DNA from: Mesorhabditis belari
Taxonomy: Eukaryota > Nematoda > Chromadorea > Rhabditida > Rhabditidae
DNA length: 64,000 nucleotides
Direction: 5' to 3'
Assembly (NCBI GenBank): GCA_958450365.1
Contig: CAUEEP010000045.1
Span: 1 to 64,000, forward strand
Positions 1 to 64,000 of this stretch are shown here, piece after piece. The notes below the pieces were generated by a model. That model ran no database searches. It was not told the origin of the DNA and was given only the letters and a program-made list of their open reading frames with translations. Position 1 is the stretch's first letter. Each line of letters opens with the position of its first letter. The position numbers were made by a program, and so were the translations under genes.

Positions 1-284
1 GATTACAATTGCTACTGTACTCATATAAGTTACTACCGAGATCCTACAAGCCAGCTACTGCATCTAAGTCAGCTATAATCAAGCCAAGCTACTGTATTAA
101 GCCAGCTATCAGAGTTAGCATCGAATCCACAGCTATCCAGTTTTTGGTCAGTAGCCGGATTCCAAAGTTGCTGAGGAGAAGAGCAAGTGAGGGGACTACT
201 GTAGAGTAGTTTTGAGGCTAAAACAAGAATATCCATTGCAAAAGAATGAAGCTCCCTATTCCAGAATGCGCTTTGATTTATTTA

Positions 285-835
285 TTAGGGTTGGTGAATT
301 GAAAACGGCGGGACTTTGAACTAAAATTTATTCATCATCGAAGCATGAATTCATTCCAAATAATTCCCGTATTATTGACGACTTCTGCCCATTTTACAGG
401 CAATTTGCAGATTCCTCTTTCTTTGTAGGATCTTGGTTTGTGTGAGACAAATTATGAGACTCAAAAATGGAAGACTGGAGATGTCAGCTGTCAGCCCAGT
501 TTGAGCACTTTCTTCAAAAGAAACCCATTTTGGTGTCCATAGAAAAGTTGTAGAGAATCAAAAATTAGGCTTATCGACAAATTTCCCAAAGATACACTTA
601 GTAGTTTCGCTTAAAATGCAAGTTTGTTGCAAGCTTTGTGAAAATTCATAAATTTGGCATTTCTTGAAAACCAGTTTTGCATGTTGAAGAATTTTGGCTA
701 TAAGCCTAATTTTTTATTCTCTAACTTTTCCATTGACCCCAAAATGGGTTTCTTTTGAAGAAAGTGCTCAGAAGCTGGGCTGACATGACAACTCCAGTCC
801 TCCATTTTGAGCCGCGTCTCACGCACACAAATTGG
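285..835. mobile_element. mariner-derived MITE (family A), degraded copy
   Basis: The left end, gggttggtgaattgaaaac, follows a TA. The body shares long stretches with elements at 40283-40933, 51907-52481 and 56263-58151: 'gacgacttctgcccatttta', 'gagcactttcttcaaaagaa' and 'accaaaatgggtttcttt'. The 56263 copy still encodes both ends of a mariner transposase, so this family is an internally deleted mariner. The second half is a mirror image of the first, which gives a foldback shape. The right terminus is not clean, and another fragment of the same left end sits at about 955-1030. Confidence 0.75.
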
Positions 836-1035
836 TAACTATTAGAACTATTTGGTGACTATTAGATACCAGTTTGATATCTATTTACATTACCTATTTG
901 ATACTGCTATTTGATACCTGTTGGTAACTATTTGGTAACTATTTGGTATCATGGGTTTGAGTGAATTGAAAACTGAGGGCTATTGTCATATGCTACGGTT
1001 GGAGCACTTTCTTCACAATTCCTTTGTAATAGTTT

Positions 1036-2555
1036 ACGATCCCTAACTACAGAAGTACTCCACATTGTGATTTTTGAAGGATTGTTGAAGAAAGAACAAG
1101 TCACCGCTAGGGATTGCCTGACATTAAGTCACCTACTTATAGTCCTCGATTATCATGCTGAGGTGCAATATCTAAATCGTTTGCAAAAACCATATTGACT
1201 AGTTCAGTAGGACACGGAAGCCAAACACGGCGAGCAAAATGCAAAGCTGGGGGTACGATGTGCGCTCATTCACCTCACAGCAAAAAAATCGACGAGGGGT
1301 TGATCGTCGACCAGTCTTCATTGCATCTATTACTCTAATCACAACTATTCTTGCATCCCGGTATCCATTCTCTTGTGCTCCATATCTTTATCCCCATCTC
1401 TTCTCTATCTCTGATTTTGGCCTTTTTTGGTTTCCGCTTGATTCTCGTTGGGGTTTTCTCCCCCTTACGCGTCGCTTTCCTGTCACTCAAGAGCACCAAT
1501 TGATTTTGGGTATATAAACAAAATTTATTATCCCCATCATCTTTATTTGATACTAGTTTATTATAAGGTGATCTCTTAGCAATGGAGCCATTCGTAAATT
1601 CTCTCAAAATCGGCTTCATCATCACCCTCATCGTCGATTTGTACATTTTTGATTGTCTATGTTTATCTTGAGGTAAATTGGATTGATTGTTACAGCTGGT
1701 AAAACTTGAGAAACGGAACTACTACTTAGAACTACCAAAACTACTTTAATAGAAACTTTAATAGAACGTTAGATTCATTGTGAGAAAACTGCCCTTAACT
1801 AGTACTTGAGCAGCATAAGTGCCTTTGAATCCTAGAATGCTAGAATGCTAGGAGAATTCAGTCTTGCTAGCAAGTTCTGATTTGTTGATTAGTTATTTAT
1901 AAATTGTTTTACTAACGAGTTTAGAAATTTAATAAATTGTTTAAGTAAGCTATCCAGAACGACTCTCATTTTGATTGCCACCTCACCTTCCCACTTGAAT
2001 GTTGGCCCAAATAAACTATAAAATACATTTATTCACATAAAACATGTGGCACAAAAGCACAACCCTTAAGCTTAATTTAAGGAAAGAAATCCATATAGAT
2101 GGGGAAAGAACCAATAATCTAGCTGGTGGGTTTGAACCTTTGACCTCCCAAACTAGGATACAGGAACAAACCAGTCAGCTGTAACATAACCAATAAAAGA
2201 AATGTTGCTACCGTATTTCCTCTAATAAACGCCCCCTTGACCAACTTTGGACGCTTTGTTCTCCAGCTCATTTGGAGATATTTTATGTTTAAAATATAAA
2301 AGATAAAGAAGACAGTAGGAAGCTGTCTTTTGATATATTAAACTTATAAAAATACCCTCAAAATTGGGCTGAGAACTCAACCGAAAGGCTGACTGATAGA
2401 AAACTATTATCCAATACGTACTCTGGAAAATAACTGCGTGGTTCTCCGTGATTTTCAATTGCAAAAATTTTAATTAAACAACAATCAAATTAATCAAAAT
2501 AACAACTGTTGGAATCAATACCTTTTGCCCACGAATAGCCAGCCAACTTAACGAT
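1036..2555. other. No gene seen; AT-rich intergenic sequence
   Basis: Short open frames here have no recognisable motif or splice structure. At about 2212-2245 there is a single terminus-like sequence, accgtatttcctctaataaa, which resembles the ends of the MITEs at 12838-13327 and 28005-28224. I could not find its partner end nearby. Confidence 0.5.
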
Positions 2556-2559
2556 AGCC

Positions 2560-3010
2560 AACGAATATCATCATTTTTGGATGAAGATCGAACTCCGGAC
2601 AAATCGAAGTGCTTCTGCTTTGTCTAGCCACTCACAATTTCGTTTTCGATTGTCATATAGCATTCACTTTTCATTCCACGTGCTCAACCGATCTAAAAAA
2701 TGGATCTCTATTACTTTGAATTTCAATGAAGAAGCAGCAAGAAAGCGTGTCAGCTTCCGGCGGTCATCCAATTGATGAGGTATCCACTTCTCCAGTTTTT
2801 TAACCTTTTTGATATCCTTCAAGTGGTCATTTTGGTTGAAATCATTGAATCATCATCATCATTTCCATTATTGATTGAACGTGGCGCGTCGCCAGAACGG
2901 CTCCTTGTCATCAAGGTCCCCGTCCCCTTCCCGGAATCGTTTAGACGCAAATTTGAGCTGTTCTAGCCGAAGTAGCCTCATGACCAAATGCACGTTGGTG
3001 CTTTTCAATT
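2560..3010 (-). pseudogene. Decayed mariner transposase (HTH to first catalytic region)
   Basis: Read on the minus strand in shifting frames, this stretch gives mariner-like blocks in the right order. First comes a helix-turn-helix linker resembling 'KRFREGDGDLDDKEPFWRR', then 'LEKWIPHQLDD', then 'FLDRLSTWNEK' followed by 'MLYDNRKRNCEWLDKAEA'. The last corresponds to the block around the first catalytic Asp (normally GDEKWI.YDN..R...W). The Asp-bearing motif is degraded, and stops and frameshifts interrupt the frame. The C-terminal half with the other two catalytic Asp residues was not found. Domain identity is by motif order only. Confidence 0.7.
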
Positions 3011-3112
3011 ACAACCGTTGCATTATGTCCAAGCTTGAGCTCATACAAAAAAATCGTCCAATTTGTCATTTATTCCATTCTTCTTATGCCGATCACCTAA
3101 AGTTAATCATTG

Positions 3113-4842
3113 TTTGATAAACAAAATTTTACGGCATTGCAAAGAAGAAGCTATAAACAATTTTTCGTTAAATTCTACAGGAATTTGTCGTGAAAACTCA
3201 GAGACAAAGGCTCGAAATAATTGATCTCAAAACAGATTATTTTCGGAGAATCTACCATGAAATACTGTAATAGCACCCCACCCCCCTCGTCCAGTCGCGT
3301 AGTCATAAAAGCTTTTTAAAGTATTTCATTTTTCCAAAGCGCTTCCCGTACTTTCAAAAAAATGCATCTTTAATTATAAAAAAATCAGCTGAAATTCAGG
3401 GCTATTTTTATACCTAAGCGCGCATTGTAACATAAACCAGTGTCGAGAAAAACTCGTCCAAAGCTGAACTACACAACACTCCGCACACCGTCATTTTGGG
3501 GTGGGGCACTATTCAAATATTCACGACAATACTATCAACGATGTTTTAGAAGTAGGTATTTTTAAAATCGTTCAATTAGATCTCTAGCATCAAAACTTTT
3601 GTTTATTGACCATGCAAGAAGGTTCGCCTTTTCCGGAGTATCGCAGAGTCTCGAATCTTCGCCAGATTCTCCATGCTCCTACTTAAAGTAAGCATTGATT
3701 CAGCTAAATCTTGGCATTGAGTCAACTAAATCTCAGCATTGATTCAACTAAAAAAGGTAGAGATAAAGGATTAGAATAATCCCTTATTCTACCTTTCTCT
3801 AATCTTTGTTCTACCTTTACCAAATAGATATTTTTAGATTCCCAACACTTTGGACACAATGCTGAGTTCTTGGCAGAGATTTCATTTCAGCTCTTTCTTA
3901 CATAAACAAAGAAAAACTACTTCAAAAATCTTGCCCAGAAATCACTCAGTTTAGGCATTGCGAAGACCAGGAGCATATCGATTTTGCCGACAAAATTGAA
4001 AGATGTAGAGTTTCAAGTTTTCAAGTTTGTTGCAGTAGTTTAAAAGTTGTTACAGTAGGATTAAGTCTAGCACTGACACTGTGTTTAACTTTCAGCATTT
4101 GCAAAACTCCCACCAGTGTATTCTAGGTGGGTAACCAAGTGGCCCTCAACGGTGGAGTCCTCCAGATTGGCGCTTGGGATTCTCGAAGCTCTATTTCGAT
4201 TATTAAAACACAAAGGTATCCAACTTTATATATTAAATCTGAACTCACAACTATTGTAACACCGATTTCTACAGCAAAGTTGCTGTAGTAATCCCTAAAG
4301 TTACAATAGTTATCAAATGAGCAGGGGAGCCAAAATGAGCCGGAACTGGTCAACCCAGTTTCGGCTCATTTTTACCAATACTATCAGGTTCATCACTGCA
4401 AGTTTTATAACAATAGATCAAGGAAATGTTACCAGGCTGTGTTTGACCAGGCAATTTTACCAGACAAATGCCAAATCCTAAAGCTTTTAGAGTTTTGTGA
4501 AGGACAAATCTATTCACTTGATCCCAATCTCAACTTGGATGACACCCACTTATGTAAAGGATGAAAATGGAAGCTGGGAACGGGCCGATATCGAAGAGTT
4601 TGTTTTGATATTTTTGTCTTTTGTTTATTTTGATTGTTTTGTTTTCATATCATATTTTACGATTATCTAAAAAGTTTAGTCTCTATCCAGATTATTTGAA
4701 TTGAATCTCCAAACGCTACGAGCTTCGCCCGACAATGTTTTTCCGATGAGGCTGCCATTTGATGTAGGTTTCTACGAAAAGTTTATGGTTCATTGTTACA
4801 TTTTTGTTTAGAAAAGCTACTATCGAACGTGACTTGTTACTA
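3113..4842. other. No gene seen
   Basis: AT-rich sequence with scattered short ORFs and no splice-compatible coding blocks. It contains a short imperfect repeat of 'cagctaaatctcagcattga' type at about 3705-3755. A block around 4325-4370 containing 'cccagtttcggctcattttt' recurs in similar form at about 7790-7812. I see no RNA gene. Confidence 0.4.
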
Positions 4843-5424
4843 TTGGGTTGTCCAGTTATGAATGCGCGTTTTTACTATTTTCTCAGTAAATTTCTCAAGA
4901 TACCGAAATCAAGAAAAGATATATATGAGAGTATTATTCGAAAGCTGAAGATCTCCTCTATATTTTGATATAAAAAAGTTTTTGAATTTGTCCAGCTTTT
5001 GGGCAAATTGACTGCACAGGAAGAAGAGGTGGCCAAAAATGGAAGGGTGCCTTTGGATCAAGTTTTGGCTCCGCTCAAATTGGAGTTAGCCGTTTGATGT
5101 TTAGCCAATAGATATATCAATACAACTTTTTTAAAAGTATAACAATTTCAGAGCATCTTTACTTTTCTTTTCTTTTCTGGGCGGTTATTTTACACCATAA
5201 AACTTGAGGAATAGCTAAGCTGGAATGGGTTTTTTCGAAAACAACCTCTCCCTTTGAGCAGTCGATTTCCCAAAAAGTTGAATGAATTCAAAAACTTTTT
5301 TTATTCCAAAATGTAGAGGAGATCTTCAGCTTTCGAATGATATATAGCACTCATCTACATCTGTTCGGTATCTTGAGAAATTTGCAAAATAGTAAAAACG
5401 CGCATTCATAACTGGACAACCCAA
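4843..5424. mobile_element. TA-flanked MITE with ~60-bp terminal inverted repeats (family B)
   Basis: The element starts ttgggttgtccagttatgaa and ends with its exact inverse, and is flanked by TA on both sides (4841-4842 and 5425-5426). The inverted ends match for about 60 bases with few differences. The interior has a second imperfect inverted symmetry, with 'gaaagctgaagatctcctct' and its inverse. The TA target and 'ttgggttg' terminus point to a mariner-type transposase acting in trans. No transposase coding remains. Confidence 0.85.
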
Positions 5425-5756
5425 TATAAAACTGGACGATCTAGATCAACAAATATCTAGCGCCGTCAGATCAAATCACTATTGACTCTGAAACAAGATC
5501 TTTAACGAAAAGATTTTCGTAAACATTTTAACGAATAGAGTGTGTTCTTCTCCAGAAATAATGTAAAATAGGAAACGAGTGCATTGAAAATAAACTGAAT
5601 GTCTTACAAATTGTAGAAGATATTTAAGATATTCATTTGATTTCGACCTTCCGTTTCCTATTTCATTTCTTGAGACGAACACTCTCTACAAGATAGATAT
5701 CGACTACAAGATATCGACTATAATCGACTATTAGTACCAGATCGATAGGAATATAA

Positions 5757-5900
5757 GAGTCTACTATATATAAAACAGAATGTCTGTCCGTCCGTCTGTC
5801 CGTGACGCTCCAAATCCCGGGGGCGCGATCTAGCGGTGTCATCGGCAAATTCCGGGGCCGAGGCTTAGCCCTCGGGGTCTTTCGCCTATGGGGATTCCGA
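5757..5900 (+). mobile_element. Possible Helitron-like terminus
   Basis: The stretch begins tctactatatataaaacaga and is followed by a run of ctgtccgtccgtctgtccg and then a GC-rich block. The inverse, ending 'ttatatatagtagat', occurs three times at 28.66-29.11 kb next to acagacggacgg-type runs. A 'TC...TACTATATATAAA' end followed by a CTGTCCGTC tract resembles Helitron 5' ends as I remember them. No Rep/helicase coding, 3' hairpin or CTRR end was found, so the class is tentative. Confidence 0.35.
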
Positions 5901-6598
5901 TTTTGATGTTCATTTTCAAAAAGGGTCGTGGCTTAAATGGATATATGGTTCTTAAATGGGTATATGATTCTTAAATGGGTGTACGGTTAGAGTTTTCACA
6001 GTAAGAGGAGCTCACTTTCGATTAGCTGAAGATTATAACGGAATTTGAGGATTTGAGGGTATTCTCTTCTTACCTTACCTCACTAGATCAATTTCAGAAA
6101 GCAGCCGAAATCCTGGAATGCTCTGGTGTGTCTTTTCATATTTTGTATATAACCCCTGACAATATGGCGGATATCATCTTTGCTCTCAATCGTTTTCTGA
6201 TTTTTGTGGAAGAGGGTGGTTATGTGATTGGAGAAATGAGAACGAATGCATCGAATTGGAAAGGTGGTTACTGTTTTTTGTGTGCAGGATTTGTAGAGCT
6301 GAACCGTTACTTGTGCCTAGACAGTCTAATGTACTCTAAACAGTGCCTAGACCTTCTTTTGTCTAATGTATTTGCTAAAAAGCATCTAATTTAGAGAACT
6401 ACCGTCATCAAGTTACCAGTTTTTGTTTGATTAGCTCAATTTTGGTGTTATCGAATGAGCTTTGCGCTTTCTCATTGAAACAAAATTGGGTTCATCGAAA
6501 TTGCGCTAATCGAACCTAAAATGACAGCTTGATTACGGTAGTTATTAGAAAAAGATGGCTTTTAGCATTGCTTGAGATTGAGCAATTAGGTTGTCAAC
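5901..6598 (+). other. Unassigned stretch with a 113-codon ORF at 6053-6394
   Basis: The open frame at 6053-6394 lacks splice sites, a signal peptide and any motif I recognise. Its last third is made of locally repeated sequence (two 'cagtgcctagac'-like blocks). I do not call it a gene. The rest of the stretch shows no feature. Confidence 0.2.
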
Positions 6599-7510
6599 TA
6601 TTAGGTTGGCAAGAAAGTTCTGGGAAAAAGTTTGCACGGTGATTTCTCAAAAACCCAGCCATCAATTCTTCCCAGAATTTTTGATAAACTTGACTATATT
6701 ACAAAGTTTTTGAGAAAACAATCGGAGTTGGCTTCAGGTAAAATAAGAGCTAAGAGCTGCTAAGAGCTAAGAGCTAAGAGCTAATAGACTTCAGCTAAGT
6801 GACTTGGTCACTTTTGAGTGACCAGCCTTTAGATAAGTTTTTAATGGATTAATGAATAGGCAATGGATCCCATTCAAAACCTAAAATCAAGTACTTAAAA
6901 TAGGAAAAATTTGTGATGGAGGCAATATCTAATGCTTTTCTAATGCTTTAACCTTTCAGAATCACCTATTTTAGCAAACATTCACTAGGAATAGGAAATG
7001 TTGTTAACTTATCGTGGTTTTGACTCGGGAAATAACCTATCAGATGCTGTTTTTCACTCTGATTCCGAATCTGCAATCAGTTTTTGCCAAACGCTTCTCT
7101 GTCGCGAGATATTTGGCCTACAAGTTTTGGGATCTAGCACTGATAGATTAAAGTTAAAGCTATTAGGTTGGCAAGAAAGTTCTGGGAAAAAGTTTGCACG
7201 GTGATTTCTCAAAAACCAAGCCATCAATTCTTCCCAGATTTTTTGATAAACTTGACTATATTACAAAGTTTTTGACAAAAGAATCAGAGTGGGCTTCAGG
7301 CTAAGTAAGAGCTAAGAGACTTCAGCTAAGTGACTTGGTCCCTTTTTGAGTGACCAGCCTTTAGATAAGTTTTAATGGATTAATGAATAGGCAATGGCTC
7401 TCATTCAAAACGTAAAATCAAGTATATAAAATAGGGAAAATTTGTGATAAAGTCAAATTTAATCTAATGCTTTAACCTTCCAGAATCACCTATTTTAGCA
7501 AACACTCAGT
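6599..7510. repeat. Direct duplication of a mariner-like remnant (~350-390 bp, two copies)
   Basis: Copies at about 6599-6985 and 7165-7510 share 'aggttggcaagaaagttctg', 'cttgactatattacaaagtt', 'gtgaccagcctttagataag' and 'cctattttagcaaacactca'-type blocks in the same order, with small indels. A third, shorter fragment is at 8107-8215. The leading 'ttaggttggcaagaaagtt' looks like a mariner terminus. No matching inverted end was found, so these may be truncated copies. Confidence 0.65.
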
Positions 7511-8250
7511 GCCAAGAAGATAATACAAAAAATTTTTTAAAAACCCCGGATACAATTTTTCTGTTCAATTTGAAGTTTTTGAACTTTAAAATGCAAAACA
7601 GAAGACAGATGTGTGTTCTCGGTGCGCGATCACAATCGCGCTCGTTCTGGCATCCTATGTTTCCAGTTATAGTTCCCTTTTCACGTCTCAAATCGGAAGC
7701 GTCCATTTTGGGTCATCCGGTAACCAATCCGTTGTCTGCCCCATGTGGTCACCGCTTCCCAAAACTAACCTCGGCTGTAGAACTGGTGAACCCAGTTCCG
7801 GCTCATTTTGACCATTATGGCGGGTTCTCTGTCGGTCGAAATGGGATCCCAAGTGCCTGTAAAAGGGTGCTGAAGGGGGGCGCTGTGAATTTTTGGATTC
7901 ATCCCAAGGATTTCGGTCCGTAGGGGCAGCGAGAAACTCATGAAACCAAACCAGTAAAGGGCTCAAACATTAGAAAATACTAGAGGTCATGTTGGCCTAC
8001 AATCGAAAGCCTAAAATGACCGTTTGTGGCCTGTAATGGCCTAAAATGAAGTTTTTTCGTAAAGTAGAAGCTCTTGAAGCTTAGTGGCTGGAAGGTAATT
8101 CTTGAATTAGGTTGGCAAGAAAGTTCTCAGAAAAAGTTTACACGGCGATTTCTCGAAAGCCAAGCCATCTCTTCCCAGATTTTTTGATAAACTTGACTAT
8201 ATTAAAAGTTTTTTCTTTCCTACATTTAGGGCTTAAAAGGTGCACTACTA
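7511..8250. other. No gene seen
   Basis: Overlapping open frames on both strands at 7570-7966 reflect a locally GC-richer block rather than coding constraint: none has a motif and all are unspliced. The block shares a short segment with 4325-4370. The third fragment of the 6599 repeat lies at 8107-8215. Confidence 0.4.
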
Positions 8251-8444
8251 CAGTGCGGTGCACAACCATACGCCACCACCTAAATTTCAATTTTCTGCGG
8301 CTCCCGTGCCAGTGACAAAAAAACTGAAAACGTAGTTAGATTCAGGACCAAAAATAACTCTTAAACCCCAAAAATCGTCGACATAGCATGAATAGGGAAA
8401 ATGTAACAGCCAAAAAACGAAAATTCACCAGGTGCAAAACCATA

Positions 8445-8987
8445 CAGGGTACGTCATAATTATTGCAACAAGAGTTCAAAAGACCGTTTTCCAAACAGCT
8501 TTCTTATTGTTTTTGTCCCCTTTTTTTGTTGTGTTGCGTTCTATCTTCTTTATTCTTGCCTAATTGCCTCCCGCACACACGAAGAAGACGGTTCAGGACT
8601 GGTGTGTGGCCAACTTTCCCTCAGTGATCACCAAGGATGAATGGCCTCCAAACTCACCGGATCTCAATGTGATGGACTTTTCCATTTGGGCAATCTTAGA
8701 GGCTAATGTCTGCTCTCGAAAACACACAAGTTTGGATTCTTTGAAGAAGTCTTTGACCAAAGGATGGAAGGCGACTCCTCAAGATGACATTCGGGCCGCA
8801 GTGGAGGCATATCCGAACCGATTAAGGGCTGTTATCAAGGCAAAAAGGTGGTCATATCGAATGATCTCTTGTTTCCTTATTTGTTACTGTTAAATAAAGC
8901 TATTTCTGTTTAAAAATCTTCTTCCAGTGAAACTTCTTGGTGTGCAATGCCTTGAGTATCTTGTTGCAATAATTATGACGCACCCTG
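8445..8987 (+). mobile_element. Nested DD37D-type (maT-like) element, deletion derivative
   Basis: The terminal repeats are cagggtacgtcataattatt at the left and its near-perfect inverse at the right (about 28 bp). TA duplications lie at 8443-8444 and 8988-8989. It sits inside the Tc1-like element at 8251-9248, so it inserted later. It carries only the 3' third of a transposase gene (8564-8860). The CAGGGTGCG-type end is shared in principle with the element at 56900-57830, but the subterminal sequence differs, so this is a separate family. Confidence 0.85.
8564..8860 (+). pseudogene. C-terminal fragment of a Tc1/mariner-superfamily transposase
   Basis: The frame contains 'WPPNSPDLNVMDFSIWAIL', the block around the third catalytic Asp (MDFSIW), then 'KSLTKGWKATPQDDIRAAV' and 'RLRAVIKAKR' near the C-terminus. 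The homologous, more complete protein at 57037-57708 has Asp at the same place and 37 residues between the second and third Asp. The first two catalytic Asp residues are absent here, so the product cannot be active. Confidence 0.8.
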
Positions 8988-9885
8988 TACGCCACCGCCC
9001 CAAATTTTGGTGTCGTTGTTGCATTTTTTGTTCAATTTTTATGATAACAAGGTTTATTTATAACAATAACAGTTTAATATTTTGTTGTCTGTCCCTGAAG
9101 ACTGATCACGTCAAATATTCGACTCAGCATGCTGTTAACTAGCTTCTTGATGGTGCTTCTTGGAATGGCATTCCACTCGCGGATAATGGCACCTTTGAGC
9201 GCTTGAAATTGATATTTAGGGGGTGGCGTATGGCTTTGCACCGCACTGTATTAGAGAAAATACGGTCTCTTTCAAATGATATAATTCAAATGATAGAAGC
9301 TAAAATTCATTTATTCAGACATCATTTTTAAAGTTCACTTTTTCCAAAAAGTTCATTTATTTAGTTTACAACATAATACATTTATTTAGTTTACAATATC
9401 ATTGATTTTTCATGATTATTTCCATTTTCAGATACCTACGATCGAATTCAACAAGTCTCAACCACACAAAAAGCCTCGAAAACGATGGAGAGTACTGGGC
9501 GATCAAAATCAGAAGACAACTCTTCAAAAGATAAAGAAAATAAATTTTGATTTATTTTATTAACCGTTATAAATTATGTACACAAATTTGGCACAAGCTA
9601 CTCGCAGTTTTTGACTCGTTTCTTTTTAGGGTTTCTCTTCTTTAGCAAACCAATTGATCTCTCAATTTCAAGAGGTCCTCTTTTCTCGTGATTATGTTTT
9701 CTCCATAGGCGATTTGATTAAGCTCGCTGAAATTTGAAAATAGATTGGTTTTGGAAAGTATTTTTCTCTTGATTTGAAAACGCACTCAATCTGGCCATTA
9801 AAATTTTCAATTTGACAGATTTAGATTGGTAGAGATATTTCTACAGCTTCTACATCTTCTTCCAACAATTTACCTGTAACAATTA

Positions 9886-10405
9886 TTAGGTTGATGCAAA
9901 AGTCTTTTTCATTTTTTTCGTACTTCCGTTAAAAAGTAACAAATGTACCAATTGAACAACGGTTTATTGCATTCGAAAGGCCAATTATTTTTCTGCAAAA
10001 TGACATTAAAGCGAGTTTAAAATGTCTTATGTCTAGATTTTTTGAGAGCCTGAAGTCGGGTAGTCAAAAAAGGCGACGGCTCGATGATGCATTTTAGACG
10101 CTTTAGCTAAGGAAACCAATCTTGATGTTAATAAATAAAAGATAGAGCACAAAAAGTTAGATATTTTTTCAGATTTTCAGAGAAATTCATTCAGCCAATT
10201 TCTTTATAGAGGTTTTTATAGATTTTTATGAAAAACCCGTTTTCACTCTCGAATTTGCTTGAAAGTGAACCCAAATTGACTTAAAAAGATGGGAAATTCA
10301 ACAATAAACACTTTTCATTTAGAGCAAACCATAGGTCAATTGATGACTTTGTTATTTTTCAAAAGAAGTACGAAAAAAATGAAAAAGACTTTTGCATCAA
10401 CCTAA
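9886..10405. mobile_element. mariner MITE with ~45-bp terminal inverted repeats (family C)
   Basis: Left end ttaggttgatgcaaaagtct; the right end is its exact inverse through 'cgtacttc'. TA duplications at 9884-9885 and 10406-10407. Length is 520 bp, with no intact transposase. The terminus is of the classic mariner 'TTAGGTTG.TGCAAAAG' type. It lies about 90 bp downstream of the stop codon of the vWA gene and could contribute to that gene's 3' end. Confidence 0.9.
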
Positions 10406-10492
10406 TAGATTTGAAGTGTACCAGAAAGAGTGTGTTTTCATTTTTGCTCACAAAGCTTTTGCTTCAGCTTCAGCTTTTGACAATTTTCTGAC

Positions 10493-13400
10493 TCACTTGG
10501 CCAAATGAGCAAGGTTCGGCGCAAGAACGAAGAGGCGATTCAAGTCATTTGAAATCAGAATTGATCGAGCTTTGTTCACATATTGATCACCACTGAAAAC
10601 CATTTCCATTTGAGCCTTACGTTCTTTTTGTTTTGCATTTAAAATTTGGTCAGAAAGATCTCTGAATTTCTTTGAAACCAACCTGTACCCATCAGACACA
10701 AAAATGATATCGACGGGCGTTCGGCGGACTCGATTCGCGATAAGTTGTTCGGCCAAATCCATTGCCATTCCAGCTTCACCGATTCCGCCAAGGAATTTCA
10801 GACCTAAACTTGATAAATAAAGTGCTTTTTGAACTTTTTCAGTTCTGAATTTTTGAAACTGACAAATAGAGTAATCCAGTAAGCCTAGCGAATGTTAGAT
10901 TTACGAGATGGTCACCAAATTATAGCGACTCACTTCTAAGGATCTAGCTCAGCGAGAACTCAATGAATCCGTATGAAACTTTTGGAGATGATTTTTGAGT
11001 ATGTCTCCTGTAGCCAAGCTCGTTCTCTAACTAATTTGTGCTTCTTGAATCTTTATATAACCTTACAAAGTTGAGAGTCGCGGTACACTTAGCGAAAAAA
11101 ACCTAATTTAAAATGAATTGACTCACCATTGACTCTTCTCATGAAAGCGAGATTATCGAGGCGATCGTCGAACTCAACCACAGCTCTTGTTCTCTCTCTT
11201 CGTCCATAAACGATCAAAGCTGCCTGAAAAAGCTTTGAATTTGGGTATAAATCAACTTTTTTTCTTCAAAAAATCGATAACTAACCAATTTTTGAAAAGG
11301 CAAAAATGCTGAGGTAGCCAACTGTTTGACCAATTCAAGGTTTTTCTTGAAAGCTTTTTGATTTGATCCACTTGCGTCAATGATGAAGAGAATGTCTCGG
11401 CAAGCTGCAAATGGATTACATATTAAAAGCCAGTAAGATTTTGAATTGTCTTCAAGTCTTCTGTAAGAAAAATCTTCAAGTAAATTCACCATCAGTGTTC
11501 ACCGGCTTCTCGGGAATCAACGGCATCATTGTAGTGAGATGAGGGTTCAATTGAAAGATCTGCTCGAGTTGGCTGTCTGAATTTGAAACTAAAGTACTTG
11601 GTAGTAAAAAAACTATAGATTTTCCTTTCTGCTTTTCAAATTTAAGAACTAAGAAGGTTATCTTGCCAATTATCTTGCCAATCCCAACTCACCAACACTT
11701 GGGGTCCACAAAGCTCTTAATGTGTCCAGATCAGGAACGAAGGGAAGCGGCGATTTGTTCTCCTGTTTGCTTTTTGACATCTGTTCCACTAAAATTTAGA
11801 TTTTATAAGTTTTTCAGTGATGAAATCTATAAGAATTAACTTACTGGCATCTTTCATCGAAATGCTTCGAGATGTACGGAAATGAGTTGGGTCGAAGTCC
11901 ATAAAGCTGGTTGAGAACTCTGAACTTTCATTGGTACTCAAAAAGCTTAGAAAACAGCCTTATAGTAGTCAGTAAATGGAACGATCTTTTATTGAAAGAT
12001 GAAAGATCGTTCCATTCGGCACTGACCTCACTAAAGCGCCTGCAAAAACTTCAAGATTTTATGAATTCAAAAACGGTTTTCCCCTTTCTTTGGCCTTGAA
12101 TTCAGCTTTGAATTCAGGTTTGAATTCAGCTTTGAATTCAGGTTTGAATTCAGGTTTGAATTCAGCTTTGAATTCATCTTTTAATTCAGCCTTGAATTCA
12201 GCTTTGAATTCAGCTTTGAAATGAGCCATAACACGTGTAGATTGGTTGAGTTTAAGAATCTCACCCAAAAAATAAACAGAACTTATCTTCTAACCCTTCT
12301 AACCTAACCCAATAGCTCTTGGTCTTGTATCTGGTAAAGTTCTAAGCCTTGCCGTGAGTTAAGTCTTACAGTGTTCCGAGAACAGTACCTTTTTTGCACC
12401 TAATAAGACCGTGATTGCTTCTAAATTCTTTCTAAATTCTCTTCTAAATCTCTTTTCAAATCACTCAAATTATCAACTGTTTTTTCGCCCAAATTACCAT
12501 TAGTATTTCCCATTCTCTTTCCTTCAGTTGTCGGTGTGTCAGTTCCCAAGAAAGTCGTGGCCGATGTCCTTCCAAATGTCGTCGTTTTCCCTCTCCCCTC
12601 ACCAACCCGGAAAACTCGTTGATCATCAGTGGGTTGTGTCTGCAATGATCAATCAATAAGCTCACAACATGACAAATTGAGGCGAAAAAAAGAGCGTCTC
12701 ACTCTCGTGAACCCTAGTAACCCGTTCCACTTTGGTGATCACAGAAATTTCGCGAAATTTCACGACTAGATTAGTTACTGAAGTTAGTAGCAAGACAAAT
12801 AAACAAGTTTCAAAATAATCAAAATTTGTAATCAAATACCGTATTCTCTCTAATAGTAGTGCGCACTACTATTTTTTCAACCGCCTCTCAAACAGCAATA
12901 CTATTAGAGAGTGCACTACTATTAAAGAGTTTTATCATTTACCAAAGTAAGACAGATCTTTGTTCCAAAAATTCTTGCAATTCTTTCACGTACTCCTTTG
13001 GCTCCTTTTGACATACAGTTGTGGGCCGGCGAGTTGACAATTTGTGTCTTGACAAACAACAAAAAGATGTTTTTGCACTTTGCACAACAATTTTAGATTT
13101 TTTGCTAACATTTTCATGTGAAGAATAGTTAATGAATGAGTAAAAAAAATCCTCACATTTGCTTGCTTGAATAGCTTTAGAATGTCACATAAACATAAAG
13201 TTAAAAAGGTTTAGATGAAAAAGAAGCATCAGAAATTCAAATTTTCGAGGGTGCACTACTATTTTTTTAACCCCATCTCGGACCGCAATACTATTAAAGA
13301 GTGCACTACTATTAGAGAGAATACGGTAATCAAAATTTGTAAAAATTTAATAAATTTCCCCTTGCAAACCGATTTATGTCGACTGCGATGAGTGTGCCAG

Positions 13401-13503
13401 GCGGAGTGCGATCCGGAGCTCTCAAACTTTTTGTGATATTGCGGGGTGTCATCGATGAAAGAGCTTGACGTTTGCTGGTCCTCAGTTTGACTGAATATTA
13501 AAT

Positions 13504-13552
<49 letters not shown>

Positions 13553-16131
13553 AATCAATCAATCAATGAATCAATCAATTGATATTTAAACAATATTTCT
13601 CAAAAACTCACTGTCTACTCGATTGTGTCAACTTCGTCAAATCGTCACCAGGAGCCTCGTGAACAGCGGTGCTCAATCGATGAACGGTGTCCATTCCTTT
13701 TGTGTCAAAGGTTGAAGCAGCAACTGGAATCAGAAATAGACGAAAGAATAGATTGGTTATTGATTTGCATTTAAAGTATTTTAGACAAGACAAGTATTTG
13801 TCTCTAGAATCAAACGAATCAACTTTCTCTATTCAATGAGCCTGAATTTGCTCCTTGAATTAGTAATTTAGATATCGTTGTTTATTTACCCTCACTAGAT
13901 ATCGTTGTTTATTTACCATCGACTTTGAAGTCATTGTGGCCAAGTGGTAAGCACGCTAGGTTCTCAAATTTTGGCCGAGCCGAGCCCGGTTTGAGCCAGG
14001 TAAAAGCTCTGCAAAAGCCTGCATAAATTAGTGTTTACATGAATATAAGTATGTTTGCAAGCTTTACATGACTCTAACTATGTTTGCAAGCTTTCCTATT
14101 TATGCCCGAATTTCTTTACAAAAAGCTAGAGCCTTACCTAAGCCCGGACTCAAAACAGGAGCTTAGCGGGCTTAGCTAGTGTCTAGCGCCTTGGAGTCTA
14201 GCGCACTCACCACTCAGCCACGGCGATCTATCTTCGAAGGACTCAAGATCGCTTGATACTTGGGCGATCAGATAAATAGTGCAACACGCCAAAAACTGCT
14301 TTTTTACACTCAAACTTCAAACGGATTTAAGTCGAAAATTTAAACTCATTACACAAAAACGGTCTAGATATTCAGAATCAACGAAAAATTTGCTAAAAAA
14401 TAGGTTATATCCAATTTTGAAAGTCGGTAGCAAACGATTTTCGAAAATTTGAAACTTCGAAACGATTTTAGTCAGGTAATACCTTTAGGAATAGATAATT
14501 TTTAAAACCTAATGCTCAGCTCTTAAATTGAACAGTCCTTGTATAAGTGTCCTAGTAATAAAAGCTGTCTTGAACTTTAGCTATTCAGGAACTTACTAGA
14601 AGTCGGACTTCTCGAGAAAGACCCAAATTGATCAGACATCACCGGTCCAGCTAAAAGATGATGATCTTCCGTAGGTGTCCCGGTGTGTGAACTCTCCGAT
14701 ACTTTCCCTTCAGGCCCATCTGCTGACGGTTGAACATTTGGTGAACTCTCCTCTTCAGCTTTCGAATTCTGATCATCGCCTCCATCAGTAGTGTCATCAT
14801 CAACAAAAGTCGCGGGTCTTGTTTGAGCTCCACTGGGCGGTGAAGAGAATTGCCTGAATTGTTGGCCTTGATCTTGTTGCTGATCTTGTTGCTGATCTTG
14901 TTGCTGATCTTGTGGTTGTTCTTGTTCTTGCGATTCTTCTGGAGACTCTTCTTGTGATTCCTCTTGTCCTTGAGCTTGTCCTTGATCTTGAGGCTGTTGA
15001 TTGAAGCCAACTTGCGATTGCTGTGGCTGGAAGCCGGGCACATTTGGGCTAAAGCCAGAAGTCATCGAAGTATGGACTTGTGGAGGATTCGGATCATTCT
15101 CATCATGATCAAACGATGTAGTCTTCGCAGTATTGAATGATCCACTCAATGGCAGTGGTCTTTCTGATTGGAAAACCGATGAAGATCTTCCTTCTGTTGG
15201 ATTGAAATCAAAATTCGAATTAGCTTGAAAGATTGGGCCTCCACGGTTGTTGAAGGCTTGAACCATGGCTAATGGACGAGAGTTGAAGGTATCACCGGGT
15301 GACGATGAAAAAGTGGCTTGTCGAGTTTGAATTCCGCCATCTCCGTTAGCAGGGAAGACTGAAAATTGTCAATTATGACTCATTTACGTCTAAATTTGAG
15401 TAGATTAAGTTCTTCTCTGGATCTTGGAGATTACTGCTTCAAAATCTAGCTCCAGTGGCTGGGAAACAATGCGTGTATTGATTTTGGATTCAAAAAATGC
15501 ATAATTCTAACTGGATTCAAACTGGTTTAACAAACTAAAGATCCTAACTGGTTTAAAAATCTAAAGATCCTAACTGGCCTAAAAATCTAAAGATTCTAAC
15601 TGGCCTAACAATCTAAAGATCCTAGCTGGTTTAAAAATCTAAAGATCCTAACTGGTTTAACAATCTAAAGATCCTAACTGGCCTAACAATCTAAAGATCC
15701 TAACTGGTTTAACAATCTAAAGATCCTAACTGGTTTAACAATCTAAAGATCCTAACTGGTTTAACAATCTAAAGATCCTAACTGATTTAACAATCTAAAG
15801 ATCCTAACTGGTTTAACAACCTACATCTCGTTATTCGATTGTTTGAGCTTTTCATTGGTTGAAATCCCAACGGATCCTCAGTGCCAAAGTTGAAACCTTG
15901 AACAGGCACCCAATCCCATTGAGACAAATCAACTTGTCGTGGAGACCTTGAATCAAAAAACTTTAACTAATCATAGTGCAACTCACTGTTGAACCACTCT
16001 CACAGTCGGTTTCACCTCCAGCTCTTCAACACCCGGTGAGGCAGCTAAAGCACTTGTTTAAATTTGAAAAGGAAATGTTTCATACCAAGAATGACAGGTA
16101 ATAGGAAGAGAAGTATTCGCGGTTCCCGCAT
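10493..16131 (-). CDS. Secreted protein with Q/E/D-rich linker and C-terminal vWA domain
   Basis: Hand-built 13-exon model. Exons in transcript order: 16131-16086, 16044-15987, 15946-15825, 15358-14597, 13723-13612, 13480-13366, 12639-12498, 11919-11845, 11788-11693, 11576-11490, 11404-11286, 11223-11127, 10803-10493. They total 2142 nt (713 aa) with every phase agreeing. Exon 1 encodes a signal peptide (RILLFLLPVILA). The 762-nt exon 4 is low complexity: tandem DQQQ repeats, QE-rich and acidic. The last three exons form a von Willebrand A fold. The MIDAS motif DASGS (Asp548, Ser550, Ser552) is present, then 'VDIIFVSDG' as the second metal-loop region. The usual MIDAS Thr appears replaced in 'FLGGIGEAG'. 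Intron 6 seems to use a GC donor (gcaagg); a weak GT at GCA|gtcgac is the alternative. vWA domains bind protein ligands, often with Mg2+. The specific role is unknown. Confidence 0.85.
12098..12222. repeat. Intronic 12-bp minisatellite (ttgaattcagct)
   Basis: About ten tandem 12-bp units of 'tttgaattcagc/gg' type lie in intron 7 of the vWA gene. Because the unit is a multiple of three, one frame is open across it, reading KAEF/KPEF repeats. It falls between two well-supported exons, so this is not coding. Confidence 0.85.
12838..13327. mobile_element. MITE with accgtattctctctaatagt ends (family D relative)
   Basis: Inverted ends 'accgtattctctctaatagt' and the inverse 'actattagagagaatacggt', each followed internally by a second inverted 'gtgcactactatt' block. 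About 490 bp, lying in intron 6 of the vWA gene. Ends of the same type occur at 26395-26780 and 28005-28224 in the integrin-like gene. No coding. Confidence 0.85.
13495..13583. repeat. Inverted TTGA/TCAA tetranucleotide microsatellite
   Basis: A run of ttgattgattgattgatt turns directly into aatcaatcaatcaatgaatc, so the whole tract can fold into one hairpin. It lies between exons 5 and 6 of the vWA gene, about 15 bp upstream (in transcription) of exon 6. Confidence 0.9.
13925..14228. repeat. Foldback with tRNA-like termini, intronic
   Basis: The left end reads gtggccaagtggtaagcacg and the right end, inverted, reads gtggctgagtggtgagtgcg. Both look like the D-arm and start of the anticodon arm of a class II (Leu/Ser) tRNA. 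The segment between shows further inverted symmetry (gagcccggtttgag versus ctaagcccggactc). It resembles a pair of tRNA-derived half-elements head to head. It lies in intron 4 of the vWA gene. Confidence 0.55.
15535..15825. repeat. Intronic ~25-bp minisatellite (ctaaagatcctaactggttt)
   Basis: About eleven tandem copies of a roughly 25-bp unit, ctaaagatcctaactggttt plus aacaat, with small variants. It occupies most of intron 3 of the vWA gene and runs right up to the exon 3 donor (gtaggttg). Confidence 0.9.
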
Positions 16132-16146
16132 CGTTCAAATGAATTA

Positions 16147-16162
16147 TCTAAATAAGTTTTTT
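16147..16162 (-). promoter_or_regulatory. Probable spliced-leader trans-splice acceptor of the vWA gene
   Basis: On the minus strand, an A/T-rich run ending acttatttag lies 17 nt upstream of the initiator ATG with no donor before it. The same decamer, acttatttag, precedes the start of the esterase gene at 50768. In nematodes such an orphan acceptor is the signature of spliced-leader addition. Sequence-only inference. Confidence 0.45.
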
Positions 16163-16267
16163 TTGAAGCCAAATTAGAGAAAAGCTTTTGCACAAGTGTT
16201 ATAAAGTGAAAGTACTACACAAAAACTGATAACAACAACAGAAATAAGCTGATTTTGCTGTCAGAAA

Positions 16268-16345
16268 AAGAATATAACAAGAACATAACAAGAACATAAC
16301 AAAAACATAACAAGAACATAACAAGAACATAACAAGAACACAAAC
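16268..16345. repeat. 11-bp tandem repeat (acataacaaga)
   Basis: Seven or so tandem copies of 'aacataacaag' upstream of the vWA gene. No coding and no other structure. Confidence 0.85.
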
Positions 16346-16475
16346 CAATAGCTCTATAAGGTGTGTTTAGCACTATATTTTAAAGCCTTAAAATATCCAA
16401 AGTCACATAATATACTTTTTAAAATTAAAAGTTTAGTCAGGCTTTGTTTTGTGTTCAAATTTATAAGCACAAAAG

Positions 16476-16880
16476 CGGGGGTGGGACAAATGCGACCTTT
16501 TTTTTGCGCACCTGGACAATTGCGCACCTTTTTTTTGCTGGAAAAGGCCTTGGGAAAGGTCGTAGAGCTTGAAAAATGTTTTCATAGAAGGGAATCGTAT
16601 GCGTAGATTCCGAATTTCGACAAATTAGACCTCGCTGACACGTCAAATTTGGGCTAAAAGGCAAAAACTACGCAACTTAACGCTTTTCCGCAGTTTTTGC
16701 CTTTTAGCCCAAATTTGACGTGTCAGCGAGGTCTGATTTGTCGAAATTCGGAATCTACGCATACGATTCCCTTAGATGGAAATATTTTCGAAGCTCTACG
16801 GCCTTGCCTAAGGCCTTTTCCAGCAAAAAAAGGCGCAAATGTCCAGGTGCGCAAAAAAGGTAGCATTTGTCCCACCCCGA
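16476..16880. repeat. Near-perfect palindrome (~190-bp arms)
   Basis: The left arm starts ggggtgggacaaatgcgacc and the right arm ends with the inverse (ggtagcatttgtcccacccc). The inverted match runs through 'gcgcacctgg', 'aaggcctt' and 'acgcatacgattccc' to a short central spacer at about 16665-16690. No TIR-only structure: almost the whole element is inverted. Probably a foldback/MITE; the target duplication is unclear. Confidence 0.85.
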
Positions 16881-17161
16881 ATAATGACAGAAAACGAATC
16901 ATTTTATACGTTCATTGCTAAAAGGTACCGAATAGACTGAATAACTTCGCTTTGGGACGCATTTTAGAATTTATCTACTTAGCTAATGTGGAAAGACGTA
17001 AGGTTTATTATCGAGGCTAAAATTATACTAATTTTAAGCCCCACAAAAGCTAATAAGTCATTATTATCAGTATTATAAGAATAAGTCAAACAAACAAACA
17101 AGTTTAAAAACAAACAAACCAATTTACAAACAAAATGAGCAAAAGCCGTGGATCGAAAGTA

Positions 17162-17335
17162 CAGTCGAACCTCTCTATAACGAACCTCGATATAACGTAA
17201 ACCTCTCTATAACGTAAGGCGTGACCGGTCCCGGCCGACGTTAAGCCATATAAAACGGCACTCTATATAACGTAAACCTCTATATAACGTAAGCTATAGC
17301 CGTCCCGTGAGTTACGTTATAGAGAGGTTCGACTG
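17162..17335. mobile_element. pogo/Tigger-type MITE, 174 bp
   Basis: Ends cagtcgaacctctctataac and its exact inverse gttatagagaggttcgactg, with TA duplications at 17160-17161 and 17336-17337. The interior repeats 'tataacgtaaacctct' blocks. CAGTCGAACC...TATAACG termini are typical of the pogo/Tigger branch of Tc1/mariner. Confidence 0.9.
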
Positions 17336-17904
17336 TATAAAGAAAATCAAATCAACCAGAAATTTTCGATCTAAACTTTTCGAAATCTCTGGCAAAACTT
17401 TCAAGGGTAATATTTTGTGGCGAGCGAATGACATGGAAAAGTTAGCATAAAAACGGCATCGGAGATTTCCCTGTGTTCACAAATCGCAAAATCCGCCCCT
17501 TCCTTCTCAAAAAAGGATTTGTCCTTTTGGATTTCTCCTTTTGGATTTACTTTTTTTGGAATGACCATTCACTCTTTTCCTTGTTTAGTTCAAGGAATTT
17601 TCAAGTAGAGCAAATAAGTGACTGGATTTTTGGAAAGAAAACAAACAAGCAGTAGATGTAAAATGCCGTTTTTGCTATTGAATAGTAAAAGTTTTGACTG
17701 GTTTTAACTGAAAAGTTCAAGGAAGTGGCAAATTTGGGATAAGCTTACAATAGAAAAACATTGAACAGTCAAGGCAAGTCACCATCTTTTAGCAAACAGC
17801 TTTGGTTTTCTAAAGTTTGGATCTAGATGAAGCTTGGGGTTAACTGACATTTTAGTTTTAATTAACTGAAAAGGGAAGGTCAGCCGTCCGGTCAAATGCT
17901 ATGA
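17336..17904. other. No gene seen
   Basis: AT-rich intergenic sequence with one unspliced open frame (17473-17655) that has no motif. No repeat, RNA gene or regulatory site is evident. Confidence 0.4.
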
Positions 17905-18885
17905 GGCTTCAATCTTTTTATCTGATTTAAAATGAAATCTTTATCCTTTTGAAAGGTGCTAAAAGAAATCAAAAAAGTTTATGAGCGAATAACTGAAGTC
18001 AAGATTACGGTAAATTGCAAAAACTGACATTTCTTTGAAAACGCGTTACTCACAAGGGAAGATAAACTGGCTGAGCCGGCCAAATGCTATGCGATCTATA
18101 CCATTCGACGCAGAATTTCATGCTGATTCCGACCATGTATTCCGTTTTTGCTAAATGACAATCTGTTAGGAGTTATAAGCGTCTAAAGTTTTGTGATCAT
18201 TTGGGTCATTTGGGTCCGAAAATGTGGTCATTTGGGTCATTTGGGTCTTAGCAACCTCCTTGCGGTCCCGTTCCAGTGCAGCCGTGGCCGGATGGTACAG
18301 CGCTCGTTTCCAGAGCGAGACCCACAAGTTCGATCCCCACCTTGAATTTTGCTCATGCTTTTTTTCAAGAAGTGCAGCGTGGGGATCGAACTTGTGAGGT
18401 CTCAATTTGGAAACGAAAGCTTGCACGGTTGCACCGAATCGAGCCCAAGGCGGCCGCTAAAACCCAAATGGGGATCGAACTTGTGGGTCTCGCTCTGGAA
18501 ACGAGCGCTGTACCATCCGGCCACGGCTGCACTGGAACGGGACCGCAAGGAGGTTGCTAAGACCCAAATGACCCAAATGACCACATTTTCAGACCCAAAT
18601 GACCACAAAACTTTAGACGCTTATAACTCCTAACAGATTGCCGTTTAGCAGAAACCGATAATATATTCGGAATCAGCATAAAATTCTGCGTCGAATGGTA
18701 TAGGTCGCATAGCATTTGGCCGGCTCAGCCAGTTTATCTTCCCTTGTGAGTAACGCGTTTTCAAAGAAATGTCAGTTTTTGCAATTTACCGTAATCTTGA
18801 CTTCAGTTATTCGCTCATAAACTTTTTTGATTTCATTTAGTATCTTTCAAAAGTCATTTCAAATCATATAAAAAGATTGAAGCCT
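17905..18885. repeat. ~1-kb foldback element with a tRNA-like sequence in each arm
   Basis: gaggcttcaatctttttat at the left is matched by ataaaaagattgaagcctc at the right, and inverted identity continues inward for more than 400 bp. Matching blocks include 'acgcgttactcacaagggaa', 'cattcgacgcagaattt', 'gttaggagttataagcgtct' and 'tcatttgggtcatttgggt'. Near the centre each arm carries 'gccgtggccggatggtacag' followed by 'cgctcgtttccagagcg', a D-arm plus anticodon-arm-like sequence with a perfect 5-bp stem and 7-nt loop, then a T-arm-like 'gttcgatcccc'. The acceptor stem is not conserved. Confidence 0.85.
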
Positions 18886-18936
18886 CAAAAATGTGACCTG
18901 GGATACTTGATGGAAATGGATACTTGATGGAAAAAA

Positions 18937-19398
18937 TGGCGCTTGCTAATCATTTTCCCGTCAAAAATGGCACTTGCGAATCATTTTCCCGTCAAAAATG
19001 GCACTTGCGAATCATTTTCCCGTCAAAAATGGCACTTGCGAATCTTTTCCCGTCAGTTAAATGCAAATTTTGTTAATGAATACCCGGAAAAGACCTACGT
19101 ATATCGAAAAAATTGGTTTACTAAGATTGTTTTCATTTTTCATCCAACTCGAATTGCCTCTGTCAAAGTCGTGAATTCAATCTACGTCAGCACAACGAAA
19201 GAATTCGTCTACTCTGTCTACTTCTTCTCGAATCTTTCCGATCAAAAAACAAGGAAACGCCCGGTTGACTCATCAATTTCAGATCTAAATCGAAAGAAAA
19301 TAGATCTTTTTTTCAATGACGCATGTTTCTCTCTCAAAACTCTTCGAGAAGATTTCGATTATTTTAACCCGTTCCACCAAACTCGTTCAAAAAGTTGA
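18937..19398 (+). other. 24-bp tandem repeat followed by an open frame of uncertain status
   Basis: Four copies of a 24-bp unit, tcattttcccgtcaaaaatg plus gcac, occupy 18950-19048. They lead into an open frame that stays open to 19398. Its later part (about 19060-19395) has a protein-like composition, for example 'TKEFVYSVYFFSNLSD', and an acceptor-like 'tcccgtcag' precedes it. No homology or second exon was recognised. It lies on the plus strand between two minus-strand genes. Confidence 0.25.
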
Positions 19399-19896
19399 GT
19401 AGGAAATGAAAACTTTTAAACTTTTTTTTGTGAACAGCAAAAGTTGGAAGATTTACTTTGTCTGTGTGACATTTTTCAGTCGTTTTCCCAATTTTAAATG
19501 ATAAAACATTCATTTATGAGCTGTAGATAAACAAATTGAAAGCGAAAATTGTACGATAAAAGACATAATTCTACTTGAACTTTGAGTAAAACCTTAAAAA
19601 AGAAATTGTTTAATTAATTTCATTAATTAATTGATTAATTAATTCCATTAAAGCCAAAAAATGGATATGGGATGATCACCGATTTTAGCTGGATTTGGGA
19701 TGAATATTGTTAAGTTTTTGGAGAAATAATATTTGAAAAACAATGTGAAAAATACTGGCAAGGCACGAGCAAAGAGAGTTTGGTTTGGCTTCGGTTTTTT
19801 GGTTGAAAATGGCAGTTTTCACGAGGGTTAAACGGCTCAAAAATCATTATAAATACCCAAGTAATAAGTCTAATATACAAAAATTGAGTTTCAAAA

Positions 19897-22800
19897 TTAC
19901 AAATATCGAAGAATTGGGAGAAGGAGAGCGATGAAAGTGGTGAGAAGATGGGCTGATTGGGGATCGGAGCTCTCCTCGGGTTGCTCGGTCGAATCGATAT
20001 CTTGCTCGGGTTGCATTGGCTGAAATTCAAAAGTTTGCATACAATACAATGCAATTTGCCTATAATACAATGCAATTTGCATATAATACAATGCAATTTG
20101 CATACAATACCATACAATTTGCATACATGCAGTACTGGACAATGCAATATGATATTTGAAAAACGATCGTCACTTTCGCGCGTCTGTAACCCCCTTGTCT
20201 TTGAGTTTAAACTTTTAGTGTTATACATTTTCTGAAAGCTCTTTTCAAGGGCTACACAATGGCAATATTAATATTTAGAAATACGGTAAAGACAAGGGAG
20301 TTACAGACGTGCGAAAGTGACGATCGTTTTTCAAACATGATATTTCATTGTCCAGTAGTGTATACTTAAAATAAGATTCTGGAATTTAAAAACCTGTGTT
20401 TGCCTGTGTGTGGATTGTTTAAAAAGAAGATATTGTTTAGATTCTAGCTTTAAGATCAACGTTGATAGCACAAAAGTCAGATTCGAATGGGAGACAGAAT
20501 GGGTAGAACGATTTATGAACCTGTTGAGAATGTAAGTAAGGCAAGTGCGTTTTGACAACGCTGCACAGTTGAAACTAGGACAGATCAAAAAATCGTGCAC
20601 CGTCGGGACTCGAACCCGCGACTTTTCGCTTGCCGGCCGACTGTGATAACCATTAGACCACAATGCACTTGATCTCCCTTACTCTAGAGGGACTTAACTC
20701 CGCTCCCTTTTCGGTCCGTTTGCCGTTTGTCCATTTTTCATTTTATTCTATGATTTACTATATTAGAAGTTTTCTTTCTTTCTTTGTCTTCTTATATACC
20801 TCTTAACTCCGCCCCTTTTTCATCTTATATGTCTTCTTATGTACTCCTTAACTCCGCCCTTTTTCTGCTTATATGTCTTCTTATATACCCCTTAGCCCCG
20901 CCACTTTTTCCTCTTATATGTCTTCTTATATACCCCTTAGCCCCGCCCCTTTTTCTTCTTAGATGTCTTTTTATATTAACAATGCAGAGCGGGGTCGTTG
21001 AAGCGATAATTGATCAAAAGGATATAGCCGTTTCCCAGAGAACGAGGGCTTTGGCCGCCATGGCCGACTGGCTAAGAGCTCTGGATCTTAGTCGGGAGGT
21101 CAATGGTTCAATCCCGCCAGCTAGAATATTGATTCTTTTTTCCCTACATTTTGAGCTTAGGGTTTGTACTTGTGCATTCTTTGTACCACATTATTCGTCT
21201 AAATAATGTGGTACAATCTGTAATGTATTTTAACTTGTTTACAAGAGTACAATTGAAAAGCACCGAAGAGACTAATCTACGTCTAAATCCAATGCTAAAT
21301 TTCCACTTCAATCGTGAAACTGAAAAACCTAAAGCACTTCAAAAGAAAATTATTGAGTTATTGAAACAAAATTGAACTTAAATACCGGAGGCTGAGTGAA
21401 GGCGTCATCGTTCTCTTCAATTTCCGATGTTTCCTTTGATTTTGGTGCAGCAGTTGTTGGGGTGAGAGGCTGAAACTCGAAAAAAAGAGTTACCAACAAA
21501 ATCTTGGTAAACAAAATCCTGGTAAACAAAATTCTGGTAAACAAAATGTTCACTCAAAAACGAAAAAATGTAGACTTTGCAAGTTCACTCTTTTTTAGCT
21601 AAAGCTTTTTTAGCTTTTTAGCTTTTAGCTAAAAGCTTTGGCTTCGATATCAAACGCACCTTGTCGTCTTGTGGTGAAGAGGTTTCGTCTTGGGGTTCCT
21701 GAAGCAAAATGAATCATTTTATGGATTTACTCTAGCGATTCTAGACTGAATATCCTAGTCTAGGTTGAGTACCGTAATCCAGACAGCCAAGACTGAATAC
21801 TCTAATCTAGACTGAATACCCTATACTAGACTAAATACCGTAATCTAGCTATTCTAGATTGAACATCCTATTCTAGATTGAATACCGTAATCCAGACGGT
21901 CTAGACTGAATACTCTAATCTAGACTGATTTCACTTGCTTAATACTAGTTAAATTGATTTTTATTAGCTTTTGATTCATGTATTGAATTCTACAAACTAG
22001 ACTTGTAAGGAAAATATCTATTGGTCCTTTTTTGCCGTTGATAATTAAAGGTTTTTCGTGTTTTTATCGGCACCAACCATTTGATTTTGTCTATTTTGAC
22101 CATCATTCGATGCAGAATAAAATTGCGCGTCGAATGATATCAAAATTGACTTAAAGTCTAATATCAATGCCAAGTTATGAGGCAAAAGCCTAAACCGCGC
22201 CCATTATGGAAGGGACTTAATCTTTTGCTTCATAACTTTGCATGGATATTATATTTTGAGTTGATTTTGGTATCATTCGACGCGCAATTTGATTCTGTAT
22301 CGAATGCTTGTCAAAATAGTTAAAATCGAAGGGTTGCTATTGAGAAAAACCCGAAAAACCTTAAATTGAAGGCAAATGGCAAAAGGACCGACAAATGTTT
22401 ACAAGTCTACTACAAACCTCAGCATTGCAGGTGGCCCCAGTGAATCCCTCATTGCACACACAGCGACCGCACTCACATTTCCCGTGTCCAGAGCAAACCA
22501 GCTAAATTGTTGGAGTGATCTTTGAGTCTTGAAAGTTCTATGATATCAAATTAACAAATATTCTATCAATCTATTAGGTGTGTTCTATAGGTTTGTGCAA
22601 ACTGCAAACATGTCTTTTCTGGCACTAGATTCTTTTCGGCATCTACTTTCAGCGATTCAATACTGCTAGAAAATGGAAACTTGGTTGCGCCAAGAAAGAT
22701 GTTTTTATGTAAAGCAGAAAGTAGCCGTCTAGAATCATTTGGTTACATAAAATATCGACATTCTTGTGCAAGGAGACTCTACTAGCTAGCTATCAACTAG

Positions 22801-25800
22801 CTATCAACTAACTATCAACTAGCTATCAGCTAGCTATCAACTAGCTATCAGCTAGCTATCAACTAGCTAGCAACTAGCTATCAACAACTAAATTTCTCTA
22901 CTCTTTAAACCCTATTCGGATTCTTGATCACATAGCCGCTGATCCTCAAACAAGGCGCTGAAATTCATTGAATAGGTTCTCTCATTTCTCACAGTGCCCT
23001 CCATGCATGTGATCATCTGTGTGGTGCACGAGCAATCGCCTCTCGTCCATCCGTCTTCGCATTCACACTTTCCACACTCGCAAACACCATGACCGAAGCA
23101 TGTCTAACACGACAAAAGGTCAGTTTTGTGTCATGAAACGCAAAAAACTCAATACCAAAATCTAAGAGCTTGATCAGTTAACTCTTATATTGGCCGATCA
23201 GTCTTTAGACACTTTTTTTATAAATCTGTTTATAAATGAAAAGTTCACCGGTTGACCTACGGTTTGCTTTAAATAGAAAATGTTTATTGTACATTTTTCG
23301 ATCTTTTTACGCTAATCTAGATCTGTTTCCAAGAAAATTTGCGCAAAAAACTCAAACTCAAAACGCAAAAAACTTACGTAAAATTAAATGATGATATAAA
23401 GGAATTGGTTAAACAAATTGTTCTGAGAATTTGGCTATAAGACTAACTTTTTGCGCTCTTTCTTTTTTCTATTGACACCAGAATCGGTTTCTTTGGATGA
23501 AAGTGTCTAAATCGCGTAATCGAGTCGTCGCTCTTTTTGATTAGACTCTTTTTGACCACCGTTCGTGACTTTTTGACCAACAAAAGTTCAGAAACTCTTA
23601 AAATTTCAATGATCTTTTATAGAAAAATATCAGATCTTTCTAATAAAGCAAACCGTAGATCAATAGGTAAATTGGTTACTTCTAAATACCTTTTTTAGGG
23701 TCTAAAGACTTATTGACCAACCTAATAACTTACAGCAAGTTGAAAGTTTACCGAAGTTTACCGTTTGTGGCGAATCAAGTTTGCCGGGTTCGATTTTTAC
23801 AGAGTTTACAGAGTTTACCAGGTTTTACAGCAGCTTTCAAACTATCTAGTTTGAAGCTAAGCTGTTTTTTCAAGCAGTGCCACTACAAAGCACTACAAAG
23901 CACTACAAAGCAAGAGACCAGAAAAAGCAATTGTCAGTTGTCAGCTTTCAGCTCAATTCTAGTTTTTGGTTGCTCAAGCTCACCTGATTGTTGGGTCCAC
24001 CTCGGGGACAATCCGTGTTATCACAAGAACAGAATTTGCCGGTTGTCTAAACAAAATCATTTTTGAGATCTACAAAGAATACAAAGAAAGAATTGTCACT
24101 TCAATTTATGAAACAAAATCACTTCAATTTATGAAACTGAGAAGAAGGTTTTGAAAGCTTGAAAGCTTGAAAACAAGAGCAGATTTTGAAACTTGCCGCT
24201 GGATTATCACAAGCGCATTGACCACATTTGCATTGGCCGTGTCCTCCGCAAACTGGGGCTCCAGGTTTTCTAAAATGCTGATTTATTAGATTTTGCATTG
24301 TTATAATTATGAAATCCTTGTGAGTAATCTAATTTAACAGAAACAGAATCAGAAACTGGATCAGAAACAGAATCAGAAACAGAATCAGAAACTGGATCAG
24401 AAACTGGATCAGAAACTGGATCAGAAACAGAATCAAAAACAGAATTTCCACTTACTCCCGACACTTGTTTGTCAACTCGGCATCAGTTGAGACTCCGTAG
24501 AGAGATAATGGACACTAAAATCAAGAAATCTTATAAACTTGTCTTCTTTAACTTAATCAGTTGATTAATCAGTTGATTTCATCTAGTGGATTTCATCTAG
24601 TTCATTCAATTATTCTTTTACTAACATCACAATTGTGTCCTCCTCGTCCAGGTTGACACTCGCATTGGCCACAGATGAGATTTCCGTGTTGATAGCAAAG
24701 AGGCGAGTTTTTCTCCTGAAAGTGCATAGATTGCGATGGGTTTGATCTTTCATTTGACATTGCTAATCTTCTCTTTTGCTAGTCTTCTCTTTTGCTAATC
24801 TTTTGAGTATCCAACTTACAATTTGATGCAATCTCTCGCATTCACAACCGCAAAGTGGAGACACATAGAGAGCTCCAATCGATCGAGCTCCATAAGCGCC
24901 AACTGTGATCGGGATTGAGCCTCGGTCCGAGCATTTTGTCAATTTCACCTGAAACTTTTTGTTGATTTTGATCAAACAAATGTCCTATTATTTTAAAATT
25001 TATATGTTACGTCGATTTTGAAACCTTCAGAATAGTGTCTATTCACTATTCTAACAGAATAGCGTTTACATTTTTGCGAGAGATCCCATTTTTGCATTAA
25101 AATCACTAAATTACTAAACAAATTCTAGTTTTTGCACAAGTTCCTTTAAAAATCAAGAAAAAGATGCATTTCTTTTGTCATATTTTTGATAAACTATTGT
25201 TTGAAATTTGATTAATAAATAAAAAAGGCATAATTTCGATAGTTTTGATGATAAACCTTCCGTTAAGGTACTAAAGTGCTGAACAAAACTATTAGGTACA
25301 TGCATAAGAAATGCGGATTTCAACATTTTCATAAATTTCCAACGATAGAAACATTCATCGATATCCTGAAATCGATGAATGTTATAAACTATTTGAAAGT
25401 TGTAAATCTCCTCTACAAAATAGGCTAAAACGTGTTTCAATTCATCGAAGCATTGAAGAAATTTCGAGGACGAAATGCGAGTGACCAAAAAAGGGCACTT
25501 TTTGACCGCCCCTTTTGCCATTAACAATCCAACTCTTAGTGTTCGGCTGTTCAATTAAAATAGTTTTTCTACCAATCAATAGAGAAAGACTTGACGCATC
25601 TAATGATACCAAGAATATTTCAATTCAACAGCCTAACACCAAGAAATTTGAGCTCAAAGTTGGAGGTGACCAAAAAAAGGAATCGAGTCACTTTAGGGAC
25701 AAGTTTAGTGTGGTCAAAATAGAGTTAACTTCCCAAAATTGAAGATTTAAGAAGAAGGGATAACTATATATCAATTCATTAAAAAGTCTAACGGAACATT

Positions 25801-28800
25801 TACATTTACAGAAATTTAGATAGAGCGTAAGTTCAAAACCCTCAAAATTGTCAAAAAACGGCTTTTCCACAAAAAGAAAAATTTATTGTAAAAACAAAGC
25901 TTTCCCATGAAATGATCCTAACTCTTAATCACTTTGAATGATATTTTGAATGATTTGGCGCTCATTTTCCACTATATAGTCAAAACCGAACCCTTGTGAA
26001 AGTTTTGGGAAGCTTTTTGGGGAGCTAACTCTATTTTGACCACACTAAACTTGTCCCTAAAGTGACTCGATTCCTTTTTTGGTCACTCGCATTTCGGCCT
26101 CGAAATTTCTTCAATGCTTCGATCAATTGAAACACGTTTTAGCCTATTTTATAGAGGAGATTTACAACCTTCAAATAGTTTATAACATTCATCGATATCA
26201 GGTTTCTATCGTTGGAAATTTATGAAAGTGTTGAAATCCACATTTCTTATGCATGTACCTAATAGAATTCTTTTGATTTTGCTAGATTTGGTCAACATAA
26301 TTTAATAAAAATCATTGTGAAATGAGTTTTCTAGGTAAAAAGAAATTTCAAAGATTTCACAAAGTCTCGAAATCTCGAGAACCGCTTATCAGAACCTATC
26401 GATGTGGGGTCGGAAAATGTAGCTGAAGATGAGATCTAGTGGGGGATTTGAGTGTTGAGCTTCTGGGAAAAGCTTGGGAACTGTAAAATGGTCATTAACT
26501 CGGCTCGGCCGGGGGGAGGAGAGGCCGGGAGCAGGAGGGCACTACATTTAGAGAAAATACAGAATACCATATTTTCTCTAATAGAGCGTCTAATCTAATC
26601 ATCCTGAGCATTACCTAAATTGCTCGAAATCTCGAAAAGCGCTTATCAGAAGCTATCGATGTGGGGTCGGAAAATGTAGCTGACGATGAGATCTAGTGGG
26701 GGATTAGAGTGTTGAGCTTCTGTGAAAACTTGGAAACGATAAAATAGTCATAAACTCGGCTCGGCGCACTACTATTTCACTGACCACTGCAGTCACCGCA
26801 AGCACCGTTCCATCAGGGACCTTGTCGCATTTCTTGCCTTCAACTTTCTTTCTGAAAATAGTCTTTTGAGAAAAACACAGATTGAATTAGTGAAGATAAA
26901 AGAAACAATTCAATTTCTGAAGATAAATCAACAAACCCGTGACAATCGATGATAAAAGTCACATCAACGCCAGTGTTCGAGAAGTTCGAGGTCATGATTT
27001 GAAAGTCCTTGATCTAAAATCAGCTGGATAAGCTGGATAAGCTGGATAAGCTGGATAAATCAAATATTTTACCAAAATATAGCTTTTTTGAAAAAAATGC
27101 TTACTTGTGCCGGTCCAGAGTCCTTGTGGAAGAACTTGAACTCGACTTTCATCGTCTCATCTAAATTCACCAGCTAATACGTTTTACTAAAAGATCCTCT
27201 CTGCTACTTTCTAACGAATTTTCTTTCTATTACTTTCTTTTGAGTGCTTTCTAACTAATTTTCTTGCATTTTCTTGCATTTTTTTTCAAATTTCCTTTGA
27301 GTTATCTGTTTGTGTTAGTGCTCTTTCTAGAGCTCTTTCTGTTCTAGCGGCATCTCATAACCGATCGGAACTCTTTCAACTCTCAACAAGCCAATCCATC
27401 AAATGAGATCGTAAAAGCCAAAGAGCCAATCTAGGTGCACAAATGTTCGACGAAAGTGTATAAATTTGAATCTTAAATGATAAACTACAAGAAAATCAAT
27501 GGAGCTCAAGGATCTTAAGTTTTCGTTATAAAATAATATTCGTATTCGCTCCAACAACCTCCAACAACAATTAACAAAAGTTGACAACTTACTTAACAAG
27601 TTTACAAGCTTACTTACAAGGGAACCACAGATACTAGCGGATGCCGATTGCCGATTAGATTAGATAAACATATGCATGAAGTAAATAAACAATAATATAA
27701 TTCCAAAATGGCTAATGGTCCAAAATTGTTCCAAAAGTTCCAAGAAAGAGTCAAACTCCACTTTGTAACTGAACGCACTACCACTACACCAATGAATCCC
27801 TTTGTATTCATATCGTTGCGGAGAGAGAAACCCCATTGTCGTCTATATTTTGCCAAAGATTCAAAACACTATAGCTACCGTAATCTTGGAGCTTTGCAGT
27901 TGAATTTTTGATATGTTGTTCCCCATAGTCGACTCTATCTACCCACTAATTTTGGAGGCAATCGGCATTCATAATGTGGTTTTCTTGTTAGCAATAAGTT
28001 ACATACCGTATTTTCCCTAATAGTAGTGCACCCTGAGCGTCGCCTAAATTGCTCGAAATCTCGAGAACCGCTTATCAGAACCTATCGATGTGGGATCGGA
28101 AAATGTAGCTGACGATGAGATCTAGTGGGGGATTAGAGTGTCGAGCTTCTGCAAAAGCTTGGAAATCGTAAAATAGTCATCAACTCGGCTCACCGGGGTA
28201 CACTACTATTAGAGAAAATACGGCATTTTGTATCATATTTTAAACGTTCCACTAACCTTCTTTGATTTTCACTTCGACTTGCTGTGGGGACACTTGCACT
28301 GGGCTGTTCGTTCGTGGATCGATTTGTTGAAGAGGCAATGACTAAACATGAAAAATTGATAGTACCCGCCAAAATTGATAGTACCAGCCAAGAAAAACGT
28401 ACTCACTTTAAACCAGAGTAAACTAGATGACAAAATAACTCGATTGCTTATTTTGGTATGTAAATTTTCGCTATTTTGATCTTTTCAACTTTGTCGTAGT
28501 GAGTTTTTCAACTTGCCCACGCCCAAACGATCCGGGTTCGACTCCCGGCTATGCCGTGACTTTTGCTTTTTATAAATGAAATATTAGATGCACAACTGCA
28601 TAGAATTCTAAGCCTAAGAAACTAAAAATCATGTAAATCAGCTCATAGGGAGCTGAAAACTAGCGCATACAGACAGACGAACGAACAGACACTACTCTTT
28701 TATATATAGTAGATTGATCTGAGACTGGACTGTTTCTAGGAAAAGCCAGGACTGTTTCCTTAGCCTGGAACAGTCGACAAAACTGATCTAGACTAAACCT

Positions 28801-31800
28801 AACTAGACTAACTAATTCTTTGCTTAGTTTGGCTTGATTTTGGCCCACGGGGACTCTGCGAACTCTGCGAGAACTCTGCGAACTGAGAACGCACGGACGG
28901 ACAGACAGACCGACACTTCTTTTTTATATATAGTAGATTTAACGCCAGGATTTGAGTGAGATTCAGCCACTCGTGGCACTTGTGTTGATGTAGATAAAAA
29001 ATCAAACACTTCATTTAAAGCATGAGTCCTGAATTCACACAACAAAGAAAACAAAACTCATACGACGACAGACGGACGGACAAACACTGTTCTTTTATAT
29101 ATAGTAGATATCTTCACGGCCTTCTCAAGTATAATAGTTTGTAATTAAATATTTTTATCTTTATCCTGGTTTTATTTAACCACAAAAAGCAATGAATAAT
29201 TCAATTATGAACTTATGAATGAAGGAAATCTTCTTCCTTTTCTACTTCTTTCCTTTCACTCTTCCTCTCTTCTTTTCCTTTTCTACTTCTTTCCTTTCCC
29301 TTTTCTACTTCTTTCCTTTCCCTCTCTTCTTTCCCTTCCCTCTTCTTTCCTTTCCCTCTTCTTTCCCTTCCCTCTTCTTTCCTTTCCCTCTCTTCTTTCC
29401 CTTCCCTCTTCTTTCCCTTCCCTCTTCTTTCCTTTCCCTCTCTTCTTTCCCTTCCCTCTTCTTTCCTTTCCCTCTCTTCTTTCCTTTCCCTCTCTTCTTT
29501 CCCTTCCCTCTTCTTTCCCTTCCCTCTTCTTTCCTTTCCCTCTCTTCTTTCCCTTCCCTCTTCTTTCCCTTCCCTCTTCTTTCCTTTCCCTCTCTTCTTT
29601 CCCTTCCCTCTTCTTTCCCTTCCCTCTTCTTTCCCTTCCCTCTTCTTTCCTTTCCCTCTCTTCTTTCCTTTCCCTCTTCTTTCCCTTCCCTCTTCTTTCC
29701 TTTCCCTCTCTTCTTTCCCTTCCCTCTTCTTTCCTTTCCCTCTCTTCTTTCCCTTCCCTCTTCTTTCCCTTCCCTCTTCTTTCCCTTCCCTCTTCTTTCC
29801 TTTCCCTCTCTTCTTTCCTTTCCCTCTCTTCTTTCCCTTCCCTCTTCTTTCCCTTCCCTCTTCTTTCCTTTCCCTCTTCTTTCCCTTCCCTCTTCTTTCC
29901 CTTCCCTCTTCTTTCCCTTCCCTCTTCTTTCCTTTCCCTCTCTTCTTTCCTTTCCCTCTTCTTTCCCTTCCCTCTTCTTTCCTTTCCCTCTCTTCTTTCC
30001 CTTCCCTCTTCTTTCCCTTCCCTCTTCTTTCCCTTCCCTCTTCTTTCCTTTCCCTCTCTTCTTTCCTTTCCCTCTCTTCTTTCCCTTCCCTCTTCTTTCC
30101 TTTCCCTCTTCTTTCCCTTCCCTCTTCTTTCCTTTCCCTCTTCTTTCCCTTCCCTCTTCTTTCCTTTCCCTCTCTTCTTTCCTTTCCCTCTTCTTTCCCT
30201 TCCCTCTTCTTTCCTTTCCCTCTCTTCTTTCCCTTCCCTCTTCTTTCCTTTCCCTCTCTTCTTTCCCTTCCCTCTTCTTTCCCTTCCCTCTTCTTTCCCT
30301 TCCCTCTTCTTTCCTTTCCCTCTCTTCTTTCCTTTCCCTCTCTTCTTTCCCTTCCCTCTTCTTTCCTTTCCCTCTCTTCTTTCCCTTCCCTCTTCTTTCC
30401 TTTCCCTCTTCTTTCCCTTCCCTCTTCTTTCCTTTCCCTCTTCTTTCCCTTCCCTCTTCTTTCCTTTCCCTCTTCTTTCCCTTCCCTCTTCTTTCCCTTC
30501 CCTCTTCTTTCCCTTCCCTCTTCTTTCCTTTCCCTCTCTTCTTTCCTTTCCCTCTCTTCTTTCCCTTCCCTCTTCTTTCCCTTCCCTCTTCTTTCCTTTC
30601 CCTCTCTTCTTTCCCTTCCCTCTTCTTTCCCTTCCCTCTTCTTTCCCTTCCCTCTTCTTTCCTTTCCCTCTCTTCTTTCCTTTCCCTCTCTTCTTTCCCT
30701 TCCCTCTTCTTTCCTTTCCCTCTCTTCTTTCCCTTCCCTCTTCTTTCCCTTCCCTCTTCTTTCCTTTCCCTCTCTTCTTTCCTTTCCCTCTCTTCTTTCC
30801 CTTCCCTCTTCTTTCCCTTCCCTCTTCTTTCCTTTCCCTCTCTTCTTTCCTTTCCCTCTCTTCTTTCCCTTCCCTCTTCTTTCCCTTCCCTCTTCTTTCC
30901 CTTCCCTCTTCTTTCCTTTCCCTCTTCTTTCCCTTCCCTCTTCTTTCCTTTCCCTCTCTTCTTTCCCTTCCCTCTTCTTTCCCTTCCCTCTTCTTTCCTT
31001 TCCCTCTCTTCTTTCCCTTCCCTCTTCTTTCCCTTCCCTCTTCTTTCCTTTCCCTCTCTTCTTTCCCTTCCCTCTTCTTTCCCTTCCCTCTTCTTTCCTT
31101 TCCCTCTCTTCTTTCCCTTCCCTCTTCTTTCCCTTCCCTCTTCTTTCCCTTTCCCTCTCTTCTTTCCTTTCCCTCTCTTCTTTCCCTTCCCTCTTCTTTC
31201 CCTTCCCTCTTCTTTCCCTTCCCTCTTCTTTCCTTTCCCTCTTCTTTCCCTTCCCTCTTCTTTCCTTTCCCTCTCTTCTTTCCCTTCCCTCTTCTTTCCC
31301 TTCCCTCTTCTTTCCTTTCCCTCTCTTCTTTCCCTTCCCTCTTCTTTCCCTTCCCTCTTCTTTCCTTTCCCTCTCTTCTTTCCCTTCCCTCTTCTTTCCC
31401 TTCCCTCTTCTTTCCTTTCCCTCTCTTCTTTCCTTTCCCTCTCTTCTTTCCCTTCCCTCTTCTTTCCCTTCCCTCTTCTTTCCCTTCCCTCTTCTTTCCT
31501 TTCCCTCTTCTTTCCCTTCCCTCTTCTTTCCTTTCCCTCTCTTCTTTCCCTTCCCTCTTCTTTCCCTTCCCTCTTCTTTCCTTTCCCTCTCTTCTTTCCT
31601 TTCCCTCTCTTCTTTCCCTTCCCTCTTCTTTCCCTTCCCTCTTCTTTCCCTTCCCTCTTCTTTCCTTTCCCTCTTCTTTCCCTTCCCTCTTCTTTCCTTT
31701 CCCTCTCTTCTTTCCCTTCCCTCTTCTTTCCCTTCCCTCTTCTTTCCTTTCCCTCTCTTCTTTCCTTTCCCTCTCTTCTTTCCCTTCCCTCTTCTTTCCC

Positions 31801-34800
31801 TTCCCTCTTCTTTCCTTTCCCTCTCTTCTTTTCTACTTCTTACCCATCTTTTTCCTTTTTTAAAATAAAAATTTAACAAAGAAATAAGGATCACGAGATT
31901 TGAACCCTCGACCTTCCGCCTGAAGAGGCAGAGGCTCTATCTCTCGGCTATAGGTCTTGTTTTACCATCTAGAAAGAAGGCAGAAGAAGAAAAAAAAGAA
32001 GTAACGGTGCAGAAAGAAGGTGGAAGAAGAAAAGAAAGAAAATTCACATACCCGATGATCAACTTTCATCTCTGTAACTGGTGAATAGACATATTGTTGA
32101 TTGCAGACATCGGCCGTCAATTTCGATTTCAATTGGCATCTTGATGAGAGTTTGCTGTGCTGAAATGAAAACTTTGAAACTATTCTTTAATCGTTTCTTT
32201 AAACAAATTGAAACCCAAAATTTACACCAAACAAAATACCCTTTCAAACAAATTTTAACCTTTAGTTTTTTTTTAATTTTATCCCTTTACCCATGGGTAC
32301 CTGAAATTCCAAAATGCAACATGTGGTCTTGTGGAAAAGTGGAGAAGAGAAATGGACTGGGATCTCGACCCATCACACACATTTTATGACATTTGAAAAA
32401 GTGGCTGTGGACTGGGGTGAATGGGAGCGAGCTCTAATCAAGAATTTCGACTCTAATCAAGAAAGAGCTGGAGATTTTAAGTAATTAGGTTAAATTCTAA
32501 GAGCTCTGAGCAATGGCTTTGAGCAGTAGCTCTGAGCAGTAGCTTTGAGCAGTAGCTCTGAGCAGTAGCTTTGAGCAGTAGCTCTGAGCAGTAGCTTTGA
32601 GCAGTAGCTCTGAGCAATAGCTCTGAAAGGCCTGTAAGACTCAAAATTGAAAATTAGGTAGTAAACAGATTGATAGTAAACAGTTTTTGGTATTCTGTAA
32701 GGCTTTTTGTTGCTCAGTTCAGTTAGTTTTAGTCCGGTTATCTTTTTCTTCAGCTCTTGTCTAGAAAAGTGGCTGTTCAATTGGCTGTTCAATTGGCTGT
32801 CCGATTGGCTGTTCAATTGGCTGTTCAATTGGCTGTTCAATTGGCTGTTCAATTCCCTGTTCAATTCCCTGTTCAATTGGCTGAATTGGCTGTTCAAATG
32901 GCTGAATTGGCTGTTCAATTGGCTGTATTGGCTGCTCAATTGGCTGTCCAATTGGCTGTTCAATTCCCTGCTCAATTGGCTGTTCAATTCCCTGTTCAAT
33001 GCCCTGTTCAATTGTTTCGCATGCTAATCTTGTTTGAATCAACTCAAAGTTCGATTTCAAATCAGCTAGAGTTAGGCTTATTAAGGGGTGTTAAAGAGGC
33101 AATTTCTTAGGTTTTGCTATAAGTTACTGAAAAGATTTATGCTGAGTCATCTCTAGATGCACCTCCAGGAGTTACTTGCATCAAGGGGACTTTACAAAAC
33201 CCTTCCAACTCTTCGACCCTTCCCAAGCACTAATTCATTCTCTCTAATGTCCCAAGCATTAACTCATTCTCTCTAATGTCCCCCGTTCAACCACTAACTA
33301 CTATTGTTCTCCCAGCAAAATTTATCACTGTTTACATTTTCATTGTGCCATTTTTTAGCCATTTTTTTTGATCCTTTCCTCCATCAGCTTTCTCCTGTTG
33401 TGTAATGAGTGCCCTTAATCCCCTAATGAGTCCGAAAAATTTCTTGTTCTTGTCTCTTTTTTTTGATCAATTTTCAAACGTGATCAGCGATTAATCTTTT
33501 CGCGAACTGATAGAGAAATTGAGATTAGCGGGCAGAGATCTTGCAAGAGTCGAATTGGAGCAAGTGGAATTGAAGCAAGTGGAATTGAAAATGTTGACCA
33601 TGCCAAGGAAAGGAAAACATGCAAAATAGAGAGTTGGGGAAATGCTGGTAAAACCGAGAGCTTAAAAAGCAAGAGATTTGGTGCGTGAAAGTGATATTTT
33701 TTGGCTATTTTGTTCGATGAATCGTTTAGTTTCAGTTACTAGACAAAATTTCAGTAATATTCGTTGCCACAAGAGTTTTGGTACTAAAGAACTGGTACTA
33801 ACAGATCTTAGATATTCGCGGATTGGTACACAAAGTACCATAACTCTTAAGATTTGATACTGTTTAGTAAATTTGTGGTCAAATATCAGACGATCAAGTA
33901 CCAGACGAGTCTAATCTCTGTTGAGGACATACCGGGAATTTGCGGGAAATGGGAAATTATCGAGAAATGTTAGGCTAACGAGAAATGTTAGGGCAAATTG
34001 AAAGATATTCAGCTAATGAATATCAGCAAATTGAAAGATATTCAGCCAATGAAATCGATGCCAATGAAATCATTAGCTGAATCATTAGCTGAATATCTTT
34101 CAGTTTGCGTTTTCAATCGGGATCAAGGAATTTGAATCCGTAGTCAGAAATAGATCTTGAAATAGAGCAGTTTTTTAAAGAAAAGCTGCTCTATTTCATC
34201 CGGTTTAACTACCCAAGCTGTCGTCTGAAGTTAGCTGTCAGCCAAGACAAAAATGGCTTTGTCGTGAATGTATTAAATGCTTACATGTTTAGGTAATTGG
34301 ATGATACTGTTTTGGAGATTGGATGATATTGATTTGGAGATACTAGATCTAACTTGAAGATACTAGAATTGCTTTAGTAGCTTTGGAGATACTGTTTTGG
34401 AGATTGAATGATACTGATTTGGAGATACTAGATCCTGCAGAAGCGCTATAGTAGCTTATCAATGCACCAAATCTCTTACTCTTTCAAGGAAACATCCAAA
34501 ATCAATCTCTTGCTTAAAACTTAAAACTTAAAACTTGCTTAACTGGCAAAATGGCAACAAATTTATCAAAAAGCTTTGGAAAGGCTTTGCTGGATGCTTC
34601 TGGATGCTTTCAACCTGTAGCTTTCCAAAATATTTCCATTGACTTCTCAAAAGCCATGGACTCGTCGCTGAATCGGTGATCAGCTCAAAAGGAAATGACT
34701 CACTAAGGTGGTTAAAAGGAAAATGATTAGAGAACTAGACTTGCTTATCGCTGAATCGTTAATGAAGTTTGGGGAAGACGGCAAGAGTTAGACACGGAAT

Positions 34801-35848
34801 ACCTGAGACCGAAAGTCGTTGTAGGGTAAAGCAAGGATCTAATCTCATACTAGGATATCGATAAGCAAGCCATTCGTCGTTTGAAATTCATCACATGCTT
34901 TGTACAACTAGGCAGTAGCTACAACTAAGCAGTAGCTACAACTAGGCAGTAGCTACAACTAGGCAGTAGTTACAACTAGGCAGTAGTTACAACTAGGCAG
35001 TAGCTACAACTAGGCAGTAGATACAACTAGGCAGTAGATACAACTAGGCAGTAGCTACAACTAGGCAGTAGTTACAACTAAGCAGTAACTACAACTAAGC
35101 AGTAGCTACAACTAGGCAGTAGCTACAACTAGGCAGTAGCTACAACTAGGCAGTAGATACAACTAGGCAGTAGATACAACTAGGCAGTAACTATAACTAG
35201 GCAGTAGTTACAACTTTGTGCTCAGCAACACACTCTCTTTCTGATGCACTCAATTCTTGCATCAGTTTACTACCTTGCATCAGTCTGCTACCAGTTAGTG
35301 CTCTAGAAAGAAGCGTTTGCATTTTGAGCACAAAGTACACCAAAGAACAAGTTTATAGTGCATTATCAAAAGCCAAATTCGATTGTTTTCAACTTACAGG
35401 ATCTCGACACCAGCCACAATCTGGATGCTGCTTAATGCACTGCCCGCATGATGAAGCACCCTCAGCACTTCGGCATTTTGCCTCGATATCCTCAGCAAGA
35501 GCTAAATATTTGATATTTGATTAAGATATTTCATTTCGGAATCTAATAAGCTTATGCTTCTTCTACCATAGAGTTAAACTGATGCTTCTTCTCGTTTTTT
35601 ATTTACAATTTATGCTTAAAAACTTACTATAACTTAAAAACTTACTCTAAAGCTGCAACAATGAGCCTGGAAAGGTTTTTAACCGGTTAAAGATTGAACA
35701 AACTTGTGAAACTTGCAAATATAAATCTTTTTCTAAGCATAATATGCTTTTTTTAATCTTACTGAAGATTTTGCTGAAGAAAAGCGAATTTTTGAAACTA
35801 ACCAATTGGTAGAACGAGCAACAACAGTGGTATTAACCTTCGAATCAT
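19897..35848 (-). CDS. Integrin-beta-like protein lacking the beta-I domain, probably GPI-anchored
   Basis: Hand-built 17-exon model. Exons: 35848-35803, 35501-35398, 32159-32052, 28341-28257, 27160-27105, 27013-26937, 26851-26785, 24948-24820, 24715-24626, 24514-24456, 24269-24197, 24046-23984, 23103-22993, 22501-22418, 21698-21660, 21469-21386, 20019-19897. Total 1398 nt (465 aa), all phases consistent. Order: signal peptide (IRRLIPLLLLVLPIALA), PSI (CGQCIKQHPDCGWC, residues ~34-47), hybrid domain (~87-220), four Cys-rich I-EGF modules (~218-384, e.g. CSGHGKCECGRCVC), acidic Thr/Pro stalk, hydrophobic C-terminus (LLTTFIALLLPILRYL). In integrin beta subunits a beta-I domain of ~240 aa sits inside the hybrid domain. 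Here the two hybrid halves join directly at residues 133/134 across a 91-bp intron. There is no integrin transmembrane helix or NPxY tail. Intron 11 uses a GC donor (gcaagt). Role unknown; a surface or extracellular partner is likely. Confidence 0.88.
20137..20360. repeat. Palindromic MITE in the last intron of the integrin-like gene
   Basis: The left end ctggacaatgcaatatgata and tgaaaaacgatcgtcacttt are matched by inverted copies at the right (aaagtgacgatcgtttttca, catgatatttcattgtccag). About 225 bp with a short central spacer. It lies between exons 16 and 17. Confidence 0.8.
20596..20666 (-). tRNA. tRNA-like gene, probably a pseudogene
   Basis: Read on the minus strand, the 7-bp acceptor stem is complete (GCATTGT with ACGGTGC, two G-U pairs). 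The D-arm (GGTCTAATGGTTA) and T-arm (CGGGTTCGAGTCCCG) are good, and the total is about 71 nt. The anticodon arm is poor: only three pairs form, and the loop CCGGCAA has C instead of the invariant T before a would-be GGC anticodon. It lies in an intron of the integrin-like gene. It may be a decayed tRNA or a SINE head. Confidence 0.5.
20795..20965. repeat. Imperfect ~35-40-bp tandem repeat (cccctttttc...cttatatg)
   Basis: Four to five diverged copies of a unit reading 'ccttaactccgcccctttttc' then 'ttcttatatgtcttcttatat', in the intron between exons 16 and 17 of the integrin-like gene. The plus-strand frame across it is not a gene. Confidence 0.75.
21056..21126 (+). pseudogene. tRNA-like sequence (Leu/Ser-like), degenerate
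   Basis: Contains ggccgactggctaagagct (class II-like D-arm), ctctggatcttagtcgggag (imperfect anticodon arm), and ggttcaatcccgcc (T-arm). The stems are incomplete and the acceptor ends do not pair well. It lies in the same intron as the tRNA-like sequence at 20596-20666, on the opposite strand. Confidence 0.4.
22020..22395. repeat. Palindromic element with the cgtcgaatgatacc core
   Basis: ttggtccttttttgccgtt and its approximate inverse (ttgccttttg-type; here caaatggcaaaaggaccga) bound an imperfect palindrome. Inner inverted blocks include 'tattttgacca', 'attcgacgcgcaatt' and 'cttcataactt'. The motif around 'cgtcgaatgatac' also occurs inside the foldbacks at 17905-18885 and 42113-42406. It lies in the intron before exon 15 of the integrin-like gene. 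Confidence 0.75.
22785..22885. repeat. Intronic ~11-12-bp tandem repeat (ctagctatcaa)
   Basis: Eight or nine copies of 'ctagctatcaa', the start of an array just downstream (in transcription) of exon 13 of the integrin-like gene. Confidence 0.85.
24335..24445. repeat. Intronic 12-bp tandem repeat (gatcagaaacag / aatcagaaactg)
   Basis: About nine 12-bp units ending 11 bp before the donor of exon 10 of the integrin-like gene. The minus-strand frame is open through it (VSDPVSDS repeats), but splice phase excludes it from the protein. Confidence 0.8.
25280..26275. repeat. ~1-kb foldback element with a second element nested inside
   Basis: Left blocks 'aggtacatgcataagaaatg', 'atttccaacgatagaaac' and 'cctattttg' type recur inverted at 26100-26275 (catttcttatgcatgtacct). 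An inner pair, 'gtcactttagggacaagttt' and its inverse, lies at about 25690-25720 and 26040-26075. The left arm is interrupted at about 25500-25665 by sequence ('ccccttttgcca...caccaagaaatttgagct') that belongs to a second repeat family seen four times at 59260-59810. It lies in intron 7 of the integrin-like gene. Confidence 0.8.
26385..26780. mobile_element. Two adjacent family D MITE copies, one abutting an exon
   Basis: Copies at about 26361-26562 and 26568-26780 share 'ctcgaaatctcgagaaccgc', 'tatcgatgtggggtcggaaa' and 'gatgagatctagtgggggat' with the copy at 28005-28224. The second copy's right terminus, gcgcactactattt, ends within a few bases of the exon 7 donor (gtcagt on the minus strand, 26784-26779). 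Confidence 0.85.
28005..28224. mobile_element. Family D MITE, 220 bp, complete
   Basis: Ends accgtattttccctaatagt and the inverse (actattagagaaaatacgg), followed internally by 'agtgcacc'/'ggtacact'. The interior matches the two copies at 26.4-26.8 kb. It lies in intron 4 of the integrin-like gene, 33 bp downstream (in transcription) of exon 4. Confidence 0.9.
28505..28562 (+). pseudogene. 3' half of a tRNA-like sequence
   Basis: Contains a perfect T-arm (ccgggttcgactcccgg) preceded by a variable-region-like 'acgat', but no matching acceptor strand or D-arm upstream. A relic of a tRNA or a tRNA-derived repeat. Confidence 0.4.
28655..29112 (-). repeat. Three copies of a Helitron-like terminus (minus orientation)
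   Basis: At about 28670-28715, 28885-28942 and 29062-29112 a run of acagacggacgg/cgaacagac type is followed by ctttt(t)atatatagtagat. This is the inverse of the terminus at 5757-5800. The copies are spaced about 175-220 bp apart with unrelated sequence between them, as if short elements inserted next to one another. Confidence 0.5.
29240..31832. repeat. 2.6-kb homopyrimidine minisatellite (CCCTTCCCTCTTCTTT units)
   Basis: About 2.6 kb of almost pure C/T on the plus strand. It is built from two alternating units, 'cccttccctcttctt' (about 15 bp) and 'cctttccctctcttctt' (about 17 bp), arranged in a higher-order pattern. Only the first ~60 bp and the last ~30 bp contain scattered A. Both strands are open in several frames simply because the sequence lacks stops. 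It fills most of the 3.7-kb intron 3 of the integrin-like gene. It is not coding. Confidence 0.97.
31887..31966 (-). pseudogene. tRNA-like sequence (Lys-like loop), degenerate
   Basis: On the minus strand: a D-arm-like tagccgagagatagagc, an anticodon arm 'tctgcctcttcaggcgga' with an 8-nt rather than 7-nt loop, and a T-arm 'cgagggttcaaatctcg'. The acceptor ends do not pair. The block gcggaaggtcgagggttcaa is shared exactly with 39473-39545, so both belong to one repeat family. Confidence 0.45.
32505..32640. repeat. 12-bp tandem repeat (gagcagtagctt/gagcagtagctc)
   Basis: About eleven units alternating 'tttgagcagtag' and 'ctctgagcagtag'-type, in the intron between exons 2 and 3 of the integrin-like gene. 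Confidence 0.85.
32768..33012. repeat. 12-bp minisatellite (gctgttcaattg)
   Basis: About twenty units of 'ttggctgttcaa' with variants 'tccctgttcaat' and 'ttggctgaattg'. All frames are open because the unit is a multiple of three and has no stop. Intron 2 of the integrin-like gene. Confidence 0.9.
34905..35215. repeat. 17-bp minisatellite (aactaggcagtagctac)
   Basis: About eighteen tandem 17-bp units with single-base variants (agttac, agatac, taagc). Intron 2 of the integrin-like gene, about 180 bp downstream of exon 2 in transcription. Confidence 0.92.
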
Positions 35849-36281
35849 CTTTTTGCAAGTGTTTTCTAGAATTTTGACAAATTTTTAGACAAATTTCAAC
35901 AAACTAACTAAAGCTCAAGTTACTGGAAGTCAAAAAAGAAACAATCAAAAAAAGAGAACATGTGTTCGGATAGAGTTATGCAGGGACTTGAGAACTTGAG
36001 GTGCAGATCTCTTTTAAGTAAAAAGCCGTGTCTCTTCCTCAAACACCCAAAAAGAGGGCAAAGTTGAAAAAATTGTTTATGGAACTTTTTGAGCATGAGG
36101 AGAAGGTCTAATGCTAGAGACAACAATGAAAGAGAAAGCCTTTAAAGAAAGGCATAAATGGTGATGGAAGAGGAAAAAGGTTGAGGTTGTGAACTGCTGA
36201 AGTAAAGCTGGATCTTTATGGTTGGTGATCATTGAAGGCTTTTAAATGTAACTAACTAATTTGTTTCTTAGGCTACAGTAA

Positions 36282-36545
36282 GGCAATGCCCTACCCTGGA
36301 AGTAATGGGATACGTGTCGGTGTAGCTCATTGATAGAGCGTACTCCCGGGAAGCGTACTCCAGGGAAGCGTACTCCAGGGAAGCGTACTCCCGGGAAGCG
36401 TACTCCAGGGAAGCGTACTCCAGGGAAGCGTACTCCCGGGAAGCGTACTCCAGGCCCGGGAAGCGTGCGCCCGGGAAGCGAGAGATCACACGTCCGAATC
36501 TCGGCGCCGACAATGTTTTGTGCTCCCAGCCCAAACCCATGAAAG
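36282..36545 (+). repeat. tRNA-derived SINE-like repeat with a 15-bp minisatellite inside the tRNA
   Basis: A tRNA-like sequence begins gtcggtgtagctcattgata (acceptor 5' strand plus D-arm) and ends with T-arm 'cgtccgaatctcg' and acceptor 3' strand 'gcgccgac'. The acceptor halves pair over 7 bp. Where the anticodon arm should be there are about nine tandem 15-bp units, actccagggaagcgt with c/a variants (about 36340-36480). The flanks 'ggcaatgccctaccctgg' and 'cccagcccaa' are shared with 38722-38850, which has the same tRNA head without the expansion. Confidence 0.75.
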
Positions 36546-36769
36546 AACCCAACTCTACTATATTTGTTCTATTAGCGTCGTGTTCTCAATGATCTGATTG
36601 ATGCACTCAACCTCAAATGGTGAGACATCAAATGCAAAATTGAAGAGTGTTTGAGAAAGTTATATGTTATATGAACCAAGGTTGTTCCAAAAAGGCAAAA
36701 GTCGGTAGCTTTCAATTGGCCTTGGCTTGGAATTTCAACTTCGCTGTTGGATTGGTCTAGTTTGGCTTA

Positions 36770-36935
36770 AAACCATGGCCTTGGCTTGGTTTTGACTTGG
36801 TTTTGGCTTGGCTTAGGATTGGCTTAGGCTTGGCTTAGGCTTGGCTTAGACTTAGCTTAGACTTAGCTTAGGCTTGGCTTAGGCTTGGCTTAGGCTTAGC
36901 TTAGGCTTGGCTTAGGCTTGGCTTAGGCTTGGCTT
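36770..36935. repeat. Tandem ggcttaggctt repeat
   Basis: About fourteen copies of an 11-12-bp unit, 'ggcttaggctt(g)', with variants 'agcttagactt'. Intergenic. Confidence 0.9.
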
Positions 36936-38120
36936 TGGTTTCAAGAATCCAACAGCTATGACTAGAGCTCAACGTTCCGATTTGGATTGAAAGTTGATTG
37001 AGTCAAGTAAAAGGTCTTTGGACAGCAAAGATAACAAATTTTATCCAAAGCAATCGAATATTTCCGGTTCGAATCGACAAAATCCATCTGCAACTCTCTG
37101 AAAACCGGCTGATAGTAATCTTCTCAGCAATCCGAAAAATGAGAGGAAAAACTTCGAGAAAAGAGAGTCAAATTTCATTCCAAATTTTCCCTTTTTCCTC
37201 TTCTCATTTCTCAAGAGGATGGATGGGAGTTTTTCCAATTCAGAAAAGAAAACAAAAAAAGACGGGAGTTTATTTCGAAACGCAAACGGCTTATGCTTTT
37301 GGAAAAGAAAAAAAATCGTTTTGGCCTGGAAATGGCCTTTGATGGGCTCAATTTGGGCGCTTTATTTGGGTGAATAAATCAACAAACAGCAGGAATTTCG
37401 TGCCAGCTTTGAAGAAGTCTTATTGACAAGTCCTATTGACAAATTCATTTGCATAGGTTTAAATTTCTCGAGAAATTAAGAACTTATTAATCTCAATCAA
37501 TCAGAAACAAGAAAAGAATGAAGCTGCTCATAAATGAAGCATTTTGCATGCTTCAAAAGTCTTAGAAAAGAATTTCCGCAAATTTCAGCTCTATTGTTCA
37601 AGAAAAATATGAGCTGATGGTCAGGAAACATTTTTGAGCAAAAGAAATTCGATCTGGAGATCCGATCGAAGACTCCGAAAACAAACACCTTTTTGTACGG
37701 ATTACAGCATAACCTATAGGGAAAGAGAAATGGAAGAGAAATGGAAATAAAAGGATTTGAAACTGATAAGTAATGCGACTTGAGCCAATGAGAAAATTAG
37801 GATTAATGATTAATGATCTTTGATTAATGGAGTAAAAAAATGAAGAAAGGAAGATGAAGAATAAAAGAATAAAAAAGGATGGCCAAGGCTTGATGATTTA
37901 GACAGCTGGATTGTCTTCTAAACAAACTGAACTGGTTTGCGAATTAGAACCTTCAAATCTGAGAACGAATCAGAACAAATCAGAGCTTTAAGTTATCGTT
38001 TTGAAGCTTTTACCTCGAGTTATTTGAGTCAAAAAGTCAAAATCTAGGATTAGAGAAACATGGGGTAAACAATGAAACAAAACAATGAACCTGGTCGAAA
38101 ACTTGATGGTTTGAGACGCT
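36936..38120. other. No gene seen
   Basis: Overlapping open frames on both strands at 36998-37342 lack motifs and splice sites. The rest is AT-rich and shows no repeat. Confidence 0.4.
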
Positions 38121-38124
38121 GAAG

Positions 38125-38482
38125 TAGGATACAAAGCTTGTCTAGAGCTGAGTCTTGAATACCTAGCTTGTTTAGAACGGAGTTTTGAATGCCTAGCTTG
38201 CCTAGAACAGAGTTTTGAATCTCTAGCTTGCCTAGAACAGAGTTTTGAATCTCTAGCTTGCCTAGAACAGAGTTTTGAATCCCTAGCCTGCCTAGAACAG
38301 AGCTTTGAATGCCTAGGCTACCTAGAACGGAGCTTTGAATACCTAGCTTGTCTAGAACAAAGTTTTGAATACCTAGCTTGTCTAGAACAAAGTTTTGAAT
38401 GCTTAGCTTGTCTAGAAAGGAGCTTTGAATGTCTAGCCGGTCTAGAATGGGGTTTTGAATCCCTAGCCTGTCTAGAACGGAG
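38125..38482. repeat. 30-bp minisatellite with an open minus-strand frame
   Basis: About twelve tandem 30-bp units of gagttttgaatccctagctt then gcctagaaca. On the minus strand the array stays open and would read a 10-residue repeat (LGIQNSVLGK) for about 120 residues within a 147-codon ORF. There is no signal peptide, no splice partner and no known domain. The repeat length, a multiple of three, is enough to explain the open frame. Confidence 0.85.
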
Positions 38483-38721
38483 TTTTCAATCAAAATCGAT
38501 CAGAATAAGCTTTAAATCAGAAAAAAAAGAAAATACGATCACAAAAAGAAAAGATTACGGAATTGTCGATAGTACATGGCAAGTACAAGTTCTGAACAAC
38601 TCAACGCTTTTGATTTGGCTTAATCAAAGGAAAATCCTGATCAGTTGATCTCTCATTTGATCCAAAACCCAAAGGTTCTTATTCTGATAGTCAGAAGCTT
38701 CATCAATCGACCTCCTCTTTA

Positions 38722-38850
38722 GGGTAATAAGGCATAAAGCCCTACCCTGGGACATGTGTAGGTGTAGGGCTTGGTGAGCGTTCGCTCGATAAGCAGGAAG
38801 TCATAGGTTCGAATCCCCGCGCCGACCATGTATTCCCAGCCCAACGGTCC
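38722..38850 (+). repeat. tRNA-derived SINE-like repeat, unexpanded copy
   Basis: Shares 'aaggcat', 'ccctaccctgg', the head 'gtaggtgtag', the T-arm 'aggttcgaatccc', the 3' strand 'cgcgccgac' and the tail 'cccagcccaa' with the element at 36282-36545. Its anticodon-arm region is a normal short sequence (gcgttcgctcgataagc). This copy shows the ancestral form before minisatellite expansion. Confidence 0.65.
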
Positions 38851-40282
38851 TGTCCTCCAACTGGGGTATCTATTTTGTGAGAGTAAAACATTTGTCTCTT
38901 GTGGTGAGCTCGGTGTCTTTGAAGAGAGAAAGATGGATTTAGGATTGGTGTCGGGCCAGGGTTGAGAGCGGCCAGAAGCTATGAGTACTGGATAAGAAAG
39001 AGTGGGATAGTGGGACAGTCACCCCTCCCTTTCCGCCTCTTTCCTTTCCCAATTCCTCAAAACATTGTTGTAATCGCATAAAGGCCACATGAGGCGCCGA
39101 AATGTTTCAATAAAATCGAGAACATTTGAGATGCGGCTTTTGGACTCTCCTAGGCCCATCATTCCGAACAAATTGACAATAAAAGATCAAAAAGGGAGAG
39201 AAAAGGAACAAGTGGATCAAAAGATCTAACTTTTCGCACGATTTTAGTAATAGCGAAATAAAGTTTTGATTTCGAGTGTTGGAGATGAGTCTGGATGATA
39301 GAAACTAGGGGAAATGAACTATTAAAAAAATACATTTATTGAATAATGTGATACAAACAAAGGATTCATAATAAGGCATAAAGGTCACAATTTTATGGCA
39401 CTGCGGCCGTTACTCCTATGACCCAAATGCTGTGAAAGAAAAAAAATCCACTTGGTGGGAAAAAGAAACATTTTTATCTTGCCAGCGTCATTGAACCCTC
39501 GACCTTCCGCTTAAGAGACAAGACTCCTAACCGATCAGCATTAAGAATGATTCATTAGCAAGTGATCGACCGTATTGACTTGATTTGAACTTGGAGTACT
39601 TATTCTTTGGAGCGTTTATTATTAGTTTTGAGAGTTTATGTGACTCTGGTTGGCTTAAGTCCAAAGGCTAAAGTCTTGCAATCGTTAAATGCTCAATCAA
39701 ATCTCCAATTTGAGTTCTTGACTCATTTAAAGATCATAAAAAGCGACCTAACTGTGAGATAATGAAAAAAACTACAATATGAAAGCTTGAGATTAATCTA
39801 GAACAAGTTTTGTAAAAGTAAAATTACAAGACCATCATCATCAGCTCCTTAAAAGTAGCCCATAAACAACCAGCCAAAAGTTTCAAGATTAGCACAGATT
39901 GAACGGGTCAAGTAGTGCAATCGAGTGGGTGAAAGAGGGTCCAAAAGTTTGTGGTCGGGTTACCTATCCATCTCTCTCTGTCGATTCTTGAAAGAATCGA
40001 ATTCGAATCACATCGATGAAGGGGCCAACAGATGACCCCTTTTTGAGAAAAGAAAGAGAAAGAAAGGGGTCAAGGGAGTGACTGTGAGCGATGCTTTTCG
40101 AGCTAGCTCTTCCCCTTTCTTTTCCCTTTTTTTGCCATACAACTGTCCACTACCAGATACACATTTGAGCTGCGAGTAGGTGACGATGAAAGATTGAGAA
40201 AATGGATATTGATTGGATGGAAAAGATCGCAGATTTTAACAGGCAAACATCAAAGACATTGGATTCTAACTAGAGCTAACTA
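38851..40282. other. No gene seen; contains one tRNA-like relic
   Basis: Intergenic. On the minus strand, 39473-39545 holds a degenerate Lys-like tRNA sequence: anticodon loop CTCTTAA, then gcggaaggtcgagggttcaa, shared with 31887-31966. Its stems are incomplete. No coding structure was found, including in the open frame at 40194-40388. Confidence 0.4.
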
Positions 40283-40933
40283 TTGGGTTGGTGAATTGAA
40301 ATGTCGTGGAGGAGAACGATCTTTGACTTGGAGGGCCTATTCTTCTTCAGGGATTCATTCACCTTTTCCAACTGTTCACTGTATTTGATTACGGTCGTCT
40401 TGGATTTGAAAACTGCGGGACTTTGAACTAAAATTTATTCAACATAAAAGCATCCATTCATTCCAAATAATTTCCATTATTATTGACGACTTCTGCCCAT
40501 TTTACAGGCAATTTGCGGATACCTCTTTCGTAGTAGGATTTTGGTTTGTGTGTGAGACAAGTGTGAGACTCAAGAATGGAGGACTGGAGATGTCAACTGT
40601 CAGCACAGTTTGAGCACTTTCTTCAAAAGAAACCCATTTTGGTGTCAATAGAAAAGTTGTAGAGAATCAAAAATTAGGCTTATAGCCAAATTTCCAAAAA
40701 GATATATTTAGTAGTTTCGCTTAAAATGCAAGTTTTGTTGCTAGCTTTGTGAAAATTCGTAAATTTCGCATTTCTTGAAAACCAGGTTTTGAATCGTTCT
40801 GAAAATCTGGTTATAAGCTTAATTTTTGATTCTCTACAACTTTTTTATTGACACCAAAATGGGTTTCTTTTGAAGAAAGTGCTCAAGCGGTCACATATGA
40901 CAATACCCGGCAGTTTTCAATTCACCAATCCAC
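40283..40933. mobile_element. mariner-derived MITE (family A)
   Basis: Starts ttgggttggtgaattgaaat after TA and ends with 'ttttcaattcaccaatccac' before TA. The interior is an extended inverted repeat around 'gagcactttcttcaaaagaa' / 'ttcttttgaagaaagtgctc'. It is a closer match to 51907-52481 than to the damaged copy at 285-835. Confidence 0.88.
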
Positions 40934-41149
40934 TATAATCAACTATATAATAAACTATAATAACCTAAACTGTATAATAAACTGAAAAACTTGAAAAACT
41001 TGAAATGAACTGGTTAATAAAAGAATAAAACTGGTGAATAAAAGAATAAAACTGGTGAATTAAAGTTCTTTAAGTGCGAGATATCAGGTCCATAATGTGT
41101 TCAAAAACACTGTTCCTGTAAAAGCTGATAGCTCGATTTGACTATGGTC

Positions 41150-42110
41150 ATTTGCGAAAGATCCTATAGATTCTAAAAGATCTAAAATCTAAATCTATTA
41201 GATCTAAAAGATCTAATAGATCTAATAGATTAGATTCTGAATAAACTTTAAAGTCTCAAACTTCAAATAAACCAATTTTTAAAGTTTAAATGGATATAAG
41301 TACTTGAGAAATATGGAAAAGAAACAAAAAGACACAAAAAAAATCGGATTCAAAGAAGCTGAAGCCTTTTCTTTGCCTCTGATTGGCTTATTATTTTAGA
41401 AATTCGATAACATTGCTTAGGTTGTTGGAAATAACAAGTAAAAACCACAGTACCAGTGGATGTTTCTCAAGATTATTCATTCCCTTTCCCCAGAATTCCT
41501 TTTGTTTTAGTCGAACAGCGGCCAAGGGTGTTTTTGGCCAAAAACCGAAAAAGCGGCGGTTTTTACAAAGCAAAAACAAGTAAAAAAGATGCGAACATTC
41601 ATCAAATTCACTACATTTGTTTGGATCTAAAGATCTTCAATAAATCATCGAACTACTGCTACAGGAATCTTTTCTTTTTCACAAAACCCCATCGGCAGGT
41701 TGTCTGCGCAATGAGCCGAGAAATATGCGTCTAACCATGCTGAGGAGAACGTGTGCAACTTGTATTATGAGAAAAGGATTGAAAAATGAATACAAATGAA
41801 TAAAAATGAATACGAATGAATAAAAATGAATACGAATGAATAAATGTCAAAGTTTCCAATGATCTATCATACTTTTGAACTAGATAAGCCGGTCAATAGG
41901 ATTATGGAGTAAAATACGATAAGTCGTAGCCGATTATGAATTAAATTTTTTGGCAAATCTTTCTGGTAGAGCAACCCTTTAATGTATGAGGACAATATTA
42001 TATCATCTTGTAGCGAATTAAATTCTGCGTCGATTGGTACCAAATTTGTAGGCTTAGGCTAAAAATTGCCGGCGCTACAACGTTTCATTCAAAATCAGCG
42101 GGACCCCCGT
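41150..42110. other. No gene seen
   Basis: Contains short tandem tracts ('agatctaaaagatctaat' at 41170-41235 and 'aatgaatacgaatgaataaa' at 41785-41845) and an outer arm fragment ('aagtcgtagccgattatgaa' at about 41920) whose inverse closes the palindrome ending near 42406. No coding or RNA gene. Confidence 0.4.
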
Positions 42111-42112
42111 CG

Positions 42113-42406
42113 TTGATTATGAATGAGTGGGTCTAGGAGCGTCCAACCATCAAATATTTGATCTCATTGGACGCAGAATCATTGATAATTATGTTAAATT
42201 TTTTAAATTAGAAAGATTGGAGAAAAAGAGAAGCTTTTATGGAGCTTCAAAGTTTTCCCTCGAACAAACAGCTCTAAATCCTTTTCCTTTTATCCAATCT
42301 TTCTAATTTAAAAAATTTAACATAATTATCAATGATTCTGCGTTGAATGATACTAAATACTTGATGGTTGGACGCTCCTAGACCCACTCATTCATAATCG
42401 GCTACG
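42113..42406. repeat. Palindrome with the attctgcgtcgaatgata core
   Basis: Left 'gaatgagtgggtctaggagc', 'gtccaaccatcaa', 'gattctgcg'-type and 'aatttaaaaaatttaacata' blocks are matched by inverted copies at the right. Arms are about 130 bp. The 'ttctgcgt.gaatgata' block is shared with the foldbacks at 17905-18885 and 22020-22395. Confidence 0.85.
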
Positions 42407-44129
42407 ACAGATATAACCCTAAAATTGGAGAACTTAGGTGATTCAGGTTAAGATGAAATAAAGATCATTTAGCGTAAAATCAACAATTTTATTCGGATTA
42501 CATGAAAGTTTTTGATTAAATAGCCTACTATAGACTAATAAAGCTATTTAACTTACTATAGACTGAAAAGCCAAATTTAAAGCCAAATTTATCTCACTTT
42601 TAAGTCTAGAAAGCGAACAAATCTGAAGATAAAGGGTAAAGGTAAAGGGTAATGGTAAAGGGTAAAGATAAAGGGGATCATTGTCTCTGACTTACTATGA
42701 CTTTGCGTATTTCAAATTGGTCACTTTTAGTGCAACTTATCAACTTGCAGCTTGCCTAAAAGCTTTAAAACAAATCAATCCGTCTTTTTGTCATATTTTT
42801 GCTGTAGAATTTTTGAATGATATTGTAGAAATAGCTTCCTGGAATGATAGGACAAAAATTGAAATTGAAAACAATTGAAAACAATTGAAAACAATCGAAA
42901 ACAATTGAAAACAATCGAAAACCAAAACAACCAAGTTAAAGTCTCAAAATGAAACCAAACAAAACCTCTGAATAGATCAAACCCAAGCAGTTGTTGTTAT
43001 TTTTCTTTTCAGCTTTTCTTTTCTGGACTTTTTTGAAATTTTTGGAAAGAGCATTTGGTGTTGAGAGATCAAGAGATGAGTTGTCTCTGGAATGGAAAAA
43101 GAGAAAGGAGAACGGTGCTGTAAAGCTGAGGATTTGGGGACTAGCTGGATCCTAGCAAAAAAAAACCCGTAAAATATTGGTGGCAAAAGAGTGATGATGG
43201 ATCCGTTTTGTGTTTTTGTGCCCTTCTTGTCCCTCATTTTTCTGATCTGCGGTCGGACAAGGTTTTATTGGTTATCGTTCGACTTTTGAGACTTTGAGAA
43301 TATGAAGTGAAAGATTGAGATTGATCTATCGATCTACAAGATTTTTCAAAAGCTAAGCTCCCGATTTGGTTGATTAGCTCTTTAGGGGAGATATTAAATG
43401 TCAAATCTACGGGACGGCCGATATTTATTGGCCAAAATTGGCCAAAATTGGCCAAACACTCGGCAAAACACTCGGCTCTCAACTTTCCCAGGCTATATAA
43501 AGAAGTTGAAAGCTTCAATCGATTAGATAATGGACACCGTTTTAAGAGATATACCAAAGATTTAGCTCCAGAAAAATCAGAACGATTGATCGAATTTTGG
43601 TCAATCTAGGGCCGTTGAAGTGGGGGCCAATCTAGGCCCTTTGAAGTGCGGTGGGTCTTCTTCAAGACCGTAAAATAATCATTTTTTGCAATCAAATGAA
43701 GTCCTCTGATGCGAATTACGATTTAAGCTCAAAAGATAGAGTAAATAAGATCAACAAATACCTAACCACAATAAGCAATGGTTCTTTTCTTGCTTAGTAA
43801 AACGGGATCACAAGTAGACAAAACCCAACTTGTGCTTGGGGCCCTAAATTGCTCAAGGCTTAGGCCCTAAATCAAAAAGCGAATGTTTAGTGCTTCGAAA
43901 TTAAGCAATTTCCATTAAATGCCAGTTTTATTTCAATAAACTGAATAAACTAAATCAAAAAAGTGATTTTCACAACACATTTTTCAACCTAAACCGTTTT
44001 CTATAACCAAAATTTGCATCTACCATGTATCTCAACTTTGATCAAGTGAAAACTTTTATGAGCTCGAAAAAAACTCATTTTTTGGGCATATAAATGATAA
44101 CTAGGCATCCAAAAACAGTCATAAATTTA
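42407..44129. other. No gene seen
   Basis: Includes small tandem tracts (aaagggtaaaggt at 42635-42672; 'gaaaacaatt' at 42868-42920). Open frames on both strands at 42977-43609 have no motif or splice structure. Confidence 0.4.
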
Positions 44130-44262
44130 ACGTTTGGCACGGTGACCAAGTCAACTTTTAATACGCAAACCTATGTTGAAAAAGTTGATTGTTGATTTTC
44201 GTGATCAGCGCCCTCGATTACCCCTGAAAAAAAGGAAAATCTCGAAAAAACTTTATTAGTAC
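44130..44262. repeat. Half copy of the TIR element at 47949-48390
   Basis: Shares 'caacttttaatacgcaaacc', 'gattttcgtgatcagcgccc' and 'tacccctgaaaaaaaggaaa' with the right arm of 47949-48390. A tRNA T-arm relic (ggttcgaatccc) lies nearby at about 44510. Confidence 0.75.
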
Positions 44263-45054
44263 CCATGTTTTTGAATTTGAAGCCAAAATTTGCCGTTTTC
44301 TCTTTTCAGATAATACTTTTGACACAGTTCTGAAGGAAACTCCTTGAAGCCAGTACAATAAAGTTATGATTCTCACTATCAATGGAAGAATATACAAAAG
44401 AACAATTTCAATAGCAATAAAAATTTAGAATATAACCGTGTGCGTTTGTTTGGACTGTAGAACTAGGCAGAAATAATTCAGCAATACCAAATTCAAGGGG
44501 CGAAGGTTCGAATCCCTTTTGTAACGAATTTTTTTGGAAAATTTTGGTCACAAATAAACCATAAATAGTCTAGCTGGTAAAATGAATTGAAAACAAAGCC
44601 ATTCCTTCTTTTAATGCAAGGTAATCATGCATAAATGACCGCTCGACGATTGACGCTCGTCTTGACTCTCTTCTACTTATGCAAATATTGACCGCTCGAC
44701 AATTCTCACAACAATGGTGAGAAAGGGTTGTTGATTTACCGGTTTAGCTTTCAACAGATGACAGTTTGAGGCTATTGGATTGGTTCAGTGATAAATTTAA
44801 GCTATAATTGGCTTTGCCTTGGTCTAGGCTTAGGCTTCAGCACTCGGGCTGGAGAATCGAATCTTGGCCTTGCAATCTCAGAGAAAAATCTCCGCTATTC
44901 CTTCAAAACTCTGGATTACTTTATTTTGTACTTTGTTCGCAAAACCGACTCATTCGGGCGCACTTACTGGCATATTTTCTGGCGTAATTTTTGTCAAAGT
45001 TTGTCAGGAAAGTGATTGAATTGATTAAAATTTGATTTAATTTTTGAGCAAATC

Positions 45055-45470
45055 TCATCTCTCTAAGCATAGTTCCTTATCTCTCTAAATATAGGTCCCT
45101 GTCTCCCTAAATATAGTTCCTTATCTCCCTAAATATAGTTCTCTACCTCTCTAAATATAGTTCTCTACCTCTCTAAATATAGTTCCTGAACTCCCTAAAT
45201 ATATTTCCTTATTTCTCTAAATATAGTTCCTTATCTCTCTAAATATAGTTCCCTCTCCCCCTAAATATAGTTCCTTATCTCTCTAAATATAGTTTCTTCT
45301 CCCCCTAAATATAGTTCCCTATCTCTCTAAATATAGTTCCTGAACTCCCTAAATATATTTCCTTATTTCTCTAAATATAGGTCCCTGTCTCCCTAAATAT
45401 AGTTCCTGAACTCCCTAAATATAGTTCCTTATCTCTCTAAATATAGCTCCTTATCTCTCTAAATATAGTT
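45055..45470. repeat. ~21-bp minisatellite (ctctctaaatatagttcctta)
   Basis: About nineteen units of 'ctctaaatatagttccttat' with variants in the last third. Intergenic. Confidence 0.92.
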
Positions 45471-46029
45471 TTAAGAGAAAGCTTTATCAGTATAAAGAAA
45501 ATCACCCAAGTCTCGTCGAAAATCTCCGAGAATACGTACGCTATTCCTTCAAAATAATCGGAAAGCTCATTAATTTCTAATCTCATTAATTTTTCAGAAA
45601 AAACGGGTTTTATAACAGTTTTCTTGACTTTAGATCTGAATTTGATGAGGTAATTGGACTAAAAGTCATCAAAATGACTTTGAACACAGCAGAATTTTAA
45701 AGCCGACTAGAAATTCTAGAGCATCAAAGGTAGAGTTCTTTCTAGAGCATTAAAGGTTGAAAATTCTTTAATTTGCTACGTTTAAAGATGAAAATCGACC
45801 GATTTTGAAACCTTTTATCTTCGAAGTCTCTTTTTTTATCTATCAGAATATAAAGAAAATAATGTGCGCTTCAAATTTCACGGTGCTGGCAATTTCACGG
45901 TGCTGGCAAGTGTTTTCTTACGTAATGTTTTAAACAAAAATAAACTACACACTCACTAGATTTATAATCATTTCCCTTTCACTTAGCTAGTGGTTTTTAC
46001 TGCATGGAGTTTGCCGCAAGGTTTGCTGC

Positions 46030-47260
46030 AAGGTTTGCTGAAAAAAATGGATGATAACAAACTCGTGCTTCGAGCTGCCATGCTCTACGATTTCAAACAA
46101 GAAAAGCTCCTATTGAATCTCATCGTTCATTTGTCAAAGCTTTTGGAGATGATTGTATCAGTGAAAAACAGTGTCGTCGATGGTTTCAGCGTTTTCGAAA
46201 AGGGCAATGAAAGCTCATGCTGATGCTCATGCTCCACAGTTCCACAATGAGCCACAGACATCCTCTAGAAATCTCAAATGACGATTTGCTCAATGCTATT
46301 CAAATTGATTCCACATTTACGTTTCGGGAATTAACAGAAGTTTTTGACATTAGCCATGTAACAATTGAAAAGCATTTACCTCAACTTGGGAAAATGGTTT
46401 GACATGGAGAATTTCCACTGACCAGGTTTCCACAGGTTCCTCTGACCTAAGGCAACAAAATAGCTCGTGTGCTCCATCTTGCTTCAAAAGTGCAACTCAC
46501 CCAATTTTTCGACATAATCTTGACTTCTGATGAGACTTGGATTAGTTATGACAATGTAAAATCAATAGCTCTTTGCTGGTGAACCCCTGCAAACCACTCC
46601 CAAGCCCGATATCCATGGATTATAGATAATGCTCTGTTTATGCTGGAATTCGAAAGGATTGATGCATTATGAAGTGCTAAAATCTAAACAAAGAGTCAAT
46701 GCAGACGTTTACTCGAAACAACTAGTGAGAGTTAACGAAGTTTTAAAGAAATTGGAGATAAAATCGTTTTCTTTTCTGCACGATCACCTTAAACCCTACA
46801 CTGCAAAAGTCATTCATAAAAAAGGAGGAGCTCGGTTGGAAACTTTTGCCTTACGCACCTTACTCCCCTGAGCTTGCACCGTCAGATTTTTTATTTCGAA
46901 CCTTGAAACACTTCTTGGGAGATGTACACTTTGATAATCAAGTCATAAATAAGCTCTACGCCTGTTGTCTGTTGTCCGCCTGTTGTCTGTTGTCTGCCTG
47001 TTGTCTGTTGTCTGCTTGTTGTCTGTTGTTCACCTGTTGTCTGTTGTCCGCCTGTTGTCTGTTGTTCGCCTGTTGTCTGTTGTTCGCCTGTTGTCTGTTG
47101 TCCGCCTGTTGTCCAAGAACCGTTTGATTTCGACGATGCGAACCGGGATTTGCGCAGAAGATGAGAAGAAGTCATTGACAAAAATGGAGAATACCTTACT
47201 GATTGATCTTTGCTTGTTTGAGTTTTTTTCAATAAATAGTTTTGATCAAAAAAATCGCAT
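46030..47260 (+). pseudogene. mariner transposase pseudogene with an internal minisatellite
   Basis: In order: an N-terminal HTH block (LRAAMLYDFKQEKLLLNL, then ELTEVFDISHVTIEKHL), a region with a degraded first catalytic motif ('TSDETWISYDN'-like, about 46515-46555), a second Asp-like motif now reading FLHDHLKPYTAK (about 46785), and the third-Asp block YAPYSPELAPSDFLFRTL (about 46850-46910). DD34D mariners have this order. Several frameshifts separate the blocks. At 46963-47113, just after the third-Asp block, about nine 18-bp units (gcctgttgtctgttgtcc) are inserted and break the C-terminus. Confidence 0.85.
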
Positions 47261-47280
47261 TATTTTCTTTACACCCTGAT

Positions 47281-47948
47281 AGTTGGCTGACAATCGGTGG
47301 AGTTAAAAAAATCACTAAAAAATGATCAAGTTTGAACCAAGCCCATCCCAAAGCACAAATTGTTTGGTAATTTCGTTCATGACTCAAATCTGTACCTTGT
47401 TTTTTATCTCAATTCTTCTACTGGCCTAATTCTTGAACAAAACCAAGAGCCAATCATTTTACGGTGATTCTATTGAACAGAGAAAACTGGATCCGCAAAA
47501 TCTCCGCAAAATTGAAGTACTCAAATCCTTGAGAATCAGAGAGAAAACTCTCATTCTCTCGACTCCTTTTTTGGTCAACCAGACTCCATTTTCCCAAAAA
47601 GACACCCGCAAAAGAAATTTAGGAAACGAAGCGTCACAGAAATCACCTGGACGAGAAATTGATTTTCATTTTTGAGAACTTTTGGATTTTTGAGAATTTT
47701 CAGATTTTTTTTAATAACTTTTTCCATAACTGATCGTTTAGCTTTTTTTGCGAATCAAATCTCGTTTTTGGAGTCTATTCTCTATTGTTAGAGATTTCCA
47801 TTTCCAACAAAAGGATCAACCATAAGATCAACCACAAAAGGGGAGTTTTTGAGAGTTTCATCCTCGAATGAATAGAAAGATTTCACAAAAAGAGACACGA
47901 AGAACCGTTTTAAAATAGATCTTTACCGTCATGTTACATGTTTTGGTG
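47281..47948. other. No gene seen
   Basis: AT-rich. The open frame at 47433-47675 has no motif, signal or splice structure. Confidence 0.4.
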
Positions 47949-48390
47949 CTAATAAAGTTGGCGGAGGCACTTTTTTTTGCGATTTTCCTCTTTTTCAGGG
48001 GTAATCGAGAGCGCTGATCACGAAAATCGCTTTTTCAAAAGGCAAAAATGTTTGTCAAAAAGGCATATATTAGGCAAAAAGGCATTAGGCTCGTAGCAAA
48101 AGAAAAAAAAAGCATAAAACTTTGCAACAAAAGGATTCGAACCAGTGGCAAAAGAATGAAGGGTAGCGCCTGATACAAGACGCTTATCCACTAGCCCACA
48201 GCCGCAATATCCTTCGGACTATTCTGCCCTTACGCCACAAAGCTACACGTATTTCCGGGATTGAAAGCGCCAACTTTTAATACGCAAACCTATGTTGAAA
48301 AAGCGATTTTCGTGATCAGCGCCCTCGATTACCCCTGAAAAAAAGGAAAATCTCAAAAAAAGTGCTTCCCACAACTTTATAAAGTAATTG
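47949..48390. mobile_element. TIR element (~95-bp arms) carrying a tRNA-derived SINE
   Basis: Arms: 'aggggtaatcgagagcgctg', 'atcacgaaaatcgctttttc' at left and their inverses at right. Between the arms, about 48117-48290, is a sequence that on the minus strand contains a tRNA D-arm (ggctgtgggctagtggataa) and T-arm (ccactggttcgaatcc). The same tRNA-like insert occurs alone at 48717-48895, and its tail again at about 49198-49262. Confidence 0.75.
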
Positions 48391-48716
48391 CTAAAACTTC
48401 CGTGCCAATTATCTTGCGAACAAAATTGACAATCGAAATCAACTCATTTTCACCATTTTGCATGCAAATTTTGGAGTTTAAATTGAAATTTTTCATGATC
48501 TATTCATGATTCTAAAGTAACTTTTTGAGTTGAATCGAAAAATCACCATCCAAAAGCTTGAATACCGCGTTTTTCTTAGGAAAATGTGAGCTTTTTGAAA
48601 GATTCAAAGATTTCGTTTTTTATTTTAAGCTTTTATACACCATGACTTAAGTGAGAGGGGCTTGTATGAACAAATGAATAAATTAAAAACGATTAAACTT
48701 GAGCTTTGCCTTGCTT

Positions 48717-48895
48717 TGCTTTGCAACAAAAGGATTCGAACCAGTGGCAAAAGAATGAAGGGTGGCTATCTGAGCTGATACAAGACGCTTATCCACTAGC
48801 CCACAGCCGGACTATCCTTCAGACTATCCTGCCCTTACACCTCAAAGCTACTCGTATTTCCGGGGTTGAAAACACCAACTTTTAATACTTTTAAT
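48717..48895 (-). repeat. tRNA-derived SINE-like repeat, solo copy
   Basis: About 90% like 48117-48290 by eye: 'aacaaaaggattcgaaccag', 'aagacgcttatccactagcc', 'gcccttacacctcaaagcta'. On the minus strand it reads D-arm, a long anticodon-region insert, T-arm. Confidence 0.65.
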
Positions 48896-49262
48896 TGTAC
48901 TTTTCTAGAGATATTTTTTTGTTGATTTTATCTTTCAAATCATAGCTTTTATGTAAGATCAAGAATTTCTGTGTTCTCTGCTTAGTAAATCAAAAGTATG
49001 GTAGTATACCGGATCTTAATACCTAACTACAGCGAGATATTGAGCCTAACTCAGTTCTCGATGCCCTAAATCAAACAATGCTTTTTTCTAGTACATTCTG
49101 AGTCAATTGCTCTAGGAAAAACATTATTAGACAAAGGCAACTGTTTTCTAAAAGTTCTCATAATTATATGAACAAATTAAACGCGATTAAACTTGATAAC
49201 TCCTGCCCTTACGCCTCAAAGCTACTCGTATTTCCGGGGTTGAAAGCGTCAACTTTTAATAC

Positions 49263-50768
49263 ACAAAAATCATAGCAGTTTCTCAAATCGGCTTCCTATC
49301 TTAGTCAATTTCCAGCGCATCCTCAACAGAAATGACTGGATCTCCTCCATCTTCAGCGCTTTGATTGACGCAATTAGATATTTTTTTCCATTCGATTGTG
49401 GTTTTCTTTTGTTTCCTAACATAATTTTTCTTGGCTTTCGAAAAAACAAGAGTATTATAGAATAGAAGCTTATAGAAGAAGCTTATAGAATAGAAGCTTA
49501 TAGAAGACCATAAGCTAGATTAGCTTAATGATCTTTTGCATTATCTAAAAATAAAGTCTTGAAAGCTCCATCTTGAAAAAGGCATCTAGAGATGTTAAAA
49601 ACCAAAAATGTAGATCGAAAGTCTAAAGAAAACAAACAGAAAACAAAAGAAAACAAAAAGAAAACATAATGCCTGACTTTTGCTTTACTTTCGCACTTAC
49701 CTTGTAGATGAACTACGCGAGCCTTGCAACGTCTCCAAAAATTTGGAAGCCCATCAAATCACTCTAGCCGGGTGATTTTTATTCTTTTTATAATTAAATG
49801 AGCGATATTAAAATAAAAAAACAGGTGGTTGCCGTAAAAAAAATTTTATGGTCACCCGGCCGCGATTAATACCCCCCCCCCCCCCCTTTAAGAAAATTAT
49901 AATCTAAACATATCCTATCTCTAGAATAGAATAGTTGTATTGTTATAAAATGATTTAGCTATGATTTTAAATCCTTAACAAGCTATGATTTTAAATCCTT
50001 AACAAGCTATGATCTTTCACAAGTACGATTCTTCTCTCTCTGTTTCGTCAGACTTCAGACGTCAGACGTCAACGTTGAATCAAATCAGACTCCTTTTTGA
50101 CTCCTACATTCTTCCCAAGTCTTTCAATTCTTGCAATTCTTTCAATCAGACTCCTACATTCTTCCCAATTCTTTCAATTCTTTTCACTCTTTTCACTCAT
50201 TTAACTTCCTTTCCCTGTTTAGGATCTCATAATGAATGATTTCTTGGCAAGTGTGATCGTTTCTCTTTCATTTTCTTCTCTCCATCTTCTCTTTCATTTC
50301 CTTCTCTTCCTAACTTTCCCCTTTTTTTCAATGCCACATCGATTCCCTTATCATATGAATTCTTCAAGGAGAAGCCTCTTTGCAAAAGTGAAAAACCGAA
50401 ATCATTTGCAGTGTTCATTGCTATTTTCACCTGTGGACTCATTTCTCTCACAGCCATTCTAGTTTTAGACACTTTATTAGTCAATTTATTGAGTTCGGTA
50501 TGATTCAAAGATTTTTCTGATATTGTTTTTTATAAATTTTGACAATAATTTATTGATAAAGTTCATAGAAATAGCTAAAATTTCAAAAATCTTTAATCTA
50601 ATAATACTTTTAACACTTTTGTACTATTGTACTTCACCTTTCTGTACTATTGCTGTAACCTAGGTGACTTCAAATTGCTTCATATTGATCTCATATTGCT
50701 TCTTATTGATTTCATATTGCTTCTTATTCATTCAATATCCAACTTTTTGATTATTTTAACTTATTTAG
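49263..50768. other. Intergenic; poly-C tract; no gene called
   Basis: 49872-49886 is 15 consecutive C, just after a GC-rich 'gtcacccggccgcgat'. Opposed open frames at 50227-50508 look superficially coding. The plus frame follows an acceptor-like 'ttccctgtttag' and begins with a hydrophobic run, but no partner exon or homology is evident. It could be an upstream exon of the esterase gene or nothing. Confidence 0.4.
50756..50768 (+). promoter_or_regulatory. Probable spliced-leader trans-splice acceptor of the esterase gene
   Basis: An A/T-rich run ending aacttatttag lies 26 nt before the initiator ATG at 50795 with no upstream donor pair. The decamer acttatttag is identical to the one before the vWA gene start. 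A short upstream ATG followed quickly by a stop (atgtcctag) lies between acceptor and start. Confidence 0.45.
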
Positions 50769-50794
50769 ATGTCCTAGCATGAAACAAACATAAA

Positions 50795-53700
50795 ATGGAC
50801 TGGTATTTCTGGTTACTAATTGCTTTATTTGTCTTGTTATTCCTTTACTTGATCTACATCCCGTTGCCAAATGATATCGCCGATCGGAGTACCCTCGCTT
50901 TTCTCGAGTTTTGGCTACGAGTCACCAATGAGTACTTTGTACGTTATAAAGTCGCTATTGACTAATAATGATACTGATAATAATGACTAATAGCTACAAT
51001 GGCTAGGGGAAAATGTATTCAGTCTTATTATTGAATACTTTTGGCTCCAGTCTTGATTTGATAATTGTACTGTTTGATATTCTGTTTAGATTGATATTCT
51101 GTTTAGAGGCCTAGCTACAGTAGGACAGTGTTAAGCTACAGTAGGCCAGTGTTAAGCTACAGTATGGCAGTGTTAAGCTACAGTAGGCCAGTGTTAAGCT
51201 ACAGTAGATCAGTGTTAAGCTACAGTAGGCCAGTGTTAAGCTACAGTATGGCAGTGTTAAGCTACAGTAGGCCAGTGTTAAGCTACTGTAGGCTACAGTA
51301 AGCTATTATGATTGCTATTACTTTTATTCCAGGATACTGTAGCCAAATTCCAGTGCAGTCATTTGTCGAATCAAAGCCTTCAGCTTACTGTTTAGCTGCA
51401 GTAGTTATAAAGCTACATTCAAAATATTGAGGCAATAAAGTAGTTAGCTCAGGGAATATTTCATTGAATAACTGAATACTTTCATTACAGTATACAGTAA
51501 AAAGAAACGAGAAATTACTGTATCAGTTGAAGTGAATCTTATCCAGGCTGATCTAATCGAGCTTCTCCTTGGCCCATGGCATCGAAACAATGTTCTTCGT
51601 GTTGTCACAGCGCTCGTCTTCAGCTGGCCAAGAAAACCACCAAGTTACTTAACAGTCAGTTCTGAAATTTATGTAATATTTCTATTTTAAACAAACCAAT
51701 CAATGAGTACAAAACAAAAGTTGTTTCAGATAAGTTGGGATCGATTGGGTGGAGTTCCCGTGAGAGTCTATCAACCGAAATTGAAAAAATCCAACGCAGC
51801 AATCATTTTCATTCACGGTGGAGGATGGGCAACAATGCATGCAAGTAAATAAACAAAAACGATAAACAATAATAAATAAACAGTAAATAAACAATACTTA
51901 TAATTATTGGGTTGGTGAATTGAAAACTGCCGGATTTTAGGGTCGTCTTGGATTTGAAAACTGCGGTACTTTGAACTAAAATTAATTCAAAATAAAACCA
52001 TCGATTCATTTCAAATAATTTCCATTATTATTGACGACTTCTGCCCATTTTACAGGCAATTTGCGGATTCCTCTTTCGTAGTAGGATTTTGGTTTGTGTG
52101 TGAGACAAGTGTGAGACTCAAAAATCGAGGAGTGGAGATGTCAGCTGTCAGCCCAGTTTGAGCACTTTCTTCAAAAGAAACCCATTTTGGTGTCAATAGA
52201 AAAGTTGTAGAGAATCAAAAATTAGGCTTATAGCCAAATTTCCAAAAAGATACACTTAGTAGTTTCGCTTAAAATGCAAGTTTTGTTGCAAGATTTGTGA
52301 AAATTCGTAAATTTGGCATTTCTTGAAAACCAGTTTTTGAATCGTTCTGGAAATTTGGATATAAGCTTCATTTTTGATTCTCTACAACTTTTCCATTGAC
52401 ACCAAAATGGGTTTCTTTTCAAGAAAGTGCTCAAACTGTGCCATCTGACAATAGCCGGCAGTTTTCCATTCACCAACCCAATAGATATTGATAAAGATCT
52501 TCAATTTATCAATCAATTTCAGAGTACTACGATCCAACAATTTACTCATTTGTGGAAAAACTCGGTTGTTACGTTTTCTCGGTTGAATATCGGCTTTGTC
52601 CCGAACATCCCTTCCCTGCAGCTATTGATGATTGCTCGAATGTGGCAAAAGCTTTGATGAAAAAGTTTGAAAGCTATTTTGATTTCAGAAATTTGTTTAG
52701 AGAAAAAGAATATGGAATTGATCCGACTAAAATTATCATCATGGGTGACAGTGCAGGCGGGAATCTGACAGCGACGACAACTCTGCGTTTGACGAATGAG
52801 CATTTAGAGTACCCGATTAAGGTAGGGTTTTTGAGATAAAGAAAGATAGTTTACAAAGTTTAAATTGCTAAAAGAATATATTTGATGAAAAGGGAATGAT
52901 GACTATAATTTTTGATTGGATACTCCGTGTTCAATGGGGTTTACTCACAGATCTATGACAGATCTCTCTGACAGATCTCTGACAGATCTCTGACAGATCT
53001 CTGACAGATCCCTCTAACAGATCTCTCTGACAGATCTCTCTGCTAGATCCCTCTGACAGATCCCTCTGACAGATCCCTCTAACAGATCTCTCTGACAGAT
53101 CTCTCTGCTAGATCCCTCTGACAGATCCCTCTGACAGATCCCTCTAACAGATCTCTCTGACAGATCTCTCTGCTAGATCCCTCTGACAGATCTCTCTGCT
53201 AGATCCCTCTAACAGATCCCTCTGACAGATCTCTCTGACCGATCTCTGACAGATCCCTCTAACAGATCTCTCTGACAGATCTCTGATAGATCTCTCTGAC
53301 AGATCTCTCTGACAGATCTCTTGTTTTTCAGTAGATCTCTAGTACAGTAAGCATAGCTAGTTGTAGCTATTGTTAGTGTTATGGTTGATTGTAGACATTA
53401 CTACTACTTCTTTGTATGGTTTTTATCGAATCTCCGGTACAATGATATTGATTGAGCCACAGATTCGACCACAAATTCGACCATAGATTTAAACCAGAAC
53501 TTGAAATCTTTTGTTGGACGATCCAGGCTCACGAATGCAGTTGCTATGCTGCAATTGTCCTTTCCTATTTCAATACTGGTCCATTACATTGTCTTGTGTA
53601 TTGTTTATATGTTACTACAATCAAATTACTGTTGCTACAATCAAATTACTGTTACTACAATTAAATTACTGTTACTACAATCAAATTAAGGCCCATGTCA

Positions 53701-55601
53701 TGATCTACCCGGTGATTCACATGTTCAGCTTTCGAGATCCGTCTTGTTTGCAGTACTACGCTTTGTACAATGGAGCTGCATTGCTAAGGTTGTGGTTTGA
53801 TTCAAGAATAGTTAAACACGATTTTAGAACTTAAATTAAATGACAATTTCTTATTGCTTAAATCCATTTTAGTCCTGTTTCAATGGCTCGCTGGAGCTTG
53901 TTCTATTTGGGAGAAAAAGGAACCCACAGTCAAGTGAAAGATTTGTTGAAGAATCGACACATCAATCAGTTAGTTTAAGATCAAATAATCAAAAATCAAT
54001 ATCAACAATCAATATCTACAATCAATATCTACAATCTATATCTACAATCTATATCTACAATCTAAATCTTTGAATCTTGTGTTAAACTGATTTAATGATT
54101 CAGTTATGCTTTAAGTAATTATTGCAGAAAGATCCTCTCACTCCCAGAATTCTCCAAACACATCCCGAAAGAGCATCTAGCTCTTGATGACCCGCTGAAA
54201 CCAAATGATAAGGTAAAACTTGAAAGTTAACGTTTTGATTCAACAAATTTTAGATTTTTCTTTAATTTACATCTTCAGAATCTATATTTTTACTGTTTTC
54301 AGCTAGCTTCAGCTGCTCTTAAAGCAATGAACCCGGAAATCAGCCCGATTTTTGCTGAAACCCTGAAGAATTTGCCGCCAGCAATGGTTTTGACATGTGG
54401 ATATGATGTGCTTAGGTAAATTTGGACCAATAACAAACTTATAGTGTTCCTTTTTGTCAAGATCAGGTTAGAATAGCTTCCGAACTTTCAGGGATGAAGG
54501 CATCTTGTATGCCGATCGTTTGAAAGCCGATGGTGTGGAGACAAATTGGAAACACTATCCAACTGGGTTTGTTTTCAGTTGAATTCTTTCAAGATAGAAA
54601 AAGTGTATTTCTCTTAGTCATTTTTTGCAAAAACAGCATTTAAAGCGTGAATTGGTTACCGTATTTGGAATTTGGATGCTGCAACAGATACGAGCTGGGT
54701 GACGGATTAAGGTAGACCTGCTTGATGAGTCCTGGCAAAGTTTTCAGACAGTCTGCCTCGCTCTTCGATTTCTTACTGCCCAAAACCTCTTCGAGCATGA
54801 AACCCAGTTCCCTCGAAAGCCCTTATTCTAAGCTTCATTTTGATACCAAACTTGGCTAGGTTCTGTTTTCCCATTCTTTAGATTTCGATCATTTTAAATG
54901 CAAATTTTCCTGGACTTGTCAAGCTTCTCGAGTCCGGTGAAAGATTGATCGAAATCTGAAGAATAGCAAAACAGAACCTAGCCATGTTTAGTATCAAAAT
55001 GAAGCTTAGAATAAGGGCTTTCGAGGGAACTGGGTTTCATGCTCGAGGGAGCTTTGGGCAGTAAGAAATCGGAGAGCGAGGGAGACTGTCGGAAAACTTT
55101 GCCCGGACTCATCAGGCAGGTCTACCGTAATCCGTCGCCCAGCTCATGGATGTTACAGCATCCAAATTTTTGTTACACTAGTCGTAAAGATTACTGTAAC
55201 AGCAATTAACTTATAGTTAGATATAGAAAAAATGAAACTCTGTAAAATCAAGCTTATATCATGGAGATCTATCTAGGTAGCGGCGCGATTTAGATCAGAC
55301 GAGGGTTACGGTAGCTGGAGCTATGTTTTAGAGCGTCTAACCGAGTCGGAAATAGTTTAGAAGTGACTAGTTTAGGCCAAATCATGCTAGAAGTGGTACC
55401 GGACTTGATCCTGATTTGGCTTGACCTAGTAGCTTTTCAAAAAATCACAGGCTCACTGGCTTCATAAACTATCGTTGATTCTCAATTTCACTTCAAATCT
55501 TTACCTCTTTCAGATACCATGGCGTTTTCAACATGCCTGGAAGTAAAATAGGCAAACAAATGCGTGAAGATATTGTGGAGTTTTTGACAAAATATATGTA
55601 A
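50795..55601 (+). CDS. Arylacetamide deacetylase / hormone-sensitive-lipase family hydrolase
   Basis: Hand-built 10-exon model: 50795-50938, 51547-51654, 51730-51844, 52523-52821, 53691-53788, 53873-53968, 54128-54212, 54303-54415, 54492-54566, 55514-55601. Total 1221 nt, 406 aa, all phases consistent and the length typical of AADAC. Residues ~3-22 form an N-terminal membrane anchor (type II topology expected, ER lumenal catalytic domain). HGGGW at 113-117 is the oxyanion-hole motif, GDSAGG (Ser199) the nucleophile elbow. Asp in GYDVLRDEG (~349) and His380 in GYHGVF complete the triad. The family hydrolyses short-chain esters, acylated xenobiotics or acylglycerols; the substrate here is unknown. 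Introns carry minisatellites (51115-51305, 52944-53325, 53625-53690), a mariner MITE and a palindrome, yet the coding sequence is intact. Polyadenylation signal at 55759. Confidence 0.93.
51115..51305. repeat. Intron 1 minisatellite (~21 bp, ctacagtaggccagtgttaag)
   Basis: Eight to nine copies of 'taagctacagtaggccagtg' with variants (tatggcag, tagatcag), in intron 1 of the esterase gene. Confidence 0.9.
51907..52481. mobile_element. mariner-derived MITE (family A), intact ends, in intron 3
   Basis: 575 bp, ends ttgggttggtgaattgaaaa and the inverse, flanked by TA (51905-51906 and 52482-52483). The right end lies only about 40 bp upstream of exon 4, whose acceptor (caatttcag) is outside the element. 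Confidence 0.92.
52944..53325. repeat. Intron 4 minisatellite (gacagatctctct, 13 bp)
   Basis: About 28 units of 'gacagatctctct' with variants gacagatccctct, aacagatccctct and gctagatccctct in a loose higher-order order. Intron 4 of the esterase gene. Confidence 0.92.
53625..53690. repeat. 18-bp tandem repeat running into the exon 5 acceptor
   Basis: Four copies of 'gttactacaatcaaatta'. The last copy ends in the exon 5 acceptor, so the splice site 'caaattaag' is itself part of a repeat unit. Confidence 0.8.
54663..55172. repeat. ~510-bp palindrome in intron 9 of the esterase gene
   Basis: Left 'tttggatgctg' and 'gagctgggtgacggatta', 'gtagacctgcttgatgagtc', 'ctcgaaagcccttattctaa' and 'cttcattttgatacc' are matched in inverse order on the right. 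Arms are about 230 bp with a short spacer at about 54895-54950. No coding. Confidence 0.88.
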
Positions 55602-55758
55602 ATTTTTTGATTTGACTGACTTTTTGATTTGACTGACTTTCTGATTTTGACATTAATCTTAGTGACCTCATTGTGTACAGGTACGAATCTCTAGTTTCCC
55701 ATCGATCTAGTCACTGACTTTTCATTGTTTTTATAATTGCTCTGATTTTATTTAGTCA

Positions 55759-55764
55759 AATAAA
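55759..55764 (+). terminator. Polyadenylation signal of the esterase gene
   Basis: AATAAA about 158 nt after the stop codon of the esterase gene, the first canonical hexamer on that strand. Confidence 0.6.
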
Positions 55765-56262
55765 TGTTTTACATAACAGTACAAAAACTGAATTTTTTAA
55801 AATCAATGACGAATTTTTGTTGAAGTCAGGGAGAAGCGGCGGTTCAGGCAACAGCTCTGAAACTTTACATTCGAATTTCGCCACCACCAGAACGCACTAA
55901 TTTTTTGCTTCTATGATTTTTAACAGCGTAGATTCCTAATTTTGTATTTACTTGAACTTTAGTGGCTCTTTTCTACCTATTTCAAATAGTTTCTACCGAT
56001 TTCAAGCAGGTTTTAAGCCTCTTAATTCAGTGCTGCCTCTCTCAGTTCACATTTACACCCACTGGAAATAGAAGGCTCTTGAAAGCACGGAAATCTTGCT
56101 CAAACTGGCCTAATAGTTGTCCAGGATGTTTTAAAAAATGCTTCCAATAAATTCAGCGGAATTAATTACCGTAGAAAGTGTTTTTAAAAATAGTGTAGAG
56201 TTTTAAAAAATTGGTTTTGACAAACTGCTCCCCGAACTACTAAAGCACTGATTGTTTTACTA
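55765..56262. other. No gene seen
   Basis: Short intergenic stretch between the esterase gene and the mariner. The open frame at 55962-56150 has no motif. Confidence 0.45.
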
Positions 56263-56899
56263 TTGGATTGGTGAATTGAAAACTACCGGCTATTTCGCGG
56301 GACTCGCAGATAAAAAAACAAAAGCATTGAACCAGCTGAAAGGGGGTTTGTTTTCTCCAACATTTCCTCTAGCTATTGCGAAAAAATAATGCTTCCAGCT
56401 TTTTATTTTTTGGTATTTTTCTTCACTTCTTCTATTGCACTCGACAATCTGCCACCGGGACATATTCGTCATGTCATGCTTCATGAGTTCCTACAAGAGC
56501 ACAGTGCAGGCTTGGCAGCTGCTAATATTAAAAAGATATATGGGGAGGACTCACCTTCCGAAAGAACGTGTCGAGTATGGTTTGCTAAGTTTCGATCTGG
56601 GGACAAATCTTTGAATGATGCAGTGGGCCGTGGAGCGGCACCCCAACTGGATAATTCCAAATTACTCGAGCTCATTACCAACGACCATCGGGCATCATCA
56701 CGTGAATTGGGAGAAGAGTTAGGGGTTGATCATGCTACAGTGTTGAATCACCTTCATAACCTCGGATTTAAATCGAAACTTGGGACTTGGATGCCCTATG
56801 TTCACTGACCCTCACTGACCCTATGTTCACTGACCCTCACTGACCCTATGTTCACTGACACTGCCAAATGGAACTTATTTGGAATGAAAAGCGAAACTA

Positions 56900-57830
56900 C
56901 AGGGTGCGGCCAAAATATCCGGCGGAACGTACTTTTTGCCATAATACTGCGAAAACTCATTTATTCACGCTTCTTTTTATGTTTATGCATTTTTTTATTC
57001 TTTTTTATATGTTTCAATTATTTTTTTGATAAATAAGTGAAACAAAGACTTAAGAAATGCAAAGTTTTGTTGCGGCGTTTGAAGGGTGGCACGCATCGGA
57101 GGGTTCTCTGGTCGGATGAAGCGCCATTCACAATTGAGCAGGAATTCAACAAGCAAAATAATCGGATTTTAACAAAAGATGTTGCCACGGCAAATTCTCA
57201 GGGAAGAATTGTCCAAAAATCGGCTCATCCAAAATCGTTGATGGTTTGGGCCGGGGTGACCGCTGATGGAAAAACACCTCTTGTTTTTGTGCAGCCAGGT
57301 GTGAAAATTGATCAAAATTACTACGAAAAAGAAATTTTGATGAGGCATATGAAGCCTTGGGCTGATAATCACTTTTCTGGAGCACCTTGGATCTTTCAAC
57401 AAGATTCTGCACCAGCACATCGTGCAAAAAAGACCATGGAGTGGTTTGCCAAGCAAAACGTGGATTTCATTACCCCGGAAGAATGGCCTGCAAATTCACC
57501 TGGCATCAATCCTATGGATTTCGCCATATGGGGAATCTTGAAGGCAAAGGTCTCATCAGCTCCACATGCTAATTTGGATGATCTGAAAGCCACCCTTATC
57601 AAGGAATGGGCAAAAATCCCCGTTGAGACTCTCCGTGCCGCGGTCGACGATGTGCCGAAGCGACTTAGGGCTTGCATGAAGGAAAAAGGAGGAAACTTTG
57701 AGATTTAACTGTTTTTATTTTGTTATTTGGACTGTTGTTGTTATTTTCAGTAAAATTCTATAAAGCTTTTCTGCTAATTTTCTGAAGACCAGTCGGTCTT
57801 TTCATCGCCGGATATTTTGGCCGCACCCTG
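56900..57830 (+). mobile_element. DD37D (maT-like) transposon, 931 bp, nearly intact
   Basis: A perfect 25-26-bp inverted repeat starts cagggtgcggccaaaatatc. TA duplications lie at 56898-56899 and 57831-57832. It encodes most of a transposase (57037-57708) but is about 300 bp shorter than full-length relatives, because the N-terminal HTH part is missing. It inserted into an older mariner. The perfect ends suggest recent movement. Confidence 0.93.
57037..57708 (+). CDS. DD37D transposase, catalytic domain (N-terminally truncated)
   Basis: A 223-residue open frame covering the RNase-H-like catalytic domain. First Asp in RVLWSDEAPF, second in FQQDSAPAHRAKK, third in INPMDFAIWGIL. I count 37 residues between the second and third Asp, the DD37D spacing of maT-type elements. 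The C-terminus 'VPKRLRACMKEKGG' is typical. Upstream in the element (56900-57036) there is no room for the two N-terminal helix-turn-helix motifs, so the protein should not bind its terminal repeats by itself. The frame has no stops or frameshifts. Confidence 0.88.
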   Translation: MKQRLKKCKVLLRRLKGGTHRRVLWSDEAPFTIEQEFNKQNNRILTKDVATANSQGRIVQKSAHPKSLMVWAGVTADGKTPLVFVQPGVKIDQNYYEKEILMRHMKPWADNHFSGAPWIFQQDSAPAHRAKKTMEWFAKQNVDFITPEEWPANSPGINPMDFAIWGILKAKVSSAPHANLDDLKATLIKEWAKIPVETLRAAVDDVPKRLRACMKEKGGNFEI

Positions 57831-58710
57831 TACTATGTGTATCTTTTTGGAAATTTGGATATAAGCCTAATTTTTGATTCTCTACAACTTTTCCATTGAC
57901 ACCAAAATGGGTTTCTTTTGAAGAAAGTGCTCAAACTGGGCTGATAGCTGACATCTCCAGTCCTCCATTCTTGAGTCTCACCCTTGTCTCACACACAAAC
58001 CAAAATCCTACTACGAAAGAGGAATCCGCAAATTGCCTGTAAAATGGGCAGAAGTCGTCAATAATAATGGAAATTATTTGGAACGAATTGATGGTTTTAT
58101 GTTGAATCAATTTTAGTTCAAAGTCCGGCACTTTTCAATTCACCAATCCAATACTTCTTGCTTATCTGCTGTCCAGTACTACTGGATTTCTTTCTTATAG
58201 CGATCAATTTACTACTGTATCAGTAGTTCGGTGCAACTATTACATTATGTTACAAGTATTGGTGTACTTTACCTCATCTCCTAGACTGAGTTGTCATTTG
58301 CTAGGGTTTTGGTTTTTTGCTAGGGTTTTTTTGCTAGCTATAATAATGAAGTTTCTGCCTTTTCGTTGCTGACACCGATAACTATATCACTACTATAGTA
58401 TCGGGTATAAGTACTGAGTTTGCCATCTTAAGGCTTGCCATTCTTAATATCTTAAAGTCTACTCACTTGTTAGCCTTTCCATCCTCGGTTTCTAGGGTTG
58501 GGTAGAGCTTGGCAGTGAGTCCGTCGGTGGTTTTCGAGAATCTCTTGCTAAAATGTTACTATACGTTGAATTATAGTATTCTGTGAGAAATAGTTGTATT
58601 GTTGTATGTATTGTAGCGGAATATTGAATGATCTACTATGAATGAATGAATGATCTACTACATATGAATGATCTACTACATATGATCTACTACTACATAG
58701 TACTTTTAGT

Positions 58711-60847
58711 TTACCAAAAAACCAACCGAATACAAATCACTTTGACAAGCCAGAAAATAATCAAAATGATGAGGAGTTGACCGATGAGAAAAAGGAGAAG
58801 ATTCGGGCGATCGATCTTGATTGGAAAGAAGTCTGAAAATGTTTTTAATGTCTGAATGTTCATGGTTCATGTCTGAATTTTAATGGTTCAACTTTGAAAT
58901 CCATAAGCCAATAGTAGAAATTGAAGATTATTTTTGCTTATGCTTCTGGTACATTTTGCTTCTGAATCCAAGCGATATGCCTCGATTTTTAAAAACAGAA
59001 TTAAACATTGACAATGTTAAACATGACATGACATCATGACAATGTTAAACAACAAACATTTTAAAGTTTTTTTACTTACTTGATTTGCAAGCAGGTTTCA
59101 CTTCAAATCCTTTAACATTTGGTGCACTTTGGGAAAACTGTTTCAGTGTCCCACGAGGTGGAGCGGTTGTTGAAGGCGTTGTGGTGGATGTGGTTGGGGT
59201 GGTTGTCTTGAAGAGGCGCGGAGTACTGCCACAACCCACCTAAAAATTTGGATTCTGGGACATTTGGTAGGCGCCCCGCCCCTTTTGTCATTGGCAATCT
59301 AACTTTGAACTCAAATATCTTGGTGTTGGGTTGTTCAATTGAAATATTCTTGGTATCATTGGATTGCCAGTGACAAAAGAGGGCGGGGCGCGTATAAAAG
59401 GTCTTTTTGGCCCCGCCCCTTTTGCCAATCTAACTTTGAGCTCAATATCTTGGTGTTGAGCTGTCCGATTTAAATATTTTTAATATCATTGGATGCGCCA
59501 AGTCTGTCTCTGTCGACTGGTACAAAAATTATTGAAATTGAACAGCCCAACACCAAGAAATTTGATTGATTGCCAATGGCAAAAGGGCTGAGCGCGTATA
59601 AAAGGTCTTCCTGGCCCCGCCCCTTTTGCCAATCTAACTTTGAGCTCAAAGATCTTGGTGTTGGGTTGTTCAATTTCAATATTCTTAGTATCATTAGATG
59701 CGCCAAGTCTTTCTCTGTTGATTGGTTCAAAAACTATTTAAACTGGACCGCCCAACACCAAGATATTTGAGTTCAAAGTTAGATTGCCAATGGCAAAAGG
59801 GGCGGGGCGTATAAAAGGTTATTGGTTATTAGATATCAAATGGTTATTGGACATCAAATTTCCAATAACCAGAAATTTGCTGGTCAAGTTAGAGTTTACA
59901 TCATTTCTACTTTAGTATCACTTTTAAAAGTTTTAAAACGTTTTAAAAGTTAAAACGTTTTAAAACGCGTAAAGATGTATGCGTTTGGTAACTTCAAAAA
60001 GCTAAAGGAAAGAGCTGCAAATGAAAAATATTCACCTCATCAGTCCAATCAACACAATCGATTTTCCCGTCACAGACGCGTGTCTTCGGAATGCAAATCC
60101 CATTGCCACACGCGACTTCGGAGGCTTTGCAGCTTGAAATCCCCTTTGGACAATCCTCGTCGTCACCAAGGAAACAATCCTAAACACTTTCTCGTAATCA
60201 AGAATTCCAATGAATCATTTTTGACAGATATTTATTTTAATTACCGCAATTGCCGAAATTACCGCGATCAAACGCCGGCTTGTATTTGATCAGTCGAATT
60301 TTGGCATCACTGATGTGAGTCTTTTAATTCCCTCATTGAATGTGAGCAAAATTTGACTAATCGAATGGCCTCGCCTTAACGCCATTAACGCCTTTTTTAA
60401 CGCCATTAACGCAAAATAGATGTCTTTTAGCATTAGTTCAGACAATTAGAGTAGTTTTCTAAGAAAAACGCTTTTTAGATTGACTGAGAGAAACGCATTG
60501 ACTGAGAGAAACGTGCTCTAATCAAGGCAAACTCAACAACTGCTCTCAATACGCAGAAAGACTGATATTAAGTTAAATAACGGGTATTGCTTTGTACATT
60601 TTAAGTATTACGGTATATTACGGCATTACGGCATTACGGCATTACGGCATTTACTAGACATCAAATCACTCACCTTTTTCCCATCACATCGAAGACGACT
60701 CGGAATACACTCCCCCTCAGCACAACGAAATTTTCCCCGTTCACATGGCTCATTGAGGGGATCGTTGATTGGGAAACTATCAAGCTCCGCACAATTCACA
60801 CCGATCAACACCAACAGAAACGAGAAAATACCTCCCAGCCAGTTCAT
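58711..60847 (-). CDS. Type I membrane protein with two LDL-receptor class A modules
   Basis: Hand-built 4-exon model: 60847-60674, 60179-60036, 59239-59080, 58832-58711. Total 600 nt, 199 aa, phases consistent. Signal peptide 1-20 (GIFSFLLVLIGVNCA). LDLa 1 has Cys 35, 42, 47, 54, 60 and 68; LDLa 2 has Cys 75, 82, 87, 94, 100 and 109, with the second split between exons 2 and 3. The Ca2+-binding acidic cluster is recognisable in both (CDGKKDC..DDEDC; CDGKIDCVDWTDE). A Thr-rich mucin-like stretch (PTTSTTTPSTTAPP) follows. The last exon encodes one transmembrane helix (LLLFLIGQLLIILIIFWLV, ~170-188) and a short basic tail. LDLa modules bind ligands through Ca2+-stabilised acidic patches. No YWTD, EGF or protease domain is attached, so this is a small receptor-like or adaptor protein. 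Function unknown. Confidence 0.9.
59255..59815. repeat. Three to four linked inverted/direct copies of a ccccgccccttttgcc repeat, in intron 2
   Basis: Blocks 'gccaatctaactttgagctc', 'aatatcttggtgttgggttg' and 'cttggcgcatc(t/c)aatgata' recur at 59260-59390, 59400-59520, 59570-59700 and inverted at 59720-59815. A further copy is nested in the foldback at 25500-25665. They fill the intron between exons 2 and 3 of the LDLa gene. Confidence 0.85.
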
Positions 60848-60862
60848 CTCTGAATTTAAAAG
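60848..60862 (-). promoter_or_regulatory. Probable spliced-leader trans-splice acceptor of the LDLa gene
   Basis: On the minus strand, 'cttttaaattcag' is followed by AG and then the start ATG, with no donor or coding exon upstream. The very short leader (about 2 nt) is typical of trans-spliced nematode messages. It also argues for the internal ATG (MNWLGG) over an in-frame upstream one at 60868. Confidence 0.6.
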
Positions 60863-61109
60863 TATCAAAATTTGATTTAAAAGAAAATCGAATGAATGAA
60901 ATCCGTTTGATTCTCGTTTTGTTTGAGCTTTTAGCGACTCATTGTTGTTTTTTTTTGTTTATCACGTCCAGCAATCTCCATCGCATTTCGCGATATTAAG
61001 AGATTTTAAAATAACCCGAGAGAAGGGTGAAATCAGCCATTGAAGACTCAGAATCAGAGATGAGAAATCAAAACCAGTTTACTTGATCATTTTCTAAGTT
61101 CATTGGTTC

Positions 61110-61290
61110 AACTTCAATCAAGTACAATAGCTGATCCTCGTCTGAGCCGTGTAAAGTAGACGTCGGAAATCGGAGCAGTTCGGGGTGACGATATTTTGGC
61201 CAAAAGCTTCTACCAAAACAGGTTATTGTTCTATTTCTTTTTTCATTAATTAGCGCGTCTTATGGGCTACATTTTGACCTATAATACTTC
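61110..61290. repeat. Half copy of the palindrome at 62798-63240
   Basis: Shares 'gtacaatagctgatcct', 'agtagacgtcggaaatcgg', 'cgatattttggccaaaagct' and 'gggctacattttgac' with the left arm of the 62.8-63.2 kb palindrome. It ends about 170 bp upstream of the start of the small secreted-peptide gene. Confidence 0.8.
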
Positions 61291-61458
61291 CCAATGTCTT
61301 TTTGAATTGAACGAAAATCCCAAATTTTTGCAGAAGACTAAATTGAATGGAATCAAAGTTGGAGCACTCGATGTGGCCAATATAAAAGAATGGATGAAAT
61401 CTGAAGGGAATCATCGAATCCATTCATTCGCTTCATTCTTCGATCTCTCAACTCAACC

Positions 61459-61943
61459 ATGCCATCCAAATCACTCATCCAATCCTCTCTTCTTCTCATC
61501 TACATCATCATTGCCTGCACCACTTTCCTCACTTCGCTTCGTGAGTTCAAATATCCATTCTAAAATATCCCTGAGAGTGAGTAAGATCCTAGAAATATGT
61601 GATAGGAATCATTAGACAAAAAAATATAATAATACCGTAAAAGCTGTAATAGTAGCCCCTTACGTAGAGCACGGAGAACTCTCAGAGTGAGCTTCTAGAA
61701 TCATTAGACAACAGAAATCTGATAATATTTCATTTTCAGCATCTGTCGTTGCGCCCGTGTATGAGCCAGCCTGCAATTCAACTTGCTACGTAAGTGCTCA
61801 AATTATATTACAATTTTGTGACACTTTAAAAAACGAGATTACAATCGCAAACTGTTTACACTGGGATGATCAATGATTGTTGTGCCGGATTGAGTTATTG
61901 TTGCGGTGGCACCTACACGGCCGGCAAGGCTTTCTGCAGCTAA
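61459..61943 (+). CDS. Small secreted Cys-rich peptide (splice pattern uncertain)
   Basis: Exon 1 (61459-61540) encodes a clear signal peptide (SSLLLIYIIIACTTFLTS) and ends at CTTC|gtgagt. Exon 2 starts at 61740 after tttcag. Exon 3 starts at about 61838 and in one frame encodes 'NDCCAGLSYCCGGTYTAGKA' before TAA at 61941. The strong donor after TGCTAC (61789) puts exon 3 in the wrong frame, giving an early stop. The internal donor GT|gtatga (61758) puts it in the Cys-rich frame, giving about 68 aa. So there are two isoforms, a misread acceptor, or a recent frameshift. Paired CC...CC residues suggest a disulphide-bonded extracellular peptide. No family recognised. Confidence 0.5.
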
Positions 61944-62040
61944 GAAAATCGCCTTATCGATGTCTAATCCGGTTTAGATCTATTTTGTAATGTTTATTCA
62001 ACTGTATTCTTACGTTTTTAGCTTTATCATTGTAATGGTT

Positions 62041-62046
62041 AATAAA
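62041..62046 (+). terminator. Polyadenylation signal downstream of the small secreted-peptide gene
   Basis: AATAAA about 98 nt after the TAA at 61941-61943, a normal spacing for this genome's short 3' ends. Confidence 0.65.
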
Positions 62047-62337
62047 TGGAAAATGAGAAGCCTTTTATAAACAACGAGCATAGCAAATCTCAGAAACTCG
62101 AAACTTCTTAACACAACTCGCTCTTTAGCAGAGCTACTAACAGTTATTGAACAATTATGATAAACTAATTATTGAACAGAGTGCAATTCGTTTTCAATCT
62201 TGCCACAGAGTTTAAAAAGCGCTTACATACACAAAATTGAGCGGCTCCTTTTGCAGTGCAAGAAAAAACAGAGAAATGACTCCGCCCATTTTTCCAATGT
62301 CGACTCGGCTTCTCCTTCGAATTTCCGCTCAGTCAGC

Positions 62338-62678
62338 ATGATTTTCTTGTTATTTTTCTTCTTTTCTTTAACAAATTCGGAATTAACTTCCTACAATAAG
62401 CAATTGGAATGGATTGTTGGACATTGGAGAAGCGAATTTTCAGGAAAGGTAGGTGCAGAATTCGTGAAAGCAAAAAATGGAGGAATCTTTCTTAAATTTA
62501 AATTGAATACAAGAACTTTATGATTTAAATGTTGAGATTTAAATGTTATAGTCATTTTAAAATCACAAATCCTGCAGGTCTTTTGGCCAACAGTTCCCAC
62601 GATGACTTTCGGCGAGGATCTCAAAATCATGGAAGCTCCATTGGCAAGGAGCGCCAATGTACAATTCTTGAACTTTTC
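62338..62678 (+). CDS. Start of a secreted nitrobindin/THAP4-C-like protein (partial)
   Basis: Exon 1 62338-62448 encodes a signal peptide (MIFLLFFFFSLTNS) then LEWIVGHWRSEFSGK. Exon 2 62578-62678 encodes VFWPTVPTMTFGEDLKIMEA ... VQFLNF. The pattern L..L.G.W...G.G....P.....Y.E.......LN. is that of the nitrobindin/THAP4 C-terminal beta-barrel, a family with secreted members in nematodes. The ~100 further residues expected were not found with certainty. A short candidate (EADFGYQMYS, 62747-62780) is out of phase with exon 2. A large palindrome begins at 62798. Remaining exons may lie beyond the window, or the gene may be broken here. Confidence 0.6.
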
Positions 62679-62797
62679 GTGAGTTTTACGATCATATTTT
62701 CTTCATTTTCATTCACATAGTCAAAGTTTACACCTTTGGGTGACAGATTGAAGCTGATTTTGGCTATCAAATGTATTCAGGCAAGTTTAGAACCAAG

Positions 62798-63240
62798 TAC
62801 AATAGCTAGATCCTAGCCTGAGCTGTGTACAGTAGACGTCGGAAATCGGGGCGGCTCGGGGCGACGTTATTTTGGCTGGTAATTTTTACCGAAAAAAATT
62901 ATTGATCTATTTCTTTTTACATTATATAAAGCATCTTATAGACTACATTTTGACATGTAATAAAATGAAAACCTTGTGGTGAAGAGAAAAAACGTTTGGC
63001 CCATCGCCCGACCCAAAGAGGCTTTCGGATCAGGACGATGGGCCAAACGTATTTATTTCGTTCATCCACAAGAGATTTTGCTATTTATTACATGTCAAAA
63101 TGTAGTCTATAAGATGCTTTATATAATGTAAAAAGAAATAAATCAATAACTTTTTTCGGTAGAAACATTTAGCCAAAATATCGTCACCCGGAACTGCCCC
63201 GATTTCAGGGGGATTTCCCATGTCTAGTGTACAGTAGTGT
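62798..63240. repeat. ~440-bp palindrome at the break of the nitrobindin-like gene
   Basis: 'gtacagtag', 'atttctttttacattatata', 'agcatcttatagactacatt' and 'cgtttggcccatcg' are matched by inverted copies to the right, around a centre near 63015-63030. The left outer part is also present at 61110-61290. Confidence 0.88.
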
Positions 63241-64000
63241 TAAGAGAAATTCTTTGGACTTCTTGATTCATTCGAGTTGGAAATAAACCTTAAACTTAAA
63301 CCATTGTAAATAACCCTTAAACAGCTTGAAATTAAGCTTTTGAAGCTGAAGTGAAACTTTATAAAGTGACTGTGAAGCTGTGACTTTAGGTTTTGCTTTG
63401 AATTTGATTCGTTTCGTTCATTAGTTTTTAAATGCTCATTGTTCTTGATTACCTAGTTTTATTGAACTGCAAGAGTTTTTAACAAGTTCTCATACTTGTT
63501 CACTTTTCATTTTATTGTACTTCAATTTCTGTAGTTTATAAATAAGTTGAAAAATAGAACCATAGCTTTAAGCACGGAAACAAAAACTTAGTTTCCAAAC
63601 TCAACCTATAAATGTAAGCTAAATTTATTGAGCTTAAGTGATTGAGTTAAAGTTATTGAGCTTCTTGAGCTTATTGAGCTTACGTTTAGGCTTAAAGTTT
63701 TTTTGTTTTCTGTTTTGACATCGATTTTTTTTTGAGCTTGATACAAATCAATGTTTTTAATGTGTCTTTATGCCAAGCAAAGGGGAAATAGAGTGTGACA
63801 GTGCGAAAGGAAAAGGGAAACGGGTTCCACCTCGGCTTCACCCCCATACCCCATCCAACCATTCTCATTCCTTTCTTTTCCTTTTCTTTTCTTTCATTTC
63901 TTTCTTCTTTCCACTTTTTGTAAAGATTTGTGTTCGGAAAAGAATCGAATCTATTTCATTTGGTGTATTGAAATGAGGGAAAATGAAGAGTGGGAAAGCG
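63241..64000. other. No gene seen
   Basis: AT-rich sequence with short tandem 'ttattgagctta' units at about 63625-63685 and a pyrimidine-rich 'cctttcttttccttttcttt' tract at about 63870-63920. It could be intron of the nitrobindin-like gene. Confidence 0.4.

What the first reader, a model, noticed from the sequence alone, without database searches (positions are those of the whole stretch)
19897..35848. Integrin beta subunit with the ligand-binding beta-I domain cleanly missing and a GPI-type tail
All other extracellular modules of an integrin beta chain are present in order: signal peptide, PSI, both halves of the hybrid domain, four I-EGF repeats. The beta-I domain, normally inserted inside the hybrid domain, is absent. 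The two hybrid halves meet at residues 133/134 over a 91-bp intron (27014-27104). The transmembrane segment and NPxY tail are also absent, and the protein ends in LLTTFIALLLPILRYL after an acidic stalk, as a GPI signal would. All 17 exons keep phase (1398 nt), so this is not a decayed integrin. An integrin leg without headpiece or signalling tail could act as a decoy, a heterodimerisation competitor or a matrix linker. Related beta-I-less integrin-like proteins may already be annotated in other nematodes; I could not check.
Basis: partly seen in the sequence, partly recalled or inferred. Interest (0 to 1): 0.9.

Follow-up and report, generated by a model that had tools for sequence, protein, structure and literature searches.

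The report
Headless GPI-tailed integrin beta relative
This roundworm gene encodes a relative of the integrin beta chain that lacks its ligand-binding head, its beta-tail domain and its signalling tail but keeps the modules of the "leg", is shared by many roundworms, and is predicted to sit on the cell surface by a lipid anchor and would probably act without the usual integrin partner.

Summary
A script rebuilt the 17-exon, 1398-nt, 465-aa model; it equals a public Mesorhabditis belari protein. PSI, hybrid and four I-EGF modules are present; betaI is absent. The predicted fold matches solved integrin beta legs with betaI skipped. Correction: the beta-tail domain is missing too, besides transmembrane helix and NPxY tail. 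It is not decayed: none of 19 nematode family proteins (this one included) lists the betaI Pfam domain, and 13 of 19 end in a GPI-like hydrophobic tail by my cut. In this genome, betaI, beta-tail and cytoplasmic-domain hits lie only at the canonical pat-3 locus. Three introns around the lost domain match pat-3 in phase, two in the same column, one four columns off: a derived integrin-beta paralogue. GPI proteomics probably knows the family: Brugia Bm1972a, called ortholog of C. elegans C05D9.3, is a PI-PLC-released GPI candidate, and C05D9.3::GFP lies at muscle membrane with an RNAi mark; that this gene belongs there is recalled, not tested. My searches showed no description of a betaI-less integrin. 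Function is inferred: an alpha-independent GPI-anchored adhesion stalk or co-receptor, rather than a heterodimer competitor.

The parts
35803..35848 (-). Exon 1: start codon and signal peptide
   Evidence: hydrophobic N-terminus MIRRLIPLLLLVLPIALA by eye, no predictor run
35398..35501 (-). Exon 2: PSI domain, first part
   Evidence: Pfam PSI_integrin residues 24-70, 34.9 bits
32052..32159 (-). Exon 3: PSI domain, second part, and start of the hybrid domain
28257..28341 (-). Exon 4: first half of the hybrid domain (QVSPQQVEVKIKE)
   Evidence: aligns with integrin beta-3
27105..27160 (-). Exon 5: end of the first hybrid half; ends at residue 133, where the betaI domain would start
27014..27104 (-). 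Intron 5, 91 bp, phase 0: site of the missing betaI domain; pat-3 has a phase-0 intron four alignment columns away, at its betaI/hybrid border
26937..27013 (-). Exon 6: start of the second hybrid half
26785..26851 (-). Exon 7: second hybrid half
   Evidence: the intron before it matches a pat-3 intron in column and phase
24820..24948 (-). Exon 8: end of the hybrid domain and start of I-EGF1
   Evidence: module borders are my own reading
24626..24715 (-). Exon 9: I-EGF1
24456..24514 (-). Exon 10: I-EGF2, first part
24197..24269 (-). Exon 11: I-EGF2, second part (GC donor follows)
23984..24046 (-). Exon 12: I-EGF2/I-EGF3
22993..23103 (-). Exon 13: I-EGF3 and start of I-EGF4
22418..22501 (-). Exon 14: I-EGF4
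21660..21698 (-). Exon 15: acidic stalk
   Evidence: pLDDT under 50 over residues 385-450
21386..21469 (-). Exon 16: acidic stalk
19897..20019 (-). Exon 17: stalk, small-residue region (SSDPQSA), C-terminal hydrophobic GPI-type signal LLTTFIALLLPILRYL, stop
   Evidence: no GPI predictor was run

Best explanation
The window encodes a conserved nematode integrin-beta paralogue that lacks the betaI, beta-tail, transmembrane and cytoplasmic parts and is predicted to be a GPI-anchored PSI-hybrid-EGF stalk, which likely works without an alpha subunit as an adhesion co-receptor at the cell surface. Shown: the open 17-exon gene, the missing domains, the same architecture in other nematodes and the matching introns. 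Predicted: that the hybrid halves reseal into one domain (AlphaFold model only) and that the C-terminus is a GPI signal. Inferred: the parts were lost from a full-length integrin beta; with no betaI domain it would not bind metal-dependent ligands or pair with alpha in the usual way, and with no tail it would not recruit talin or kindlin; instead its PSI and I-EGF surface would bind another surface or matrix protein, raised off the membrane by the acidic stalk, probably beside PAT-3 attachments in muscle. The muscle and GPI evidence comes from C. elegans C05D9.3 and Brugia Bm1972a, whose identity with this family I recall and could not test.
Against: No expression, GPI or binding data for this species. 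The RNAi phenotype itself was not seen. PSI_integrin reaches E 0.01 in only 4 of 14 members, though the cysteines are there. Some homologues bear source names that speak of an integrin beta, VWA or INB domain (P0011, P0013, P0015, P0016); their listed Pfam domains do not include PF00362. The tree does not join the family to nematode PAT-3 (p-AU 0.0896, 0.0692, 0.0436 in three row sets), so the parent is open. Six of 19 models (P0003, P0007, P0015-P0018) lack the hydrophobic tail; two are labelled partial and two are short, the other two are unexplained.
Confidence: 0.5

Rival explanations
1. Dominant-negative or decoy: the leg would bind alpha legs or integrin ligands and so damp PAT-3 signalling.
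For: It keeps the leg modules that in bent integrins lie near the alpha leg (recalled); for zebrafish truncated beta1 paralogues an antagonist role was suggested (PMC1538996, passages).
Against: betaI, the part critical for alpha pairing and ligand binding, is absent in all 14 family members scanned. The second hybrid half is weakly constrained here (35-48% identity in five between-genus pairs, against 74-82% in PAT-3).
Confidence: 0.12
2. Cis regulator of PAT-3: PSI-hybrid-EGF1 would pack against PAT-3's own knee and bias it towards the bent or the extended state.
For: Mould et al. suggest that proteins binding PSI/hybrid/EGF-1 could constrain the bent or favour the unbent form (PMC1538996, passage). 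C05D9.3::GFP is placed at the muscle membrane with an RNAi-phenotype asterisk, if it is the ortholog.
Against: No direct interaction evidence; the second hybrid half diverges fast; [quoted passage not shown]
Confidence: 0.25
3. A decaying or mis-annotated integrin gene.
For: It lacks most of the functional parts of an integrin beta chain.
Against: Intact frame over 17 exons; an identical public model; the same joined hybrid halves in 17 of 18 other nematode hits read; PF00362 hits in the genome only at pat-3; peptides reported for the Brugia protein, if orthologous.
Confidence: 0.02
4. One ancient betaI-less animal family that includes the teleost 'integrin beta-1-like' proteins.
For: Four fish-type proteins (P0020, P0021 of unnamed source, P0025, P0029) also keep only 4 residues in the betaI slot and group with the nematode clade at 79/88.
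Against: Support is weak (59/72.8 without long rows) and grouping with vertebrate betas is not rejected (p-AU 0.257 and 0.397). The fish proteins also lost the hybrid cysteine loop, and two list the beta-tail domain, which fits a separate loss.
Confidence: 0.15

Closest known systems
C. elegans C05D9.3 / Brugia malayi Bm1972a (nematode orthogroup)
   Same: [quoted passage not shown] I recall C05D9.3 as an integrin-beta-like gene of C. elegans; Dirofilaria P0009 is named 'putative integrin beta-like protein'.
   Different: In what I read, neither PMC6742230 ('integrin' 0 hits) nor PMC3096668 (passages and part of section 6) calls the protein an integrin relative or notes a missing betaI domain.
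PAT-3 / integrin beta subunits
   Same: PSI, split hybrid domain, four I-EGF modules, and three introns around the betaI site that agree in phase (two in the same column, one four columns off).
   Different: No betaI/MIDAS, beta-tail domain, transmembrane helix or NPxY tail; acidic stalk and hydrophobic C-terminus instead.
PSI/hybrid/EGF (PHE) fragments of human integrin beta2 (2p26, 5e6w)
   Same: The same module order with the betaI domain left out (chain of 280 residues numbered 1-519 in 2p26); the solved structures show that the hybrid domain folds without it.
   Different: Laboratory constructs, as I recall; here a natural gene has the equivalent order.
Teleost 'integrin beta-1-like' short proteins (P0020, P0021, P0025, P0029)
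   Same: betaI domain absent, hybrid halves joined, no transmembrane part in these models.
   Different: Hybrid cysteine loop lost, two list the beta-tail domain, no GPI-type tail; probably a separate loss, not resolved.
Zebrafish truncated beta1 paralogues (beta1tr)
   Same: Lack beta-tail, transmembrane and cytoplasmic parts.
   Different: Keep the A (betaI) domain, the mirror case (PMC1538996, abstract and passages).
ITGBL1 (P0023, P0024, P0044)
   Same: Made of integrin-type EGF repeats.
   Different: No PSI_integrin among its listed domains (weak, since this list misses PSI in some of the nematode family too); no hybrid domain and more EGF repeats, as recalled.

Membership tests
Integrin beta subunit | PSI domain with seven cysteines | tested here: met
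   PF17205 34.9 bits over residues 24-70; seven cysteines at 25, 34, 37, 44, 47, 58, 69, all invariant or nearly so; seven is the integrin number (PMC3531407, passage). PF17205 reaches E 0.01 in only 4 of 14 members
Integrin beta subunit | Hybrid domain | tested here: met
   [not shown]
Integrin beta subunit | Four I-EGF repeats | tested here: met
   Residues 163-382 align with beta-3 407-625; I-EGF_1, EGF_integrin and EGF_2
Integrin beta subunit | betaI (VWA) domain with MIDAS | tested here: not met
   No PF00362; 8 residues in the slot against 238-245 in full-length chains; PF00362 hits in the genome only at pat-3
Integrin beta subunit | beta-tail domain | tested here: not met
   No PF07965 in the protein; the only genome hit is at pat-3
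Integrin beta subunit | Transmembrane helix with NPxY cytoplasmic tail | tested here: not met
   Protein ends at the hydrophobic stretch, no NPxY; PF08725 hits only at pat-3
Integrin beta subunit | Heterodimer with an alpha subunit | not testable with these tools
   Inferred absent, since betaI is critical for pairing
GPI-anchored protein | Signal peptide plus C-terminal hydrophobic signal with no cytoplasmic residues | tested here: inconclusive
   14-residue hydropathy maximum 2.16 ending 3 residues from the end; similar (1.6 or more, within 3 residues of the end) in 13 of 19 family models, this one included; no trained predictor was run
GPI-anchored protein | Release by PI-PLC | not testable with these tools
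   Reported for Bm1972a: 4 unique peptides, membrane PI-PLC sample only (PMC6742230 Table 2); orthology to the window gene not tested
C05D9.3 orthogroup | Reciprocal best match to C. elegans C05D9.3 | not tested
   The C. elegans sequence was not returned; link recalled
ITGBL1 | I-EGF repeats only, no PSI or hybrid domain (definition recalled) | tested here: not met
   PSI and hybrid are present in the window protein

The most novel reading that the evidence does not exclude
Animals have a second, alpha-independent kind of integrin-beta protein: a headless leg, GPI-anchored in nematodes and secreted in teleosts, in which the hybrid domain is freed from its role as the lever of the betaI domain and becomes a plain spacer, and which supports muscle attachment beside classical integrins.
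Probability: 0.2. Interest if true: 0.8.

Novelty: new variant of a known kind. Interest (0 to 1): 0.55.

Why it matters
It gives a natural experiment on integrins: the PSI-hybrid-EGF leg is kept across nematodes without the head or tail that define integrin function. It points to a job for the leg alone and, if C05D9.3 is the ortholog, makes that job testable in C. elegans by removing one gene. The second hybrid half diverges faster than in PAT-3 once it has no betaI domain to work, while I-EGF1 does not, which would separate what the lever needs from what the leg needs.

Tried and rejected
A missed betaI exon: rejected. PF00362 hits in the genome lie only at the pat-3 locus on C554, and intron 5 is 91 bp. 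That search goes exon by exon and scores the best candidates only, so a very short exon could be missed.

Decay: rejected by the open frame and the conserved homologues.

A nematode-specific split from PAT-3: neither shown nor excluded. The tree disfavours it (p-AU 0.0896 with 36 rows, 0.0692 with 33, 0.0436 with 29), but the branch is long (1.4 and 1.8 in two of the trees) and introns are shared; those introns may be old in all integrin beta genes, and no other nematode genome was available to check.

Fish and nematode betaI-less proteins as one family: left open.

Paralogues of the window gene elsewhere in the genome: not answered.

ARAGORN found no tRNA, Rfam one tRNA-like hit. A bacterial promoter scan near the stop codon says nothing here. 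Paper searches for betaI-less or GPI-linked integrins in nematodes and for C. elegans GPI proteomes listed no title or abstract start that describes one; I opened only some of the papers listed. C05D9.3 is in two held papers and Bm1972 in one. Only CC0, CC BY and CC BY-SA papers were searched. Murata 2012 (the C. elegans GPI study) is not held. In the main text of PMC2694363 'C05D9' occurs 0 times.

Full report
What is there. The minus strand of the window carries a 17-exon gene, 35848-19897, whose exons join in frame to 1398 nt and 465 aa; 15 of 16 introns are GT-AG and one is GC-AG. The protein is identical to a public M. belari protein listed as 'EGF-like domain'. The organism is taken from that identity; the lineage of M. 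belari is.

Domains. Pfam finds PSI_integrin (24-70) and integrin-type EGF repeats, but no Integrin_beta domain. Against solved structures, residues 27-133 and 163-382 match integrin beta-3 residues 32-139 and 407-625, that is, the sequence on either side of the betaI domain. In a 36-row alignment the slot for betaI holds 4-9 residues in 9 of 9 nematode rows of the family, 4 in 4 of 4 fish-type betaI-less rows, and 238-245 in 23 of 23 full-length rows.

Conservation. Nineteen proteins, P0001-P0019, from 18 named nematode species and one unnamed source, form the family; none lists PF00362 in the precomputed table, and 0 of the 14 that were scanned hit PF00362, PF07965 or PF08725 at E <= 0.01, while PSI_integrin is reached in 4 of 14. 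Besides P0001, 17 of 18 show the joined hybrid halves in the sequences that I read; P0017 is garbled there, and several are partial models. Source names of P0011, P0013, P0015 and P0016 speak of an integrin beta, INB or VWA domain; I take these as names given for the integrin-like ends, since the betaI slot is empty in each. The family includes strongyles, Mesorhabditis, Auanema, Pristionchus, Aphelenchoides, Bursaphelenchus, Dirofilaria and Syphacia, that is, clades III, IV and V (clade labels recalled). No hit was named as a clade I nematode or a Caenorhabditis, though PAT-3 of both was found. Searches need shared five-residue words and similar length, so these absences are weak. By my cut (14-residue hydropathy of 1.6 or more, within 3 residues of the end) 13 of 19 models end in a hydrophobic tail without cytoplasmic residues; six do not (P0003, P0007, P0015-P0018), of which P0007 and P0018 are labelled partial and P0016 and P0017 are short. 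NPxY strings in some members lie in the PSI region in the rows that I read, not in a tail.

Own genome. PF00362 (4 pieces), PF07965 (1) and PF08725 (2) hit only one locus, contig C554 at about 4.115-4.119 Mb, which reads as a canonical PAT-3 with DLSYSM and NPIY/NPVY. Three introns around the lost domain agree in phase between the two genes: phase 1 in the first hybrid half (PQVMKVEIRP-K against PQQVEVKIKE-D, same column), phase 0 at the betaI/hybrid border (AEK-IIM against PAQ-IKD, four columns apart), and phase 2 two residues after the hybrid cysteine (same column). So the gene is an integrin-beta paralogue in which everything between a point inside the first hybrid-half exon and the intron before the second half is missing. 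That this was a deletion is inferred.

Phylogeny. The nematode family is one clade (100/100) on a long branch. It does not fall beside nematode PAT-3: holding the two together costs 13.5 log units (p-AU 0.0896, 36 rows), 10.2 (0.0692, 33 rows without P0049, P0019 and P0027) and 9.8 (0.0436, 29 rows without the fish-type rows too). The fish-type betaI-less rows join the nematode clade at 79/88, or 59/72.8 without the long rows, but a grouping with vertebrate betas is not rejected (p-AU 0.257 and 0.397). One or two losses remain open.

Rates. In six pairs (M. belari with M. spiculigera, Pristionchus, filaria and Aphelenchoides; Pristionchus with filaria; filaria with Aphelenchoides; 'filaria' is Dirofilaria for this family and Loa for PAT-3), the second hybrid half is 81, 35, 38, 35, 35 and 48% identical in this family against 86, 82, 75, 75, 74 and 77% in PAT-3, while I-EGF1 is 88, 55, 65, 48, 52 and 52% against 77, 62, 58, 59, 55 and 54%. 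One comparison runs the other way for the first hybrid half (filaria/Aphelenchoides, 58 against 38%), PSI is slower in PAT-3 in all six, and I-EGF2 and I-EGF3 are slower in PAT-3 in all six. My reading is that the hybrid domain is released once it no longer works the betaI domain, while I-EGF1 stays about as constrained as in PAT-3.

Literature. PMC6742230 (passages, first part of section 19 with Table 2, first part of the reference list) lists Bm1972a, ortholog of C. [quoted passage not shown] it also says that Bm1972a matches an ortholog among the GPI proteins of the C. elegans study of Murata 2012, which I could not read. PMC3096668 (passages, first part of section 6) puts C05D9.3::GFP in category 7, 'cell membrane (+/- muscle arms)', with an asterisk for an RNAi phenotype in Meissner 2009, and not in category 2, which it calls PAT-3-like; a second mark in that table was lost in the text. 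The main text of Meissner 2009 does not name C05D9, so I have not seen the phenotype. A GFP fusion may not report a GPI protein faithfully; the side of the tag was not checked. That the window gene belongs to the C05D9.3 orthogroup is recalled; the Dirofilaria member named 'putative integrin beta-like protein' fits but does not prove it. PMC1538996 (abstract and passages) describes zebrafish beta1 paralogues that lose the tail end but keep the A domain, says that this domain is critical for pairing with alpha, and suggests that PSI, hybrid and EGF-1 may have protein partners of their own.

Mechanism. Without betaI there is no MIDAS and the usual alpha contact is gone; without a tail there is no talin or kindlin site. 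A decoy or heterodimer competitor is therefore the weaker reading. The likely role is a GPI-anchored stalk, raised by an acidic linker, whose PSI and I-EGF faces bind a partner at the muscle surface and support integrin attachments. Partner, direction of effect and muscle role are inferred.

Verdict. Real, conserved and integrin-derived; annotated in public records as an EGF-like protein. I found no published description of it as a betaI-less integrin (listings; passages of five papers and longer parts of two of them were read).

Noticed in passing
29308-31834: A 2,527-bp run with only C and T on the + strand (only A and G on the - strand) inside intron 3, a minisatellite with periods of 16, 50 and 84. 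So long a polypurine stretch inside an intron could form triplex DNA.
   Followed up: partly
56389-57708: Two neighbouring + strand ORFs (139 and 223 aa) that match the Mos1 transposase HTH domain (PF17906, 69.6 bits) and, just under its cut-off, DDE_3 (PF13358, 26.8 bits against 28.6): a mariner-type transposase in two pieces.
   Followed up: partly
20595-20667: A tRNA-like match (RF00005, 30.6 bits, minus strand) inside intron 16; ARAGORN did not call it.
   Followed up: no
L005 (G000:C554:4114500-4122500): The pat-3 exon after the phase-1 hybrid intron shows a one-base frame break in a run of T in this assembly, more likely a sequencing error than a real lesion.
   Followed up: partly
P0020, P0021, P0025, P0029: Fish 'integrin beta-1-like' proteins (P0021 from an unnamed source) that also lack betaI and have lost the hybrid cysteine loop; two list the beta-tail domain. 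Possibly an independent headless integrin family.
   Followed up: partly
25282-26272: Intron 7 holds nested inverted repeats: arms of 130, 71 and 66 nt, 93-97% complementary, together spanning 25282-26272, perhaps a mobile-element remnant.
   Followed up: partly
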